From: Eggerthella timonensis
GTDB taxonomy: Bacteria; Actinomycetota; Coriobacteriia; Coriobacteriales; Eggerthellaceae
Direction of reading: 5' to 3'
DNA length: 64,000 nt
NCBI RefSeq assembly: GCF_900184265.1
Contig: NZ_FXXA01000002.1
Span: 2,714,539 to 2,778,538 of the forward strand
The notes below the pieces were generated by a model. That model worked only from the letters and a program-made list of their open reading frames with translations, did no database searches and was not told the DNA's origin. Position 1 is the first letter of the stretch. Every line of letters begins with the position of its first letter. The translations under genes were made by a program, and so were the position numbers. Of this stretch, positions 1 through 64,000 are shown in pieces.

Positions 1-242
1 TCGCTGGCCGCCTTGTTCGTGAACGTGGCGCACAGGATGGTGCCCGGCATGATGCCCAACTCGTTCACCAGGTAGGCGAAGCGCTCGGTGAGCGCCCGCG
101 TCTTGCCCGTGCCGGCGCCGGCGATCACGCGCACGTACCCCTCGGTCGCCTCGACGGCCTCGCGCTGCGCCGCGTTCAGGCGCGTCCGGCCGTCGTCCTC
201 GTCGTGCCGTACGCTCGTCGTTGTTTCGATCGTCTGTTCCAT
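1..242 (-). CDS. UvrD/PcrA-type DNA helicase, N-terminal fragment
   Basis: Only the first 80 or so residues lie in the window; the gene runs off the left edge. The protein begins MEQTIETTT, and after a short acidic leader shows LNAAQREAV (the Q-motif region of superfamily 1A helicases), a Walker A motif AGAGTGKT near residue 42, and [11 protein letters not shown] (motif Ia). These are the hallmarks of ATP-dependent 3'-5' helicases of the UvrD/PcrA/Rep group, which act in repair and in removing RecA or replication blocks. Too little is visible to tell PcrA from other UvrD paralogues. The ATG at 242 is the only plausible start ahead of the Q motif. Confidence 0.85.
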
Positions 243-284
243 AGGTACAGTGTAGCAGAAAACGGACGGATGTTCCCGAACAAA

Positions 285-300
285 TGTTTCACGTGAAACA
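285..300. other. parS: parS centromere site (ParB-binding)
   Basis: The 16-base sequence TGTTTCACGTGAAACA is a perfect palindrome and matches the bacterial parS consensus at every position. ParB/Spo0J binds such sites, spreads on the flanking DNA, and loads SMC for origin segregation. It lies in the spacer upstream of the helicase gene, 43 bp from its start codon. Chromosomal parS sites cluster around oriC, so the window may be origin-proximal; that last step is inference. I saw no second copy in the window. Confidence 0.9.
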
Positions 301-331
301 TTCTTGCGACGGCACGGCGAAGCCGCGCGGC

Positions 332-475
332 GAGGTCCGACGCGGCCAGGGGGCGGGGAATCGACGCGGCAAGGGGATGGAGGACCGACGCAGCCAGGGG
401 GCGGAGGACCGCCATGGCGTAGGGACGGGAAATCGACGCTGCCAAGGGGCGGAGGACCGATGCGGCCAGGGGACG
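332..475. repeat. 24-bp tandem repeat array, six units
   Basis: Six head-to-tail 24-bp units (332-355, 356-379, 380-403, 404-427, 428-451, 452-475) follow the pattern GAGGACCGACGCGGCCAGGG plus four bases. Units 2 and 5 share GGGAATCGACG or GGAAATCGACG starts, and unit 4 is the most diverged. The period is a multiple of three, so open frames run through it on both strands, but no ribosome binding site or recognisable protein supports coding. It sits between parS and the end of the lysine exporter gene. Confidence 0.85.
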
Positions 476-551
476 GCAGGAACGGACCCGGGGCAGGACG
501 AGGGATCCATGCGGCAAGCCGGCACGGTGCGGCCCTTGGCTCCGCCCCCCC

Positions 552-1520
552 CTACATCAGCTGATGGAACGCCTCGATCAGCACGGGGACCAGCGCGGAG
601 CAGATGACGCCGTTGAGCACCGAGAGCACCACGGTCTCGCCGTTCGTGCAGCGGATGAGCATGGGCAGCGTGGTGTCCTCGCTCGTGGCGCCGGCAGGCG
701 CGATGCACGTGGGGTAGTTGAGGTGCTTCGCGATCCAGGGGATGCTGAAGAACGAAACGAGCTCGCGCAGCAGGTTCGCCAGAAACGTGATACTGCCCAC
801 CTGGGCGCCGGCGATGTCGGTCATCATGACGCCCGCGAGGCTGTACCATCCCAGACCCGACGCCACGGCCGCGCCCGTGGGCAGCGGCATGCCCGCAAGC
901 GGCGCGCACGCGAGGCCGCCCAGCACCGAGCCGATCACGATGCCCGCCGGAACGATGAGCACGCGCACGTGGTACTGGCGCAACTTGCCCAAAAGGCCGC
1001 GGCTGCCGCCCACGCTGATGCCCACGAGGAACATGAGCGCGTAGAGGATGGCCTCGGAATGGCCGGCTACGAAGTCGACCGGCGCGATCGGCACGTTTGC
1101 CAGCCCGTACGCCGCGCCGAGCGCGAGCGCTCCCACTGCCACGCCGATCATCGCGGCCTCGCCGCGCGCGCCCGCCGCGCCCTCGGCGTCCTCCTGGGCT
1201 GCGGCCACGCGCGGGCCGGCCGGGCGGCGGGCGATGTCGGACATGAACAGGCTCGTCAGCGCGTACACGGCGATCGTCGAGAACGCCACCGGCACGAGGC
1301 AGAACAGGACGCTGGCCCACCCCACGGTGCCGAGCTCCTCCAGAAACGACTCGCGCCCGGCCAGCAGCACGCCCATCGAGAAGATGAGCAGCCCGGTGGC
1401 CGCGAGCGTCAGCTTCTCGTTCAGCCCCTTGAGCCGCGCGGGGAACACCGTTGCTCCCACGAGCACCCCCGCGACCATGACGACCAGTATCTCCACGACA
1501 TCCCTTCCCGCCGTGCGCAT
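552..1520 (-). CDS. lysO: LysO-family lysine exporter
   Basis: A 322-residue polytopic membrane protein of the LysO (DUF340) family, which exports L-lysine and toxic analogues. Two homologous halves are visible. The first has GLLIFSMGVLLAGRE near residue 43. The second has the family signature GLGWYSLAG near residue 224, followed by GATSEDTTLPMLIRC and a last helix ending in IEAFHQLM. About eight hydrophobic segments can be counted. An insertion rich in Ala and Glu (residues about 100-118, RRPAGPRVAAAQEDAEGAAG) lies in the cytoplasmic loop between the halves. It is separated from the dlt operon by only about 40 bp on the same strand and could be read through from it. Confidence 0.87.
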   Translation of the reverse strand: MRTAGRDVVEILVVMVAGVLVGATVFPARLKGLNEKLTLAATGLLIFSMGVLLAGRESFLEELGTVGWASVLFCLVPVAFSTIAVYALTSLFMSDIARRPAGPRVAAAQEDAEGAAGARGEAAMIGVAVGALALGAAYGLANVPIAPVDFVAGHSEAILYALMFLVGISVGGSRGLLGKLRQYHVRVLIVPAGIVIGSVLGGLACAPLAGMPLPTGAAVASGLGWYSLAGVMMTDIAGAQVGSITFLANLLRELVSFFSIPWIAKHLNYPTCIAPAGATSEDTTLPMLIRCTNGETVVLSVLNGVICSALVPVLIEAFHQLM

Positions 1521-1562
1521 GGCGAGAGCCTGCGCTGCGATCCCATCGGTGAAGGAGCCATC

Positions 1563-3155
1563 TTACCGCAAGTTCGCGGGCGGCGCAGCGTTTCGTGCCA
1601 GCGCGACCCACGCGAGCTTCGCCGCCCCCGCGGCGACGAGCAGCGCGGCGCACAGGACGAGCACGAGCGCCGCGTCGGGGGCGAACGCGAGCAGGTCGCG
1701 CCAGGGCACGCCCCGCGCGAGCGGCAGCGCGAGGAGGGCGGCGGGCAGCGCCGCGTGCAGCGCGAGCCCCTGCGCGAGCAGGCGGCGGCGCGGCGCCGCG
1801 GCCAGCCGCCGCGGCCAGCGGCCCATCAGCAGCAGCGGGGCGGCGCAGGCCAGCACCGCGCACGCGTACAGCACGTCGGTGCGCTGGCGCCACAGCGCGG
1901 TCCACTGCGCGTCCACCGGCGCGGACACGCCGCCCACCGCCGCGGTCACCACGCCGCTGACCAGGTCGAAGAATCGGCTGTTGCCGCCGGCGTTGTCGTT
2001 GGCGTCCGCCAGCACCACCACGCCGATGCCGCGCTCGGGCAGCAGGCACATACTGGCCACGTAGTTCTCCACCTGGCCGTCGTGGGACAGCACGAGCTCG
2101 CCGTCATCCCAGTAGAACGACGTCCACCCCATGCCGTAGTACGTGTCGCCCTCCGGATCGGGCACGCGGTCGAGGAACATGCGCCGCACGCTGTCGGACG
2201 ACAACACGCGCCCATCGCCGTCGGCCGCGCCGCCGTTCAGGTACATGCGCAGGTAGCCGGCCATGTCCTGCACGCTGGACGCCACGTAGCCCGACGCGGG
2301 GCCGCCCCATGCGTCGTCGCCCTGCGCGTGCCGGAACCCGTCGGCCAGATGGAGGCCGAACCAGTCGCGATGCCCCGGCGCCATGCCGAGCGCCTCGGCT
2401 CGCGCGGGATCGGCCGTCGAAGCGGTCATCCCGAGCGGGCCCAGCACGTGCTCGTCGAGGTAGCGCGCGTACGGCTCGCCCGACGCGCCCTCGACGACGC
2501 GCCCGAGCAGGTCGTAGTTCGCATTCGCGTACGAGAACGAGCCGAACGTGTCGCCCAGCTGCCCGTCGGCGGCCTCCGAGAGCGAATCGTGGGAGCCGAA
2601 CCCGCTCGTCTGGTTGAGCAGGCTGCGCACCGTCACCTCGTCGGGCACGTCGTAGCCCTGCGCGTAGCGGGCGGCGGGGGCGTCGAGGTCCACCGTCCCC
2701 TGCTCGACCAGCTGCATGACGGCCACGGCCGTGAACGACTTGCTAAGCGAGCCCACGACGAACGGCGCGTCGGCGCCGGGGCAGTCGCCGAGCGTGGCGA
2801 GGTAGCGCACGCCGTCGGCGTCGACCACGGCGACCGCCGCCCCGGGCATGCCCACCTGCGGGAAGTTCGCGGACAGGTAGGCGTCCAGGCGCGCGGCGAG
2901 GTCCTCCCCCGTCGGCTCGAGCCCTGCGGGCGCGGCGCCGTCCGCGTCCTCGGGCCCCTCCTCGTCGTCGGCGGGGCCCTCGTCCGCCGTCGCCGCCGTT
3001 TCGGCGGCGAAGCCCTCGTCATCCGCCGTATCCGCCTCGGCCCCGCACGATGCCAGCGACAGCGCGCACGCCAGCGCGAGCGCCGCCGCGGCAAACGCCC
3101 GCGCAACCCGTCCCGCGCGCGACGCGCGCGCCCGCCTGTCGTCGTTCCGCGCCAT
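1563..3155 (-). CDS. Membrane-tethered class C beta-lactamase-family serine hydrolase (dlt-linked)
   Basis: A 530-residue predicted lipoprotein. The N-terminus has a lipobox (LASC, Cys37), then an acidic Ala/Glu/Asp-rich linker to about residue 85. The serine hydrolase domain shows SLSK (Ser136, Lys139), YAN near residue 225 and a HDG box (SHDGQ) in place of KTG. The last ~110 residues carry three hydrophobic segments. This is the PBP4*/FmtA/AmpH-like group. FmtA of Staphylococcus is a D-alanyl esterase acting on teichoic acids. Because this gene overlaps dltX by 4 bp, removal of D-alanine from teichoic acid is a reasonable inferred role. A D-Ala peptidase cannot be excluded. The ATG at 3155 is chosen because it overlaps the dltX stop (ATGA) and gives a clean signal peptide. 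Confidence 0.8.
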   Translation of the reverse strand: MARNDDRRARASRAGRVARAFAAAALALACALSLASCGAEADTADDEGFAAETAATADEGPADDEEGPEDADGAAPAGLEPTGEDLAARLDAYLSANFPQVGMPGAAVAVVDADGVRYLATLGDCPGADAPFVVGSLSKSFTAVAVMQLVEQGTVDLDAPAARYAQGYDVPDEVTVRSLLNQTSGFGSHDSLSEAADGQLGDTFGSFSYANANYDLLGRVVEGASGEPYARYLDEHVLGPLGMTASTADPARAEALGMAPGHRDWFGLHLADGFRHAQGDDAWGGPASGYVASSVQDMAGYLRMYLNGGAADGDGRVLSSDSVRRMFLDRVPDPEGDTYYGMGWTSFYWDDGELVLSHDGQVENYVASMCLLPERGIGVVVLADANDNAGGNSRFFDLVSGVVTAAVGGVSAPVDAQWTALWRQRTDVLYACAVLACAAPLLLMGRWPRRLAAAPRRRLLAQGLALHAALPAALLALPLARGVPWRDLLAFAPDAALVLVLCAALLVAAGAAKLAWVALARNAAPPANLR

Positions 3156-3328
3156 CAGAAGCTGCTGTACACGAACTGCACCGGCCCGTTCAGCCCCGAG
3201 AACACGAGGAACCACGCGAGCAGCACGACCATCGCCGCCGTCGCCAGCGCCGCGAGCGCGCCGAGCACCCGCGGCCGCGCCTCCACCGCGGCGCGCACCG
3301 CGGCCGCCGCCCGCATCGCCCGCGCCAT
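3155..3328 (-). CDS. dltX: DltX, small membrane subunit of teichoic acid D-alanylation
   Basis: A 57-residue protein with a basic N-terminus (MARAMRAAAAVRAAVEARPR), one hydrophobic helix and the C-terminal ending SGLNGPVQFVYSSF. This resembles the invariant C-terminus of DltX, which in Gram-positive bacteria ends in FIYN-F and carries the acyl relay tyrosine between DltB and DltD. Start and stop both overlap neighbours by 4 bp (ATGA with dltD upstream and with the serine hydrolase downstream), so translation is coupled. In Firmicutes dltX usually stands first in the operon; here it follows dltD. The short length makes a family call less certain than for its neighbours, but context and tail agree. 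Confidence 0.78.
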   Translation of the reverse strand: MARAMRAAAAVRAAVEARPRVLGALAALATAAMVVLLAWFLVFSGLNGPVQFVYSSF

Positions 3329-4608
3329 CACGAGGCCACCTCCCCCGCGCCCGCCAGCGACGCGCCCGCGTTGCCCGCCGCGTCGAGGCCCTCGGCCGCG
3401 CCGAACGAGCCGCCGCCGAGGAAGGCGTCGTCGCGATCGTGCACGAAGTCGTAGAACGCCTGCTCGATGCGCACCCAGCCGCGCCACCCGGGGTGCACGG
3501 TGTCGCAGAGGAAGTACTTCTCGTACTCGCAGGTGGAGAAGTCGGCGTAGGCCGCGCCCGCCGCGTCAGCGATGCCGCGCACGCGCTCGTAGTACGCCTG
3601 CCGCTCGTCGGCGGAGACGCCCTCGCGATCGTACCAGGCGCCGTGGACCGGCAGGATGACCACGAGCGGCTCGATCCCCGTCTCGCGGCACACCTGGAGG
3701 AAGCACGCGAGGTCGGCGTACTCCTCGTCGGCCTGCGAGAAGGTCTGGCCGCGCTCGGCGTCGTAGCCGGAGTTCTTCTGCCAGTACGCGTCGTAGACGC
3801 CGTAGTCGTTCGTGGTGCAGGCGGCGTCGCCCGAGTCGTCGGCCTCCTCGAGCAACGCGTCCCAGTCGGGCTCGCCGGTGGGCTGGCCCGCGGCGCGCAC
3901 GGCGCTCTTGAGCGGCGAGCGGCTCACCACGCTCGGCAGTTCGGAGCGCAACCGCAGGTCGTCGGCCGCTGCGCGCACCGCGTCGTTCACCGCGTCGAGC
4001 GGCGTATCGCGATGCGCGGCCGCCGTCGTCTTCGCGTCCACGCCCAGCTGCTCCACGCGCGAGCGCACGTAGGCCTTCGTCTCGTCCGAGATGCTCGGGT
4101 TGTCCGCGAACTGGCGGTACAGCGCGTAGGAGAACTTCGAGGCGAACTTGCCCTGGTCGCCGTTGCCCTTGAAGAACCACTGGGGCGACACGACGATCAT
4201 CGCCTTTCTATTCTTCACCTGGCTTCCGTACGCGCCCGCGGCGATGGCCTGCCACAGGCTCTGGTCGTACGCCTCGCCGACGTAGGTGAGGTCGACGCCC
4301 GTCACGTTCTCACCGAGCACCTGCTGCGGGCACTGCGCCACCTTGTCCTTCGAGATGTAGAATTCCGACGACCCGAACGCCAGGTAGCCGTCGTCGCTCA
4401 TGGTGGCCAGCGTGAACGCCGCGCTCTCGGACTTCGTGCCCGAGTACACGTAGTCGTACAGGCGCGCGGGGTCGTGTGCGGTCTGCGCGGGCAGCAGGGC
4501 GTTCGCGCCCGCCACCACGAGCGCCGCCGCCAGCAGCCCCGCCAGCACCGCGCGCAGGAGGCGCATGCCCGACGGAGCCGCACCCGGGGTGTCCGACCGG
4601 TTCGCCAT
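3328..4608 (-). CDS. dltD: DltD, D-alanyl transfer protein
   Basis: A 426-residue extracytoplasmic protein anchored by one N-terminal helix (residues about 17-38). It shows the DltD serine motif FGSSEF (Ser80/Ser81) and, near the C-terminus, CDTVHPGWRGW, which carries the Asp and His of the catalytic triad. DltD moves D-alanine from the DltB/DltX relay onto lipoteichoic acid. The sequence between, including the YVGEAYDQSLWQA block and WFFKGNGDQGKFASKFS, matches the family layout. It follows dltC by 6 bp. Confidence 0.93.
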   Translation of the reverse strand: MANRSDTPGAAPSGMRLLRAVLAGLLAAALVVAGANALLPAQTAHDPARLYDYVYSGTKSESAAFTLATMSDDGYLAFGSSEFYISKDKVAQCPQQVLGENVTGVDLTYVGEAYDQSLWQAIAAGAYGSQVKNRKAMIVVSPQWFFKGNGDQGKFASKFSYALYRQFADNPSISDETKAYVRSRVEQLGVDAKTTAAAHRDTPLDAVNDAVRAAADDLRLRSELPSVVSRSPLKSAVRAAGQPTGEPDWDALLEEADDSGDAACTTNDYGVYDAYWQKNSGYDAERGQTFSQADEEYADLACFLQVCRETGIEPLVVILPVHGAWYDREGVSADERQAYYERVRGIADAAGAAYADFSTCEYEKYFLCDTVHPGWRGWVRIEQAFYDFVHDRDDAFLGGGSFGAAEGLDAAGNAGASLAGAGEVAS

Positions 4609-4614
4609 GATCGC

Positions 4615-4869
4615 CTACAGCCTGATCTCCACCTGGTGGATGATGAGGTTCACCGTGTTCATCTCGGCACGCTCAACCTCGGTGGGGGCGATGAACACGC
4701 CGAACTCGTCCTCGATGTCCACGAGCAGCTCGATGGCGCCCATCGAGTCGAGCAGCCCGAGCGCGAACAGGTCCTCGTCGCGGCGCACGCGCACCTCGTC
4801 GTCGCCGCACACCTCCTCGAGGATGTCGAGCATCTTCTCTTCGAGCTCCTCGCGCGTCGTATCAGCCAT
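4615..4869 (-). CDS. dltC: DltC, D-alanyl carrier protein
   Basis: An 84-residue acyl-carrier-like protein. The phosphopantetheine site is Ser42 in GLLDSMGAIELL, with the DSM form typical of DltC rather than DSL of ACP. DltA loads D-alanine onto the pantetheine arm and DltB accepts it at the membrane. The first codons overlap the end of dltB by 8 bp, and the ribosome binding site lies inside dltB. Confidence 0.94.
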   Translation of the reverse strand: MADTTREELEEKMLDILEEVCGDDEVRVRRDEDLFALGLLDSMGAIELLVDIEDEFGVFIAPTEVERAEMNTVNLIIHQVEIRL

Positions 4870-6034
4870 GGAACGCTCCTTTCACGAGCATCGTGATCTG
4901 CCCCGAGAACAGCGCGAACCCGAACATCACCAGCTGCAGCGTGACGAACCAGGACAGCGCTTTGAACGCGGGGTCTTTCCTATGCGCCTTGTAGAACTTC
5001 GACTTCTTCTGGAACGCCTCGGTGCCGGCCAGCAGCAGGCCGTGGAACAGGCCGTACAGCAGGTAGTCCGCCGTGAGGCCGTGCCAGGCGCCCATGAGGG
5101 CCATGTCGAACACGAAGCCCCAGCACGCCACAGCCATCCGGCTGTCGAACCAGCGGCGCTTCAGCGCCAGGCGCGAGAAGCGCATGAACACGAAGTCGCG
5201 CAGCCAGAACGACAGGGTGATGTTCCACCGGTTCCAGAAGTCCTTGATGTCGATGGAGGCGAACGGGGCGCGGAAGTTGCGCGGCGTCCGGATGCCGAAG
5301 CAGTAGCTGGCTCCCATGGCCATGAGGCTGTAGCCCGCGAAGTCGAAGAACAGGTATAGCCCGTACGCGTACGCCGTCTGCACCTGCGCGCCCAGCTCGA
5401 CCAGAAACGGGCCCGAGCCCCAGACCGCCGGCGCGTAGAACCGATGCAGCCACGCGGCCACGACGAAGGTGTAGACGAGCCCGACCAGCAAAAGCAGGAT
5501 GCCGCGCGCCAAGAGGCCCGCGTACTCGTCGCGCGAGCGCACCGCGTGCGCATCCTCGGCGAACCGGCGCGACCGGTCGATGGGGCCCGAGGTGAACACC
5601 GGGAAGAACAGGAGGAAGTACAGGTAGTCGAACAGGCCGAGCTCCTCGATGATGCCGTCGCGCACCTCGAACAGCACCTGCAGCGCCTTGAACGTGATGT
5701 AGGACACGCCCATGAAGCCCAGCAGGTTCTGGTCGAACACCGCGCCGACCTTCGCCGAGAGAAGCGGCGCGAGGATGAGCGCGAACGCAACGGCGAAGCG
5801 CTTGTTCGAGCGCGGGCTCGCCAGCACCCAGCGCGTCGAGAGCACGGCCACCGCCACGAAGCACAGCGCCACGGCCAGCCCGGGCAGGTCCTTGCAGAAC
5901 AGGCACGCCAGGAACGCCACCGAAGCGGCCATGCCGTAGCGCGCGAGCGGCTTCTCGCGCAGGCCGAGGAAGGCGGCGCCCGCCACAGCCAGCGCCAGCA
6001 GCGCGAAGAAGCTCGGATCGGCGTAGAACGTCAT
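4862..6034 (-). CDS. dltB: DltB, MBOAT-family D-alanyl transferase
   Basis: A 390-residue polytopic protein of the MBOAT family. Around residues 265-290 the protein reads IDIKDFWNRWNITLSFWLRDFVF, the classic DltB/AlgI signature, and about 40 residues later GAWHGLTADYLLYGLFHG contains the candidate catalytic histidines. It takes D-alanine from DltC and passes it through the membrane to the DltX/DltD side. About ten hydrophobic segments are visible. Order and spacing (16 bp after dltA, 8 bp overlap with dltC) indicate one transcript. Confidence 0.94.
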   Translation of the reverse strand: MTFYADPSFFALLALAVAGAAFLGLREKPLARYGMAASVAFLACLFCKDLPGLAVALCFVAVAVLSTRWVLASPRSNKRFAVAFALILAPLLSAKVGAVFDQNLLGFMGVSYITFKALQVLFEVRDGIIEELGLFDYLYFLLFFPVFTSGPIDRSRRFAEDAHAVRSRDEYAGLLARGILLLLVGLVYTFVVAAWLHRFYAPAVWGSGPFLVELGAQVQTAYAYGLYLFFDFAGYSLMAMGASYCFGIRTPRNFRAPFASIDIKDFWNRWNITLSFWLRDFVFMRFSRLALKRRWFDSRMAVACWGFVFDMALMGAWHGLTADYLLYGLFHGLLLAGTEAFQKKSKFYKAHRKDPAFKALSWFVTLQLVMFGFALFSGQITMLVKGAFHG

Positions 6035-6050
6035 CGATGCTCGCCATGCC

Positions 6051-7598
6051 TCATGCCTCGGCCAGCGCCTTGCGGTCCACCTTGCCGTTGCAGGTGAGCG
6101 GCAGCTCGCCCACGAGCGTCACCGCGCGCGGCACCATGTAGCCGGGCACGCGCTCGGCGAGCCGCGCCTTGATGAGCCGTGCGATCTCGAAGTCGGTGCC
6201 GGCCGGGCGGTCGCGCAGCACGACGCACGCCTTCAGGTACGCCACGCGCTCGCGGCGGCGCACGGGCACCACGGCCGCCTGTTTCACGAGCGGCAGCGCG
6301 CCGAGGTTCTCCTCCACGTCCTCCAGCTCGATGCGGAACCCGTTCACCTTCACGAGCGAATCGAAGCGGCCGTCGCAGTACAGCATGCCGCTCTCGTCGA
6401 GATGGCCCGCGTCGCCCGTGCGGTAGGCGCGCGCGGGCGAGCCGTCGGCGAGCGTCGCGTCGAAGAAGGCCGCGGCCGTCTTCTCGGGGTTGCGGAAGTA
6501 GCCCTTGGCCACCGTGTCGCCCACGATGACGATCTCGCCGGTCCGCCCGGCCTCGCACGGGGCGCCCGTCTCGGGATCGACGATGCGCAGCTCGGTGCCG
6601 GGGCGCGCCGCGCCCACCGGCAGCGGGCGCTCGCCGGCGAGCTCGGCGTCACCGATCTCGACGTAGGTGACCGCCACCGTGGACTCGGTGGGGCCGTACG
6701 TGTTCGCGATGCGGGCGCGGGGGAAGCGCTCGCGCAGGGCGGCGGCCGTGGAGCGGCGCAGGGCCTCGCCGCAGAACAGGAACAGGCGCACGTCGGGCAG
6801 CAGCCGCTCGTCGAAGCTGCGGTCGACCAGGCACAGGTCGGCGAACGACGGCGTGGACGTCCACACCTCCACGCCCGAGGCGCGCAAGTCGGCGAACAGC
6901 GCCCGCATGTCCTCCGTCTCCTCGCGCTCGACGGCGTGCAGGCAGCCGCCCGTGGACAGTGCGCCCACCACCTCGTACTCGGACAGGTCGAACGAGTACG
7001 GCGGTTGGTCGAGGAACACGCGCCCGCCCTCGCCGATCACCGGGAAGGTGCGCACCCAGTCCATGAAGCGCGCGACGTTGCGCGCGCTCACCTCGATGCC
7101 CTTCGGGCGGCCCGTGGATCCGGACGTGAAGATGAGGTACTGCGTCTGCTCGCCCGTCACCCAGCGCCCGCGGTCGGGCGCAGGGCCAAGGTCGGCGGTC
7201 GCGACCGCCGCGCGCGCATCGAGCGCCGCGCCCGCCGGGAGGGATGCGGCAAGCGCGGCGGGCACGGGCACGGTGGTCACCACGGGAGCGTCGCCGAGCT
7301 GCGCCAGGATGTCGGCGAGGCGCGCGGAAGGCATCTCCACGTCGACGGGCACGAAGGCGTGGCCGCTTTTGAGGCAGCCGAGGAACCCGGCGACCATGAG
7401 CGCCGATTTGTGGCCGAGCACCACCACCGGCTGTCGCCCGTCCGTGCGCGCCGCCAAGGCGGCGGCTATGCGGTCGGAGGCTTCCCACAGCTCGCCGTAC
7501 GTCGTCGTCTGCCCGTTCGACGCCCGATGCGCGGGCGCCTCCGGGTGCGCGCGAACCTGCCGCTCAACGGCGCATACGAACTCGTTCTCCCTCGTCAT
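6051..7598 (-). CDS. dltA: DltA, D-alanine--D-alanyl carrier protein ligase
   Basis: A 515-residue adenylation enzyme that activates D-alanine with ATP and loads it on DltC in the cytoplasm. Motifs seen: FTSGSTGRPKG (A3, near residue 154), YGPTE (A5), YRTGDAG (A7), and the C-terminal lysine region LTCNGKVDRKAL (A10). Length is typical for the family. An AGGA ribosome binding site lies 6 bp ahead of the ATG. It is the first gene of the dlt operon; a promoter must lie in the AT-richer 7600-7700 stretch shared with the divergent UPF0178 gene. Confidence 0.95.
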   Translation of the reverse strand: MTRENEFVCAVERQVRAHPEAPAHRASNGQTTTYGELWEASDRIAAALAARTDGRQPVVVLGHKSALMVAGFLGCLKSGHAFVPVDVEMPSARLADILAQLGDAPVVTTVPVPAALAASLPAGAALDARAAVATADLGPAPDRGRWVTGEQTQYLIFTSGSTGRPKGIEVSARNVARFMDWVRTFPVIGEGGRVFLDQPPYSFDLSEYEVVGALSTGGCLHAVEREETEDMRALFADLRASGVEVWTSTPSFADLCLVDRSFDERLLPDVRLFLFCGEALRRSTAAALRERFPRARIANTYGPTESTVAVTYVEIGDAELAGERPLPVGAARPGTELRIVDPETGAPCEAGRTGEIVIVGDTVAKGYFRNPEKTAAAFFDATLADGSPARAYRTGDAGHLDESGMLYCDGRFDSLVKVNGFRIELEDVEENLGALPLVKQAAVVPVRRRERVAYLKACVVLRDRPAGTDFEIARLIKARLAERVPGYMVPRAVTLVGELPLTCNGKVDRKALAEA

Positions 7599-7781
7599 GG
7601 CGATCCTCCCGCAGCTTCGACTTACCGTACGGGCAAGAATCTATGACGTATTTCTCAATAAAATATCTACGGCGCGGGCCGATCACCGTCTGCGCACATT
7701 TCGGTCACCGTCCCGTCGCATTGGCGCGCTTTGGAGCGCCCGCACGCCGTATACTGGAGGCCTCCGAGAGAAAGCGAGTCC

Positions 7782-8276
7782 ATGAAGCCCACGATCTACA
7801 TCGACGCCGACGCCTGCCCGGTCACCTCCGAAGCGCTCGCCGTCGCGCGCAAAAACAAGCTTGCCGTGGTCATCGCCGGCAACGCGACGCAGAACATCGC
7901 CCGGCACATCCGGCGCGGCGACCCGCGCGAACCTGCCGACGGGTTCTGGGTGGACACGCTGGCAGTGGGCATCGGCGCAGACGCGGCCGACTTCGCCATC
8001 GTGCAGGAGCTCGACCCCGGCGACATCGTGGTGACGCAGGACATCGGGCTGGCCGCCATGGCGTTGGGACGGCGCGCACGGGCCATCGGCGTGCGCGGGC
8101 GCGTGTACACGCTGGCCACCATCGACCTCGACATGCACATCCGCCACGAGGAGAAAAAGGTGCGTCGCCAAGGCGGCCGGACGAAGGGCCCCGCCGCCTT
8201 CGAGGACGACGATCGCGAGCGGTTCAGCGCGAACCTGCAGCGCCTCGTCGAGGATGCCCTGCGCGACGGAGAATGA
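7782..8276 (+). CDS. UPF0178 (YaiI/YqxD) family protein
   Basis: A 164-residue soluble protein beginning MKPTIYIDADACPV, the diagnostic start of the YaiI/YqxD family, a PIN-like fold whose acidic residues (Asp8, Asp10) suggest metal-dependent nuclease activity. Further family blocks are GADAADFAIVQELDPGDIVV, TQDIGLA and RRQGGRTKGP near residue 128. The start at 7782 follows a GAGAGAAAG ribosome binding site; a TATACT -10 hexamer lies at 7750-7755. The in-frame upstream codons to 7731 lack a binding site. Its cellular role is not known. Confidence 0.87.
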   Translation: MKPTIYIDADACPVTSEALAVARKNKLAVVIAGNATQNIARHIRRGDPREPADGFWVDTLAVGIGADAADFAIVQELDPGDIVVTQDIGLAAMALGRRARAIGVRGRVYTLATIDLDMHIRHEEKKVRRQGGRTKGPAAFEDDDRERFSANLQRLVEDALRDGE

Positions 8277-8369
8277 AAGCGCTCGCTGGCGAAGGTCCTG
8301 CTGCAAAATCGCCGTTTTCGGCGCATCGACGGGCGCTCAAAGGCCCCTCGGATCACGAGAGCCGACGCA

Positions 8370-10121
8370 TCACGCGGCAGGCATGCTCTCCCAGTAGTCC
8401 GACGAGGTGTCGTCGTTGCCGACGATCACCTTCGCACGCAGCACGCCCTCGGCCGGCAGGTCGGAGAACCCGATGACCACCCCGTCCATCCCCCACTGCA
8501 GGCCCTTCATGCCGTACAGGCGCCGCTCCACGAACGCCTCGGACACGTGCAGCTCGGTGCCGTTCTCGACGAAGCCGCCCCCGTCGTCCACGCGGAACGA
8601 GAACCCGCCCTCCCCGATGGCCGAGGTGACCGTGCCGGTGATCGCGTAGGGGCAGTCGTACGACAAGAGGATGTCGTCGAGCGAGTCGGATACGGCCCGG
8701 TCGGAAGCGGACGACGCAAGAGGGCCGAACACTTTCTGCGCGACGATGACCCCGTCCGCGCAGGCCTCGGTCGAGCGGATCTGCACGCTCGTTCCCACTT
8801 CGAGCTCGTCGAACGGGACATCGAAATGCTCGGCCGTAGCGCATTCGACGGTCACGCGCTCGCCGGTCGCAAGGTCCTCGGTCGAATCCGTCACCGCCAG
8901 CTCGAGCGTCTGCGCATCCGCATCGACGGATGCGATGGTTCCCGTCGTATGGTAGGAGTGCCCCGACTGCGCGCGCGGAAGCGGCTCCCCCGCTTCGGGA
9001 ACCGCAGCTTCGCTTGCATCGGGCAGCATGCGCATGAACAGGGGGCTTTCGGGTACGGCGTACCGCACGCGCGGCTTGTCCAGCCACACGGGCGTCACCA
9101 CCTCGATCGTGCCGTCGGGCAGCTCGGTTTCCTCGGGAACGTCCAAGCGGGCCGAGCTGAACAGCATGACCGGAAGCAGCACGAGCGCGCAAAGCGCCCC
9201 GCACCCTGCAACGCGGTAGTCTTTGCGCGGCCCTGCCGCCGCGCCTATGGCAGCGAACGGGATGGCGACGAAGCACGTGGCCAGCACGCAGAAGGTCGGC
9301 ATCTCGTACACGACGTTGCGAAGGGCGAGCCCCTGCGAGAAAGCGTACTGGCGACATGCGAAAAAGAACGCGAGCGCGGCCACGCTGACGCCCACTGGCA
9401 CGACCAGCACGGCGATGCAGGCCGTGCGCAGCTTGCTTCGCGGCGCAGCGTCCGGGCGCACGACAGGACGCGTGGTCGGGCGAGCGGCCGGAGGCGATGA
9501 GGGCTCGCCTGCGCGCTCCCCGCGTGAGCGCCACACGAGCTCGCAGACGAGCCGTTGGACCGCGCCCGCCGCAGCGAGCGCAGCCGCCACGAAGACGAGG
9601 CCCTGGATCGCGAAGCCGGCGAGGCTCGAGGACAGATCGAGCATGCCGGCCGAAGCCAGCGCTCCCGCCGCCAGGACGAAGACGGCCTCGCCCGCGACCC
9701 AGCCCCATGAACGCCGCGCCCATCGCTCGCTGCTGCCGAACGCCCATGCCGCCGGCAGCGCCAAACCGAGGCCGCTGAACACCATGAAGATCAGGTAACT
9801 CCACAACCATACAAGCGGGCTGGAATAGCCGAACAAACTCGGCGAGCGCAGAAAGTCGCTTGCAACCTGGACGAGCATCATCGTCGTGAACACGACGAGC
9901 GCCTCGAGCGCGACCGAGCCCGACGAGCCGCGCGAGGGCTTGAACGCCGCCCACAGCATGAGCACCGCGCTCATCGCGGCGACGAATGCGAACAGTTCGA
10001 GAAAGCCGGGGTGCGCCGACGGCACGAAGAGCGAGAGGAGCCACGCCGCGAGCACCGCGATGAGCGTGCCCGCCAGCGCGTACCCCGCCCGAGCGAGCGC
10101 CGAGCCGCGCGCTCTATTCAT
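8370..10121 (-). CDS. Polytopic membrane protein of unknown function
   Basis: A 583-residue protein I do not recognise. The first ~200 residues hold about six hydrophobic helices. A short basic Ser/Pro/Arg linker (about 202-225) follows, then two more helices near 235-300. The last ~270 residues are soluble and acidic, with repeated beta-rich blocks such as SVDADAQTLELAVTDSTED and VTSAIGEGGFSFRVDDGGG. These read like two copies of an OB-like or DUF-type extracytoplasmic fold, but that is only an impression. The start overlaps the end of the DUF2130 gene by 8 bp, so the two are probably cotranscribed. It converges with the UPF0178 gene. Confidence 0.75.
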   Translation of the reverse strand: MNRARGSALARAGYALAGTLIAVLAAWLLSLFVPSAHPGFLELFAFVAAMSAVLMLWAAFKPSRGSSGSVALEALVVFTTMMLVQVASDFLRSPSLFGYSSPLVWLWSYLIFMVFSGLGLALPAAWAFGSSERWARRSWGWVAGEAVFVLAAGALASAGMLDLSSSLAGFAIQGLVFVAAALAAAGAVQRLVCELVWRSRGERAGEPSSPPAARPTTRPVVRPDAAPRSKLRTACIAVLVVPVGVSVAALAFFFACRQYAFSQGLALRNVVYEMPTFCVLATCFVAIPFAAIGAAAGPRKDYRVAGCGALCALVLLPVMLFSSARLDVPEETELPDGTIEVVTPVWLDKPRVRYAVPESPLFMRMLPDASEAAVPEAGEPLPRAQSGHSYHTTGTIASVDADAQTLELAVTDSTEDLATGERVTVECATAEHFDVPFDELEVGTSVQIRSTEACADGVIVAQKVFGPLASSASDRAVSDSLDDILLSYDCPYAITGTVTSAIGEGGFSFRVDDGGGFVENGTELHVSEAFVERRLYGMKGLQWGMDGVVIGFSDLPAEGVLRAKVIVGNDDTSSDYWESMPAA

Positions 10122-11460
10122 CTTGCTCGGTCTTCAACGCTTCGAAGGCGGCTTTCATGGTGGGGTTCTTCCTCGTGAGGCGCTTGATGGTGAGGTCCTG
10201 GGCCTTGTTGTTCGCCAGGCGCAGGTTGTTCTCGGACGACACGAGCGCGTCCTTGGTCTTCTGCAGGTGCAGGATGGTCTTGTCGATTTCGTCGATGGCC
10301 GTCTGGAACTTGCGGCTGGCCAGGTCGTAGTTGCGCGCGAAACCCGTCTTGAACGCCTCCATCGACTCCTCGAAGTTCGTGATGTCGATGTTCTGGTTGC
10401 GCACGACGGCCAGCTCCGCCTTGTACGCCATCGAGTTCAGCGCCGCGTTGCGCAGGATGGAGATCATCGGGATGAAGAACTGCGGCCGGATGACGTACAT
10501 CTTCTCGAACCGGTACGACACGTCCACGATGCCCTGGTTGTACAACTCGCTCTCCGGTTCGAGCAAGGTGACCAGCACCGCGTACTCGCATTCTTTCTTC
10601 GCGCGGTCGGCGTCGAGCTTCTTGAAGAACTCCTCGTTCTTGTGGCGGTAGGCCGACTCGTCGGACTCGTTCTTCATCTCGAACATGATGGAGACGATCT
10701 CGTTGCCCTCCTCGTCGCACTCGCGGAAGATGAAATCGCCCTTGCTGCCGCCGGACTGATCGTTGTCCTTCTCGAAGTACGCGCGCGGGAACGCCGTGGC
10801 GCGGATCTTGTTGAACTCGGTCTCGCAGTGCTGCTCGAGCGACTCGCCCACCATCTTGGTGGACAGGCGCGCCTTCATGTCCTTGTAGCGCTCGATCTCG
10901 CTCTCCTTGTAGGCGATGATGTCGTCCTTCGCCTTGAGCTCGATGGCCAGCTGCTCCTTGAGGGCGCTCGTCGCCTGGCACCTTTCGGCGTCTTTGAGCG
11001 CCACCTGCGCGGCCAGCGCGTCGCGCTCGCGCTCGAGGGCCGAGCGCGCCTGCTCCACCGCCAGCTGCTTCTCGGCCTCGTTGGCGCGCTGCTGCGCGGA
11101 CAGGCGCTGCTCGAGCTCGGCGATGCGGGCGTCCTTCGCCGCCGCCGCGTCGGCCAGCGCCCGCTCGCGCTCGGCCTGGGCCAGGCGCGCCTCGTTCTCG
11201 CGCTCGCGCGCCGCCGCCTCAAGGCGGGCCTCCAGCTCGGCGATGCGCGCCTCCTTCTGCGCCGCCGCTCCCTGCGCATCGCCGAGCGCTTGGGCCACGG
11301 CGAGCTCCACCGCCTGGCGCTTCTCGGTTTCCAGCAAGTCGGCGTGGCGGCGCACCTCCTTGTCGAACTCGGCGTCGCGCACCTGCTTGAGGATGGCCGC
11401 GAAGCCGGCCTCGTCGATGGTGAACATCCCGCCGCAATGGGGGCACTTGATCTCGTTCAT
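10114..11460 (-). CDS. DUF2130 coiled-coil protein
   Basis: A 448-residue protein that opens with a zinc-ribbon-like MNEIKCPHCGGMFTIDEAGF, then a long Ala/Glu/Arg-rich coiled coil (residues about 25-190). A conserved C-terminal domain follows with FNKIRATAFPRAYFEKDND, SKGDFIFRECDEEGNEIVSIMFEMKNE and GIVDVSYRFEKMYVIRPQFFIPMI. This is the DUF2130 family, whose C-terminal core has a restriction-endonuclease-like pattern (D and E-x-K in FEMKNE). Function has not been established; a DNA-related role is inferred from the fold pattern. It is the first gene of a two-gene unit with the membrane protein. Confidence 0.85.
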   Translation of the reverse strand: MNEIKCPHCGGMFTIDEAGFAAILKQVRDAEFDKEVRRHADLLETEKRQAVELAVAQALGDAQGAAAQKEARIAELEARLEAAARERENEARLAQAERERALADAAAAKDARIAELEQRLSAQQRANEAEKQLAVEQARSALERERDALAAQVALKDAERCQATSALKEQLAIELKAKDDIIAYKESEIERYKDMKARLSTKMVGESLEQHCETEFNKIRATAFPRAYFEKDNDQSGGSKGDFIFRECDEEGNEIVSIMFEMKNESDESAYRHKNEEFFKKLDADRAKKECEYAVLVTLLEPESELYNQGIVDVSYRFEKMYVIRPQFFIPMISILRNAALNSMAYKAELAVVRNQNIDITNFEESMEAFKTGFARNYDLASRKFQTAIDEIDKTILHLQKTKDALVSSENNLRLANNKAQDLTIKRLTRKNPTMKAAFEALKTEQDE

Positions 11461-11655
11461 GCTCGCTCCTTCTCCCGTATCCCTTCGATTCTACCCCATC
11501 GGCTCCGCGCGCCGGCCCTTCTTTCGGGACAGGCGGCGCTCCTCCCGAAGATCTGAGCCGAAAACGAGCGGCATGGACCGGCCAGGAGCCTTTCAACCGA
11601 GGTGCCTTCAAGGTCGATCAGGAGGTCGCTCCTTCTGCGATACGCGCCGCAAGCG

Positions 11656-11925
11656 TCAACGACCACCCTCGTCATCGCCGGAGCAGTCGCGCAACAGCAT
11701 GCTGTACTCGAAGAGAATCTTCTGGGCGTGATCGAGGGTCGCCTCGCCTGCTCGGGTGAGGGCGAACCCGCCATCGCGGGAGAACAGCTCGCAGCCGATC
11801 TCCTTTTCCAGAGCGGCCACATGCTGGCTCAGCGTCGATGGCGACATGTGCAGCATCCGGGCGGCGCTCGTAAGCTTCGAATAGCCCGCCAGGACCACGA
11901 ACTCCTTCAGATACGACAGCTTCAT
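11656..11925 (-). CDS. Truncated LysR-type protein (DNA-binding domain only)
   Basis: An 89-residue protein, MKLSYLKEFVVLAGYSKLTSAARMLHMS..., equal to just the winged helix-turn-helix of a LysR regulator (usual length about 300). It closely resembles the first 90 residues of the full-length LysR at 13867-14787, sharing SPSTLSQHVAALE and EIGCELFSRDGGF. The frame stops at SGDDEGGR, exactly where the linker to the effector domain would start, and the following DNA shows no recognisable effector domain in any frame. It may be a decayed duplicate or a stand-alone DNA-binding protein. The start at 11925 has a GGGGGT binding site; an upstream in-frame start at 11970 is less likely. Confidence 0.7.
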   Translation of the reverse strand: MKLSYLKEFVVLAGYSKLTSAARMLHMSPSTLSQHVAALEKEIGCELFSRDGGFALTRAGEATLDHAQKILFEYSMLLRDCSGDDEGGR

Positions 11926-12002
11926 GGAATACCCCCGCCTGCTCATCCCCAGCCCTCTGGCAGTCGGCATTGCGAACGTGTCGACCAGGGAATTCTACCA
12001 CA

Positions 12003-12035
12003 AAAAAGACGAGGCCTCGCTTGAGCGGGGCCTCG
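12003..12035 (-). terminator. Intrinsic terminator after the Tat Fe-S gene
   Basis: On the minus strand an 11-bp GC stem (12025-12035 with 12010-12020, loop TCAA) is followed by TCTTTTTT. This is a strong rho-independent terminator just downstream of the iron-sulfur protein gene at 12087. Confidence 0.85.
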
Positions 12036-12086
12036 GTCATGCAACAGCGAGAGAGGAGGGAGGTTCTCGCTCCGCACGGGACAATG

Positions 12087-13667
12087 CTAGGGATGCTGGG
12101 TCACCTCGGTCGGCTTGAAGGCTTCTTCCAGCCCTCGTCCGATCATATCGTGCTCGAAACGATAGGCTGCCTTTTGGTTGTAGTCGTCGGTCAGCAAATG
12201 CGGCAGCTCCAGAATCTCGTCGTCGGGCCGCTTCACGAGGATGCGGGCGCCTTGCGGGCACACATAGGCGCACTGGCCGCAACGGTAGCACTTATGGTTG
12301 GTGACCTGGGGCGTGCCGCCCTTGCCGTCCATGGTGATGGCCGCACCGGGGCAACGGCCCATGCACGTGCCGCAGGCGATGCACTTGGTAAAATCGACTT
12401 CGAGGGTGTAATGGGACTTGCCGATGAAGGTCGGCTGCGACTCGACTTCTTCCGGGCCGAGCGCCTCCACCAGGGATTGCCAGCCCTTCATGATCCAGCA
12501 TTTCGAGGGGCTGCACATGCACAGCCAGGCATGTTCCTTGCCATACAGGCAATGGAAGATATACCCCTCCTCTCGCGCGTCGGCGATGAGCTTGAGAGCG
12601 TAGTCCTGATCGACGCGGCGCCCGAGGCCTCGCGAGACGATGAACTCGGCATCGTCTCCCAGGGCAAGGCAGGTCTCGATGCGCTCGCCGATCTCGTCGC
12701 GGTACTCGCCGTACTCCCCCGTGCCGAAATCGCCGAACTTGGGGTACTCCTTGCCGTCTTCGTGACACTGCATCGTGTGAGCCTCGTAGCGGCAGGAGCA
12801 CGGCTGAACGGCGATGAACTCATGGCTTTTGATGACGGCCTCCACATCGTCGTAAGCCAGGAGCTCGCTGTCTTCGGCCACCACCTCTCGGTTCAGCGGA
12901 ACCGAGTAGAACACCGGCGTGCCGCAACGAAGCTGGTCCACCTGCATGCCGTCGCCGGCGATCGGAAAGGCAAACGAAGCAGGGTCGTCGTAATACTCGT
13001 CGCAGTAGGAATAGGTGGCCACGCCCTCGCCATAGGCGGGGATGTTGTAGGCGAGGCCCTCGTTGGTGGTGCGGAAGGGCAGGAAAACGTGCTCGCTGAA
13101 CAGCTCGCACAGCTCCTTGCATTCGTCGAACGTGCGGTCGATGCCCTCCTTCTGGCACTTGTGGTAGTACTCGTTCACGGTGAAGGTCTCGCCCCAGGGC
13201 ATTTCGAGGTAGGCTTCCACCTGCTCCTCGGTGAACAGGTCCTGCATGCGCTTGAACATGGCGTCGTTCAAACCCTCGCCCGCGCCGAAGCCGTGGGTGT
13301 GGATGAGGGCGCGCATCTTCACGTAGCACGCGGGCACCACCGAGCCGTCCTCGTTGACCCACTCGGTCTGGGCGTCGACGTAGGCTTTGCGGCGGCGGTT
13401 GAGCTCCTCGAGCGGCATCGTGGAGCCGCCGAGCGCGGCGATGTGCTCGGGGGTGCCGCGCCAGATGGTTCCGTCGCTCATGATGATCTCTTCGCCCTTG
13501 CCGGCAACGGGCTCCGCAGGAGCTGCCGCGGCCGGCTTGCGCTCGGGCCCGGAAGCCTTCTCCTCCCCCGTCGCTTTCGGAGCGCACCCGCTCACAGCCG
13601 CAACCGCGCCCATGGCCCCCATCGCTCCGATGGCACCTAGGAAGTTCCTTCGACTCATCTCTTTCAT
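12087..13667 (-). CDS. Tat-exported multi-[4Fe-4S] protein
   Basis: A 526-residue protein with a twin-arginine lipoprotein signal (MSRRNFLGA ... VSGC) and a Pro/Ala linker. The central region has PCSCR near residue 300 and a CMCSPSKCW cluster near 385. This is the pattern of a ferredoxin family in which CxCR and CNCC-type motifs flank a helical domain. Two classical clusters close the protein: CIACGTCMGRCP near 426 and CYRCGQCAYVCP near 459. It is therefore an exported electron carrier or redox subunit carrying two or more [4Fe-4S] centres. Its partner is unknown; the nearby hypAB genes suggest, without proof, a hydrogenase-type system. Reductive dehalogenase is excluded because no corrinoid domain is present. 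The start at 13667 has an AGGAG site; the frame upstream is not needed. Confidence 0.82.
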   Translation of the reverse strand: MKEMSRRNFLGAIGAMGAMGAVAAVSGCAPKATGEEKASGPERKPAAAAPAEPVAGKGEEIIMSDGTIWRGTPEHIAALGGSTMPLEELNRRRKAYVDAQTEWVNEDGSVVPACYVKMRALIHTHGFGAGEGLNDAMFKRMQDLFTEEQVEAYLEMPWGETFTVNEYYHKCQKEGIDRTFDECKELCELFSEHVFLPFRTTNEGLAYNIPAYGEGVATYSYCDEYYDDPASFAFPIAGDGMQVDQLRCGTPVFYSVPLNREVVAEDSELLAYDDVEAVIKSHEFIAVQPCSCRYEAHTMQCHEDGKEYPKFGDFGTGEYGEYRDEIGERIETCLALGDDAEFIVSRGLGRRVDQDYALKLIADAREEGYIFHCLYGKEHAWLCMCSPSKCWIMKGWQSLVEALGPEEVESQPTFIGKSHYTLEVDFTKCIACGTCMGRCPGAAITMDGKGGTPQVTNHKCYRCGQCAYVCPQGARILVKRPDDEILELPHLLTDDYNQKAAYRFEHDMIGRGLEEAFKPTEVTQHP

Positions 13668-13866
13668 GACGATCTCCTCTCTCGTACAGCACTGCATGCA
13701 TGCCCCTTGCCGCTCTTCCCCTGGCGACCCCTCCATGCCTTTCCTTGGAAGGAGGCCTGCTGGAAGCGCCTATCATTCTAGGCACGAGAGCAGACCGGTG
13801 ACCGCACGGCTTGTTGACACTATCCGAAACGAGGATTCAGGAAACACGAACACCCAGGTGAAAGCC

Positions 13867-14787
13867 TTAATCTTTGAGATACAGGCTCCTTACGATGTTC
13901 AGGTACTCGCGCTGAAGGGGGCCGAGCGATGCCGGGCGATAGAGCAAATAGGCCTCGGCCGTGACATCGTGCTCGAATCTGAGGATCGCGCTTCCCGGCA
14001 AATCGAAGTAGCCCGGCGAGTCGCCAAGGGGCTCGAACCACACAACGTACTCATCGCCCAGGTCGTCGTGAAGGGCTTCGTATTCTCGAAGCAACCGCTT
14101 GAACACCACGCGAACCGTGACCCCATGGCCTCCGAGCACCGCCACGATGCCCTCGGCGAATATCGAGGCGAGCGGATGAAGCCCCGTGATAACGGTTGCC
14201 TGATCAAGATCGCCGGCCGTCAGAACGCCCTTGCCGGCATTCGGGTGCTGGGGAGCGCAAGCGAAGACAACGCGATAGGCGCCGATGGACACCGATGAAA
14301 TGTCCGACGGAACCATGTCCGCGATACGCTGGCCGCTTTTCCGGATGAGGTAAAGCAGCGAAACATCGCTCGACCCGTTGACGAGCATCTCGACGGGATC
14401 TTCCAAGTCGTGCTCGTTGGAGCTGAGGACGACCTTGACGTTTGGATGGAGCTCTCGGAAGGCATCCTTGGCGCGGGCAAGAGGCGGCTGGCACATATCC
14501 CAGATGGGAAAGCTCAGGTAAACGACGTCTTCCTCGCTCTCGGCGCAGTCGCGCAAAAGCTCGTCGTACTCGCAGAGAATGCTCCGAGCATGACCAAGGG
14601 CCCTGAAGCCGTCCTCGGTGAGGGTGAAACCGCCATCACGAGAGAACAGCTCGCATCCGATCTCCCTCTCCAGGGCGGCCACGTGCTGGCTCAGAGTCGA
14701 AGGGGATACATGCAGAGCCCTCGCTGCGGCGGTGAGTTTGGCGTAATCCGTCAGGGCGACGAATTCCCTCAGGTAGGACAGTCTCAT
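13867..14787 (-). CDS. LysR-type transcriptional regulator
   Basis: A 306-residue regulator with an N-terminal winged helix-turn-helix (residues about 1-60, AARALHVSPSTLSQHVAALE) and a periplasmic-binding-like effector domain from about 92 (VVYLSFPIWDMCQPPLARAK). Its length is normal. It is adjacent to the exported Fe-S protein gene on the same strand, 200 bp upstream of it, and downstream of hypAB, so it may control one or both. The effector is unknown. Its DNA-binding domain is nearly duplicated in the truncated gene at 11656. Confidence 0.88.
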   Translation of the reverse strand: MRLSYLREFVALTDYAKLTAAARALHVSPSTLSQHVAALEREIGCELFSRDGGFTLTEDGFRALGHARSILCEYDELLRDCAESEEDVVYLSFPIWDMCQPPLARAKDAFRELHPNVKVVLSSNEHDLEDPVEMLVNGSSDVSLLYLIRKSGQRIADMVPSDISSVSIGAYRVVFACAPQHPNAGKGVLTAGDLDQATVITGLHPLASIFAEGIVAVLGGHGVTVRVVFKRLLREYEALHDDLGDEYVVWFEPLGDSPGYFDLPGSAILRFEHDVTAEAYLLYRPASLGPLQREYLNIVRSLYLKD

Positions 14788-14866
14788 GAGATCCCGCTCT
14801 CTTCGATTCCGAAAGCATCGGCAATGTGTTCCAGCGCCCTTCGCATCGCCGAAGAGGGCTATCCCC

Positions 14867-15121
14867 TCACATGCGCTTGATAGTGACGCCGTTGCTGACG
14901 GTTACCCCCTCCTCGATGCAGAACTTGGCCTCGTCGAGCAGGGCGCGGGCATCGGCCAGCAAGCGCTGCGCGGCATGGAGCTTCTCCGAAGCGCTCGCGA
15001 AACCCCCGCCCGAGGCCATGTGAGCCATCTTGTGGGTCCAACGGTAGCCGACGGCCACGTAATCGTCGGCCATGTCGATCATCATGTCAAGCTGTTCGGT
15101 GTTGATGCCGGTCGAGCACAT
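14867..15121 (-). CDS. Small protein of unknown function, hypAB-linked
   Basis: An 84-residue protein, MCSTGINTEQLDMMIDMADDY..., with no motif I recognise. It looks fully helical after residue 8, with a Gly-rich break GGGFASASEK in the middle and a basic end TIKRM. A good AAGGATG ribosome binding site precedes the ATG. It starts 44 bp after hypB on the same strand, so it is probably the last gene of a hypA-hypB unit. The single Cys2 and several Met and Asp residues could bind metal, but there is no pattern strong enough to claim it. Confidence 0.65.
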   Translation of the reverse strand: MCSTGINTEQLDMMIDMADDYVAVGYRWTHKMAHMASGGGFASASEKLHAAQRLLADARALLDEAKFCIEEGVTVSNGVTIKRM

Positions 15122-15164
15122 GGGAACATCCTTCCGTTCGGGAAACGTTGCGGGCTGCGGCAGC

Positions 15165-15860
15165 CTACGCTCTCACCTTGCTCGCGCGCTGGGCCTGGAG
15201 CCAGTCGGCAAGCTCCGGCACGCCTTCGCCGGTTCGGGCGGAGGTAACGAAGATATCCAAGTGCGGGTTCAGCAGGCGCGCCCGCTCCTCCAAACGGATC
15301 ATGTCGAAGTCCTCGTTGAGGGGCAGGTAGTCGCACTTGGTGACGACGAGCGCGTCCACGACGGCGAACATAGGCGGGTACTTCATGACTTTGTCCCAAC
15401 CTTCGGGAACCGACAGCAGCATGACGCGCGCATGAGCCCCCGTGTCAAAGTCGGCCGGGCACACGAGGTTGCCGATGTTCTCGAGGAACAGGTAGTCGAA
15501 CCGTTCCTCTCCGAACGCCTCGAACGCCATGCCCACCATGCCCATTTCCACGTGGCAGATCCCGCGGGTGTTGAGCTCCACCGACGGCACGCCCGCCTCC
15601 TTGATCTTGAGAGCGTCCACGTCGGACTCCAAGTCCGCCTCGATGACGCCCAGGTCGCGCACCCCGCGCCGACGCAGCTCCTCGATGATCGCAAGCAGGA
15701 TGGTGGTCTTGCCAGCGCCCGGGCTGGCCATGACGTCCACGAAAACCGTGCCCTCCTCGGCTCGTGCCGCCCGGAAGGCGTCAGCCGCTTCGTCGTTTGC
15801 CGCGAGGATGCTTTCCCTCACTTCGACGATGCGACGCGGGTCGATACGGGTTTCCTCCAC
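15165..15860 (-). CDS. hypB: HypB, hydrogenase nickel incorporation GTPase
   Basis: A 231-residue GTPase that delivers nickel to [NiFe] hydrogenases together with HypA. It has the P-loop ASPGAGKTT (residues 45-53), LNTRGICHVEMGMV with the Cys-His metal site region, and ENIGNLVCPADFDTG and VTKCDYLP motifs typical of HypB. The His-rich N-terminal nickel-storage stretch of some homologues is absent. It follows hypA on the same strand. No hypCDEF or hydrogenase structural genes are in the window. Confidence 0.94.
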   Translation of the reverse strand: MEETRIDPRRIVEVRESILAANDEAADAFRAARAEEGTVFVDVMASPGAGKTTILLAIIEELRRRGVRDLGVIEADLESDVDALKIKEAGVPSVELNTRGICHVEMGMVGMAFEAFGEERFDYLFLENIGNLVCPADFDTGAHARVMLLSVPEGWDKVMKYPPMFAVVDALVVTKCDYLPLNEDFDMIRLEERARLLNPHLDIFVTSARTGEGVPELADWLQAQRASKVRA

Positions 15861-15929
15861 CGCTTCCTCCTCTCAATAGATGATTGCCCGCTGCCGATCC
15901 CTTGCCCTGCGCCCCGGCAAGGCTTGCGG

Positions 15930-16310
15930 CTATACGGCTCTGCTTTGTCCGCTATCGCGGATAACGCCAATCTGGTCGACCGTAAACTCCATGCCCGAGA
16001 ACAGCTTGTAGTCTTTCTCGGCGCGACATCGAGGGCATGTCCAGGTAGAGCGATCGCCCACGTCGAGCGTGAACACCTTGCCGCATTGGTTGCAGCGCAC
16101 CGCGTAGGGAGTCCGCTTGATAACGAGCTTCGCATGCTCGGCTACGGTGTTGCGCGCCACGAAGGAAAACAGGCCTTCCATATAGTCCTCGATCACGTCG
16201 CGTCCCGCCCCGACAGTCAAGCGCACGTCCGTGACCTCGCGAGCGTTGATCCTTTCCGCATAGTCGAGCACTATCTCGACAACCTGATGCACCAGGGCCA
16301 TCTCGTGCAT
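15930..16310 (-). CDS. hypA: HypA, hydrogenase nickel incorporation metallochaperone
   Basis: A 126-residue metallochaperone beginning MHEMALVHQVV; the N-terminal Met-His-Glu is the nickel site of HypA. The zinc site is formed by two CxxC pairs (CNQCGK near residue 73 and CPRCRAEKD near residue 93). The start at 16310 is fixed by the essential MHE and preceded by an AAAGGGG binding site. First gene of the hyp unit. Confidence 0.93.
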   Translation of the reverse strand: MHEMALVHQVVEIVLDYAERINAREVTDVRLTVGAGRDVIEDYMEGLFSFVARNTVAEHAKLVIKRTPYAVRCNQCGKVFTLDVGDRSTWTCPRCRAEKDYKLFSGMEFTVDQIGVIRDSGQSRAV

Positions 16311-16570
16311 TGCGAACCCCTTTCCGAGCGGCTCGGGCGCCGACGCAGATTGCGCGGCTCGCCTCCGATGCTTTCCGTCTCCTCGATGCCGCGAACGATG
16401 CACCGCACGATGCGCTCGCCATGCATGCTTCGCATTTCGAGTATAGCCCGATTGCACGAGAGGAGGGTATCGCCCTTCGTTCGGTTTTACGGAAGTCGCC
16501 GTACACGATTCCCGAACGCGCGCCGTCCGGATCCGCCTATCGTGCTCTTTGTTTCGAATCGTTTAAATAA

Positions 16571-17974
<1,404 letters not shown>

Positions 17975-18004
17975 GCGCGGCGCAGCACCGACCGCGCGCA
18001 GCGA

Positions 18005-18036
18005 AACGGCCTCGTCCTCGGACGGGGCCGTTCGTT
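18005..18036 (+). terminator. gdhA terminator
   Basis: A 12-13 bp stem (AACGGCCTCGTCC with GACGGGGCCGTT, one G-U type mismatch) with a TCG loop, followed by CGTTTT, 31 bp after the gdhA stop. It stands between gdhA and the end of the converging GGDEF gene. Confidence 0.85.
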
Positions 18037-18068
18037 TTCTCGGAAGCGAGGGAGCGAGGGGCGAGGGG

Positions 18069-19379
18069 CTACCGGCCGGGGCGGTCGCGCTCCAGCAGCG
18101 ACACCGTGCGCTCCACGAGCGCCGCGGGGTCGTCGCCGTCCTCGGGGAAGCGCACGGCGGCCGAGCGCGCCATGCAGAACGCCTTCTTGCCGTCGATGCG
18201 CACCTTCCACAGCAGCGCCAGCTCGAGCGCGCGCATGAGGTCGCCGAGCGCGCGGCGGTCCACGTACTCGCGGATGGCGATGGCGAAGCAGCCGGCGCTC
18301 ACGCGCACGGCCTCGTAGTCGCCGTGCACCACCGCGTCGATCTCCCCCTTCACGCTTCCCAGGTAGGCGCGGCGCGCGTCCCAGCCCAGCGAAAGCGCCG
18401 TATGCTCGAAGCCGTCCACCGTCAGGCAGACGATGGTGAACGGCGCGCAGCCGTCGCTGCAGCGGGCCGCCTGATCGAGCACGTCGATGAAGGCGCGGTA
18501 GGTGAGCAGCCCCGTCTCGTCGTCGCTGCGCACGGCCTCGGCGTGCAGCCGGCGGGAGCGCCGGGCGGCCACCACGGTGCCGCCGAGCCCGACGGCCAGC
18601 GCCTGCGTCGCGATCACGCCCGCGGCGATGAACCACAGCCAGCCCTGCGGCACCCAGCCCTGCTCGGGCATGATGGACAGGGTCCACTGCGTCGGCATGT
18701 TGAAGGACGCTTTCACCGCATGCGAGAAGTCATGGCCTCCCTCGGACGCCGCGATCACGTCCTTGCTGCCGTCCTGCGGGCTGACCGCCCACAGCTCGTA
18801 GCGGTACCCCGCCTCCTCGAGCGACGCGAGGTTCAGCTGCTCGACGACGTACGAGGCCCGCATCCCCACCACCATCTCGCCGCAGTAGGCGCCATCGACG
18901 TCGACCGGCTCGATGAACAGGAACACCGACGCGCCGTTCGAGAGCTCCACCGGCCCCTCCACCACGAAGCCGTCGGTCACCTTCGCCAGGGTGTAGACGT
19001 AGGAGAACGTGGCCAGGTCGGCGCCCACGGAGTCGCCGAACGCGTCCTCGGGGTAGGCGTAGGCCATCGTCTCGTCGCGGACGTACGCCACGTAGGCGAT
19101 CTCCTCGCGTTCGAGCAGGTCGTTCGCGACACGGGGAAGCCAGGACTCGTCGTCCGGGTCGACCTCGAGCGCCGACGAGAGCCGGCTTACCGGGCTCGCC
19201 TCGTTGTGCAGCTTCAGCTGCATGGTCTGCTGGAAGTAGGTCAGCACGTGCTCGGCGTCGCGCTGACGGATGGCGCCCGCCTCGGTGTGGACGAACACGC
19301 CGAGCAGGCCCGTGAGCGTACACACGATCAGGACGTACGCTGCGAAGCCGAGCGCGGCCAGCGCATCGCGCCGCCTCAT
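18069..19379 (-). CDS. Membrane sensor with degenerate GGDEF domain
   Basis: A 436-residue protein with two membrane helices (about 8-28 and 236-258) enclosing a ~200-residue extracytoplasmic sensory region, then a GGDEF-like domain. The domain start ETGLLTYRAFIDVLD matches GGDEF proteins, but the active-site loop reads VSAGCFAIAI where GG(D/E)EF should be, so cyclase activity is probably lost. It may act as a receptor or partner for the intact cyclase just upstream, which it overlaps by 4 bp (ATGA). Degenerate GGDEF proteins often bind a ligand or regulate a partner; that is family knowledge, not seen here. Confidence 0.8.
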   Translation of the reverse strand: MRRRDALAALGFAAYVLIVCTLTGLLGVFVHTEAGAIRQRDAEHVLTYFQQTMQLKLHNEASPVSRLSSALEVDPDDESWLPRVANDLLEREEIAYVAYVRDETMAYAYPEDAFGDSVGADLATFSYVYTLAKVTDGFVVEGPVELSNGASVFLFIEPVDVDGAYCGEMVVGMRASYVVEQLNLASLEEAGYRYELWAVSPQDGSKDVIAASEGGHDFSHAVKASFNMPTQWTLSIMPEQGWVPQGWLWFIAAGVIATQALAVGLGGTVVAARRSRRLHAEAVRSDDETGLLTYRAFIDVLDQAARCSDGCAPFTIVCLTVDGFEHTALSLGWDARRAYLGSVKGEIDAVVHGDYEAVRVSAGCFAIAIREYVDRRALGDLMRALELALLWKVRIDGKKAFCMARSAAVRFPEDGDDPAALVERTVSLLERDRPGR

Positions 19380-20935
19380 CGCTCCCCCTCGTCGCCGAAT
19401 ACGACGTATCCTTCCTTGCCGTGCTGCTTGACGCGGTAGAGGGCCTGGTCGGCCTGCTCCATGAGCGCGTCGGCGTCGATCGAGCGATCCCACACGGCCA
19501 CGCCGACGCTGCAGTGCACCGAGAACACGGCGTCGCCCGACTGGATGTCCACGTGCAGCTCGCCCACCATCTCGTCGAGCACGTCGCGCAGCTCGGCCTC
19601 GTCGTCGATGTCGGTCATGAGCAGCACGAACTCGTCGCCGCCGTAGCGCCCGACGAGCCCGTCGTAGCGGCGCTCGTAGCCGCGCAGCGCGTAGCCGATG
19701 GTCTTGAGCGCGACGTCGCCGGTCGCGTGGCCGAACGTGTCGTTGACCGTCTTGAAGTCGTCGAGGTCCACGAAGCACAGCGCATACAGCGACCCGTCGT
19801 CCTCGGCGTTCTCGAGCGCGCCCGCCAGCTTGCTCGCGAACACGGAGCGCGTGACGACGCCGGTCAGGCCGTCGGACAGGCCCGACGAGGTGAGCTCGAG
19901 GATGTCGGCGATGTCGGCGTCGGCGGGGCGCTCCTCGCTGTACACCTTCCGCTGCAGCTCCTCGACGGACTTCTCCAGCATGCGCGCGTTCTCGGTCTGG
20001 CGCGCGAAGTTGGCGCGCAGCAGCGCGAACGTGCCCGCGATGAGGGCGAGCACTATGACGACGAGCGGCAGCAGCGAGCCCATGACCCCCGCGTAGGCGC
20101 TCCAGAAGCTCGTGACGCACACGGCGTCCCAGCTGGTGTTCGCGATGGGCGTGGCCGCGTAGTAGCGCACGTCGAGGCCGTCGACGGCCCAGAAGGTCAC
20201 CGGGTTGAGGTCGAGCAGCTCGGCCTCGATCTCGTCGGCCGTCATGCCGAAGGCGATCGAGTCGCGCAGGGGGTCGAGGAACAGATCGTCGTAGACGAAG
20301 CCGGACGTGGCCGACATGACCTGCCCGCGGCTGCCGACGAGCACCGAGACGACGGTGCCGCTGGTCGCGCTCTCGTCGAGCACCTTCACCATGTCGTCGA
20401 AGTACAGCGACACGAACAGCGAGCCCGTCATCTCGCCGCCATCGAAGAGGGGCACGAGCACGACGTAGTTGAGGGTGACGCCGTCGGCGCCGGCCGCGAA
20501 GCTGTCGGTGACGAGGCTCTGGCCGGTGGAGTAGCACTTCTGCATGAAGTCGCGGCTGGCGAGGCTAGCCGGGCCGGTGGCGTCCCACACGTTCATCTCG
20601 TCGTCGACGTAGCACAGCAGGAAGTAGCCGAAATGCTCGTTCACCTGATCGAGCATGGCCACCTTGTCCATGACGGGGACCGAAGCGTCGTACAGCGTGG
20701 GCTGGTCGGCTAGCGACCCGAGCAGCTTGAACGACTCCTCGACGCTCGCCTCGATGCGCGGCTTGGCGCCGGCGAGGGACACGTCGGCCTCGTGACGCAT
20801 GCTCTGCACCGCGAACACCGCGCCCACCGTGCACACCGACGCCAGGAACGCCGCCGCGAGCGCGACGCCGTAGATGGCCATGCGCCGAAACGAGAACCGC
20901 GAAGCCCCGCGGGCTATGTCCGTCTTGCGTGCCAT
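19376..20935 (-). CDS. Membrane-bound diguanylate cyclase (Cache-like sensor plus GGDEF)
   Basis: A 519-residue protein with a first helix near residues 19-43, an extracytoplasmic Cache-like region to about 280, a second helix (about 282-306), a short coiled-coil, and a complete GGDEF domain. The active loop is RYGGDEFVLLM near residue 430, and CFVDLDDFKTVNDTFGHATGD is intact. It should make cyclic di-GMP from two GTP. No RxxD inhibitory site is obvious ahead of the loop. The start at 20935 has an AAGGA site. Its promoter region contains a run of twelve C, a possible phase-variable switch. It is cotranscribed with the degenerate GGDEF gene. Confidence 0.9.
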   Translation of the reverse strand: MARKTDIARGASRFSFRRMAIYGVALAAAFLASVCTVGAVFAVQSMRHEADVSLAGAKPRIEASVEESFKLLGSLADQPTLYDASVPVMDKVAMLDQVNEHFGYFLLCYVDDEMNVWDATGPASLASRDFMQKCYSTGQSLVTDSFAAGADGVTLNYVVLVPLFDGGEMTGSLFVSLYFDDMVKVLDESATSGTVVSVLVGSRGQVMSATSGFVYDDLFLDPLRDSIAFGMTADEIEAELLDLNPVTFWAVDGLDVRYYAATPIANTSWDAVCVTSFWSAYAGVMGSLLPLVVIVLALIAGTFALLRANFARQTENARMLEKSVEELQRKVYSEERPADADIADILELTSSGLSDGLTGVVTRSVFASKLAGALENAEDDGSLYALCFVDLDDFKTVNDTFGHATGDVALKTIGYALRGYERRYDGLVGRYGGDEFVLLMTDIDDEAELRDVLDEMVGELHVDIQSGDAVFSVHCSVGVAVWDRSIDADALMEQADQALYRVKQHGKEGYVVFGDEGER

Positions 20936-20978
20936 TACGTCGTCCTTCTCATGCGCATTGATTAAGCCAGTGTAGCAT

Positions 20979-20990
20979 CCCCCCCCCCCC
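20979..20990. repeat. Homopolymeric C12 tract upstream of diguanylate cyclase
   Basis: Twelve consecutive C bases (G12 on the coding strand) lie 44 bp ahead of the cyclase start codon, where a promoter or 5' leader is expected. Long G/C homopolymers are prone to slipped-strand length change and can vary promoter spacing or transcript leaders. No other run this long was noticed in the window. Confidence 0.85.
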
Positions 20991-21059
20991 GCGGGTATGC
21001 GCATCGAGGAACTTCCTCCGCTTCACGGAAAGATTAAGGCGAAACAGGGCATCCCTACG

Positions 21060-21707
21060 TCAGAACGCACTCCTCCGCTGACCCACCAGATAGGCGAAGC
21101 GTTGTTGCGAAGGCGTGCCCGAGATACGCTCCTTGGCCGGAAACGCCTGGTCGTACAGCATGGCAGCATCCTCGTCCACCTCGTACACGGCATCTTCCAC
21201 GTAGCGGCCCGCCGCACCGGCAAGCGCGCCCTCGAACAGCTCGCACGCCTGCAGCGCCGCCGCGTACGCGTCGTCGGCCGTGCGGATGCCGAGCTGCTCG
21301 GCGGGAACGAAGCCGCGCCGCCCGTAGTAGGCAGGGTCGCCGCACAGCAGCACCGCCCCGAAGCCCAGCGAGCGCGCAACGTCCTTCGAACGTTCGATGA
21401 GGGCCGCCCCCGCACCCGCGTTCTGATATGTCGGCAGCACCGCGATGGGACCGAGGGTCAGCACCTCGCGCGCCACCCCGTCGTCGCCCTCGACAGTCGA
21501 CCGCATGCACACGACGTTTCCTACCACCGCGCCATCGCACGCCGCCGCCAAGTCAAGCTCGGGGACGAAGGCCGAGCACGTCCTCATGGTATGCAGCAGG
21601 TAATGCTCGTCGCAACCGGGCACGAAATGGTTCCAGAACGCCTCGCGCATCACGTGCTCCGTAGCGGGATAGTCCTCCGGCCGAACGCGTCGCACTTCGA
21701 TTTCCAT
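21060..21707 (-). CDS. GNAT-family N-acetyltransferase
   Basis: A 215-residue protein of the GNAT superfamily, similar in outline to YhbS. The acetyl-CoA binding motif A is seen as LGPIAVLPTYQNAGAGAALIERS (residues about 84-106), followed by VLLCGDPAYYGRRGFVPA, a typical motif B region. It transfers an acetyl group from acetyl-CoA to an unknown amine. It stands alone, downstream on the minus strand of the pyrophosphatase gene, separated by a strong terminator. Confidence 0.83.
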   Translation of the reverse strand: MEIEVRRVRPEDYPATEHVMREAFWNHFVPGCDEHYLLHTMRTCSAFVPELDLAAACDGAVVGNVVCMRSTVEGDDGVAREVLTLGPIAVLPTYQNAGAGAALIERSKDVARSLGFGAVLLCGDPAYYGRRGFVPAEQLGIRTADDAYAAALQACELFEGALAGAAGRYVEDAVYEVDEDAAMLYDQAFPAKERISGTPSQQRFAYLVGQRRSAF

Positions 21708-21733
21708 AGATCAGATCCTCTCCCAAGAGCAAA

Positions 21734-21762
21734 CGGAGGCCCCGGCAATGCCGGGGCCTCCG
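21734..21762 (-). terminator. hppA terminator
   Basis: A near-perfect GC hairpin (CGGAGGCCCCGGC paired with GCCGGGGCCTCCG, loop AAT) lies 27 bp past the pyrophosphatase stop. On the minus strand it is followed by a short GTTTG stretch. It also separates that gene from the acetyltransferase start 27 bp further on. Confidence 0.8.
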
Positions 21763-21788
21763 ATCATACCCTATCGTTCACGCAAGCC

Positions 21789-23909
21789 CTAGAACAGCGA
21801 CTGCACGAAGATGAACAGCGGCGAGAACGTCAGCGAGACGATGGTCATGAGGTTGATGAGGATGTTCATGGACGGACCGGAGGTGTCCTTGAACGGGTCG
21901 CCCACCGTGTCGCCCACGACGGCGGCCTTGTGGGCTTCGGAGCCCTTGCCGCCGTGCGAGCCCTTCTCGATGTACTTCTTCGCGTTGTCCCACGCGCCGC
22001 CGGCGTTCGACATGAAGATGGCCAGCAGCATGCCGGTGGACACGGCGCCCGCGAGGAAGCCGCCCAGCATGGCCGGGTTGAAGCAGCCGATGACCACGGG
22101 GATGACGACGGCCAGGATGCCCGGCAGCATCATCTCGCGCAGCGCGGACGACGTGGAGATGGCGATGCACTTGTCGTACTCGGGCTCGGCCTCGTACTCC
22201 ATGATGCCCTTGATCTCGCGGAACTGACGGCGCACCTCGGCGACCATCGCGTGGGCCGCGCGGGACACGGCGCCCATGGTGAGGGCCGCGAACATGAACG
22301 GGATCATCGCGCCGATGAAGATGCCGGCGATGATGAGCGGGTCGGTGAGCGTCAGCTCGAACTCGGGGATGGCGTGGTGCATCGTGGCCTGGTAGGACAC
22401 GAACAGCGAGATGGCCGACAGGCCCGCGGACGCGATGGCGAAGCCCTTCGCGATGGCGGCCGTGGTGTTGCCCACGGAGTCCAGCTCGTCGGTGCGCTCG
22501 CGCACCTCTTCGGGCAGGCCCGCCATCTCGGCGATGCCGCCCGCGTTGTCGGCCACGGGGCCGTACGCGTCGACGCCGATGGTGATGGCCGTGTTGGACA
22601 GCATGCCCGTCGCTGCCAGGGCCACGCCGAACAGGCCGACGGCGATGCCGCCCATGTCGTCGACGTTCGGGAACGCCATGTTGCCGAAGGTGTAGGCGCC
22701 GATGATGGCGAACGCCACGAGCAGGATGGGGACGATCGTGGACAGCATGCCCGTGGACAGGCCCTGGATCACGTTCGTGCCCGGTCCGGTTTCAGAGGCC
22801 TCGGCGATCTGGTGCACCGGCTTGTAGGCGTCGGAGCAGAAGTACTCGGTGGTCTTGCCGATGAGCAGACCCGCCACGAGGCCGCACAGCACGGAGCCGA
22901 ACAGCCAGAGAGGCTGCGCATCGACGGTCTGGCCGTTCCACACGAAGAAGATCGCGAGGATGGCGACGACCTCGATGACGGCCGCGAGGTACGTGCCGCG
23001 GTTGAGGGCCTTGTGCAGCTCGGCGCCTTCCTTCGTGCGCACGGCGAGAAGGCCGATGATGGACGTGATGATGCCGCATCCGGCGATGAGCACCGGCACG
23101 ACGATGGCCCACGTGGCGTCGATGCTGCCGAACGCGCCGAAGTAGCCGAGCGCGGCGAACGTCGTGGCCAGGATGGTCGGCGCCAGGATGGAGCCGGTGT
23201 AGGACTCGAACAGGTCGGCGCCCATGCCCGCGACGTCGCCCACGTTGTCGCCCACGTTGTCGGCGATGGTGGCCGGGTTGCGCGGGTCGTCTTCCGGAAT
23301 GCCCGCTTCGACCTTGCCCACGAGGTCGGCGCCCACGTCGGCCGCCTTCGTGTAGATGCCGCCGCCCACACGGGCGAACAGCGCCACGGCCGATGCACCG
23401 GTTGCGAAGCCCTCGACCATGCCCACATGCTCGTGCATGAGGTCGAAGGAGTCGACGCCGAACACGAGCAGGATGAGCCAGAGGCTCAGGCCCAGCAGCG
23501 CGAACGAGGCGACGGACAGGCCCATGGTGAGGCCCGACTTGAAGCTCACGTTGAGCGCGGCTGCCACGGACTTCTCGGCGGCGTAGGCCGTGCGCGTGTT
23601 GGCGCGCGTGGCCACGTGCATGCCGATGTAGCCGGCCAGGGCGGACAGCACGCCGCCCGTCACGAAAGCGATGGCCGTGATCGGCGACAGCGCGACGGCC
23701 ATGACGACGGCCACGACGACCATGAAGATGACGAGCAGCTTGTACTCGCTCATGAGGAACGCCTTGGCGCCCTGCTGGATCTTCAACGAAATGCTGTTCA
23801 TCTTCTCCGGACCCGGGTCCTGCTTCAGAACCCACGATCCGAGGTAGCCCGCCATGCAGATGCCTATTAAGGCGCAGATGGGGGCCATCCATGCGACTTG
23901 TAGCGTCAC
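21789..23909 (-). CDS. hppA: Membrane-bound ion-translocating pyrophosphatase, K+-dependent type
   Basis: A 706-residue protein with about 16 hydrophobic helices that couples pyrophosphate hydrolysis to H+ or Na+ export. The substrate site [21 protein letters not shown] and the following [21 protein letters not shown] are fully conserved. The potassium determinant reads [10 protein letters not shown], with Ala where K+-independent enzymes have Lys, so K+ dependence is expected. Whether it pumps H+ or Na+ cannot be judged here. The start is the GTG at 23909, supported by AAGGAGG 6 bp upstream. The upstream in-frame stretch to 23984 has no binding site. Confidence 0.95.
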
Positions 23910-23995
23910 TTGAATCCTCCTTGTCCCGTACTGATACGACGTATGCGACCTTTTCGCCGGGCATTCTAAGCGGGAAAGTCGCACGCAACTGCCCT

Positions 23996-24023
23996 ATTGT
24001 AGGATATTTGCAGATAATGTGAA
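23996..24023 (-). promoter_or_regulatory. Candidate sigma-70-type promoter of hppA
   Basis: On the minus strand TTCACA (24018-24023) and TACAAT (23996-24001) are spaced by 16 bp, matching the -35 and -10 consensus at 5 of 6 positions each. Transcription would start about 80 bp ahead of the GTG start codon. Confidence 0.55.
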
Positions 24024-24196
24024 GCCGGAATCACGGTTTTTTGTCACTTAGGTCGAATCGCCCGGTCAGCGCGCGAAAGCTTTCCGGCCGTTCGGAGGCT
24101 CCCCTGCGCGTTCGCGCGAAAACCGCTATCATGCACCCCTTATACTTGAGACGATCGTTGTTTGCATCCGTTTGCATTTGCATAGAGGAGTTCTGT

Positions 24197-26260
24197 ATGA
24201 CCGTACGCCAGCGCCGGGAAGCGGCGCTCTCCGCGGCCGCTTCGTTGCGTTCCCACCTGCGCGTTCGCTTCGCCCCTGAGCGCGGCGACATCGTCGGCGC
24301 CGTCCTGTGCGCCCTCTTCGCCGCGTTTCTCGTCGCCTACGCCGCATGCGGGCTGGTCGACGCGCCCTGGTTCGCCACGACGCTGGCAGTCTGCGCGCTG
24401 TCGGGCTGCGCCGCAGCGTTCCTGGCGCGCAGCGGGCGCTCCGATCGTGCGCGGGAGGCTTGGCGCCTCGCACGGCCGATCGTCGTGCTGCTCGCGGTAC
24501 CCGTGGGATTCTACCTCATGGAGCGCCCTTGGAACGGCCAGCTGTTCTCCATGGATCCGTACTACGCCGCGCTGAACCTGTGCGTGCTCGGCGCGCTGTT
24601 CGCCATCGTGTACGCGGCCGGCCAGCGCACGCGCGGCGCCGTGGTCCTGTTCCTGGCCGCCTGCCTGCTCGCGGGCGTGGCGAACCATTTCGTCATCCTG
24701 TTCAAGGGCCAGCCCATCGTGCCGGCCGACCTGTTCGCGCTGTCGACGGCCGCCTCGGTGGGAGGCGGCTACACCTTCGCGCTCGATGCGCGCCTGCTCG
24801 AGGCCCTCGCCGTCTTCGCCGTCGCCTCGACCGCCGTCGCCTACGTGCCGAAGGTTGCGGCCACGCCGCGGCGCGCGGTGGCGAACGGCGCTTGCGCGTT
24901 GGCGCTGGCAGGCTGTTTCGGCTGGTGGATGGGGTCGTCGAACATCGAGGAAGCCTACGCGTGCACCGTGGACGTATGGGGCGTGAAGGAGTCGTACGCC
25001 GAGCAGGGCTCCGCGCTCTGCTTCCTCAAGCGCGTGCAGGACCTGAGCCCCGCCCGGCCCGAGGGCTACGACGCCGACGACGTCGCGGCCCTGCTCGGCT
25101 CGCTCGGCGGCCGCGCGCCCGAAGCGTCCGATGCGGCCGAGGCGCCCACGGTCGTCGCCATCATGAACGAGACGTTCTCGGACCTCTCGCGCTACCCCGG
25201 CCTCGCGGGCACCGACGCGCGCCCCGCGCACTACTACGAGATCGCAGCGGAAGCGCTCGAGGCGGGCGACGCGTACGCATCGGCGCTCGGCGGCGGCACG
25301 TGCAACAGCGAGTTCGAGTTCCTCACCGGATCGAGCATGGGGCATCTCGGCGGCGGCGTGTACCCCTACGTGCTGTACGACCTCGACGGCGCCGAGAGCC
25401 TCGTGTCGTACTTCGACGCGCTCGGCTACGGAACCCATGCCATCCACCCCGCCGAGAGCACGAATTGGCGGCGCGACCGCGTGTACGACCAGTTGGGATT
25501 CGACGAGTTCTCCGACGAGGGAGCCTTCGCCGACGCCGAAACGCTGCGCGGGCTCACCACCGACCGCGCGACGTACGACTACGTGCTCGACCTGCTGGAA
25601 GCCGACGAGAGCCCGCAGTTCATCTTCGACGTGACGCTGCAGAACCACGGCGGCTACGATGTGGGCGGCCTATCCGACGAGCTTGCGGTGAGCGTGCCGT
25701 TGGGCGACGGGAGCACCTCCTCGGAGCTCGACGAGTACGCGAGCGTCATCCGCCAGGCCGACCGCGACCTCGCCTACCTCGTCGACCATCTGAACGCGCT
25801 CGACCGGCCCGTGGTGCTGTGCTTCTTCGGCGACCACCAGCCCGGTTTCAGCGATTGGCTGTTCGAAGCCACCCACGACGGCGCCGCAGCCGACGACCTG
25901 GGGCTCGAGGCCGTGCAGGAGCGCTACACGGTGCCGTACCTCATCTGGGCGAACGACGCCGCCCGCGCGCAGGGCGCCCACGGGCCGGACGGCGGCGCCG
26001 ACGGGCGCACGAGCCTCAACTACCTGGGATCGAAGCTGGTGGAGGCCGCAGGGCTGCCCACGACGAGCTACCAGCGCTTCCTGCTGGCCGTGCGCGAGGC
26101 GATTCCCGCCATCAACCTCAACGGCTTCCTGACCGCCGACGGCACCTGGCACGGCTTCGGCGACGAAGGCGCGGACGACGCGCGCGAGGCCCTGCGCGCT
26201 TACGCGACCGTGCAGTACGACAACCTGTTCAACAAGGATTCGGAGTGGACAATGCGGTAG
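24197..26260 (+). CDS. LTA-synthase-like sulfatase-family membrane protein
   Basis: A 687-residue protein with about five N-terminal membrane helices (to about residue 235) and an extracellular alkaline-phosphatase/sulfatase-fold domain. Key residues of lipoteichoic acid synthases are visible: Glu325 in IMNETFSD, nucleophile Thr368 in GGGTCNSEFEFLTGSS, and Asp546-His547 in FFGDHQPG. LtaS-type enzymes transfer glycerol-phosphate from phosphatidylglycerol to a growing polymer or headgroup. With the dlt operon in the same window, a polyglycerol-phosphate polymer is a fair inference, though a phosphoglycerol transferase with another acceptor is possible. The start at 24197 has a GAGGAG site. Confidence 0.88.
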   Translation: MTVRQRREAALSAAASLRSHLRVRFAPERGDIVGAVLCALFAAFLVAYAACGLVDAPWFATTLAVCALSGCAAAFLARSGRSDRAREAWRLARPIVVLLAVPVGFYLMERPWNGQLFSMDPYYAALNLCVLGALFAIVYAAGQRTRGAVVLFLAACLLAGVANHFVILFKGQPIVPADLFALSTAASVGGGYTFALDARLLEALAVFAVASTAVAYVPKVAATPRRAVANGACALALAGCFGWWMGSSNIEEAYACTVDVWGVKESYAEQGSALCFLKRVQDLSPARPEGYDADDVAALLGSLGGRAPEASDAAEAPTVVAIMNETFSDLSRYPGLAGTDARPAHYYEIAAEALEAGDAYASALGGGTCNSEFEFLTGSSMGHLGGGVYPYVLYDLDGAESLVSYFDALGYGTHAIHPAESTNWRRDRVYDQLGFDEFSDEGAFADAETLRGLTTDRATYDYVLDLLEADESPQFIFDVTLQNHGGYDVGGLSDELAVSVPLGDGSTSSELDEYASVIRQADRDLAYLVDHLNALDRPVVLCFFGDHQPGFSDWLFEATHDGAAADDLGLEAVQERYTVPYLIWANDAARAQGAHGPDGGADGRTSLNYLGSKLVEAAGLPTTSYQRFLLAVREAIPAINLNGFLTADGTWHGFGDEGADDAREALRAYATVQYDNLFNKDSEWTMR

Positions 26261-26262
26261 AC

Positions 26263-26368
26263 GGGGGAGACAAAGGGAGTGAGACAGAGGGACGGGGTAA
26301 TTGTCTCATTTGGCGAGCCAAATGAGACAATTACCCCGTCCCTCTGTCTCACTCCCTTTGTCTCCCCC
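26263..26368. repeat. 106-bp near-perfect palindrome between convergent genes
   Basis: Two 52-bp arms (26263-26314 and 26317-26368) are exact reverse complements around a 2-bp centre. It fills the whole spacer between the LTA-synthase-like gene and ribF, which converge. The inner 35 bp of each arm match the palindrome at 47044-47113 with only two differences. Transcribed from either side it would form a very long hairpin and could act as a bidirectional terminator. Confidence 0.95.
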
Positions 26369-26373
26369 TCGCC

Positions 26374-27297
26374 TTACAGGTTCTCCCTGACCCAGGCTAT
26401 GTTGCCCTTCACCGTGGACACGAGCTCGTCGAGGTCGTCGAACTTGCGCATCTCGCGCAGCCAGTGGAGGAACTCCACCTTGACCGGTTTGCCGTAGAGG
26501 TCGCCGGAGAAGTCGAGGAGGTGCACCTCGCAGGTGGCAGTGGCGCGATCGGCGAAGGTGGCGGCCACCCCCACGTTCACGGCAGCCTTGTAGCGCGCGC
26601 CGTCCACGTGCGCGTAGGCGGCGTACACGCCGTCGCCGAGCGGCCGCATCTGATCGGGAACCGTGAGGTTCGCGGTACGGAAGCCCAGGTCGGCCCCTTC
26701 CCCGCGGCCCGGTTCCACGACGCCGGTCATGAAGTAGGGGCGGCCCAGCAAATGGTTCGCCTCCTCGACGTTGCCGTCGGCCAGCAGCAGACGGATGCGC
26801 GTGGCCGTGATGGGCGCGCCGTCGTCGCTCTTCAGATCGTGCGCCTGCACGTCTGTGCCGCCCTCGGCCGCCCATGCGTCGAGGTCGCGCACCGTGCCTG
26901 CCGCCCGCGCGCCGAACTTGAAATCGTAGCCCACGTGCAAGCACGACGGCACCGTGCCGTCGAACGTCTGCACGAGGAACTCCTCGGGCGACGATGCGGC
27001 GAAATCGCGCGTGAACGGCAGCACGGCGACGGCGTCGACGCCGCTGTCCGCCAGCATGAGCACGCGCTCCTCGTTCGTCATGAGCTTCTTGAGCCGCGTC
27101 GGGTGGAACACCTCGTCGGGATCGATGTCGAACGTCAGCGCGACGCTGGCGCCGCCGCTTTCGGCTGCGGTTGCGCGAGCGCAGTCGAGCAGGAAGCGAT
27201 GCCCCCGATGCACGCCGTCGAACACGCCGAACGCGCACGACGTGCCCTTGAAGAACCCGTGGTCGAACGACTCGTCGACCCTATATATCTCTGCCAC
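26374..27297 (-). CDS. ribF: Bifunctional riboflavin kinase / FAD synthetase
   Basis: A 307-residue enzyme making FMN and FAD from riboflavin. The N-terminal adenylyltransferase shows GVFDGVHRGH (residues about 24-33) and SCLHVGYDFKFG. The C-terminal kinase domain begins RPYFMTGVVEPGRGEG and has RTANLTV and an N-x-G block VNVG. It is the last gene of the rimP-nusA-infB operon, with a GTG start inside the end of truB (17-bp overlap). A supply of flavin fits the flavoprotein-rich content of this genome region. Confidence 0.94.
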   Translation of the reverse strand: MAEIYRVDESFDHGFFKGTSCAFGVFDGVHRGHRFLLDCARATAAESGGASVALTFDIDPDEVFHPTRLKKLMTNEERVLMLADSGVDAVAVLPFTRDFAASSPEEFLVQTFDGTVPSCLHVGYDFKFGARAAGTVRDLDAWAAEGGTDVQAHDLKSDDGAPITATRIRLLLADGNVEEANHLLGRPYFMTGVVEPGRGEGADLGFRTANLTVPDQMRPLGDGVYAAYAHVDGARYKAAVNVGVAATFADRATATCEVHLLDFSGDLYGKPVKVEFLHWLREMRKFDDLDELVSTVKGNIAWVRENL

Positions 27298-28294
27298 GAG
27301 ACACCCCCGTTTGAAACACGCAGCGCGTCTCGAACCGAGCGCGCCCCTCGTCGAACGCGTACAGCGCGACGAGCCTGTTGTCCGTCAACACGGCCACGAG
27401 CTCACCGTCGCGCGGCGGCTCGCAGCTTTCGCGCACGCCCGCGGTGCAGGCGCACATCTCGGCCGCCGACGTCGTCCTCCTCCGCTCGAACAGCGGCAGC
27501 TCGGCAGCCGGAAGCTGCGCGCCGTTCGCCACCTTCTTCGCCAGCTCGCCCTGGGCGTAGGAGAACCGCACGCCCAGCAGGCGCACCGGGTCGAGCGCGG
27601 CGCGATCCTTGAGCTCGGCCAGGGTCTCCAGGCTCACGCACTCCTCCAACGTGAGCAACCCCAGCTCGGTGCGCTCGAGCGCGCCCACGTGCGCCGGGCA
27701 GCCCAGCGACACGCCCGCGTCGCGGGCGAGCGCGCGGATATAGGTGCCCTTCGACACCTCGAACGACACGTCCCACGTCGGCAGCGTCTCGCCGTCGCCC
27801 TCGTGCACGCCCAGCAACCGCGCATCGTACACCTCGATGTCGCGCGGCGCAAGGTCGATGATGTTGCCGGCGCGAGCTGCTTCGTAGGACTTCTTGCCGT
27901 TCACCTTGATGGCCGAGTACGCCGGCGGCATCTGCTTGCGCTTGCCCACGAGGCCGGCCACGAACGCGGCCGCGAACTCGGGGTCGAGCACGCGGTCGGG
28001 CACCTCTCCCGTACGGACCACCGATCCGGCGGCGTCGTCGGTGTCGGTGCCGGCGCCGAACGCGATGGACACGCGATAGCGCTTGTCGTGCCCGGTCAGA
28101 TACGACCCCAGGCGCGTTGCCGGCCCGACGCAGATGGGAAGCACGCCGGTGGCCATCGGGTCGAGCGTGCCCGTGTGCCCCACGCGACGCTCGCCGAAGA
28201 TGGACCGGCAGCGGTTCACCACGTCATGAGAGCTCATGCCGGCGGGTTTGTTCACCCCGACGACCAGCGACAGCCCCGATAGCCCCCGTTTCAC
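27281..28294 (-). CDS. truB: tRNA pseudouridine-55 synthase
   Basis: A 337-residue enzyme that makes pseudouridine 55 in the T-loop of tRNA. Diagnostic blocks are VVGVNKPAGMSSHDVVNRCR, RRVGHTGTLDPMATGVLPICVG with the catalytic Asp, and YRVSIAFGAGTDTDDAAG; SKGTYIRALARD follows in the second half. The C-terminus, after the core, is an ~80-residue PUA-like extension. The GTG at 28294 overlaps the nrnA stop by 4 bp. Confidence 0.94.
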   Translation of the reverse strand: MKRGLSGLSLVVGVNKPAGMSSHDVVNRCRSIFGERRVGHTGTLDPMATGVLPICVGPATRLGSYLTGHDKRYRVSIAFGAGTDTDDAAGSVVRTGEVPDRVLDPEFAAAFVAGLVGKRKQMPPAYSAIKVNGKKSYEAARAGNIIDLAPRDIEVYDARLLGVHEGDGETLPTWDVSFEVSKGTYIRALARDAGVSLGCPAHVGALERTELGLLTLEECVSLETLAELKDRAALDPVRLLGVRFSYAQGELAKKVANGAQLPAAELPLFERRRTTSAAEMCACTAGVRESCEPPRDGELVAVLTDNRLVALYAFDEGRARFETRCVFQTGVSRGRDI

Positions 28295-29304
28295 GCGCCG
28301 CACGCCCTCTCGCCCTCGGCGAAGGTCGCCTCGAGCGCTTCCTCGACCGTGCGGCGCGCCTCGTCCATCGTGCAGGACAGCGTGAAGCCTGCCGCGGCGA
28401 CGTGTCCTCCCCCGCCGAACGAGCGCGCGATGGCGGCCACGTCGGTGTCGTCCTTGGCGCGCAGGCTGCCGCGCACGACATCGCCCTGCTCCCGCAGCAT
28501 GCACGCCACACGCACGCCCGCCACCGAGCGCAGCGCGTCGATGATGGGCTCGGCATCGGCCTTCACCGCGCCGACGGCCTCGAAATCCTCGGCGACGAGC
28601 CAGCTCATCGCGTAAGCGCCGTCCGCGCCGAACGCCATGCGCTCGACGGCGAGCCCCTCGAGGCGCACGGACGGCAGCGTGCGGTTCTGGAAGATGGCGC
28701 GCGACACGGACGCCGGATCGGCCCCCGCCTCCACCATCTCGGATGCGGCGCGCATCGCCGCCGCGTCGGTGTTCTGATACTGGAAGCGGCCCGTGTCGGT
28801 GACGAGGCCCGTGTAGCAGCACAGCGCCACGTCGCCGGCGCGATCCGCGCCCAGAAGGCCCGCGAGCTCCCACACGAGCATCGTGGTGGAGGCGGCGTCG
28901 GGATCGACGTACACAAGGTCGGACATCGCGGCGTCCACCGCATGGTGATCGACGGTGACGGCCAGCTCGCAGGCGTCGCGCAGGGCGGCTGCCGCCTCCC
29001 CGATGCGCTCGCGGGTGGGGACGTCGACCCCCACGAACGTGCGGGCGCGCCCGTCGAAGGACGCTGCCGGCACGAGGTCGGCCGCTCCCGGCAGAAAGAC
29101 GAGCCGCTCGTCGATAGGCTCGTCTTTCGCCAGCAGGCAGGTCACGCGCTTGCCGAGGCCCTTGAGCGCCGCGGCCAAGCCGAGCTGCGAGCCCAGGCAG
29201 TCGCCGTCGGGGCTCACGTGCCCGCAGATGATGAAGTCGTCATGCTCCTTGAGCGCCTCGGCGATGGAGGCGAGGTCGGTGTTCGTCTGGGGCGTGACCG
29301 CCAT
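28291..29304 (-). CDS. nrnA: DHH-family phosphoesterase NrnA (nano-RNase / pAp phosphatase)
   Basis: A 337-residue enzyme of the DHH-DHHA1 family that degrades 2-5-mer RNAs and dephosphorylates 3'-phosphoadenosine 5'-phosphate. Metal-binding motifs visible are GHVSPDGDCLGSQ near residue 25, FVGVDVP, VTVDHHAVD (the DHH motif) and TGLVTDTGRFQY. The C-terminal DHHA1 domain ends with FGGGGHVAAAGF. The start at 29304 has an AGGAG site; the upstream frame has none. It sits between rbfA and truB, as in many Gram-positive genomes. Confidence 0.93.
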   Translation of the reverse strand: MAVTPQTNTDLASIAEALKEHDDFIICGHVSPDGDCLGSQLGLAAALKGLGKRVTCLLAKDEPIDERLVFLPGAADLVPAASFDGRARTFVGVDVPTRERIGEAAAALRDACELAVTVDHHAVDAAMSDLVYVDPDAASTTMLVWELAGLLGADRAGDVALCCYTGLVTDTGRFQYQNTDAAAMRAASEMVEAGADPASVSRAIFQNRTLPSVRLEGLAVERMAFGADGAYAMSWLVAEDFEAVGAVKADAEPIIDALRSVAGVRVACMLREQGDVVRGSLRAKDDTDVAAIARSFGGGGHVAAAGFTLSCTMDEARRTVEEALEATFAEGERACGA

Positions 29305-29312
29305 AGGGTCTC

Positions 29313-29750
29313 CTACTCGTCGTCGGCCGCCAGCTCGGCTTGCGCCTCGCGATCGGCCATGATGTCGGCATCGGCCGGCACGTCGCTGTCCGTGGGCGCG
29401 ACCACCTTGTTGCGCGCGGCATCGCGCTCGAGGGCCGACGCGATGCGCTCGGCCTCGTCCACGCTCTTGTCCAGCAAAAAGCGCAGCTCCGGCGCGATGC
29501 GCCACGACAGCTGCTTCGCCATGAGCGAGCGGATGCGGCCGGACGCCTTCTGGAAGGCCGCGGCCACGTCCTCGTAGCGGTCTGGCTCGGTGGTGTAGAA
29601 CACGTTGCACACGCTGCGATCGTAGCTCACCTCGCAGCCGGTTATGGTGACCAGCTCCAAGCGCGGGTCGGATATCTCGAAGAGCAGGATGCCCGCGACG
29701 ATCTCGCGCGCCTGCTCGTTGACCTTGCGGTTCGATGAACTCTGTTTCAT
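29313..29750 (-). CDS. rbfA: Ribosome-binding factor A
   Basis: A 145-residue KH-like protein needed for 30S subunit maturation and cold adaptation. The N-terminal half shows RKVNEQAREIVAGILLFEISDPRLELVTITGCEVSYD, and FQKASGRIRSLMAKQLSWRIAPELRFLLDKSVDEAERI follows, all typical of RbfA. An acidic tail (DVPADADIMADREAQAELAADDE) extends beyond the usual core by about 25 residues. The start at 29750 has an AAGGAG site. Confidence 0.94.
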   Translation of the reverse strand: MKQSSSNRKVNEQAREIVAGILLFEISDPRLELVTITGCEVSYDRSVCNVFYTTEPDRYEDVAAAFQKASGRIRSLMAKQLSWRIAPELRFLLDKSVDEAERIASALERDAARNKVVAPTDSDVPADADIMADREAQAELAADDE

Positions 29751-29914
29751 GATGCGTCTCCTTACCGATAAAGGCGAACCTTGCAGGTGGAACAAGGGCC
29801 TATGGCTAACCGAGTGACCTCGGCATCTTCAGCCGCCGGCCCTTGAGCCAGCATACCGAGCGCAAAGCGTCGGAGGAAGCGCATCGCCGCTACGGTAACC
29901 ACAAGGTTGACGTA

Positions 29915-30043
29915 GCGGCGAGCGAGCCGTACGGGGGGGGCGTGCTGCGCGCAGTTCCGCACGAGCCGAAACGTCCAGTGGACGTTTCGAGCGAGCCAGG
30001 ACTGTCTGAGCACGGCATGCCCTCCGTCCGGCTCGCTCGCCGC
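29915..30043. repeat. Inverted-repeat element in the infB-rbfA spacer
   Basis: The 308-bp spacer between infB and rbfA holds 20-bp terminal inverted repeats (29915-29934 and 30024-30043, 19 of 20 matching, core GGCGAGCGAGCC) around about 90 bp. Inside lies a perfect 10-bp stem CGAAACGTCC/GGACGTTTCG with an AGT loop. An open frame (29762-30052) crosses it but has no binding site or known family. It looks like a small non-autonomous mobile element or a structured operon leader. Confidence 0.65.
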
Positions 30044-30058
30044 GGTCGGCACGGACGG

Positions 30059-32821
30059 TTACTCCGTGCGCTCGACTTCCTTCACGGTGTAGCCCTCGAT
30101 GTGGTCGCCGATCTTGAGGTCCTGGTAGCCGTGGATGCCGATGCCGCACTCGTAGCCCTGCTTCACGGACTTCACGTCGTCCTTGAAGCGGCGCAGCGAC
30201 TCCATGACGCCCTCGAAGATGATGGTGCCGTCGCGGACGATGCGCACCTTGTCGTCGCGGTGGATCTCGCCGTCGATGATGTAGCAGCCGGCGATCGTGC
30301 CCACCTTCGGCACCTTGAACGTCTCGCGGACCTCGGCCACGCCGGTGTCCTCTTCCACGATGTCGGGGGAAAGCAGGCCCACGCGCGCGGCGTTGATCTC
30401 CTCGATGGCCTGGTAGATGATCCTGTACAGGCGGATGTCCACCTTCTCCTTCTCGGCCTGCTGCTTCGACTTGCCCGTGGGACGCACGTTGAAGCCGATG
30501 ATGATGGCGTCGGAGGCGGAGGCCAGCGTGACGTCGGTCTCGGTGATGCCGCCGACCGCGGAGTGCACGATGTTGATGCGCACCTCGGACTGGTCCATCT
30601 TCTCGAACGCGTCGCGCAGCGCCTCGATGGAGCCCTGCACGTCGGCCTTCACGATGAGGTTTAGGTCGGTCTGCTTGCCCTCTTCGATGCGGTTGAACAG
30701 GTCGTCCAGGCTCATGTGGCTCTTGGACTCCTGCTCGGCCAGACGGGCGCGCAGCGCACGCTCCTCGGCCAGCTTGCGGGCGTCGCGCTCGTCCTCGAAC
30801 ACGCGGAACTCGTCGCCGGCGACGGGCACGCTGTTGAGGCCCAGGATCTCCACCGGGTCGGCGGGACCGGCCGAATCGACGTGCTTGCCGTGCGGATCGA
30901 CGAGCGCGCGGACGCGGCCGTACGACGTGCCGGCGACCACGACGTCGCCCGGATGGAGCGTGCCGCGCTGCACGAGCACCGTGGCCACGGGACCGCGGCC
31001 CTTGTCGAGGTTCGCCTCGATGACGAAGCCGGAGGCCTCGGCATCGGGGTTCGCCTTGAGCTCGAGCACGTCGGCCTGGAGGATGATCGTCTCCAGCACG
31101 TCGTCGATGTGCAGGCGCTGCTTGGCCGACACCTCCACGAACATGTTCGTGCCGCCCCACTCCTCGGGGATGACGCCGTACTCGACGAGCTCCTGGCGCA
31201 CGCGGTCGGGGTTCGCGCCCGGCTTGTCGATCTTGTTGACGGCCACCACGATGGGCACTTCGGCCGCCTTCGCGTGGTTGATGGCCTCGATGGTCTGCGG
31301 CATGACGCCGTCGTCGGCGGCAACCACGAGCACGATGACGTCGGTGACCTGGGCGCCGCGGGCGCGCATGGCCGTGAACGCCTCGTGGCCCGGCGTGTCG
31401 ATGAACGTGATCTGCTTGCCGTCGATCTCGACGACCGACGCGCCGATGTGCTGGGTGATGCCGCCGGCCTCGCTGGCCACGACGCCCGTGTCGCGGATGG
31501 CGTCCAAGAGCGACGTCTTGCCGTGGTCGACGTGGCCCATGACGGTGACCACGGGCGGGCGGGGCTTGAGGTCCTCGTCCTTGTCGTGGTACACCACCGC
31601 GTACTCCTCCTCCGGCGACACGACGCGCACCTTGCGGCCCATGTCGTCGGCGATGAGCTCCACGAGGTCGTCGCCCATGGACTGCGTGAGCGTCAGCACC
31701 TGGCCCAGCATGAACAGGCGCTTGATGATGTCGTTGGGCTGCACGCCGAGGATCTCGGCGAACTTCGCCACCGTGGCGCCCTGGGGGATCTCCACGACGG
31801 AGTCGTCGAGCACGAGCGTGGGGTCGAGGCCCTTCTCGATGGCCTCGAGCTCCATGCGCTCGCGGTTCTCGGCCTCGCGCTTCTCCTTGCGCTTCTTGCG
31901 GCGGCCTTCGCCCTCGTGCGTGGACGCGGCGGCGACGGCGGCGCGGGCCTCGGCCAGCACCTTGTCGCGCTGCAGCTTCTCGGCCTGCACGGCCATCTGC
32001 GCGTAGCGGTCCTCGGGCTGAGCGGCCTGCTGCTCGAGCTCGGGAACGATCTGCTCGATATGGCCGCCCTTCTTGCCCTTCTTGGCCGGGCGCTCGGGCC
32101 TGGAGCCCTTGCGTGCGGCGTCGCGTGCCGCCGGGGCGGCCTGCTTCTGGGCCTCGATGCGCTGCTTCTCGGCCTCGATCTGCGACAGCAGCGAGTCGAA
32201 CGCGGGCTTCTTCGCGCCGAGCACCGGCGCGGGCTTCTTGGGGGCCGACGCGGGAGAGGCGCTCTTGGCGCCCTTGGCGTTGCGGTTGCGCAGCGCCTCC
32301 TCGACGGCTTGCTTCTTGGCCACCTCGGCGGCCATCTTGGCGGCGCGGGCGCGGGCACGGGCTTCGGCGGCCTCGCGGGCGACGCGCTCCTTCTCGCTCT
32401 CGATCTGGCTCGCCAGGCTCTCGAACGGCGAGGACGCCGGCGCCTTCTTCGGCTTGTCGGAGCCGTCGGCGCCCATGCCGCGCTCATCGTCGGACGAGCC
32501 CTCGGCGCGTTGCGCGCGCTCTGCCTCGCGGGCGGCGCGCTCCTGCTCCACGGCCTCGCGACGGGCGCGCTCCTCCTCGGCCCGCTTGCGCTCGGCCTCG
32601 GCGCGCTCCTCGGCCAGCTTCCTGGCCTCCTCGTCCTCCAGCTGACCGGCGCGCTGCTTGATCTCGGGCTCGAGATTCTTGCGGATCTTGTCGACGTAGG
32701 CGTCCGCGAGCATGCTCGCGTGGCTCTTCGCGGGGATCTTCATCTGTTGCAGCTTGTCGAGCAGCTCTTTGCTCGACATATCGAATTCCTTCGCCAACTC
32801 ATGTACTCGCATGCTGGCCAT
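30059..32821 (-). CDS. infB: Translation initiation factor IF-2
   Basis: A 920-residue GTPase that brings initiator tRNA to the 30S subunit. It starts with the IF2-N domain ([21 protein letters not shown]) and then a long Ala/Glu/Lys/Arg-rich helical region to about residue 330. A second IF2-N repeat follows near 340 ([25 protein letters not shown]). The G domain has [16 protein letters not shown] near 425, DTPGHEAF and NKIDKPGA. The C-terminal domains II-IV run to the end. ATG 32821 has a GAGGAG site. It lies between ylxR and rbfA in the usual order. Confidence 0.97.
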
Positions 32822-32838
32822 ATACCACTCCTCTACTT

Positions 32839-33120
32839 CTATCTCGCTTCGCGCGCAGCCGAAGCGACGTCGGCGGCGATCCTGTCGTACTCATCGCTGC
32901 CGAGCGTCGCCTTGAGCGCCCGGTCGAGCTTTTTCTTCTTGCATGCGGCGGCGAAGCACTCCTCGGAGCAGACGTACGCCCCCCTGCCCGGCGCGCGGCC
33001 GGTCTTGTCGAACGACACGGCGCCGGACGGGTCGCGCACGATGCGCATGAGCTCGGCCTTGCCGGCCAGCTTCCCGCATGCGATGCAGCTGCGCTGCCTC
33101 TTCGTCGCCGTCGTCGTCAT
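32839..33120 (-). CDS. ylxR: YlxR-family (DUF448) RNA-binding protein
   Basis: A 93-residue basic protein of the YlxR family, always found between nusA and infB. The family motif [20 protein letters not shown] is near residue 9, followed by [11 protein letters not shown], which forms the putative RNA-binding cleft. YlxR has been tied to RNase P and transcription control in some species; its role here is not shown. It starts 29 bp after the nusA stop. Confidence 0.92.
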
Positions 33121-33148
33121 ACCAGGCCGCCCTCTCTCGGTACCTAGT

Positions 33149-34366
33149 TTACGCTTCGTCGAGGTCGGCGTGCACGCCGCAGTACCGGCTGCCCGGGCGG
33201 GCATGGTTGCGGCAGCGGACCCCGTCCTCGCCCACGTAGGCGCACAGCCCCGCCTCGTCGTCGCCGGCCTCGTCCTCGTCGATCAGCATGTTGTCCATCG
33301 GGGCAAGCGACTCGCCCGTGAAGCTGGCGCTCTTGATGTCGATGTGCCACCCCGTCAAACGGGCGGCGAGGCGGGCGTTCTGACCCTCCTTGCCGATGGC
33401 CAGCGACAGCTGGTCGTCGGGCACCACGACGGTGGCGTAGTTGTTCTCGTCGTCGACCACCACGCGGGTCACCTTCGCCGGCGACAGCGCGTTGGCCACG
33501 TACACCGCCGGGTCCTCGGCCCACTGGATCACGTCGACGCGCTCGTTGCGCAGCTCCTCGACCACCATGCGCACGCGGCTGCCCTTCGGGCCGACGCAGG
33601 CGCCCACCGGATCGAGGTTCGCCTCGCGCGACGCCACGGCGATCTTGGAGCGGGCGCCGGGCTCGCGGGCGATGGACTTGATCTCCACCATGCCGTCGTA
33701 GATCTCCGGCACTTCGATCTCGAACAGGCGGCGGATGAGATCCGGGTGCGTGCGCGACACCACGATGGCCGGGCGCGCCTGCTCGCCGCGCATCTTCGGC
33801 GCGTCGGAGTTCGGGTCGCGCACCTCGATGATGAGCACCTTGAGGCGCTGGTTGTGACGGTAGTGCTCGTTGCTCGGGCGCTCGTTGCGCTCGTTGGGGT
33901 TGCGCTTCACGTCGTAGTGGGGCAGCTCGGCCTCCACGCCGTCGCGGATCTTGATGATGGTGAAGTCGGGCGTGCCCTGCAGCACCGTGCCCGTCACGAG
34001 ATCGCCCACGCGGTCCGAGAACTCCTCGTAGATGGACTGGCGGCCGGCCTCGCGCACGATGGACGCGATGACGCCCTTGGCGTTCTGGGCGGCGATGCGG
34101 CTCACGTCGTCGGGTGTGACGTCGCGCTCCTCGAACTCCTCGTACTCGCCGGTCTCCTCGTCGGGCTCTCCCACCGGCACGAGCTCGTACACGTAGATAT
34201 GGCCCGACTGGCGGTCGATGGTCACGCGGGCATCCCACTCGAGATCGAGGATGTGCTGGTAGCTCTTGGCGAGCGATGCCTCGAGGCGTTCGATGAGGTA
34301 GAACTCATCGATCTTGCGCTCATGAGCCAGCGCCTGCAACGCCTCAATCAGTTCTGAACTTGCCAC
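33149..34366 (-). CDS. nusA: Transcription factor NusA with a C-terminal Cys/His motif
   Basis: A 405-residue NusA with the N-terminal RNA-polymerase-binding domain, an S1 domain ([21 protein letters not shown]), and two KH domains ([55 protein letters not shown]). NusA controls pausing, termination and antitermination. The unusual part is the last ~35 residues: [26 protein letters not shown] carries three Cys and two His in a spacing like a small zinc knuckle, not part of ordinary NusA. The start is a GTG at 34366 with a GGAAGCGAAG leader; it follows rimP by 17 bp. Confidence 0.95.
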
Positions 34367-34383
34367 GTCTTCGCTTCCTTTCC

Positions 34384-34863
34384 TCAGATGCTCGTTTGCG
34401 AGCTGAAATCGATCGTGCCCTTGAGATGGGCGCGTTTGATGGCGTTCATCGGGATCCGCACCTCGGCGCCGTCGACGTCGAGCGTGACCGCGTCGCCTTC
34501 CGCGCCCACGATGGTGCCGGTCCAGTTGCTGCGGCCGTCCACGGGCTGCGTCTTGAGCACCGCCGTGTCGCCCGCGAACCGCGCGAAATGCTCCACGGTG
34601 CGCAGCGGACGGTCGATGCCGGGCGACGACACCTCGAGCGTGTACGCCCCGGGGAACGGGTCGAGCTCGTCCATGAGGTCGTTGATCCACGCCTGCGCGG
34701 AGGACAGCTCGTCGAAGCTCACGCCGTCGGGCGTGTCTATAAACACGCGAATCGTCGGGGCCTTCTTCGCGCCCACGACCTCGACCGTGACGACCTCGAC
34801 GCCCTCCTGCTCCGCCCGGGGAGCCAACGCGTCGAGCAGCTGCTGTTCCTTCTTGCTGAGCAC
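34384..34863 (-). CDS. rimP: Ribosome maturation factor RimP
   Basis: A 159-residue protein needed for 30S assembly. The pattern DALAPRAEQEGVEVVTVEVVG, TIRVFIDTPDGVSFDELS, LEVSSPGIDRPLRTVEHFARFAGDTA matches RimP in order and length. The start is the GTG at 34863, with a strong GGAAGGAGGAGG site. It is the first gene of the nusA-infB operon. Confidence 0.94.
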   Translation of the reverse strand: MLSKKEQQLLDALAPRAEQEGVEVVTVEVVGAKKAPTIRVFIDTPDGVSFDELSSAQAWINDLMDELDPFPGAYTLEVSSPGIDRPLRTVEHFARFAGDTAVLKTQPVDGRSNWTGTIVGAEGDAVTLDVDGAEVRIPMNAIKRAHLKGTIDFSSQTSI

Positions 34864-34943
34864 GCGCCTCCTCCTTCCCGTTTGGTTCGCTTCGCCGCCC
34901 CATGTTCGCCCGCCGCCTCGTGGAGGCGAGCCCGTACAAACAA

Positions 34944-34969
34944 AGAAAGCGGGAACAAGCCCACTTTCT
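34944..34969 (-). promoter_or_regulatory. Leader hairpin with T-rich tail before rimP
   Basis: On the minus strand, AGAAAGTGGG pairs with CCCGCTTTCT across a CTTGTT loop and is followed by TTGTTTG. It stands between the candidate promoter at 35027-35055 and the rimP start, so it may be an attenuator in the operon leader. NusA autoregulation by leader termination is known in other bacteria; here it is inference. Confidence 0.55.
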
Positions 34970-35026
34970 CGTGTGTCGAAAGTATGGTGCGCGAAAACGC
35001 GCTTGCTTCTTTGTCGTGCCCAGCAT

Positions 35027-35055
35027 TTATACCATATCAGCTGCGCTTTGCCTAG
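35027..35055 (-). promoter_or_regulatory. Candidate promoter of the rimP-nusA-infB operon
   Basis: On the minus strand TAGGCA (35050-35055) and TATAAA (35027-35032) are 17 bp apart. They would start a transcript with a leader of roughly 155 nt before the rimP GTG. Confidence 0.55.
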
Positions 35056-35211
35056 TGCGCTCATCAGGCAGCCCGCAAGTTCACCACATTTTTGCGCAAG
35101 CGGACGGCGGGCGACGGTTGCACGGAAGCCGAAAAGCGCGTTGTCGGCCGAACGCCTCGGAAATCGTCTCGAAAGCGAGGCTTTCGACCGACCATGCGCT
35201 TCTCAAGCGGC

Positions 35212-37056
35212 TCAACGGTCCAAGCGCAGGGCGATGCGGACGACGGCGGTGCCATCCTCGACGTCGGCGACGAGCGCGCCGTGGTGGCGCTCGACGATCT
35301 GGCGCATGGCGGGCAGCCCCAAGCCGTGGTTGCGCGCGTCGGGCTTGCTCGTGGCTCCGAACGCCGCGTCGGGCGCGGCCGTGTTCTCGCAGCGCACGGC
35401 CACGCGGCCGTCGCGCTCGCGCATGGAGAACGCGATCCGTAGCTCGGGCTCCCCGGCGGCGCGGGCGCGCTCGCACGCCTCCACGGCGTTCGCCAGCAGG
35501 TTCGACAGCAGCACGACGAGCTCGGTGCTCTTCATGCCCAGCGTCGAGGGCACCTGCACGTCCCAGCTCACGCGCACGCCGGCCGCCTGCGCCGGCGACA
35601 GGTAGGCGGCCATGACGGCGTTTACCACGAGGTTGTCGGCGTAGCGCAGCGGCGCTTCGGAGTCCTGCAGCTCGCCCAGCTCGTCGAGGTAGGCGCGGCA
35701 ACGCTCCCACTCCCCCGCGTCGGCGAGCCGGCGCAGCGTGCCCACGTGGTGGCGCAGGTCGTGGCGCGCGGCGCGCGTGGCCTCCTCGCCGCTGCGCAGG
35801 TGCCTGACGCTCGTCTCTGCCGCGCGCACCTGCACCTCGAGGTCGCGCACCTGCTCGCCGGCGGCGCGCAGGCGACGCACGCGCTCCACGAGCATCCAGG
35901 CGAAGATGCCCACGAGGATGAGCGCCGCGTACTCGCTCTGCCACAGGCCGTACAGCGGCTCGTAGGCGTTGTTGTCCAGCAGGTTCGCCACGAGCGCCGC
36001 CCCCAGCACCGCGCAGCCGTACAGCACGAAGCGCGCCTCGGCGCTGCGGTTGAGCGCGCCCGCGACGGCGCAGCCCACGAACAAGGCCCAGCAGCCGGCG
36101 CGCGCGACGGTCTGGAACAGGCCGTACGCCTCGATGGACGCCGGCAGCGCAGGGATGGCCAGCGCCCAGGCCAGCGTGACGGCCGGCAGCGCCCATAGAG
36201 CTCGTGCTGCCCAGCGCGCGGCCGGGCGCCGCGCCTGCGTCCACGGCAGCCCCGCGGCGCGGGCGGCCAGCGCCACCGCCGACACGAGCACGCATGCCCA
36301 CGCCGCGTCCTCCACGGCATACCACCAGGTCCCGGCGATTCCCAAGCGCCAAACCGCTCCGTGCGCGCCCGCTACGGCGAAGGCGGCGCACAGCACGCCG
36401 AAGTCGCGCACGAGCGCGTCGCCGTCGCGCCTGCGGCGCACGGCCAGCGCGAACAACGCGGCGGCGAGCGGCCCCAGCACGAGCACGCAGGTTCCCAGCG
36501 CATTCGCGAACACGATGGCGGCCATCTCCTGAGCGGTGCCCAGCACCGGCGGGTAGTACAGCCCACCGTAGTAGTGCGCGTCGTTGACCACCTCGAGCCT
36601 CAGGCGCGTGTCGTCGCCCACGACGATGCCCACGTCCGCGCCGTCGCGGCTCGTCGCCGCGAGAACGCCGTCCACGTACAGCGCGTAGTCTCCGTACACC
36701 TCGGGGACCAGCAGGACGAGCGCGCGCTCGTCCCGGTCGCCGACGTAGCGCAGGGCGAGCTCGTAGGAGGCGCTGCCGAAGGCGGACGTGCCGCCCGGCG
36801 CGTAGGAGAAGTTGGAGTATTGGCCGATGAACGTCTCGGTTTGCGGGCCGCCGTCAACGGAGAGCAGCCACCCGTCCACGAGCGAGAGGGGGCGTTCGAG
36901 GTCGGCGTCGGCGATCTCGACGGCCCCGTCCGAACCGTACGGGGGCGGCGCGAGGTATTTGTTATCATGGTAGTACGTCAGCGCGAACAGGCATCCCGCA
37001 AGCAAGAAGACCGCTGCTGCGGGAGCCGCCGCACGGCAGAGCGCACGAACCGGCAT
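35212..37056 (-). CDS. Membrane sensor histidine kinase, GHKL/AgrC-like
   Basis: A 614-residue orphan kinase. After a first helix (about 10-27), an extracellular beta-rich domain of ~160 residues is followed by seven or so helices (about 180-380), the layout of 7TM-DISM sensors. A coiled-coil leads to an H-box RHDLRHHVGTL near residue 430 and a GHKL ATPase with LLSNLLANAVEAC (N-box) and HGLGLPAM (G-box). This combination resembles AgrC/CitA-type kinases. No response regulator is adjacent. Its start is only 32 bp from the divergent surface-protein gene, implying shared or overlapping control. Confidence 0.85.
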   Translation of the reverse strand: MPVRALCRAAAPAAAVFLLAGCLFALTYYHDNKYLAPPPYGSDGAVEIADADLERPLSLVDGWLLSVDGGPQTETFIGQYSNFSYAPGGTSAFGSASYELALRYVGDRDERALVLLVPEVYGDYALYVDGVLAATSRDGADVGIVVGDDTRLRLEVVNDAHYYGGLYYPPVLGTAQEMAAIVFANALGTCVLVLGPLAAALFALAVRRRRDGDALVRDFGVLCAAFAVAGAHGAVWRLGIAGTWWYAVEDAAWACVLVSAVALAARAAGLPWTQARRPAARWAARALWALPAVTLAWALAIPALPASIEAYGLFQTVARAGCWALFVGCAVAGALNRSAEARFVLYGCAVLGAALVANLLDNNAYEPLYGLWQSEYAALILVGIFAWMLVERVRRLRAAGEQVRDLEVQVRAAETSVRHLRSGEEATRAARHDLRHHVGTLRRLADAGEWERCRAYLDELGELQDSEAPLRYADNLVVNAVMAAYLSPAQAAGVRVSWDVQVPSTLGMKSTELVVLLSNLLANAVEACERARAAGEPELRIAFSMRERDGRVAVRCENTAAPDAAFGATSKPDARNHGLGLPAMRQIVERHHGALVADVEDGTAVVRIALRLDR

Positions 37057-37088
37057 ACGCCACCTTCCGCGAACGACAAGGAGCCTCC

Positions 37089-38180
37089 GTGCAGCATGGT
37101 ACCAGAAAACGCCTCGGCCGCACGGTCGCGGGCGCGCTCGCCCTCGGGATCGCGGCCGCGCTGGCCCTCCCCTGCTCCGCGGCGCTCGCCCTCACGGCAG
37201 GCGGGGACGTCGGAGGGGGCGGCGATGGCGGCATCGACCGCGTGGACAAACCGTTCGGGCAGATCATCCGCATCATCCCTGACGTGGGGATGAGCGCGCT
37301 GCTGTACCTGCCGGCGCTGCCGATCGACCCGTATTACCGCGACGAGGAAACAGGGCGCCCCGCCTTGCAGGCGCTCTACGTCGATCGCGCCTACGCGGAC
37401 GACCCGGACGCCTGGGAGCGCTGGGGCACCTTCGAATGGGACGAGGATTGGCAGGAGTACGCATGGGGCACGGACAGCATCTTCCCCGTGTACGACGATG
37501 ACTACGAAGATCCCTCCATCCTGTACTGCACGGTCAGCTACTCTTCGAGCATCGTCGACTACCGCGACTTCTACCTGCGCGCGACCGCGGTGACGCTCGA
37601 AAACGGCGCGCTGACGACCACCGCGTTCGAACCGGCGCTCATCGCCTACGAGGAGGAATGGCTCCCCGACCCGGCACCGAACCCTGACGTGCCTGACGAG
37701 CCCGACGCGGAGCCTCCGAGCGTCGTGAACCCGCCGGAGGTGGACTCCGGCGACGGCGGCGGCAACCGCGGGGGCGTGGGCCAAGGCGAGAGCGAACGCG
37801 TGAACCCGGGAAGCGCGCCGGCAGACAGGAATCCTTCGACCGAAAGAGCCGAGACGATCCCGCCGCAGGGCGATGCCGGCGAAGGCCAGGGCGCCGAACC
37901 GCGAAGCGGCGCCTCCGGAAGCGAGGAGGACTCGGTGGAAAGCGCGCCCACGGCCCCCGAAGATCCTACGGAAGGCGTCGCGCCGGCCGCAGGCGAAACC
38001 CGAGAAGCCCCGAGCGGCGAGCGCCTGGGCGCTTCCGCGCCCAAGGGCGTCGAGGACGAGGAGCGCATTCCGGGCTTCGCCTGGGCCGTCGGCCTCACCG
38101 CCGGAACCGCGGCCGTCGCCGGAGGAGCGCTCGTCGCATGGCGAAGGGGTTCGGAGCGCCCGCGTAAAACGCGTCCTTGA
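37089..38180 (+). CDS. Secreted, membrane-anchored surface protein of unknown function
   Basis: A 363-residue protein with a signal peptide (MQHGTRKRLGRTVAGALALG ... ALAL), a folded acidic and Tyr-rich domain to about 205, then a long low-complexity Pro/Glu/Ser/Gly linker. A C-terminal helix (GFAWAVGLTAGTAAVAGGALVAW) and basic tail RRGSERPRKTRP close it. There is no LPxTG motif, so it is anchored by the helix alone. The start is a GTG at 37089 with AAGGAG 5 bp upstream. It is divergent from a sensor kinase, which may sense it or control it. I do not recognise the folded domain. Confidence 0.75.
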   Translation: MQHGTRKRLGRTVAGALALGIAAALALPCSAALALTAGGDVGGGGDGGIDRVDKPFGQIIRIIPDVGMSALLYLPALPIDPYYRDEETGRPALQALYVDRAYADDPDAWERWGTFEWDEDWQEYAWGTDSIFPVYDDDYEDPSILYCTVSYSSSIVDYRDFYLRATAVTLENGALTTTAFEPALIAYEEEWLPDPAPNPDVPDEPDAEPPSVVNPPEVDSGDGGGNRGGVGQGESERVNPGSAPADRNPSTERAETIPPQGDAGEGQGAEPRSGASGSEEDSVESAPTAPEDPTEGVAPAAGETREAPSGERLGASAPKGVEDEERIPGFAWAVGLTAGTAAVAGGALVAWRRGSERPRKTRP

Positions 38181-38594
38181 ACGCGAACCGCTTGCGGCCG
38201 CGCTGACGTCGCGATGCGGTCGTCTTCCGCGCGAGCAGAATCCTCGCGCACGCCGTCGGGCTTGCGGCCGGGCTTCGCGCGGCGGGTCGATCGTTCCAGC
38301 ACGCCGCGAAGCCCCGCTCTCGTACCGTAATCACCCAAATGTTACGTTGGTGCGCCTCCGCCGGGCTTTCGCCTGCGGCCGCCATGCCCTTCGCGAGCGT
38401 TTCCCCAGGTCGCAAAAATCGTAGCGACCGCATGGCGTCCGACAGCGCAACATTACGGTGATTACTGCACGAAAAAGACCCGAGCGGCCGCCGGAAACCG
38501 CACGCTCGGCTCGGGCGCGTACGCCTCGCCGCGACGAACCGCGCTTCCGCGGAAACGGGTGCGCCGCACGCTCCACGAGCGCGCGGCGCCCCGC
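38181..38594. other. Gene-free spacer with 3' structures
   Basis: No gene is supported in these 414 bp. They contain a 9-bp inverted repeat GTAATCACC (38327-38335) and GGTGATTAC (38457-38465), 121 bp apart, and the terminator listed separately. The rest is GC-rich and shows no binding sites or conserved frames. Confidence 0.6.
38472..38515 (-). terminator. Terminator after the acyl-CoA ligase gene
   Basis: On the minus strand CCCGAGC (38509-38515) pairs with GCTCGGG (38479-38485), with an inner GC-rich part, followed by TCTTTTT. It stands about 80 bp past the ligase stop. Confidence 0.7.
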
Positions 38595-40301
38595 CTACTT
38601 CCCGGCCCGCACCAGCTCTTCGGCCATTTCGCGCAGCTTGAATTTCTGCACCTTCATGGACGGGGTCATGGGGAAATCGTCCACGAAGAACACGCGCTTG
38701 GGCACCTTGTAGCGCGCGATGCGCGGGATGGCGAAGGCGCGCACGTCGTCCTCGGTCATGCCCTCGTACCCGGGGCGCACGCGCACGAACGCGCCCACGA
38801 GCTCGCCGAGCTTCGCATCGGGGATGCCCACCACCTGGGCGTCCAGCACGCCGGGCATGGTCAGCAGGAAGTTCTCCACCTCGAGCGGGTAGACGTTCTC
38901 GCCGCCGCGGATGATCATGTCCTTGATGCGCCCGGTGACGCGATAGTAGCCGTCCTCGTCCACCGTGCCGAGGTCGCCCGAATGCAGGTAGCCGGCCGCG
39001 TCGATGGCGCGCGCCGTCTCCTCAGGCATCTTGTAGTAGCCCTTCATCACGTTGTAGCCCTTGCAGCACAGCTCGCCCGGCTCTCCCGGCACGCAGATGT
39101 GGCCGTCGGCGGGATCGATCACGCGCACGTCCACGGGCGGGTGCTTGCGCCCCACCGTCTCGCACTTGTGCTCGATGTCGTCGTCGGCGCTCGTCTGCGT
39201 GAACACGGGGCTCGTCTCGGTGAGGCCGTAGCAGATGGTGATCTCCTTCATGAACATCTTGTCCATGACCTCGCGCATCGTCTCGGGCGGACACGGGCTT
39301 CCGGCCATGATGCCCGTACGTAGGCTCGACAGGTCGAACGTGTCGAAATCGGGATGGTTGAGCTCGGCGATGAACATCGTGGGCACGCCGTACACGCTGG
39401 TGGCGCGCTCCTTGTGGATGGCCTGCAACACGAGGCTGGCGTCGAATTCCTCCACGATGATCATGGTGGAGCGGTGCGTGAGGTTCGCCATGACGCCCAG
39501 CACGCACCCGAAGCAGTGGAAGAACGGCACCGGCAGGCACACGCGGTCGTCCGCCCCCAGCTTCTGCCCCTCGCCGATGTAGAAGCCGTTGTTGAGGATG
39601 TTGCGATGCGTGAGCATGACGCCCTTCGGGAAGCCCGTCGTGCCGGACGTGTACTGCATCATCACCACGTCGTTGTTGTCGAAATGGGTTTCGGCCTCCG
39701 CGAGCGCGTCAGCCGGCACGTGCTGGCCCAGCAGCACGAGCTCGGGCACGCTGTAGCAGCCGCGGTGCTTCTCGGGGCCCATGTAGATGACGTTCTTGAG
39801 GAACGGGTACGTCTCGGACTCCAGGTAGCCGCGCTGCTGCGTGAGCGTCTCGGGCACGAGCTCGCGGATGATCTCGAGGTAGTCCACGTCGCGGTAGGCG
39901 TCGATGACGCAGAGCGCCTTCATGTCGGACTGCTTCAGCACATAGTCCAGCTCGTGGCTCTTGTACACGGGGTTCACCGTCACCATGACCACGCCGATTT
40001 TGGCCGTGGCGTACATGAACGTCAACCAGTCGGGAATGTTGCGCGCCCACACGCCCAGGTGGTCGCCCGGGCGCATGCCGATGGCGAGAAGCCCGCGCGC
40101 CAGGTTGTCGGTGCGCTCGTCGAAGTCCTCGTACGTCCAGCGCAGGTCGCGGTCGGGGTACACGACGAACTCGTGGTCGGGATCCACGGCGACCTGGTCG
40201 CGGAAGTAGCGCCCGATGGTCTTCTCGGAATGCAGCGGGTAGTCGGCGTCTCCCGGGACGGGGGCGCCCGAAGCAGCCTCGTTCTTCTCGTCGGTCATCA
40301 T
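38595..40301 (-). CDS. Acyl-CoA synthetase (AMP-forming)
   Basis: A 568-residue member of the ANL superfamily that joins a carboxylic acid to CoA via an acyl-AMP. Motifs: [18 protein letters not shown] near residue 215, [11 protein letters not shown] (A5), [16 protein letters not shown] (A7) and [16 protein letters not shown] (A8), with the catalytic lysine in [12 protein letters not shown]. This is the medium/long-chain FadD-like branch. Its substrate is not evident. It overlaps the end of the cupin regulator gene region by a few bases' spacing, so the two form a unit. Two adjacent ATG codons (40301, 40298) are possible starts; the first is listed. Confidence 0.9.
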
Positions 40302-40312
40302 GTTCGCCCTCC

Positions 40313-40891
40313 CTAGATCGGGGTGTAGACGACGGCGAGGAACTTCGCCTTCTGGCCGTCGTGGGCGCGCACCTGATGCGGCACGATGCAGTCGTAGTAG
40401 ATGCTCTCGCCCGGATGCAGCACGTAGACGTCCTTGCCGTACTCGATCTCGATAGAGCCCTCCATGCCGAAGAGCCATTCCTCGCCCTCGTGCCCCACCA
40501 GCTCGTGATCGGTCGCGCCCGAGGGGTCGACCGTGATGATGAACGGGTCCATGTGACGCGAGGGGCGCCCCGCGGCCAGGCTGAAGTAGCTGAGGTCGCC
40601 GGCGTCGCTGGCCGTCTCGAGCGTCTTGACCTTCGCGACCTCCTCCATCTGGGCACGGTCGATGTAGGCGGGACCCAGGTTCTCGTCGTCGTCCATGAGC
40701 GTTCCGAGGCGCACGCCCAGCGCGCGCGTGATCTTGATGAGAGGCGCGAGCGAAGGCGGCAGCTCGCCGGCCTCGAGCTCCTCGATGACCGACACGTCGC
40801 ATCCGCAGCGATCCGCCAGGTCTTGGCTCGACAGGTGATGCGCCGTCCGAAGGGTCGTGATCTTGGTCCCCAACTTGTTCTCGTCCGCCAT
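40313..40891 (-). CDS. XRE-family regulator with C-terminal cupin
   Basis: A 192-residue regulator with an N-terminal Cro/CI-type helix-turn-helix (residues about 7-62, [24 protein letters not shown]) and a C-terminal cupin domain ([19 protein letters not shown] ... [18 protein letters not shown]). Proteins with this layout often sense a small acid or its CoA ester and control a linked metabolic gene. It is the first gene of a two-gene unit and ends 11 bp ahead of the acyl-CoA synthetase, its likely target. The ATG at 40891 follows a GAGAGGACGC leader. Confidence 0.9.
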
Positions 40892-41431
40892 GGCAGCGTC
40901 CTCTCCTCGTGCTTGCTGTACCGACCATGGTATCCCATGAGCTGCCGGTGTCCAATCATGAAAAGGCGTGCGGCGAAATCGGCGGAGGCGCTCGGCACCG
41001 CCCGACGCGCGATGCGACGAGCCCAACGCGCGGTGCAGCCGACGCGGCGTCGGCCACGGAACGGCCGCGCCGGCCGAATCGCGTTTTCCGGTCGAAAACG
41101 CACGGAATTCGCCATCGGCCATCCGATTCCGCCGCGATCTCGTCATGGACGTTTTCCGACCTGCGACGATGCGAGACGGCTAAGGTCGCAAGGGAAGCCG
41201 TTGCGAGACGAGCCGATCCGATCGGGGTGCATACCGTGCAAAACCTGCCAAAACTTCGAAGAAGTTTGGCGCGCCCGCGCCGTCCGAGCGGATGGCGGAG
41301 CCTGCTCGCTGGCGCGCGTCGACGCCCAACGCCGAAACGGGGCGCAAGACGAGCGAAGCCGCCCCAGAAGGGACGGCTTCGCGGGATGCTGAAACGCGCA
41401 AGGACGGGCGGGCGTGGAAGCGCCGGACGTC
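40892..41431. other. Gene-free 540-bp spacer
   Basis: No frame here has a binding site or known family. A small hairpin, CCAAAACTT with AAGTTTGG (41248-41269), lies mid-way. The promoter of the cupin regulator should lie near 40900-41000. Base composition is less GC-biased in places, with no repeat ends that would mark an insertion. Confidence 0.5.
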
Positions 41432-41920
41432 CTAGCCCTTGAAGAGGGCGTGCTTGAGCTCTTCCTCGTCCTTGATGGACAGCGAGGTTTGCAGCACGTC
41501 GCCGCCGAACGGGCGGATGGCGTCGATGAACTTGTCGGTGGTCATCTCGTCCACCACCATGAACACGGCGGCGCTGTCGTCGCTGGACAGGAGGTTGCGC
41601 ACGCGATCCTGGAAGTCCTTGTCCACGCCGTGCTTGACGATGGCTCCCGTCAGCGCGCCGATGCCTGCGCCGAGGGCCGCGCCGAAGAACGGCACGAAGA
41701 ACAAGAGGCCGAACAGCACGCCCCAGAACAGGCCCCACACGGTGGAGGTGCCCACCTTTGAACCGGGCGTGACCACGTCGTACTTGCCGTCGGCGCGACG
41801 CGCCACGACGGCGACGGACTGCAGGCTGACGATGAGGTTCTTGTCGAGGTCGAGGATCTTCTGGTAAGCGGACGTTGCCTCCGCCTCGCTCGGATAACCG
41901 AGCACGATGAGCGTACTCAT
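41432..41920 (-). CDS. DUF1269 membrane protein
   Basis: A 162-residue protein of the DUF1269 family. It begins MSTLIVLGYPSEAEATSAYQKIL, has a glycine-zipper-like helix pair near residues 70-105 (WGLFWGVLFGLLFFVPFFGAALGAGIGALTG), and a C-terminal soluble domain with AAVFMVVDEMTTDKFIDAIRPFGGDVLQTSLS. Members are widespread and of unknown role. The start has an AAAGGAG site. It is monocistronic. Confidence 0.87.
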   Translation of the reverse strand: MSTLIVLGYPSEAEATSAYQKILDLDKNLIVSLQSVAVVARRADGKYDVVTPGSKVGTSTVWGLFWGVLFGLLFFVPFFGAALGAGIGALTGAIVKHGVDKDFQDRVRNLLSSDDSAAVFMVVDEMTTDKFIDAIRPFGGDVLQTSLSIKDEEELKHALFKG

Positions 41921-42066
41921 TTGATGGGGCTCCTTTCGATGCGTTCGTTGGAGCCTCCACTGTAATGCCTCGCAGGCGAAAGCGGCAGGAAGCGTTGCCG
42001 GCCGCCACCCGCTTGAAACCGTCGCGTAAGACTGAGCTTGACGGCGAACGACCCTGTTTGGCGCGC

Positions 42067-42106
42067 GAAATGTCCCAAAAGTGCCTGTCCCCTTTTGGGA
42101 CATTTC
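42067..42106. repeat. Short palindromic intergenic element
   Basis: Arms GAAATGTCCCAAAA (42067-42080) and TTTTGGGACATTTC (42093-42106) flank a 12-nt loop GTGCCTGTCCCC. The form resembles REP-like palindromes common in bacterial spacers. It is next to the fixX terminator. Confidence 0.8.
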
Positions 42107-42110
42107 ACAC

Positions 42111-42146
42111 GAAAAACGGCGCAGGGCCCGAAACCCTGCGCCGTTT
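42111..42146 (-). terminator. fixABCX terminator
   Basis: A 13-bp stem (AAACGGCGCAGGG with CCCTGCGCCGTTT) and 7-nt loop, followed on the minus strand by TTTTT. It is 26 bp past the fixX stop. Confidence 0.9.
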
Positions 42147-42171
42147 CGACGCTGCGTATGGCAACGGCTTC

Positions 42172-42471
42172 CTAGCCGTACCTATACTCCACGCCCATGG
42201 TGGGCTGGGGGTTCTCCCACTTCTTGACGATGGTGCCCTCGCAGGCGATGCGGCAGGTGCCGCACTCGAGGCAGCCGACGTAGTCGAAGGACTTGGCGCC
42301 GTTCTCGTCGATCTTGTACAGGGCCGCCGGGCACACGCGAACGAGCTTCAGGAACTCCTCCGCGTCGGGGTCGTCGACCAGCTCGATGTGGGCGTTCTCC
42401 TCGTCAACCTCGTACTTGTCGATAGCCAGGAACTCGTCGACGTTGACCGTGATCTCCTCGACCTTGCTCAC
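42172..42471 (-). CDS. fixX: FixX, ferredoxin-like protein
   Basis: A 99-residue ferredoxin-like protein. It has RVCPAALYKIDENGAKSFDY and the Cys cluster VGCLECGTCRIAC near residue 70, then KKWENPQPTMGVEYRYG, the signature end of FixX. It passes electrons with FixC, probably to or from ferredoxin and the quinone pool. The GTG start at 42471 overlaps the fixC stop by 3 bp (GTGA), so it is translationally coupled. Confidence 0.93.
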   Translation of the reverse strand: MSKVEEITVNVDEFLAIDKYEVDEENAHIELVDDPDAEEFLKLVRVCPAALYKIDENGAKSFDYVGCLECGTCRIACEGTIVKKWENPQPTMGVEYRYG

Positions 42472-43763
42472 AGCGACTTCACCGCCTTCCTCACCTCGCC
42501 GGCCAGCTTGAACAGGCCGCGCTTCCTCACGATGGGCATCATGCGCTTCATGAGCGGCTTCTGCGGCTCGCCGTCCACGCTGAACAGCGCGTTGAAGATC
42601 TCCTTCATCATGACCGGGTAGTCGTCGAACATGCTCGACCAGCCCTCCATGGTGTGCGGCCACTTGCGGAACGTCGCCAGGTCCCGGATGACGAAGGAGC
42701 TCTCCATCGCGGTCTTGTAGGAGGCCAGGCCCGCAGCCGACGTGTCGCCCGCGTCGAGCGCCTTCGCGGCCGCGAGCCCCGCCATCTGGCCGGACGCCAC
42801 GGCGAAGTCCATGCCGCGCACCTGGTAGCCCATGTTCATGCACAGGCCCGCCGACTCGCCCGCCACGAGCGCGCCGTCGAAGACGTAGCGCGGCACCATG
42901 TCGTAGCCGCCCTCGGGCACCATGTGGCCGGAGTGCTCCACGAGCTTCGCGCCGCGGATGACGGGGGCCACGGCCGGGTGGTTCTTGAAGTCCTCGAGCA
43001 TCTGGTAGACCGGGACCTCGTTGGAGCCGTCGGCGGCCAGCGAGATGGTGGCCACGAGGCCGAGCGAGACGGAGTCCCTGTTCGTGTACAAAAAGCCGCC
43101 GCCCACGTTGCCGTGCGTGCAGTCGCCCACGAAGAGCATCGCCGCGCCCTCGCCCTCGGGCACGAGGAAGCGGTCCTCGATCTGCGAAGCCGGCAGCTCG
43201 AACACCTGCTTGACGCCGACGGCCATCTGGCTCGCCTTCGGGCGGGGGTTGCCGAGGCTGCGCTCGCACAAGAGGCTGTTCACGCCCTCGGCGACGATCG
43301 TCACCTCGGCGGTGATCTCGTCCTCGCCGGCGCGCACGCCGACGACCTTGCCGCTCTCGTCCTTCAAGAGCTCCTCGACCGCGATGCCGCAGATGTACTC
43401 GGCGCCGGCGTCCTCGGCCTTGCTCGCGAGCCACTGGTCGAAGGGCGCGCGCAGCACGCTGTAGGAGTCCTTGGCCTCCTCGGCGAGCTCGGGGCTCGTG
43501 AAGTCGATGGCCATCTGCGAGGCGGGGTCCATGAACGCCATGCGCTCGTGGGTGATCTTTCGCTCGAGGGGGGCCTCCCGCTCGAAGTCGGGGAAGACCT
43601 TCTTGAGCGAGTGCGAGTAGATGCGCCCGCCGGTCATGTTCTTCGCGCCGGCGAAGTTGCCGCGCTCGACCACGAGGACGCTCTTGCCGGCCCGGGCGAG
43701 CTCGTAGGCCGCCACGGCGCCCGCGCACCCGGAGCCGACGACGATCGCGTCGAAATCAGCCAT
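42468..43763 (-). CDS. fixC: FixC, ETF:quinone oxidoreductase-like flavoprotein
   Basis: A 431-residue FAD protein with the dinucleotide fold VVGSGCAGAVAAYELARAGKSVLVVERG at residues 7-34 and a conserved YTNRDSVSLGLVATI block near 230. It matches FixC, the ETF-quinone oxidoreductase-like subunit of FixABCX. The complex can bifurcate electrons from NADH to ferredoxin and quinone, or feed acyl-CoA reduction as in E. coli crotonobetaine metabolism. It is separated from fixB by a 240-bp spacer with structured repeats, unlike the tight fixC-fixX junction. Confidence 0.93.
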   Translation of the reverse strand: MADFDAIVVGSGCAGAVAAYELARAGKSVLVVERGNFAGAKNMTGGRIYSHSLKKVFPDFEREAPLERKITHERMAFMDPASQMAIDFTSPELAEEAKDSYSVLRAPFDQWLASKAEDAGAEYICGIAVEELLKDESGKVVGVRAGEDEITAEVTIVAEGVNSLLCERSLGNPRPKASQMAVGVKQVFELPASQIEDRFLVPEGEGAAMLFVGDCTHGNVGGGFLYTNRDSVSLGLVATISLAADGSNEVPVYQMLEDFKNHPAVAPVIRGAKLVEHSGHMVPEGGYDMVPRYVFDGALVAGESAGLCMNMGYQVRGMDFAVASGQMAGLAAAKALDAGDTSAAGLASYKTAMESSFVIRDLATFRKWPHTMEGWSSMFDDYPVMMKEIFNALFSVDGEPQKPLMKRMMPIVRKRGLFKLAGEVRKAVKSL

Positions 43764-43829
43764 GTCCTGTCCTTTCTTGTGTGCGTTTCCACTATCTTAC
43801 CGTGCCGCGGCATTCGCCGCAAACCGTCG

Positions 43830-43961
43830 AGGCTGTCATCCCGAGCGCGCGGGGCGGGCGCGGGACGCTTCATGCTGCCGACGAGCTGGCGAAGATCTCG
43901 TCGAGGAGAGGAGGGGGATGCGACGTTCCGCCTCCGCCCGCAGCGCTCGGGATGACAGCCT
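43830..43961. repeat. 132-bp inverted-repeat element between fixB and fixC
   Basis: Perfect 19-bp inverted repeats (43830-43848 and 43943-43961, core CTGTCATCCCGAGCGC) enclose about 94 bp. CTGTCATCCCGAGCG-type ends are seen on small interspersed repeats in many bacteria. No coding sense is visible inside. Confidence 0.75.
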
Positions 43962-43970
43962 GACCGGCTT

Positions 43971-43994
43971 CCCCGGGCCCGCAAGGGCCCGGGG
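43971..43994. terminator. GC hairpin downstream of fixB
   Basis: CCCCGGGCCC and GGGCCCGGGG pair over a GCAA tetraloop 13 bp after the fixB stop. There is no T-run on either side, so it is more likely an mRNA-stabilising or pause hairpin than a full terminator. It may reduce fixCX relative to fixAB. Confidence 0.55.
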
Positions 43995-44006
43995 AGCAAG
44001 CTCGGC

Positions 44007-44888
44007 TTACAGTGCGGCCGCGAGAGCCGGCAGGACGTCCTTGATGTCGCCCACCAGGCCGTAGTCGCACTGCTTGAACACCGGAGCGTTCTTGTCCTTG
44101 TTGATAGCAAACATCGTGCCAGCGCGGTTGCAGCCCACCATGTGCTGCATCTGGCCGGAGATGCCGCAGGCCACGTACGCCTTCGGCGACAGCATGAGGC
44201 CGGAGACGCCCACGTACAGCTCGGTGGGGAGCCAGTCCACGCCCTCGGTGAGGGGGCGCGAGCAGGCCAGGCCGGCGCCCAGCTTGTCGCACAGGGCGCG
44301 CGCCAGGTCGAGCTCGGACTCCTCGGCGAAGCCGCGGCCGGCGGCCACGACGATGTCGGCCTTGTTCAGGTCCACGCCGCTCTTCTCGATGGGGTTCGAC
44401 GAGACGAGCTTCACGGGGTTGGCCGGGGCGATCCAGGCGACGTCCTCGACGGCGTTGGTGCCGGAGGCCTCGGCGCCCTCGAAGACGCCCGTACCCACCG
44501 TGTACACGGCCACGCCGCCGCGCGGCTTCTGCACGCGCTCGGCCACGCCGCCGAAGTACAGGCTCTTGGCGCCGTCCTCGAAGGACATGACGTCGGTGAT
44601 GACGGAGGTGTTCGCGTGGGCGGCCAGCTTGCCCGCGATCGTCTTCATGTGACGGGTCGGCTCGACGATCACGACGCCCGGCTGCTCGGCGTCGAACACG
44701 GAGATCACGGTGTCGGCGGCATCGTCGAGGACGGAGCCCTCGGGCACGCAGATGCGGGCGATCTTGTCGGCGACGGCCTCGGGGGCCTCGCCGAAGGAGA
44801 CGAGGACGACCTCGTCGGCCATGGTGCGAGCGCCAGCAGCGAGTTCCCGAGCGGCGTCCGCGCGTTCAGCGATAACGAGTGCTTTCAT
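44007..44888 (-). CDS. fixB: FixB, electron transfer flavoprotein alpha subunit
   Basis: A 293-residue ETF-alpha. The C-terminal FAD-binding domain carries VVAAGRGFAEESELDLARALCDKLGAGLACSRPL and VACGISGQMQHMVGC, then INKDKNAPVFKQCDYGLVGDI, all diagnostic. With FixA it forms the flavoprotein dimer that exchanges electrons with acyl-CoA dehydrogenases. ATG 44888 is preferred over the TTG three codons upstream. Confidence 0.95.
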   Translation of the reverse strand: MKALVIAERADAARELAAGARTMADEVVLVSFGEAPEAVADKIARICVPEGSVLDDAADTVISVFDAEQPGVVIVEPTRHMKTIAGKLAAHANTSVITDVMSFEDGAKSLYFGGVAERVQKPRGGVAVYTVGTGVFEGAEASGTNAVEDVAWIAPANPVKLVSSNPIEKSGVDLNKADIVVAAGRGFAEESELDLARALCDKLGAGLACSRPLTEGVDWLPTELYVGVSGLMLSPKAYVACGISGQMQHMVGCNRAGTMFAINKDKNAPVFKQCDYGLVGDIKDVLPALAAAL

Positions 44889-44933
44889 GAATATCAACTC
44901 TACCTTTCTGTATGCAACGGATGGTCGGGAAAC

Positions 44934-45692
44934 TTACAGCGCGGCCTTGAGGGCGGCGGCGAACTGCGCGATGGCGCCGTCGGCCGAGGCCTCGAGGATC
45001 TCCTGCTTGCGGTCGGCCTGCTCGGGAGCCTTGCAGGACACGACCTCGAGGGCGCTCTCGTAGGCGCCGTCGGCGCCGGCCACGTTCATCGGCTTCTTGC
45101 CGGCGGCGAGGATGTCCTTCATGCCGGGGATGCGGGGCAGCGCGATGTCGGGAGCAACCGACACCACGGCCGGCAGCGGGACCTCGACGACCTCGACCAC
45201 GTCCTCGAGCGTGCGCTCGACCTCGAGCACGTCGCCCTTCGCGGTGATCTTCGTGGCGGCGTTCACCACGGGCAGGCCCAGCTTCGCGGCCAGCTGCACG
45301 TCCACCTGCTGCGCGTAGTTGTCGGCGGAACCGTCGCCGCACAGGATGACGTCGAAGCCGCCCACCTTGCCCACGAGCTCGGCGAGCGCGCCGGCGGCGG
45401 CGTTGGCGTCGAGGCCCTTGCACGCATCGTCGGCCGTCATGTACAGCTCGTCCACGCCGCGGGCGAGCACGTTCTTCTTGAGCTTGGAGTCGTCGATGTC
45501 GGCGCCTCCCACGGTAACGGCGACCACCTTCGAGCCTTCCACGGCGGCGGCCAGCTGGGCGGCGGCCTCGATGGCGTTCAGGTCGTAGGCGGACACGGTG
45601 TTCTTCGCCTTGGAGTAGTCCAGAGAACCGTCGGCCGACACCTGGATATCCTGATCGTCGGGAACCACCTTGAAAGCAGCAACGATGTTCAT
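44934..45692 (-). CDS. fixA: FixA, electron transfer flavoprotein beta subunit
   Basis: A 252-residue ETF-beta beginning MNIVAAFKVVPDDQDIQVSADGSLDY. The AMP/FAD domain blocks are visible: VVAVTVGGADIDDSKLKKNVLARGVDELYM and DVILCGDGSADNYAQQVDVQLAAKLGLP, the latter reading GDGSADNYAQQ in the nucleotide loop. It is first in the fixABCX order and divergent from a crotonase. The promoter region carries a 12-bp motif shared with the CoA operon at 59.5 kb. Confidence 0.95.
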   Translation of the reverse strand: MNIVAAFKVVPDDQDIQVSADGSLDYSKAKNTVSAYDLNAIEAAAQLAAAVEGSKVVAVTVGGADIDDSKLKKNVLARGVDELYMTADDACKGLDANAAAGALAELVGKVGGFDVILCGDGSADNYAQQVDVQLAAKLGLPVVNAATKITAKGDVLEVERTLEDVVEVVEVPLPAVVSVAPDIALPRIPGMKDILAAGKKPMNVAGADGAYESALEVVSCKAPEQADRKQEILEASADGAIAQFAAALKAAL

Positions 45693-46199
45693 CCTGTACC
45701 TTTCCCTTCTCGTTTGACGTATAAGAGGTATGCGGAACCTTGGCCGGGCGCGTCTCGGGCTTTCCCGCCTTCTCGGAAGCCGCCCGGGCCGTCCCCCAGC
45801 GCGTTGATGACAGTTTGCAGCGCCGTTGCCGCCCCGTCATCGCAAAATCGCTGTGAAACCCTCATTACTCAACTTTTGACTATGCTTTTTCGCACGGTGC
45901 GGCCGCAGGGTCGAAGGCCGCCCGGAAACGCGGGGGCGAGGGCCGCGCGCACGGGGACTCTCCCCCGCTCACTACCCCGGTTTACGCGCGCCTACTGCTT
46001 TTTTTGCGATGCCCCGATTGCGCAGTATCGTCGAATTACTGCGCTGCTTGCGATGCGTCGGATACCTGACGATCCCTATGATGGAAACAGATTCCAGGCG
46101 CGTCCTTCCTCCCGCCGCGCCGTGCTGCACATGACGCGGCGGGAGGCGACGGCGCTTGGGAGACCGGCGTTTAGAATCGCAACAATCCAAGGAGGAGCA
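45693..46199. promoter_or_regulatory. Divergent regulatory region, fixA and crotonase
   Basis: This 507-bp region separates two divergent genes and holds no gene. It contains the shared motif at 45838-45849 and an A/T-rich stretch 45850-45895. The plus-strand TTGACT at about 45875 may be a -35 element for the crotonase. Confidence 0.55.
45838..45849 (-). promoter_or_regulatory. Shared 12-bp motif upstream of fixA
   Basis: GATTTTGCGATG on the minus strand, about 146 bp ahead of the fixA ATG. The same 12 bases in the same orientation stand 121 bp ahead of the first gene of the CoA operon (59493-59504). AAGT also occurs at the same distance on the same side in both. It is a candidate binding site for a common regulator. 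Confidence 0.5.
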
Positions 46200-46985
46200 A
46201 TGGCAGATTACTATGGCACCGACACCGTCGTATCCGAACTTCGCGAGGACGGCCTGCTGATCATCCGCATCAACCGACCCGACGTGGCGAACGCCCTCAA
46301 CGGCGAAACCTCCAAGGCCATGGAGAACATCATGAACAACGCCGAGCTCGATCCCGCGGTGCGCGCGATCATCGTCACCGGCACCGGCAAGGTGTTCTGC
46401 GCCGGCGAGGACCTCTCCGAGCTCAGCGAAGGCGGCGAGTGCCAGACCGTGACCGAGCACGGCTTCGGCGGCCTGACCGCGCGCCTGTGCTCCAAGCCCG
46501 TCATCGCGGCCTGCAACGGCTCCGCGGCCGGCGGCGGCATGGAGATCGCCCTGTCCTGCGACATGGTCGTTGCGAACGAGAACGCCAAGTTCGGCTGCAC
46601 CGAGGTGGGCCTCGGCATCATCGCCTCCACGGGCGGCCTCGTGCGCCTCGCCCGCGACATCAACCGCAAGGACTGCATGGAGCTGCTGCTCACCGGCAAG
46701 AAGATCAAGGCCCCCGAGGCGAAGGCGCTCGGCCTGATCAACTACGTCGTGCCGGCCGAAGAGGTCATGGACAAGGCCATCGAGCTGGCCGAAGAGTGCC
46801 TGAAGAACGCGCCGCTGGCCCTGAAGTGGACGAAGTACATCGTGCACGCCGCCGACCAGATGTCCGAAGAGGACGCCATGCGCTACTCCGACGCCGCCTA
46901 CCGCTTCCTCGAGAAGACCGCCGACGGCATCGAGGGCCCGGCCGCCTTCGTCGAGAAGCGCACGCCGAACTGGCAGGGCAAGTAG
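46200..46985 (+). CDS. Enoyl-CoA hydratase/isomerase (crotonase family)
   Basis: A 261-residue crotonase-fold protein. The oxyanion-hole region CNGSAAGGGMEIALSCDMVVANENAKFGCTEVGLGI keeps both glutamates used by hydratases (MEIAL and CTEVGLG), so hydratase activity is likely. It resembles crotonobetainyl-CoA hydratase (CaiD)-type enzymes in overall outline but the substrate is not proven. The start at 46200 has an AAGGAGGAGC site. It faces fixA across a long regulatory region, and could serve the fix and CoA-operon chemistry. Confidence 0.9.
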   Translation: MADYYGTDTVVSELREDGLLIIRINRPDVANALNGETSKAMENIMNNAELDPAVRAIIVTGTGKVFCAGEDLSELSEGGECQTVTEHGFGGLTARLCSKPVIAACNGSAAGGGMEIALSCDMVVANENAKFGCTEVGLGIIASTGGLVRLARDINRKDCMELLLTGKKIKAPEAKALGLINYVVPAEEVMDKAIELAEECLKNAPLALKWTKYIVHAADQMSEEDAMRYSDAAYRFLEKTADGIEGPAAFVEKRTPNWQGK

Positions 46986-47002
46986 TTCCTCCTTTGCACC
47001 GA

Positions 47003-47035
47003 AGCCCCCGGACGCCGAGCGCCGGGGGCTTTTTT
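47003..47035 (+). terminator. Terminator after the crotonase gene
   Basis: AGCCCCCGG pairs with CCGGGGGCT across 10 nt and is followed by TTTTT. A clear intrinsic terminator 17 bp past the stop. Confidence 0.92.
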
Positions 47036-47043
47036 GTGAGACG

Positions 47044-47113
47044 GTGAGACAGAGGGACGGGGTAAATGTCTCATTTTGCAAAATGAGACATTTACCCCGT
47101 CCCTCTGTCTCAC
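47044..47113. repeat. 70-bp perfect palindrome between convergent genes
   Basis: Two exact 35-bp arms (47044-47078 and 47079-47113) with no loop, centred on TGCA. Its arms match the inner arms of the 26263-26368 palindrome with two differences, both kept symmetric here. It lies between the crotonase terminator and the end of the converging membrane-protein gene. Confidence 0.95.
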
Positions 47114-47120
47114 CCCCGTC

Positions 47121-48395
47121 TCATTCGCCCAGCTCGCCCGTCAGGCGTTCCTTCCAGGTGAGCTTGCGCGGCGCGAAGGGACTCGGCAGGGGCACGTCGG
47201 CGCCGATGGAGCGCAGGGCGATATCCCACAGCGTGCGGCGGCCGCCGAAGAACAGGTAGCGCTTCTCGAGCTCGGGCAGGGCCGCCTCGTCCACGGAGCC
47301 GGCGCGGGCGAACCCGTCGAGGATCGCGTCGCTCTCGCGCTTCGCCTTCGCCTTGCGGTAGGCCACGACGGCGTTCGCCACGAACACGCCTACGGTGTAG
47401 GGCAGCACGAACGCCTTCACGAGCGCCACGAGGTCGTCGGCACGGTAGTCGGCCAGCGCCTGGACCTTGTCGCCCACGAGGTCGGGGTCGAGGACGTGGG
47501 CGAGCCGGCCGTCCTCGCTCGTCGCCGCCCAGCGCTGCACGTCCACGAGCCACGCGCCCGCGAACACGATGGCGGCGCCCGAGAGCACCACGGCGACGAT
47601 GCCGAGCCCCTTGAACCAGCGCGCCACGCTGGACATCCAGTAGTACGGCACCGTGTAGGCGTACAGCAGCAGGAGCACGGCGGCGAACACGATGGAGCCG
47701 CCGACGATCACGGCATCCTGCCGCACGAACCGATCCGTCGCAGAGCCGAGGACGCGCTGGACGTCGTACACCCACGAGAAGCCGCCCGCGATGGCTCCTT
47801 CGGCCGAGACGCCGAGAGAGCCCACGAGTGCCGTGAGCCAGGACAGCAGCATGCTCGCCAAGGCAACGATGACGAAGAACGCCGGCAGGGTGACCGCGAC
47901 GCTGGCCAGCCCTCGGGCGAGACCGCTGTCGAAGCGCAGCGCCAGGAAGTAGAACAGCAGAAAGCCGCCCAGCAGCACGGCCGCGAAGCCGAGGTACAGC
48001 GAGATCGACCCCGATAGAGCCTGTCCCGCGAGCGCGAGCGCGAGCTTCGCCGCCAGCAACGCGACGGCGAGCCCCACGATCGCGACGCAGCCGAGCACCC
48101 AGGCGCGCTGCAGCCGATCGGCCTCGGTGCCGAGGCGCGCGGTGCCGCCCTCGTCGACGAGCCGCACGAAATCGAGGCGATGGATGCACTGCGACACGCG
48201 CACGGCCTTCGCGCCGAACGCGCATGCCGGCGGAAGGAACAGCGCGAGCCCCGCTCCCGCCGGCAGCGCCAGGCAGAGCATCGCGTACAGCGCGAGCGGA
48301 ATGCCCCAGCGATAGCCCGTGCCGAACGGGCGCCGCGTCCAGGCGCGCAGGCGCGCGAGGGCGGCGCGGGCGATATCGGGAAGCGGGGTCATCAT
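47121..48395 (-). CDS. Polytopic membrane protein of unknown function
   Basis: A 424-residue protein I do not recognise. About nine hydrophobic helices fill residues 25-290, then come a soluble stretch and one more helix near 320-345 (AFVLPYTVGVFVANAVVAY). It ends in a basic, helical cytoplasmic tail (RKAKAKRESDAILDG). No enzyme or transporter signature is apparent. Two ATG codons (48395, 48392) are possible starts with a weak GGAAG site. It converges on the crotonase. Confidence 0.7.
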   Translation of the reverse strand: MMTPLPDIARAALARLRAWTRRPFGTGYRWGIPLALYAMLCLALPAGAGLALFLPPACAFGAKAVRVSQCIHRLDFVRLVDEGGTARLGTEADRLQRAWVLGCVAIVGLAVALLAAKLALALAGQALSGSISLYLGFAAVLLGGFLLFYFLALRFDSGLARGLASVAVTLPAFFVIVALASMLLSWLTALVGSLGVSAEGAIAGGFSWVYDVQRVLGSATDRFVRQDAVIVGGSIVFAAVLLLLYAYTVPYYWMSSVARWFKGLGIVAVVLSGAAIVFAGAWLVDVQRWAATSEDGRLAHVLDPDLVGDKVQALADYRADDLVALVKAFVLPYTVGVFVANAVVAYRKAKAKRESDAILDGFARAGSVDEAALPELEKRYLFFGGRRTLWDIALRSIGADVPLPSPFAPRKLTWKERLTGELGE

Positions 48396-48496
48396 GCTTC
48401 CAGTGTACGGTCGGCCCGCGCCGCGGACAAGCAACGGCTGCGCAACCGCCGCGCCAAAGGCGCGCGACGGCATCGCTCAGGAGGGGGGGCTTCCGC

Positions 48497-48630
48497 ACGC
48501 GGATCCAACGCGGATCCAACGCGGTTTCCCCGCCGTTTCCACGTGGTTCCAACGCGGTTCCAACGCGATTTCCCCGCCGTTTCCACGCGGATCCAACGCG
48601 GTTTCCACGTGGGTCCAACGCCGTTTCCAC
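48497..48630. repeat. Degenerate 10-12-bp minisatellite
   Basis: About twelve units of 10-12 bp, each starting GGA on the minus strand (forms GGAAACCGCGTT, GGATCCGCGTT, GGAACCACGT), are arranged head to tail. It stands between the membrane protein and the AbiEi-like gene, upstream of both, and contains no open frame with sense. Confidence 0.85.
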
Positions 48631-48703
48631 GTCGCATAACGCTTGGTAAACAGCCTGTTCGGCACCTTCTCCATCCGGCGTTGCCCCATGATACGATCGG
48701 GTC

Positions 48704-49696
48704 ATGAATATGTACATCAGTCATACTTCCGCCCTCGAGTTGCTCGCGAGCACGAACGCCAAGCCGCTCGCATGCACGTCAAGCGATCGTCGAAGACGGG
48801 TTCCCCGCCGCGACGGCGCTCCCCTCCCGTCCGTCGGCAAAGCGACGCGCGCGGATATCGAGGGGCTATCGAGCTCCGGATCGGCGTTCCTCACGCGCCC
48901 CGTGCACCTCCTCGTGCCGAACGCGAAGCTGAGGACGCGATGCGCAACCGTCCGCTGCCACGTGAGAAGCGGCCCGTTTCCCGCCCGCTCGTTCTTGCCC
49001 GTCGCCGCAAACGCGTTCTCGTCCTCTCCCGAGCTCGCCTTCGTCCAGATGGCCGAGTCGTTGGACCAGCCTCGGCTCGTCAAGCTTGGCGACGAGCTTT
49101 GCGGCACCTACGGCATCGAGACCGTCGGCATCGTGGACTTCGACAGAAAAACCCCTTTCACCACCGTCGATCGCCTGGAGCGGTTCCTGCTCAAAGCGGA
49201 ACGTATGCCGGGACTCGAAAAGGCGCGAAGGGCCGCGCGCTTCATCGCGTCGGGATCGGCTTCGCCCATGGAAACGGCCGTCATCCTGCTGTTCTGCCTG
49301 CCGCCAAGGCTCGGCGGGTACGGCCTGCCCCGTCCCACGATGAACGGCAAGGCGAATCTCAGGAAGCAGGCATCCCTCAAGCCCTCCGAGCAACGCTACC
49401 GCTGCGACCTGCTCTGGGCGGACGCGAACATCGCCGTCGAGTACGACAGCTTCCTGCACCACAGCAGCCGCTCAGGTCTCGCCGACGATGCGAGGAGGAG
49501 AACCGACCTGCTCGTCAGAGGCGTGACGGTGGTGTCGATAACGGGCAGGACGGTATGGAATCTCATCGAGCTCGACGAGATAGCGCGGCTGCTTGCCAAA
49601 CGCCTGGGCAAAAGGCTATGGACGAGCCGGGACGATTGGCGAAAAGCCCAACACGAATTGCACGGTATGCTGACCGGCTCCTTCTTCAGCGCATGA
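48704..49696 (+). CDS. AbiEi/Vsr-like hypothetical protein
   Basis: A 330-residue protein of a type I loosely recognise from actinobacteria. The N-terminal part (FLTRPVHLLVPN ... VRSGPFPARSFLPVA) resembles AbiEi-type antitoxin/regulator domains. The C-terminal ~100 residues show RCDLLWADANIAVEYDSFLHH and DDARRRTDLLVRGVTVVSITG, the pattern of Vsr/DUF559 endonuclease-fold domains (E, D and H/D residues). A catalytic or DNA-binding role is inferred; no partner toxin gene is adjacent. The start has no strong binding site; ATG 48704 and 48710 are both possible. Confidence 0.6.
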   Translation: MNMYISHTSALELLASTNAKPLACTSSDRRRRVPRRDGAPLPSVGKATRADIEGLSSSGSAFLTRPVHLLVPNAKLRTRCATVRCHVRSGPFPARSFLPVAANAFSSSPELAFVQMAESLDQPRLVKLGDELCGTYGIETVGIVDFDRKTPFTTVDRLERFLLKAERMPGLEKARRAARFIASGSASPMETAVILLFCLPPRLGGYGLPRPTMNGKANLRKQASLKPSEQRYRCDLLWADANIAVEYDSFLHHSSRSGLADDARRRTDLLVRGVTVVSITGRTVWNLIELDEIARLLAKRLGKRLWTSRDDWRKAQHELHGMLTGSFFSA

Positions 49697-49738
49697 GAGA
49701 TCCAGGAGGGGCCGTCCGCTGGCACGATCCGGCACGCT

Positions 49739-49884
49739 ATGTGTGGCAAAATCGGATTTTTGGCAGATCGGAACCACTTGAGACGGGCGTTTTGACGCAA
49801 CGAAAAAACGCGACCTGGGGTTTTGCCTGAAAGCGTCTCCGGAAAGAGCGCGGAACCTGCCAAAAACCCCATTTTGCCACACAT
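49739..49884. repeat. 146-bp inverted-repeat element
   Basis: 28-bp inverted repeats (49739-49766 and 49857-49884, 26 of 28 matching, core GTGTGGCAAAAT) enclose about 90 bp without a gene. It lies just past the AbiEi-like gene stop. The form fits a small non-autonomous element or a long hairpin. Confidence 0.75.
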
Positions 49885-49891
49885 CGGACCG

Positions 49892-50029
49892 CCCGAACGC
49901 GCACGGGAGGGTCTCAGCGGCGTCCCCTCCCGAACGCGCATGGGAAGGTTTCAGCGGCACCCCGAACGCGCACGCAGGCGCCGCAGGGCTCCCCGCCCGG
50001 ACGCGCGCGTGGGCGCCGCAGCTCCCCTG
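49892..50029. repeat. Imperfect 32-37-bp tandem repeat, four units
   Basis: Four units starting at 49892, 49929, 49961 and 49996 share the start CCCGAACGCGCA (CCCGGACGCGCG in the last) and a GCGGCGTC/GCCGCAG end. Spacing drifts between 32 and 37 bp. It fills the space between the 146-bp element and the end of the transporter gene. Confidence 0.65.
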
Positions 50030-50045
50030 TTCCGCGCTCGCAGCC

Positions 50046-51488
50046 TCACGCCCCGCGCGGGCTCGCGTCCCCCTCGTCGAGCGAGCTCGTCTCCAGAAGC
50101 GACTTGCCCTTCGTCTCGGGCGCCATGAGCACCGACAGCACGAGCCCGAGGATCACGAGGCCCGCGGCGACGAGCATGGTGGGCCCCACGCCGTAGGCTG
50201 CCAGGAACAGCGGCGTGCCGTACGTGGCGACGATGGTGCCGATGCGCGAGAACGCGATGGCGATGCCCACCGCCGAGGCGCGCACCTCGGTCGGGAACAG
50301 CTCGTTGGGATAGAGCCACTGCAGGATGCCCGGACCGCCGCTGAAGAACGCGTACAGGCCGAACCCGAGGATGATCACGAAGACAGGCGCGTCGGGGAAC
50401 ACGCCGAGGACGACGAGGCCCACGGCCATGAGCGCGAGCGAGCGGATGAGCAGCGGCCGCCGCCCCATCGAGTTCAGCCAGAACATGGCCGGGATGGAGC
50501 CGATGAGGAAGAACAGGCTGACCACGCTCTCGCCCAGGATGGCCTCGTGGCCCTGGCCCAGCCCGAAGGCCGTCATGATCTCGGGGCCGAACGTGTAGAT
50601 GGCGTACATGGGCACCACCTGGCACAGCGTCAGAATGCCCAGGAACACGATGCGCTTGGCGTAACCGCCGGCGAATACCTTGCGCAGGCTGGTCTTCTCG
50701 CCCGGCTCCTCCAGCTCGAGCTCGACGCCCTCGCCGAACACGCGCTTCATGACGGCGTCCGCCTCCTCGGTACGGCCCTTCTGCGCCAGCCACATGGGCG
50801 ACTCGGGGATGTCGTGGCGCCCGACCAGCAGGATGATGCAGGGAATGACGGCCGAGCCGAGCATCCATTGCCAGCCGTTGGGCACGCTGTAGAGGAAGTA
50901 CCCCACGAACGCCGCCACGGTGGCGCCGAGGTACCAGGCGGCCGACACCATGCCCATCGAGATGGAGCGGTGCTGCTTGGGCGTGAACTCGGCGATGAGC
51001 GAGGTGGCTATCGGGTAGTCGGCGCCCACGAACACGCCGATGAAGAAGCGAGCGGCCACGAGCTGAAGCGGGTCGGCGCAGAACACGCTCAGGATGGAGA
51101 ACAGCCCGATGGCAACGATGTCGACGATGAACATCTTCTTGCGCCCGATGCGGTCGGTGAGGTAGCCGCCCGCGATCGTGCCCACGAAGATGCCCAGCAG
51201 GACCGACGCGCCGATGGCCGCGCTCCAGGCCTCGTCGAGGTTGAACAGCGGCGTGATCTGCGTGAGGGCGACGCCGATGAGCGAGAGCACGTAGCCGTCG
51301 AGGAACGAGCCGCCGCTCGAGAAGAACGTGATCTTGCGGAGGAAGGGGGTCATGGCGACGTCGTCCATGGTCTTCTTGGCCGACTTCTTCACCTTGTCGA
51401 CCACGTCCTCGCCGATCTGCTTGGCGCTGTCGGCGACCTCTCCCATGGGCGGGCTCGTCACCTGGGTCATCTGTTTCACGTTGCTCAT
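50046..51488 (-). CDS. MFS transporter, sugar-porter/aromatic-acid type
   Basis: A 480-residue MFS permease with 12 helices. It carries the loop motifs GGYLTDRIGRKKMF (residues about 103-116) and PESPMWLAQKGRTEEADAVM near the centre, and a second GRRPLL loop, as in the sugar-porter and aromatic acid:H+ symporter branches. A ~45-residue charged N-terminal tail (MTQVTSPPMGEVADSAKQIG) is unusual. It is the last gene of the CoA operon and probably imports or exports a pathway acid. ATG 51488 has the best spacing to AAGGAG; 51494 and 51497 are possible. Confidence 0.87.
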   Translation of the reverse strand: MSNVKQMTQVTSPPMGEVADSAKQIGEDVVDKVKKSAKKTMDDVAMTPFLRKITFFSSGGSFLDGYVLSLIGVALTQITPLFNLDEAWSAAIGASVLLGIFVGTIAGGYLTDRIGRKKMFIVDIVAIGLFSILSVFCADPLQLVAARFFIGVFVGADYPIATSLIAEFTPKQHRSISMGMVSAAWYLGATVAAFVGYFLYSVPNGWQWMLGSAVIPCIILLVGRHDIPESPMWLAQKGRTEEADAVMKRVFGEGVELELEEPGEKTSLRKVFAGGYAKRIVFLGILTLCQVVPMYAIYTFGPEIMTAFGLGQGHEAILGESVVSLFFLIGSIPAMFWLNSMGRRPLLIRSLALMAVGLVVLGVFPDAPVFVIILGFGLYAFFSGGPGILQWLYPNELFPTEVRASAVGIAIAFSRIGTIVATYGTPLFLAAYGVGPTMLVAAGLVILGLVLSVLMAPETKGKSLLETSSLDEGDASPRGA

Positions 51489-51546
51489 GCTCATCATCTC
51501 CTTGCGTGCTTGAAAAACGGCCCCGCCCGCGTCAATCGCAGGAAGC

Positions 51547-51623
51547 GGTTCCGGGAGGGCAAGGGTCGGAACTATCCTTGGAGCGAAGCGACGGTCTTTC
51601 AGACCCTCGCCTCCCGGAACCGG
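51547..51623. ncRNA. Intercistronic hairpin with conserved loop (copy 1)
   Basis: A 13-bp outer stem (51547-51559 with 51611-51623, CGGTTCCGGGAGG) and an inner AGGGTC/GACCCT pair enclose a loop. The loop-side block 51575-51612 is nearly identical to 52614-52652 although the outer stems differ in sequence. It lies between the MaoC-type hydratase and the transporter. Confidence 0.7.
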
Positions 51624-51643
51624 CCCCCGCCCGGTTGAACCTG

Positions 51644-52516
51644 CTATTCCCACTCGCAGATGCCGAAGTTCAGGTGCGGCTTGGCACCGGTCTCGTCGGC
51701 GTCGGCGTCGACAAGCTGGAAGCGGATCTCGTTGTCGCCCACCTTCCACATGCGGGTCTCGAGCGCGGTGCCCGGCAGCACCGGCGAGGTGATGCGGGTC
51801 TTGAAGCGCGTCATGCGCTCGGGCTCGCCCGGGAAGAACGAGCTGATGATGTGGCGCATCGCGAAGCCGCCGAGGCTCACGCCGTGCGCGATGGGGCGCG
51901 CGAGGCCCGTCTGCTCGGTGTAGGCGAAGTCGATGTGCTGCTGGTGCCAGTCGCCCATGAGGCGGTAGATGAGCGGCATGTTGAGCGGCATGGTCTCGGC
52001 CACCACGGCGTCGGGCGCGCGCTCGGGCATCTCGACGATGTCCTTCGGGGGCTTGGGACCTCCCCAGCCGCCGTCGTAGATGCACACGTCCCACGTCTCG
52101 GTCTCGCACAGAAGCGTGCCGTCGGAGGAGTAGGAGCGGCCCGTCTGCTTCGACAGGCAGCCGCGGCCCTCGCCGCGGTCGTACAGCGCGTCCTGGGTGA
52201 CGAACGTCTCGATGCGGTCGTTCATCTTGAATGGCGCGTGCAGGCGGATCTCGAAGCCGTAGTGCAGCGAGCCGTCGTAGTCGTAGCCGTAGTCCAACGT
52301 GCGCGTCATCTCCTCGTGCACGGTCAGCGGCACGCCGAAGATGGGCAGCACCTTGAGCTCGGGATGGGCCGCATCCCCCTCGTTGACGTACTCGAGGTCG
52401 GTCTGGCCGTCGTAGCCGGCGTTGCAGCCGAGCGCGCAGATCTCGAGGTCCTTGAACGTGTACTCCCGTACGAACGGGCCGAACTCCTTGCCCACGATTT
52501 CAGTGCTGATTGCCAT
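51644..52516 (-). CDS. MaoC/hydratase-2-like enoyl-CoA hydratase
   Basis: A 290-residue double-hotdog protein. The second half carries the hydratase-2 active-site signature GDWHQQHID (Asp189, His194) and then GLARPIAHGVSLGGFAM. This matches (R)-specific enoyl-CoA hydratases related to MaoC and peroxisomal hydratase 2. The first half shows FGVPLTVHEE. It would add water to an enoyl-CoA made by the pathway. The start at 52516 has an AAGGAG site. It stands between the CoA ligase and the last transporter. Confidence 0.85.
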   Translation of the reverse strand: MAISTEIVGKEFGPFVREYTFKDLEICALGCNAGYDGQTDLEYVNEGDAAHPELKVLPIFGVPLTVHEEMTRTLDYGYDYDGSLHYGFEIRLHAPFKMNDRIETFVTQDALYDRGEGRGCLSKQTGRSYSSDGTLLCETETWDVCIYDGGWGGPKPPKDIVEMPERAPDAVVAETMPLNMPLIYRLMGDWHQQHIDFAYTEQTGLARPIAHGVSLGGFAMRHIISSFFPGEPERMTRFKTRITSPVLPGTALETRMWKVGDNEIRFQLVDADADETGAKPHLNFGICEWE

Positions 52517-52584
52517 GGTCGTTCTCCTTAATCTCCCAATACAAAAAGGGCTTCCGAGCAACCGAAGCCGTTCGATTGCGCGCA

Positions 52585-52665
52585 GGCGAAGGCTCAGGGC
52601 GAGGGTCTGAAAGATCCTTGGAGCTAAAGCGACGGTCTTTCGGACCCTCGCCCCGGGCCTTCGCC
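52585..52665. ncRNA. Intercistronic hairpin with conserved loop (copy 2)
   Basis: 29-bp arms (52585-52613 and 52637-52665, three mismatches, of which two are G-U-like) flank a 23-nt loop. The loop block (52614-52652) is shared with copy 1 (51575-51612) at about 36 of 39 positions. It lies in the ligase-hydratase spacer. Confidence 0.75.
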
Positions 52666-52676
52666 GCCACCGCAGG

Positions 52677-54290
52677 TCACCGCAACAGCTTCTTCTCGAT
52701 CTTCATGGAGCAGGTGCGGGGGAAGCTCTCCACGATCTCCACGAAGGAAGGCACCTTGAAGCCGGCCATGTGCTCCTCGCAAAAGGCCAGCACGTCCTCC
52801 TCGGTGAGCTTCGCGCCGGCGACCGGCAGCACGAACGCCTTGACGGCCTGGTCGCGGATCGGGTCGGGCACGCCGATGACCGCGGCTTCGGCGATGAGGG
52901 GATGGCCCGCCAGCACGTTCTCGAGCTCGGTGGTGGAGATGTTCTCCCCCGCCCGCTTGATCATGTTCACCTTGCGGTCGACGAAGAAGAACCAGCCGTC
53001 CTCGTCCACGTAGCCCTTGTCGCCGGTCTTGAGCCAGCCGTCGGCGGTGAACGTGCGCGCCGTGGCCTCCTCGTCGTTGAAGTACTCCTTCATGATGGTG
53101 CGCCCCCGCACGCCGTGCACCTGGATCTCGCCCACCTCGTGCGCCTCGGCCTCCGTGCCGTCCTCGCGCATGATGCGCACCTCGTAGCCCATGCCCGCGC
53201 GTCCCACCGACGGCCACCGGCGCGCGCCCGTGGGCGGGTCGGTGAGCACCCAGCCGATGGACTCGGTGGAGCCGTACGTGTTCATGAGCGACACGCCGAA
53301 GCGCTCCTCGAAGGCCTCCTTCTCGGCATCGGACACCGGCAGGAAGTAGAGGATCTCGCGCAGCGTGTGGTTGCGGTCGTCGGGATGGGCGGGCTGCAGC
53401 ATGAGCGTGCGCAGCATCATGGCCACGCACTGCGTGACGGTGGCCTTGAACTCGCGGATCTGCGACCAGAAGCGGCTGGCGCTGTACTTCTCCACCACGA
53501 TGAGCGTGGCGCCCACGGTGAGCACCGGCATGAGGGCCGCCAGCTGGAAGTTGGAATGGCAGGCCGGCATGGTGGTGAGCAGGCGGTCGTCGCGCGTGAG
53601 CGCCACCTCCCAGTCGCCGTACAAACCGCTGAACAGGATGTTCGCATGGGTGAGCACGACGCCCTTCGGGCGCGACGTGGTGCCGCTCGTGAAGATGATC
53701 TCGGCCGGGTCGTCCGCGCAGAGCGGGCGCTCCTCCTCGAGCTCGGCCGCGGCCTCGGCCCGCAGCCGCGAGAAGTCGCGCAGGCCTTCATAGCGTCCGA
53801 GCGCGCCGCGGGCCTCCTCGACGCCTTCCACGTTGTCGTCTTCGGTGCGGGCCACGAGCACGCCCTTGGGCAGGTACGGGCCGCTTTCGCGCACCTCGCG
53901 GTACAGGTCGAGGAACTTTGGCTCCACGAGCGCGCAGGAGGCCTCGGTGCGCTCGAGCACGAACGCGGCCTCCTCCACGAGGTACTGCTCGTTCATGGGC
54001 ACCATGACGGCGCCGATCTTCGCGAGGCCGAACAGGCACATCATGAACTCGGGGCACGTGCACAGCTGCACCGCCACGCGCTCGCCGGCCTCGACGCCCA
54101 TGGACAAGAACACGTTGGCCGTGCGGTCGATCTCCTCGTTGAACGCGCGGTACGTGTACGTGCTCGTCGAGCCCGTGCGATCGCGGAAGATGAGGAACTC
54201 GCGGTCCCCGCAGGCGGCGACGAGGCCATCCCACAGGCTTCGCACCGTTTCGTTTCCCACGATGTCGGTCAATCGTCTCACCTTTTCCAT
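52677..54290 (-). CDS. Acyl-CoA ligase (CaiC/BaiB-like, AMP-forming)
   Basis: A 537-residue ANL-family ligase. Motifs: IIFTSGTTSRPKGVVLTH near 200, MNTYGSTESIGWVL, WLKTGDKGYVDEDGWFFF and DRKVNMIKRAGENIS near 425, with the catalytic lysine near the end in RTCSMKIEKKLL. The overall pattern is like carnitine/crotonobetaine and bile-acid CoA ligases, but the substrate is unknown. The context (CoA-transferase, dehydrogenase, hydratase) says it starts the pathway by activating a carboxylic acid. ATG 54290 is used. Confidence 0.9.
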   Translation of the reverse strand: MEKVRRLTDIVGNETVRSLWDGLVAACGDREFLIFRDRTGSTSTYTYRAFNEEIDRTANVFLSMGVEAGERVAVQLCTCPEFMMCLFGLAKIGAVMVPMNEQYLVEEAAFVLERTEASCALVEPKFLDLYREVRESGPYLPKGVLVARTEDDNVEGVEEARGALGRYEGLRDFSRLRAEAAAELEEERPLCADDPAEIIFTSGTTSRPKGVVLTHANILFSGLYGDWEVALTRDDRLLTTMPACHSNFQLAALMPVLTVGATLIVVEKYSASRFWSQIREFKATVTQCVAMMLRTLMLQPAHPDDRNHTLREILYFLPVSDAEKEAFEERFGVSLMNTYGSTESIGWVLTDPPTGARRWPSVGRAGMGYEVRIMREDGTEAEAHEVGEIQVHGVRGRTIMKEYFNDEEATARTFTADGWLKTGDKGYVDEDGWFFFVDRKVNMIKRAGENISTTELENVLAGHPLIAEAAVIGVPDPIRDQAVKAFVLPVAGAKLTEEDVLAFCEEHMAGFKVPSFVEIVESFPRTCSMKIEKKLLR

Positions 54291-54308
54291 CCATCGATCC
54301 CCTGGTTA

Positions 54309-54363
54309 TCCGCACGATGCCGCCGTCGCGGGTGCGTGGCCCGCAAAGGCGGCGTCGTGCGGA
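54309..54363. terminator. Intercistronic hairpin, ligase-CoA-transferase spacer
   Basis: TCCGCACGATGCCGCC and GGCGGCGTCGTGCGGA (54309-54324 and 54348-54363) form a 16-bp stem with one G-T position. No T-run follows, so stabilisation or partial termination is likelier than a full stop. Confidence 0.65.
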
Positions 54364-54441
54364 TGCGCGGCATGCATGCGGTCCGCGCATCCGCCGAGCG
54401 GACGGCCGGGAATGCAGCTTCCCGACCGTCGGGCGAACAGG

Positions 54442-55653
54442 CTAGCCGATCTTCACGACGCCGGCCGCGGCCAGCTCGTCGATCTGCTCCTGCGTGTAGC
54501 CCAGCTTCGTCATGACGTCGACGGTGTCGCCGCCCTGGTTCGGCATCGGGCGCCAGATCTGGCCCGGGTTGTTCTTGAACTTCGGGAACACGCCGAGACC
54601 GTGGAACGTCTCGCCGTCGGCCGTCTCCCAGTCCACCCACGTGTTGCGGAGCTTCAGGTGCTCCTCCTCGACGAGGTCCTCCATGTCGTTGACCACCTGG
54701 GCGGCGATGCGGTGCGCCGCGAAGTCCTCCTCGATGTCGTACTTGGAGTTCGCCAGGCAGTAGTCCTCGAACGCCTTCTGGATCTCGTCTGCGTGCGGGT
54801 TGGACAGCCACAGTCCCGAGGTGTCCTCGGGGATGTCCTCGGTGCCCCAGAGATGGCCGAGGCCGATCGTCTCGAGGAAGTACTTGTTCTGGTCGACGCC
54901 GTACAGGCACACGCCCAGGAAGCCGTCCTTGCACTTGAACTCGCCGATGCCGCAGAGGTTCTGGTTGCGGGCGCCGGGACGGGGCCACTTGATGCCCTCG
55001 TTGAGGTAGTCGACGAGGTAGTACTGGCCGATGGCCAGCAGCGTCTCGTACATGGCCAGGTCGATGCTCTCGCCCTTGCCGGACTTCTCGGCCTTGTAGA
55101 GAGCCGCGAGCGCCGAGGAGGCGATCATGAGCGTATTGAAGTAGTCGCCGGCGTAGGGTCCGGGGAGCATGGGCTGCTCCTCCGTGCCGTTCTGCATGAT
55201 GATGCCGGAGTAGGCCATGACCGTCAGGTCGTAGGCGGCGCGCTTGACCATCTTGGGGTCGCCCTCCTGGCCGAAGCCGGAGACGTGCACGATGACCATC
55301 TTGGGGTTGAGCTCCCACAGCACGTCGTCGGTGATGCCCTTGCGGGCCCACGTGCCGCCCTTGGAGGCCTCCATGAAGATGTCGGCGTCCTTCACGAGGT
55401 CGAAGAAGACCTTCTTGCCCTCTTCGGAGAAGTAGTTCAGGGCGACGGAGCGCTGGTTGCGGCGCTCGGCCTGCTTCACGTACGCGGTGTCGCGGATGGT
55501 GTCGCCCGCGCCCGTGTTCTCGAGCCAGACGACGTCGGCGCCCCAGTCGGCCATGAGGTCGGCGGCCTTCGGGCACGCCAGCTCCACCGCCGCGTAGACG
55601 ACCTTGACGCCGTCGAGGGGGCCGTACGAGGGCTTTTCGGTAGGTAGTGCCAT
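54442..55653 (-). CDS. CaiB/BaiF-family (type III) CoA-transferase
   Basis: A 403-residue family III CoA-transferase. The catalytic aspartate lies in IDLAMYETLLAIG (Asp198), and GPLDGVKVVYAAVELACPKAADLMADWGADVVWLENTG opens the protein as usual. It moves CoA between a product thioester and a new substrate acid, saving ATP after the ligase has primed the cycle. The start has an AAGGAGG site at the correct distance. It follows the acyl-CoA dehydrogenase with a hairpin spacer. Confidence 0.92.
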   Translation of the reverse strand: MALPTEKPSYGPLDGVKVVYAAVELACPKAADLMADWGADVVWLENTGAGDTIRDTAYVKQAERRNQRSVALNYFSEEGKKVFFDLVKDADIFMEASKGGTWARKGITDDVLWELNPKMVIVHVSGFGQEGDPKMVKRAAYDLTVMAYSGIIMQNGTEEQPMLPGPYAGDYFNTLMIASSALAALYKAEKSGKGESIDLAMYETLLAIGQYYLVDYLNEGIKWPRPGARNQNLCGIGEFKCKDGFLGVCLYGVDQNKYFLETIGLGHLWGTEDIPEDTSGLWLSNPHADEIQKAFEDYCLANSKYDIEEDFAAHRIAAQVVNDMEDLVEEEHLKLRNTWVDWETADGETFHGLGVFPKFKNNPGQIWRPMPNQGGDTVDVMTKLGYTQEQIDELAAAGVVKIG

Positions 55654-55690
55654 GGTTGAAATCCTCCTTGTTTCGCATGGGTTTCATGAA

Positions 55691-55715
55691 GCGGGGGCGT
55701 AGGGAGCGCCCCCGC
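55691..55715. terminator. Intercistronic hairpin, CoA-transferase-dehydrogenase spacer
   Basis: GCGGGGGCG pairs with CGCCCCCGC over a 7-nt loop right after the dehydrogenase stop. No T-run follows. Confidence 0.65.
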
Positions 55716-55730
55716 AGGCGTACGGTGCGC

Positions 55731-56882
55731 TTACTTCTGCTTGTACTTGATGGAGGCGCCCTTGGAGGTGGCGAGGATCATCATCTCGTCGGTGCCGCCG
55801 GAGACGCGGTCGACGCGCAGGTCGCGCCAGATGCGGTTGATGCGGTGCTCGCTGGCCACGGCGATGCCGCCCATGATCTGCATGGCGTCGTCCACCACCT
55901 GGAAGGAGGCGTTGGCGCAGTAGTACTTGCACATGGCGGCCGCGGCCGGGTCGAAGTCGCCGCCGTTGTTGTCGGCGTTCCAGGCGGCCTCGTACAGCAT
56001 GTTCTTCATGTTCGTCAGCTTGATGCACATCTCGGCGATCTTGAGCTGGTTGAGCTGCTGGCGGCTGATCGGCTTGCCGAAGGCGATGCGGGTGTTCGCG
56101 TGCGCCATGGCGTCCTCGAACGCGCTGATGGCGGTGCCGTAGTCGCAGGCGCCCACGAGCCAGCGCTCGAAGTTGAAGTCGGACACGCCGCGCATGAAGC
56201 CGTTGCCCTCCTTGCCGAAGATGTCCTTCTCCTCGAGCTCCACGTTGTCCATGTAGACCTCGCAGCAGCTGTCCATGCGCAGGCCCAGCTTGGTCAGCGG
56301 GGACAGCTTCACGCCCGGCTTGGACATGTCGAGGAAGAACTCGGTGAACACGCTCGGGTCGTCGGCGTTCTTCGCCATGATGACGAGGTACTTCACGCCC
56401 AGCGAGGAGGTGATGAAGGTCTTGGTGCCGTTGAGGTAGATCTTGCCGTTCTCGCGCTTGTACGTCGTGGCCAGCGCGCCCACGTCGGAGCCGGCGCCCG
56501 GCTCGGTGCAGGCGGAGTTCCAGATCTGCTCGCCGGAGCCCAGCGTGGACATGACGGCCTCGATCTGCTCCTCGGTGCCCTCGCGGATGATGGTCTCGAA
56601 GCCCGGGAGCTGGTAGAGCACGTAGGTGGGGGCGCCGTAGCGGCCGAGCACCTCGTAGACGGCCATGAGCGTCACGGCCGGCTGCTCAAGGCCGAGGCCG
56701 CCGTGGCTCTCGGGGAGCATGATCTGGTCGAAGCCCAGCTCGCAGAGTCCCTTCACCCAGCGCAGCGGGTAGGCGTGCTGCTCGTCGCACTCGTGGAAGT
56801 AGGTCTCCCAGTTCTCGCTCTCCATGTACTCGCGGTAGCTATCGACGATCAGCTCCTGCTCGTCCGTCAACTTGAAATCCAT
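55731..56882 (-). CDS. Acyl-CoA dehydrogenase/reductase family protein
   Basis: A 383-residue flavoenzyme of the acyl-CoA dehydrogenase family, with [15 protein letters not shown] (FAD/substrate region, residues 122-136) and [17 protein letters not shown] near 264. The usual catalytic Glu in YEGT is replaced: the sequence reads VSGGTDEM at about residue 359-366. A glutamate is present at position 239 in NFERWLV, the place used by isovaleryl- and long-chain dehydrogenases. It may therefore reduce an enoyl-CoA (as CaiA or caffeyl-CoA reductase do), with electrons from an ETF such as FixAB, or oxidise a branched acyl-CoA. Direction cannot be read here. Confidence 0.92.
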
Positions 56883-56910
56883 GACGATCCTCCTTTTGGT
56901 GTTTGTGCAA

Positions 56911-56927
56911 CGGGGGCTGATCCCCCG
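56911..56927. terminator. Intercistronic hairpin, dehydrogenase-esterase spacer
   Basis: CGGGGG and CCCCCG with a CTGAT loop in the 84-bp spacer. A short but very GC-rich stem. Confidence 0.5.
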
Positions 56928-56966
56928 CTGTAGCCTTGGTTGGTCTTCCGGCCGCGACAGCCGGGC

Positions 56967-57962
56967 CTACAGCCCCAGCTGCTCGCGGTAGAAGGTCGCG
57001 CCATGCTCGAGGGCGTCGTTGGCCGCATCGAGCATCTTGGTGTAGTGCAGAAACGCGTGGATGACGCCCTCGAACACCTCGTAGCGCACGGGCGTGCCGT
57101 ACTGCTCGCAGATGGCCGCCAACGTGGTGCTGTCGTCGCGCAGCGGGTCGTACTCCGCCGCCGCGATGTAGCAGGCCGGCATGTCGCGCTCCAGGTCGTT
57201 CAGGAACAGGTTCGCGTACGGGTTGGTTTCCAGCTCGGCGGGGTCGTTCGCGTACATCTGCATGTAGAACTGCCAGTCGGCCTCGGTGAGACCGTCCCAC
57301 GGGCCGCCCAGAAGGCGCATCGAGGACGAGTCGGTCAGGCCGAACCAGCCGTAGAACAGCAGGCAGCACTTCACGAACCCGCTGCCGCCCAGCTCCTCGC
57401 GCAGGTACAGCGTGGCCGCGAGGCCCAGATGCGCGCCGCCGGAGTCGCCGGCGAAGGACAGGCGCTCGCCGTCGATGCCGTGCCGGGCTCCCTGCTCGTG
57501 CAGGTACGCCGCCACGGCGGCCACTTCCTCCACCGCGCTCGGGAACTTCGCCTCGGGCGACAGCCGGTAGTCCACGGCCACCACGACGACGCCCGTGTTC
57601 TGCGCCAGGATGCGGCAGACGCGATCGTGCGTGTCGAGGTTGCCCAGCACGAACCCGCCGCCGTGCACGTACACGATGGCCGGCGTGGCGGGCTCGGCCG
57701 CCGCACGGCCTGCGGCGGCCGCAGCGGTGGGATAGTAGTAGCGAACCGGAACGGCGCCGTGGGGGCCGTCGACCTCGGCGTCGAGCTGCTCCGCCATGAC
57801 CGGGCCGCCCTCGGTCCAGTACGCACGGCCCGCCACGTAGTTCTCGCGCATGACCTCGAAGCCCACGCTCGTGTCGTTCGCGTCGCCCGCCAGCTCGTCC
57901 TCTTTGGCGAGAACCGCCTTCATCTGCGGGTTGATCTTCGACAGGACGTCGAGCTTGTTCAT
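56967..57962 (-). CDS. Alpha/beta hydrolase, HSL-type esterase
   Basis: A 331-residue hormone-sensitive-lipase-type esterase. Motifs: oxyanion hole HGGGF (His100-Phe104), nucleophile elbow GDSGG (Ser174), Asp272 in AAEYDPLRDD, and His302 in GVIHAFLHY, giving a complete triad. It would free an acid from an ester, or a thioester from CoA, at one end of the pathway. There is no signal peptide, so it acts in the cytoplasm. It lies between the transporter and the acyl-CoA dehydrogenase. Confidence 0.91.
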   Translation of the reverse strand: MNKLDVLSKINPQMKAVLAKEDELAGDANDTSVGFEVMRENYVAGRAYWTEGGPVMAEQLDAEVDGPHGAVPVRYYYPTAAAAAGRAAAEPATPAIVYVHGGGFVLGNLDTHDRVCRILAQNTGVVVVAVDYRLSPEAKFPSAVEEVAAVAAYLHEQGARHGIDGERLSFAGDSGGAHLGLAATLYLREELGGSGFVKCCLLFYGWFGLTDSSSMRLLGGPWDGLTEADWQFYMQMYANDPAELETNPYANLFLNDLERDMPACYIAAAEYDPLRDDSTTLAAICEQYGTPVRYEVFEGVIHAFLHYTKMLDAANDALEHGATFYREQLGL

Positions 57963-58007
57963 GATGCACGACCTTTCCGATTCGCGTTGGTTGATGAGGT
58001 GATTCGA

Positions 58008-58046
58008 GATGCGGGGGCGCGGCTCACGGCGGCGCGCCCCCGCATC
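58008..58046. terminator. Intercistronic hairpin, esterase-transporter spacer
   Basis: GATGCGGGGGCGCG pairs with CGCGCCCCCGCATC (14 bp, perfect) over an 11-nt loop just past the transporter stop. No T-run. Confidence 0.75.
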
Positions 58047-58061
58047 GTTTCGGATGGAGAC

Positions 58062-59372
58062 TTACGCCTTGACGGCCTCTTCTTCGACCTCGGCGGCATC
58101 CGCGGCGCCGAAGTGCTTCTTGATGCTGCGGAGCAACATGACCAGCGCGACGCAGCCGATGACGCCGAACATGATCTCGAAGCCGAAGATGCTCGAGAAG
58201 GCGGCCGTGCCCTGGGCGTCGATCATGCCGCCGTACCAGGTGTGGATGAACACGTCAGGCAAGAAGCCGATGACGGACAGCAGGCCGGAAGCGGTGCCGA
58301 AGATGGCCATGGGGATCTTGACCTCGGACAGCGGCGAGGAGCCGATGGAGAAGGCGCCGTAAGTGGTGAAGCCGAACACGACCACGAGGATGGAGGCAAC
58401 CATCGCGCCGGAGGGATCCTGCGGGAACAGGATGAAGCCGACGAGCACCGCGATGGACAGGATGAAGCCGCCCAGGATGGTCTTCGAGGGGCTCTTGATC
58501 TTCGTGGCGATGAAGCCGACGATCGGGCCGGCGATGAGGCCGATGCCGTAGGTGCGGATGAGGCCGACGATGTTCACGAGGTTGCCGTCGGCGTTGAAGC
58601 ACTGCGTGAGGTACGGCGTGGTGTAGGTAGCGCCCTGGTACACGGCGTAGCAGGCGAAGTACGCGACGCAGGCCCAGATGACGCCGGGATGCTTGATGGC
58701 CTGGATGGCCTCCTTGACGCTGAACAGCTTCGCGTCCTTGTTGATCTCGCCCTTGAAGTCGGGGATGATGAAGAAGGAGATCACGCCGAGGATGGCGATG
58801 ACGATGCCCAGGAAGATGAGCATGGCCTGCACGCCGGCGGAACCGGAGATGGCGGCGATGATGGCGGCGTTGATGAGGCCGATGACGAGGCCGGTGACGC
58901 CGTAGATGGAGTAGCTGATGCCGATCTTGGAAGCGTACTCGTTCTCCTCGCAGCACAGGCGGATGACCTTGAAGCGCGTGCCCCACCACACGAGGATGGA
59001 GGTGACGCCCATGAGCACGAACAGGATCAGGCAGATCTGCACGGAAGGCAGCATCGCGTACACGAACACGAGCACGGCGGTGGCGATGAAGCCGACCCAT
59101 GCCAGCGTGCGCATGCGGAACTTGTCGGCCACGATGCCGGAGGGCAGGTAGCAGATCATGGCGGCGATGCCGTACGCCGACACCATGAGGCCGAGGTCGG
59201 CGTTCGTGGCGCCGAGCGCCTGCATCAGCGGATCGTAGAACACGTTCTTCAGATACATCGGCGCGTAGATGATCGACGAGCCCATGGAGATGAGCACGAC
59301 GAGCGCCCACTTGTGCAGGGTGGAGAGTTCCTTGTAGGTAACCTCTCCCTTGCTCTTGGCAAGCAGTGACAT
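58062..59372 (-). CDS. MFS transporter
   Basis: A 436-residue MFS permease with 12 helices. GIVADKFRMRTLAWVG (residues about 83-98) is the loop 2-3 motif, and a central charged loop NKDAKLFSVKEAIQAIKHP separates two six-helix halves. It is the first gene of the CoA operon and most likely brings the substrate in. ATG 59372 has an AGGAAG site; the frame extends upstream but without a binding site. Confidence 0.88.
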   Translation of the reverse strand: MSLLAKSKGEVTYKELSTLHKWALVVLISMGSSIIYAPMYLKNVFYDPLMQALGATNADLGLMVSAYGIAAMICYLPSGIVADKFRMRTLAWVGFIATAVLVFVYAMLPSVQICLILFVLMGVTSILVWWGTRFKVIRLCCEENEYASKIGISYSIYGVTGLVIGLINAAIIAAISGSAGVQAMLIFLGIVIAILGVISFFIIPDFKGEINKDAKLFSVKEAIQAIKHPGVIWACVAYFACYAVYQGATYTTPYLTQCFNADGNLVNIVGLIRTYGIGLIAGPIVGFIATKIKSPSKTILGGFILSIAVLVGFILFPQDPSGAMVASILVVVFGFTTYGAFSIGSSPLSEVKIPMAIFGTASGLLSVIGFLPDVFIHTWYGGMIDAQGTAAFSSIFGFEIMFGVIGCVALVMLLRSIKKHFGAADAAEVEEEAVKA

Positions 59373-59492
59373 CCTTACTTCCTTTCTCCTTGTCTGCGCC
59401 CGGTCTCTCAGTCGGTCGCCGGCACGTTCATGGCGGCGACCGGCGGTGAACCGAGCCGTTGGGTGCATTCTGTTCGCAGAGCGTTGTTTTGC

Positions 59493-59504
59493 CATCGCAA
59501 AATC
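59493..59504 (-). promoter_or_regulatory. Shared 12-bp motif upstream of the CoA operon
   Basis: GATTTTGCGATG on the minus strand, 121 bp ahead of the first transporter start, identical to 45838-45849 near fixA. It lies between the operon and its divergent LuxR regulator. Confidence 0.5.
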
Positions 59505-59544
59505 ACCACTAATTGCCCTAATACTTACTTTCTTGCGAGGCGTT

Positions 59545-59574
59545 ACCGTGGAAATAGTGATAGGTTTTCACGGT
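59545..59574. promoter_or_regulatory. Inverted repeat, candidate LuxR operator
   Basis: ACCGTGGAAA (59545-59554) and TTTTCACGGT (59565-59574) form a 9-of-10 inverted repeat with a 10-bp spacer, the size expected for a dimeric helix-turn-helix protein. It lies in the 289-bp divergent spacer, 88 bp ahead of the regulator gene start. Confidence 0.55.
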
Positions 59575-59661
59575 GATGAATCGGGAGGGGGCATGGCGCG
59601 TTATGATGCGTTATGGCAGCTCAACGACATCATCATCCATCGCTAACGGGAGATAGGAAGG

Positions 59662-61137
59662 ATGGTCGGCTTCATGACACTCCAAGCGGAAGCAGCGCCT
59701 GAGTTGAAAACGGGGAAAGCGGGCTCGTTAACCGAATTCGCGACCCGTCCCGCATTGAAATACGTCGGTTTCGCGCTTCTCCTGGCATGGCATTACGCCC
59801 TGTGGTTCGTGCCGCACATGTTCTCGCAAACGGAGCTGCTCGACGAGCGCGTAACCACCTCCTGGCTCGTGAACCTGGGCGCCACGGTCGTGTTCCTGCT
59901 CCTGATCGCGTTTCTGCTGGGACGCAAGCGCCACCTCTCGTCGTTCCGCTGGCTCTTCGTCGCCTCGCCGGCCCTCACGTGCATCGCGACGCTCGCGCTG
60001 TGCCTGCTGCCGCAGGCGTTCACCGTCCCGGGCCTCGCCTACGCGCTGTCCTTCTTCCTCGGCGCCACCGAGTCCGTCATGTGGATACTCTGGGGCGAGC
60101 GCTACGCCTGCGTGAAGGCGAACTTCTCGCTGCGCCACATCGGCACGACGTTCGGCTTGGCCCTGCTCGTCACCATCGCGCTGGCGTGGGCGCTGCCCAC
60201 CTACGTGACGACGGTGTTCGTCTCGTTGCTGCCCATCGCTTCCGGCGCGCTGCTCGTGGCCGCCCGCCGCGACGGGGCGCACTCCTTCCCCGTGCTGCTG
60301 CCGAAGAGCGCCGCGCAGGGCGGCCTCAAGAACATGGTGGTGGTGAGCGCCATCACGTTCTTGGCGAGCACCGCGTGCTACTTCCTCGTGGCCATCATCC
60401 CCTGGGAGGCGCTTCCCACCGGCGACCTCAGCTTCACGCTGGGCATCCTCGGCGGCGCCGTCCTCATGCTGGGCATCGCGGGCATCAGCATGGTCTCGAA
60501 GGACAAGGCCAACATATTCAAGATGTTCCCCTGGCTCATCGTGCTGCTCATCGCCGCGTTCGCGCTGTTCTTGGCCGACGAGGCCGCCTTCTTCCCCTCG
60601 TTCATCATGGCGACCGGCATCTCGTCGCTTCTGGAGATCCTCCTCATCATGTACTTCGGCATCCTCACGTCGAAGGGCTACGTGACGCCGGCCGTGGCGT
60701 TCGCCTTCTCCGGCGCGTTCGTGCGCGCGGGCATCGCCGTGGGCAACACCTGGGCCGTGGGCTACGAGCACGCGCCCGACCTGGCCTTCGCCATCACGCC
60801 CGAGACGTGCCTGGGGCTCATGTGCGTGCTGGCCGTGCTGCTGGTGCCGCTCGTGCGCCAGGAGTTCAACATCGTGGCGCTGACGGCGGCCCCGCCCACG
60901 AAGGCCGAGATCGACGAGATCTGCTCCGAGGTGGCCAAGGAGTTCAGCCTGTCGGGTCGCGAGGCCGAGATCCTCGTGCTCATCGCGCGCGGCTACACCA
61001 CGAACAACATGGCCGAGAAGCTGGTGATCTCGCCGTACACGGTGAACACCCACGTGCGGCACATCTACGAGAAGATGCAGATCCACAAGCGCAGCGAGCT
61101 GCTGAACTACCTCAACATGCAGCGCAGCGACTTCTAG
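59662..61137 (+). CDS. Membrane-embedded LuxR-type regulator (12 TM)
   Basis: A 491-residue protein whose first ~395 residues form about twelve membrane helices, an MFS-like sensor. The last ~70 residues are a LuxR helix-turn-helix (FSLSGREAEILVLIARGYTTNNMAEKLVISPYTVNTHVRHIYEK). Such integral LuxR regulators are typical of Eggerthella and relatives, where they sense a small molecule and switch on a divergent operon. Its target here is presumably the CoA operon starting at 59372. Two starts (59662 and the Met four codons on) are possible. Confidence 0.9.
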   Translation: MVGFMTLQAEAAPELKTGKAGSLTEFATRPALKYVGFALLLAWHYALWFVPHMFSQTELLDERVTTSWLVNLGATVVFLLLIAFLLGRKRHLSSFRWLFVASPALTCIATLALCLLPQAFTVPGLAYALSFFLGATESVMWILWGERYACVKANFSLRHIGTTFGLALLVTIALAWALPTYVTTVFVSLLPIASGALLVAARRDGAHSFPVLLPKSAAQGGLKNMVVVSAITFLASTACYFLVAIIPWEALPTGDLSFTLGILGGAVLMLGIAGISMVSKDKANIFKMFPWLIVLLIAAFALFLADEAAFFPSFIMATGISSLLEILLIMYFGILTSKGYVTPAVAFAFSGAFVRAGIAVGNTWAVGYEHAPDLAFAITPETCLGLMCVLAVLLVPLVRQEFNIVALTAAPPTKAEIDEICSEVAKEFSLSGREAEILVLIARGYTTNNMAEKLVISPYTVNTHVRHIYEKMQIHKRSELLNYLNMQRSDF

Positions 61138-61220
61138 AGGCGCCGGAGCGGCGCCGCGCGCGCAAAAAGGCAAACTTCGACGCGGACGCGGGGATCCTCG
61201 CGTCCGCGTCACCCGAGCCC

Positions 61221-62048
61221 CTAACCGCGGGCGCGGGACTTCAAAGCGCGCCTCGCCGTCACGGCCGCGCCCGCGACAAGCAACGCGGCGAGGAACCCGG
61301 CTGCGAGGATCGGCAGCAGGACGACGGGCCGCAGGCCCTGCTCGCCGTCGTCCGCCGTGGGCACGCCCGTGACGAACAGGCGGTGGGAGTTGATGCCGTA
61401 GGGCGTGCAGGTGAGCAGCGTGAGCTTGTCCTCCCCCGCCGTCGGCTGCAGCAGCGCCGCGTCGTCGGGTTCCACCACGTCCACGGACGCCACCTCGTAG
61501 GAGAACGCGCGGTCGAGCACCTTCACGCGGAAGACGTCCCCTGCCTTCACGAACGACAGGTTCGTGAACAGCAGCTTGTCCGGAAGCCCCGTGTGCCCCG
61601 TGAGCACCGGATGGATGGAGTCGCCGTCGATGGGCAGCGCCGTCGTGGCGATATGGCCCGCGCCCTTCTGCAGCACCTCCTCGCCCGTGCCGTGGTACAG
61701 CGGCAGCTCGAGGCCGATGGAGGGCACCTCCACGTAGCCCATCATGCCGGTGCCGTCGGGGTCGAGCACCTCGAAGTAGCGGTCGAGCGGGGCGGTGACC
61801 TCCTCCACGGCGAAGGGATCGCGCACCTCCGAGGCCGCGAGCTCCTCGTTGTAGGCGTAGGCCTGCGCCCACAGCTGTGCCAGCTCCTCGGGGCTGCGAC
61901 GGGCCACGGCGTCGTCGTAGGACGACACGGCGCTGTACGCGCCCAGCTGGTAGGCGATGTTCGTCACGATCGGGTACAGGATGCAGCCGATGCCGAGGAC
62001 GAGCACGGCCCCAAAGAACCAGCGCGCGAGGCGGCGGCGGGCGCTCAC
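61221..62048 (-). CDS. Class C sortase (copy 2)
   Basis: A 275-residue pilin-type sortase: N-terminal helix (about 10-30), catalytic domain with His152 in LTGHTGLP, Cys214 in TLLTCTPYG and Arg223 in SHRL, then a C-terminal helix. It also has the DPDGTGMMGYV lid region. Class C sortases link pilin subunits. The GTG start at 62048 overlaps the preceding sortase stop by 4 bp. Confidence 0.92.
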   Translation of the reverse strand: MSARRRLARWFFGAVLVLGIGCILYPIVTNIAYQLGAYSAVSSYDDAVARRSPEELAQLWAQAYAYNEELAASEVRDPFAVEEVTAPLDRYFEVLDPDGTGMMGYVEVPSIGLELPLYHGTGEEVLQKGAGHIATTALPIDGDSIHPVLTGHTGLPDKLLFTNLSFVKAGDVFRVKVLDRAFSYEVASVDVVEPDDAALLQPTAGEDKLTLLTCTPYGINSHRLFVTGVPTADDGEQGLRPVVLLPILAAGFLAALLVAGAAVTARRALKSRARG

Positions 62049-62890
62049 GAGCGCTCCCCTGCCGCGCGCCTGCGCCGCCGTCTGCGCGCCGCGCGCACGG
62101 CGAGGGCGACGGCCAGCGCCGCGGCGGCGGTCAGCGCGCCGACGAGCGGCCAGGGCACGGGCGTCGCGGCCGCGAGCGCCGCATCGTCGGGCAGGTCGCA
62201 GGGCGCGCCGCGCACGAGCAGGCGGTGCGAGTTCACGCCGTAGGGCGTGCAGGTGAGCAGCGTCACGTACTCGTGCTCGCCGTCGACCCGGATGGACGAC
62301 ACGTCGTCGGGCTCCACCACGCTCACGTCGTCCACCGCGTAGGCGCGGCGCTCCCCCAGCACCTCGATGACGAACACGTCGCCCTCCTTCAGCCGTTCGA
62401 GATCGGTGAACAGGCGCGCCGTGGGCAGGCCCGTGTGGCCCGTGAGGACGGCGTGCGTGCCCGCGCCGCCCACGGGCAGCGACGTCTGCGGGATGTGGCC
62501 CGCGCCGTGCGCGAGCACGTCGTCGGACGTGCCGTGGTAGATGGGCAGCGTGAGGCCGATGGACGGGATGCTCACCGCGCCCATGAGGCCGGTGCCGTCC
62601 ACGTCGAGCACGTCGTCGTAGTTGTCGGGAACCGCGTAGCCGCTGTTCGCCACGAACGGGTCGTGCACAGGATCGCCGCGCAGGCTGTCGTTGTAGGCGC
62701 GCGCCTCGGCGAGCATCTGCCGGCGCACGTCGTCGGGCAGCGTCTGCACCGCCTCCTCGTAGTGGCTCACCGCGTCGTTGAACGAGCGCTCGTTGAGGTA
62801 CGTGCCCACCACCGGGTACAGCACGAGGGCGATGCCCGCCAAAAGGCACGCCAGCATAAGGGCGCGGCGCACGCCCTCGCGCGCCCTCAT
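62045..62890 (-). CDS. Class C sortase (copy 1)
   Basis: A 281-residue sortase with the same architecture as its neighbour: His152 in LTGHTGLP, Cys214 in TLLTCTPYG and Arg223 in SHRLL fall at identical residue numbers, so the pair arose by duplication. It has a lid region VDGTGLMG, a C-terminal helix and a basic tail. ATG 62890 overlaps the upstream pilin stop (ATGA). Confidence 0.93.
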   Translation of the reverse strand: MRAREGVRRALMLACLLAGIALVLYPVVGTYLNERSFNDAVSHYEEAVQTLPDDVRRQMLAEARAYNDSLRGDPVHDPFVANSGYAVPDNYDDVLDVDGTGLMGAVSIPSIGLTLPIYHGTSDDVLAHGAGHIPQTSLPVGGAGTHAVLTGHTGLPTARLFTDLERLKEGDVFVIEVLGERRAYAVDDVSVVEPDDVSSIRVDGEHEYVTLLTCTPYGVNSHRLLVRGAPCDLPDDAALAAATPVPWPLVGALTAAAALAVALAVRAARRRRRRRAAGERS

Positions 62891-64000
62891 GAGGAGGCGC
62901 GCCGCGCGCGATGCAGCGCGATCGCGATCGCGATGAGCACGAGGCCCAGCAGCGCGCCCGCGTACGGCGCGATCGCCGGCGCGCCGGCGAAGGGCAGGTC
63001 GTAGCGCGCCACGTTCACGAGGTACACGCCGCGCTCGACGGCGCCGCCCACGGTGATGGAGGTGGAGAACGCGGTGGGCAGCAGGCCGCCGTCGCCCTTG
63101 CGGGCCAAAAGCGTGCTCACGTCGATGCCGTAGCCGCCCGCGCCGGACAGCTCGATAGCCTGAAACGCCCATTGCCCCGTGGGCTTCTGGTAGCCGTCGG
63201 GCGCGCTCGCCTCCACGAGCATGTACCAGGACGCCGGCGCCAGCTGCGTGAGCTTGACCTGGCCGAGCGTGTCGACGCTCGAGGACGACTCGAACACGTA
63301 GGGCACGTTCGACGCGTCGCCCGGCGCGCCCACGGTGCCGTCGGCCGCGATGACGGGCGCCCATTGGGCCGAGGCCGTGGTGGCCAGGTCGATGGAGCCG
63401 CCGTTGATGGTGAGCGGGCCGAGGGCGACCGAGCCCACGTAGCGGTACAGGTTGAACTGCGCGCCGCCCAGCTTCACCGTGGCGCCGGTGCGCTGGTCGG
63501 CCCCTACCTTCGTGAACGTCACGTCCGCGTGCAGGCCGCGCCACACCACGGCGCTGCCCGTGCCCGCCACGGCCGCGAGGCCCGCGTTCGCGTTGTTGAA
63601 GAACAGCTGGAGGCCCACGACGGGCGTCGAGCCCGTGCGCGAGGCGAACTGCGCGCCGGCCGCGAGCAGCGTACGATCAGCCGACGTGATGCCGACGGCC
63701 GCCGTGGGGGCCAGGCCCGACGTGTCCACCGCGATGGCGTAGGAGGTGCCCGAGCGGGCCGCTTCCAGGTCGGACGCCTTCGGCGCGTCGGTCGACGAGC
63801 CCTTGACGGGACGCCCCACGTTGCCGGAGACGAGCGCGGCGCCGCTGAGCGTGACGAGCGGAGACGTGCCCGCGTAGGCACCGAGCGCCACGCCGCCGAC
63901 GTAGGCGCCCGCATAGGCTCCCGCGTCGTTGTTCTCGGCCGAAGCCGCGTTGTTCACGACGGAGCCGCCCGTCATGACGAGCCGCGCCGCAGGATCCACG
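62887..64000 (-). CDS. Pilin/SpaA-type surface protein, C-terminal part
   Basis: At least 370 residues of a surface protein whose N-terminus is beyond the window. A Ser/Ala/Gly-rich stretch is followed by a SpaA-type immunoglobulin-like domain (VTFTKVGADQRTGATVKLGGAQFNLYRYVG ... LTQLAPASWYMLVEASAPDGYQK). The sorting signal reads DLPFAGAP where LPxTG is expected, then a helix and RRASS tail. The variant LPFAG may fit the specificity of the two adjacent sortases. It starts a tightly overlapping pilin-sortase-sortase unit. Confidence 0.9.
   Translation of the reverse strand, partial: VDPAARLVMTGGSVVNNAASAENNDAGAYAGAYVGGVALGAYAGTSPLVTLSGAALVSGNVGRPVKGSSTDAPKASDLEAARSGTSYAIAVDTSGLAPTAAVGITSADRTLLAAGAQFASRTGSTPVVGLQLFFNNANAGLAAVAGTGSAVVWRGLHADVTFTKVGADQRTGATVKLGGAQFNLYRYVGSVALGPLTINGGSIDLATTASAQWAPVIAADGTVGAPGDASNVPYVFESSSSVDTLGQVKLTQLAPASWYMLVEASAPDGYQKPTGQWAFQAIELSGAGGYGIDVSTLLARKGDGGLLPTAFSTSITVGGAVERGVYLVNVARYDLPFAGAPAIAPYAGALLGLVLIAIAIALHRARRASS

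Follow-up and report, generated by a model that had tools for sequence, protein, structure and literature searches.

Gene-end hairpins with a near-invariant tip and copy-specific stems in Eggerthellaceae: a possible REP-like element

The window analysed here is a 64,000-nucleotide stretch of the 3.9-Mb genome (G000) of Eggerthella timonensis, a member of the Eggerthellaceae. Two hairpins in one of its operons may well be copies of a clade-specific, REP-like gene-end element of this family, with a tip read by a trans-acting factor and the antisense strand as the folded molecule, a reading that is held tentatively. On the evidence of the sequences, the element sets a near-fixed apical module (CC-loop-GG beside an A.C mismatch or a bulged A) on a stem of 20-35 bp. 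The sequence of this stem is free and its complementarity is kept, and the element directly follows a stop codon, in a single orientation. The tip is probably recognised by some factor, and the group of gene-end hairpins to which the pair belongs is apparently undescribed in the Eggerthellaceae.

Both hairpins interrupt an apparent operon on the minus strand, which codes for an esterase, an acyl-CoA dehydrogenase, a CaiB-type CoA transferase, an AMP-binding CoA ligase, a MaoC-like protein and an MFS transporter. Throughout, "sense" is the direction of the gene immediately preceding a hairpin. Hairpin 1 (51547-51622, minus strand) lies about 21 nt past the stop codon of the MaoC-like gene (51644-52516, minus strand), in the gap before the MFS transporter gene (Sugar_tr/MFS_1; 50046-51494, minus strand), and its conserved apical module at 51574-51596 (minus strand) reads GACCGTCGCTTCGCTCCAAGGAT in the sense direction. 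Hairpin 2 (52585-52665, minus strand) separates the CoA-ligase gene (52677-54290, minus strand) from the MaoC-like gene, which is therefore flanked by the pair. It begins 11 nt after the ligase stop codon, and its apical module at 52614-52637 (minus strand) has the sense sequence GACCGTCGCTTTAGCTCCAAGGAT. Upstream of its stem, an ACCTG box (52673-52677, minus strand), common to many copies of the second family described below, overlaps the ligase stop codon. The operon contains one more long inverted repeat, its third, between the CaiB-type transferase and ligase genes (54308-54364); it has 25-bp arms and a 7-nt loop, is without the conserved tip, and has a counterpart at L051:12822-12880.

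In the gene-sense direction, the predicted folding energies are -59.2 kcal/mol for hairpin 1 (z -4.7) and -67.8 kcal/mol for hairpin 2 (z -8.5), and none of 200 shuffled sequences equals the stability of either. On the plus strand, the corresponding values are z -2.5 (3 of 200 shuffles as good) and z -10.0. The outer 12-15 bp (CGGTTCCGGGAG/CTCCCGGAACCG versus GGCGAAGGCTCAGGG/CCCCGGGCCTTCGCC) are entirely unlike between the two hairpins, yet paired in each. An inner stem, of which one arm is GGTCTTTCnGACCCTCGCC, is common to both, and it pairs less well in the 51.5-kb copy because the partner arm has substitutions. The first-pass annotation had described blocks 51575-51612 and 52614-52652 as nearly identical, with flanking stems that differ and still pair. 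The blocks are indeed separated by only two substitutions and a one-base length difference, and both hairpins have the unlike, complementary flanks, with folds far above those of shuffled sequence. Its summary of a shared loop on unshared stems is right for the tip and the outer stem; the conserved block, however, consists of the apex plus one inner arm. From the two copies of the window, the argument from covariation is thin, and it becomes strong only with the relatives.

These two copies are the only members of their family (family I) in their own genome, both by BLAST search and by the exact apex pattern, which rules out a genome-wide repeat there. Family I is present in six Eggerthellaceae genomes from four genera, with one to five copies per genome; a search of 138 genomes of the family gave relatives in G075, G076, G061, G062 and G087, and a scan of 84,980 species named Paraeggerthella hongkongensis (two records), Enteroscipio rubneri and Candidatus Rubneribacter avistercoris as carriers of the apex. 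In the same scan, the pattern matched four other contigs (L062, L065, L066, L068), about as many as expected by chance, and no family-type hairpin was found there. Viral contigs held no match to the apex of either family, and plasmids only two weak partial ones. In these genomes, family I occupies the same ligase, MaoC and MFS gaps, lies behind xseA/xseB near ackA, and is found at the 3' ends of the prephenate dehydratase gene pheA, of a TorD/nitrate-reductase-delta-like gene, of FAD-dependent reductase genes and of rsfS (identified by eye). Every member whose neighbours were read follows a stop codon, in the same orientation. The apex AGACCGTCGCTTyGCTCCAAGGATCT is near-invariant across these places, and the stems of about 20-35 bp are unlike between loci. 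Two further loci (L026, L028) match in the stem only.

An alignment of ten sequences reveals double compensatory changes in 19 of the 29 stem pairs. Five covariation measures were computed, not one of which is attained by any of 500 shuffles, and slid controls score much lower. The covariance model (R1) built on these sequences finds no family I beyond the six genomes among 398 genomes of the class. Its matches to its ten building sequences hold by construction and are not independent; the independent ones, all in G061, are at G061:C1:353376 (8e-13) and G061:C1:75943 (5e-9), with weaker ones besides. The xse stems of G075 and G076, whose acetate kinases are 99% identical, differ by one compensated change of an A-T to a G-C pair (read by eye). 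Of the checks proposed in the first-pass annotation, the search of the genome gave the two copies only and the covariance model gave the independent members in G061; the copies, whose stems would have spoken against its reading had they no longer paired, do pair.

A second hairpin, built on the module CCAGTCGCTCRRACAGTCCTCGCTKCGCTGCGGAACTCGCTTGGTGG, occupies the pheA gap of the window genome and of others. The core pattern of this family II has 139 matches in 22 of the 138 genomes, of which some are three-mismatch variants that may form a subfamily; the reversed pattern has none in the same 138 genomes. Copies are few, from 1 to 23 per genome, and the four in the window genome follow pheA, scpB, a solute-binding-protein gene and one gene without a Pfam match. 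The 43-nt module is near-invariant in the 61 copies read. The stems of about 20 bp (at least 19 bp in 46 of 47 copies) are mostly copy-specific, and their arms are Watson-Crick paired at 91% of positions 6-18, versus 48% when arms are swapped between copies (500 swaps, largest 53%). Apparently orthologous copies from different genera (L194, L202, L236, L221) keep the stem with compensated changes. The copies of G078 have one common stem, as expected if they spread recently.

The inner tip has the same order in both families, stem-CC-(G)TCGCTTCGCT-SC-(AA)-GG-A-stem, flanked by AGA/TCT in family I and by AGT/ACT in family II. ACCTG, the only enriched 5' box of family II, stands just upstream of the stem in 19 of 47 family II copies (1.6 expected) and in 5 of 15 family I copies, and the same gaps are occupied by the two families in different genera. 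The families, linked by a short core only, are taken here as one putative superfamily.

The position of the hairpins relative to genes is equally regular. Genes were called from codon-position GC with a conservative coding score. Of 47 non-redundant family II copies, 32 are immediately preceded by the end of a sense gene and have no antisense gene ending beside them, 3 are immediately followed by the end of an antisense gene alone, 5 lie between two such gene ends and 7 next to none; in the 5 copies between two, the sense gene is always the nearer. Family II begins a median of about 15 nt after the stop codon (20 nt or less between stop and stem in 27 of 37 copies), in a single orientation relative to the preceding gene, and the position and orientation of family I look the same. 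Because a conserved tip, stems that changed and still pair, and a fixed place and orientation at genes come together here, a functional hairpin is well supported. The functional RNA claimed by the first-pass annotation is therefore supported in part: as a functional hairpin, through the relatives and the gene-end position, and as an RNA only as a possibility.

Selection on an mRNA hairpin should tolerate G.U pairs on the sense strand. Over 18 pairs, the sense-strand mismatches of family II are instead 61 A.C versus 7 G.U, with an A.C excess in 32 copies and a G.U excess in 3 (p = 4e-7, a value that is indicative only, as the copies are related). The A.C mismatches mostly lie within 8 pairs of the module, where few other mismatches occur. 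With RNA parameters, 46 of 47 copies fold more stably on the antisense strand; with DNA parameters, 36 of 47 do. Since the sense mismatches are A.C and not G.U, the strand kept foldable in family II appears to be the antisense one. Under selection for an mRNA hairpin, the bias should point the other way, and it does not fit a plain mRNA element. In family I, the sense mismatches (21 G.U versus 13 A.C, p = 0.23) are without significant bias, and the antisense strand folds better in 11 of 15 copies, its apex too being more stable.

Hairpins of different kinds replace each other in orthologous gaps. In 27 relatives, most of the gaps read beside the MaoC gene contain long hairpins of other kinds, the genus mates of the window genome (G052-G054) are without family I, and hairpin kinds turn over likewise in the gaps at ackA and pheA. 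Long inverted repeats are uncommon otherwise: 284 kb hold about 28 whose arms reach 18 bp or more, and almost all of these are intergenic. When sites with one arm or none were sought as a guide to the origin of the stems, the relatives were too diverged or carried other hairpins. Upstream of the MaoC gene of L078 (G068), the gap holds a near-perfect hairpin of about 60 bp built on GTGAGACAGGGGGACGGTTCTC and akin to palindromes found elsewhere in the window, an example of quick change of hairpin kind at one site. Perfect hairpins of 24-25 bp with the arm end TCGCCCGAAACGTACGGTTT and an 8-nt loop occur twice per Paraeggerthella genome region (L052:2612-2669 and 3838-3893; L057:2779-2836 and 4006-4061). 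Gaps adjoining the MaoC gene in L079, L080, L074 and L081 carry repeat copies of the form CATCCTGAGCG..CGAAGGATC, two of them inverted in L074, and CATCCTGAGCG..AAGCG..AAGGATC recurs in several gaps of relatives (L079, L080, L074). Like family I, this repeat is a gap hairpin in the same operon, but its stem is short and it lacks the 20-bp variable stem. Its short form, which we take to be CATCCTGAGCGAAGCGAAGGATC, would have the loop GAGCGAAGCGA in common with the antisense family I apex; the gap copies are longer. A literature search by sequence found no paper on the repeat, and literature searches, sequence-based ones included, found nothing relevant on the sequences of families I and II in the papers covered.

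How these hairpins act can be proposed by weighing the possible explanations against each other. In the REP-like reading, the apical module would be the recognition site of a putative trans-acting factor, and the stem would merely present it. Judging from the mismatch bias of family II, the relevant folded molecule would be the gene's antisense strand, most simply as an extruded or single-stranded DNA hairpin, in the manner of REP or attC sites. Such elements may have spread to gene ends and been exchanged between them. Even so, the sense transcript would form a highly stable hairpin behind the stop codon, which may, as a second role, protect or separate the upstream message. This reading accommodates the stem covariation of both families, the near-invariant apex at unrelated loci, the dispersed and patchy distribution with its turnover of hairpin kinds and the recent burst of a shared stem in G078, the gene-end place and single orientation, and the antisense bias in mismatches and stability. 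Its binding factor and transposase remain putative, however, and whole-element copy-and-paste alone leaves unexplained why the stems share nothing between loci. The strand bias is non-significant in family I, and families I and II are joined by a short core only. Moreover, a role in mRNA would explain at least as well why the distance to the stop codon is constant and the orientation single. That role, the reading of the first-pass annotation and the main rival, is a serious possibility if a lesser one. The sense transcript would form the hairpin behind the stop codon, with the conserved tip as the binding site of an RNase or RNA-binding protein. The operon message would thereby be stabilised or processed, giving unequal yields of ligase, MaoC-like protein and transporter. 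The fixed place about 15 nt past stop codons in one orientation, the intercistronic location in operons, the strong covariation and the very stable sense fold all suit it, but the excess of A.C over G.U and the better antisense fold of family II do not, and no Rfam family corresponds to it. It is because of this strand bias that the DNA-level, REP-like reading is put slightly ahead.

The same bias would be accounted for by an antisense RNA, transcribed from the opposite strand and folded as the hairpin, with the 3' end of the upstream gene as its target. Many copies nevertheless lie in co-directional gaps, a crude scan called no antisense promoter-like site near the window pair, and the fixed place after stop codons is left unexplained, which makes this quite unlikely. 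Template switching is known to correct quasipalindromes in other bacteria, and long palindromes without function, their arms kept alike by template switching during replication, would explain why the arms are often perfect. They would not explain the near-invariant apex at unrelated loci, the orientation at gene ends, the ACCTG box or the A.C/G.U skew, and are unlikely as well. Least probable is an intrinsic terminator or an integron attC site: the gene-end position and the hairpin shape would agree with either, and attC sites likewise prefer the antisense (bottom) strand (PMC2727003), yet a terminator scan calls none at either hairpin, the attC box pair does not flank the copies, and the tip is variable in attC and conserved here. 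A broader view, which is possible though less likely than not, is that of an undescribed superfamily of Eggerthellaceae gene-end hairpins, distinct from REP, attC, terminators and known RNA families, in which a dedicated putative factor would read the invariant tip on copy-specific stems and act on the antisense strand, as DNA or as antisense RNA.

A near-identical tip at unrelated loci, on stems alike in little but complementarity, shows directly what selection keeps. Its conservation predicts a specific apex-binding factor, for which there are up to two dozen copies per genome to look in. If the antisense preference holds, gut bacteria related to Eggerthella, whose small regulatory and mobile elements seem little described, would have a gene-end hairpin maintained by antisense RNA or at the level of DNA. 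Other elements were also noticed. Two perfect palindromes of the window (26263-26368 and 47043-47114, with 52- and 35/36-bp arms 0-2 nt apart) have AGACAGAGGGACGGGGTAAwTGTCTCATTT in both arms of both. Similar long palindromes (ACAGGGGGACGGGG...) occur in gaps of G068 and G066 relatives, and these palindromes may represent a miniature mobile element. Some 20 Eggerthellaceae genomes, the window genome (L121) among them, have a conserved element TTTTCGGYGAGCGGCGCGCCGYTKGCCGA upstream of ackA, at a distance of about 80-100 nt, with CCTAAAAT or CCTACAAT next to it on its downstream side; it looks like an operator or promoter region.

Several known systems could be compared directly. No intrinsic terminator is called at either hairpin on either strand, and no T run follows the stems. 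Rfam gives no match in the window at the curated gathering score, and sub-threshold hits are chance matches of microRNA type. The tip's CAAGGAU had suggested CsrA, whose family (PF02599) is absent from all nine genomes searched, with control genomes positive. As in structured cis-regulatory RNAs, the stems covary by compensation; the sense-strand folding signal (G.U versus A.C) is non-significant in family I and reversed in family II. REP elements of the GTAG and CGTC superfamilies are units of 20-40 bp with stems of 6-13 bp and a GTAG or CGTC tag (PMC3733652, which does not mention Eggerthella). Both families resemble them as short, dispersed, transcribable hairpins, mostly downstream of coding regions and patchy between related species (PMC3733652). 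In place of an unpaired tag on a short constant stem, they have only the enriched ACCTG, a constant apex and long (20-35 bp), copy-specific stems, in few copies per genome (1-23) and in a fixed orientation to the gene. The likeness to attC sites lies in the place after stop codons in fixed orientation, a conserved structure on variable sequence, extrahelical bases, and an antisense (bottom) strand that is folded and recognised (PMC2727003); preferential bottom-strand folding is found here in family II only (46 of 47 copies, against 11 of 15 in family I). No copy, among 47 of family II and 15 of family I, is flanked by both the RYYYAAC and the GTTRRRY box of attC, which rejects identity with attC. 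Where attC sites stand in cassette arrays, these copies are dispersed in conserved operons. In attC, the outer boxes are conserved and the tip varies (PMC2727003); these hairpins carry a conserved tip on a variable outer stem.
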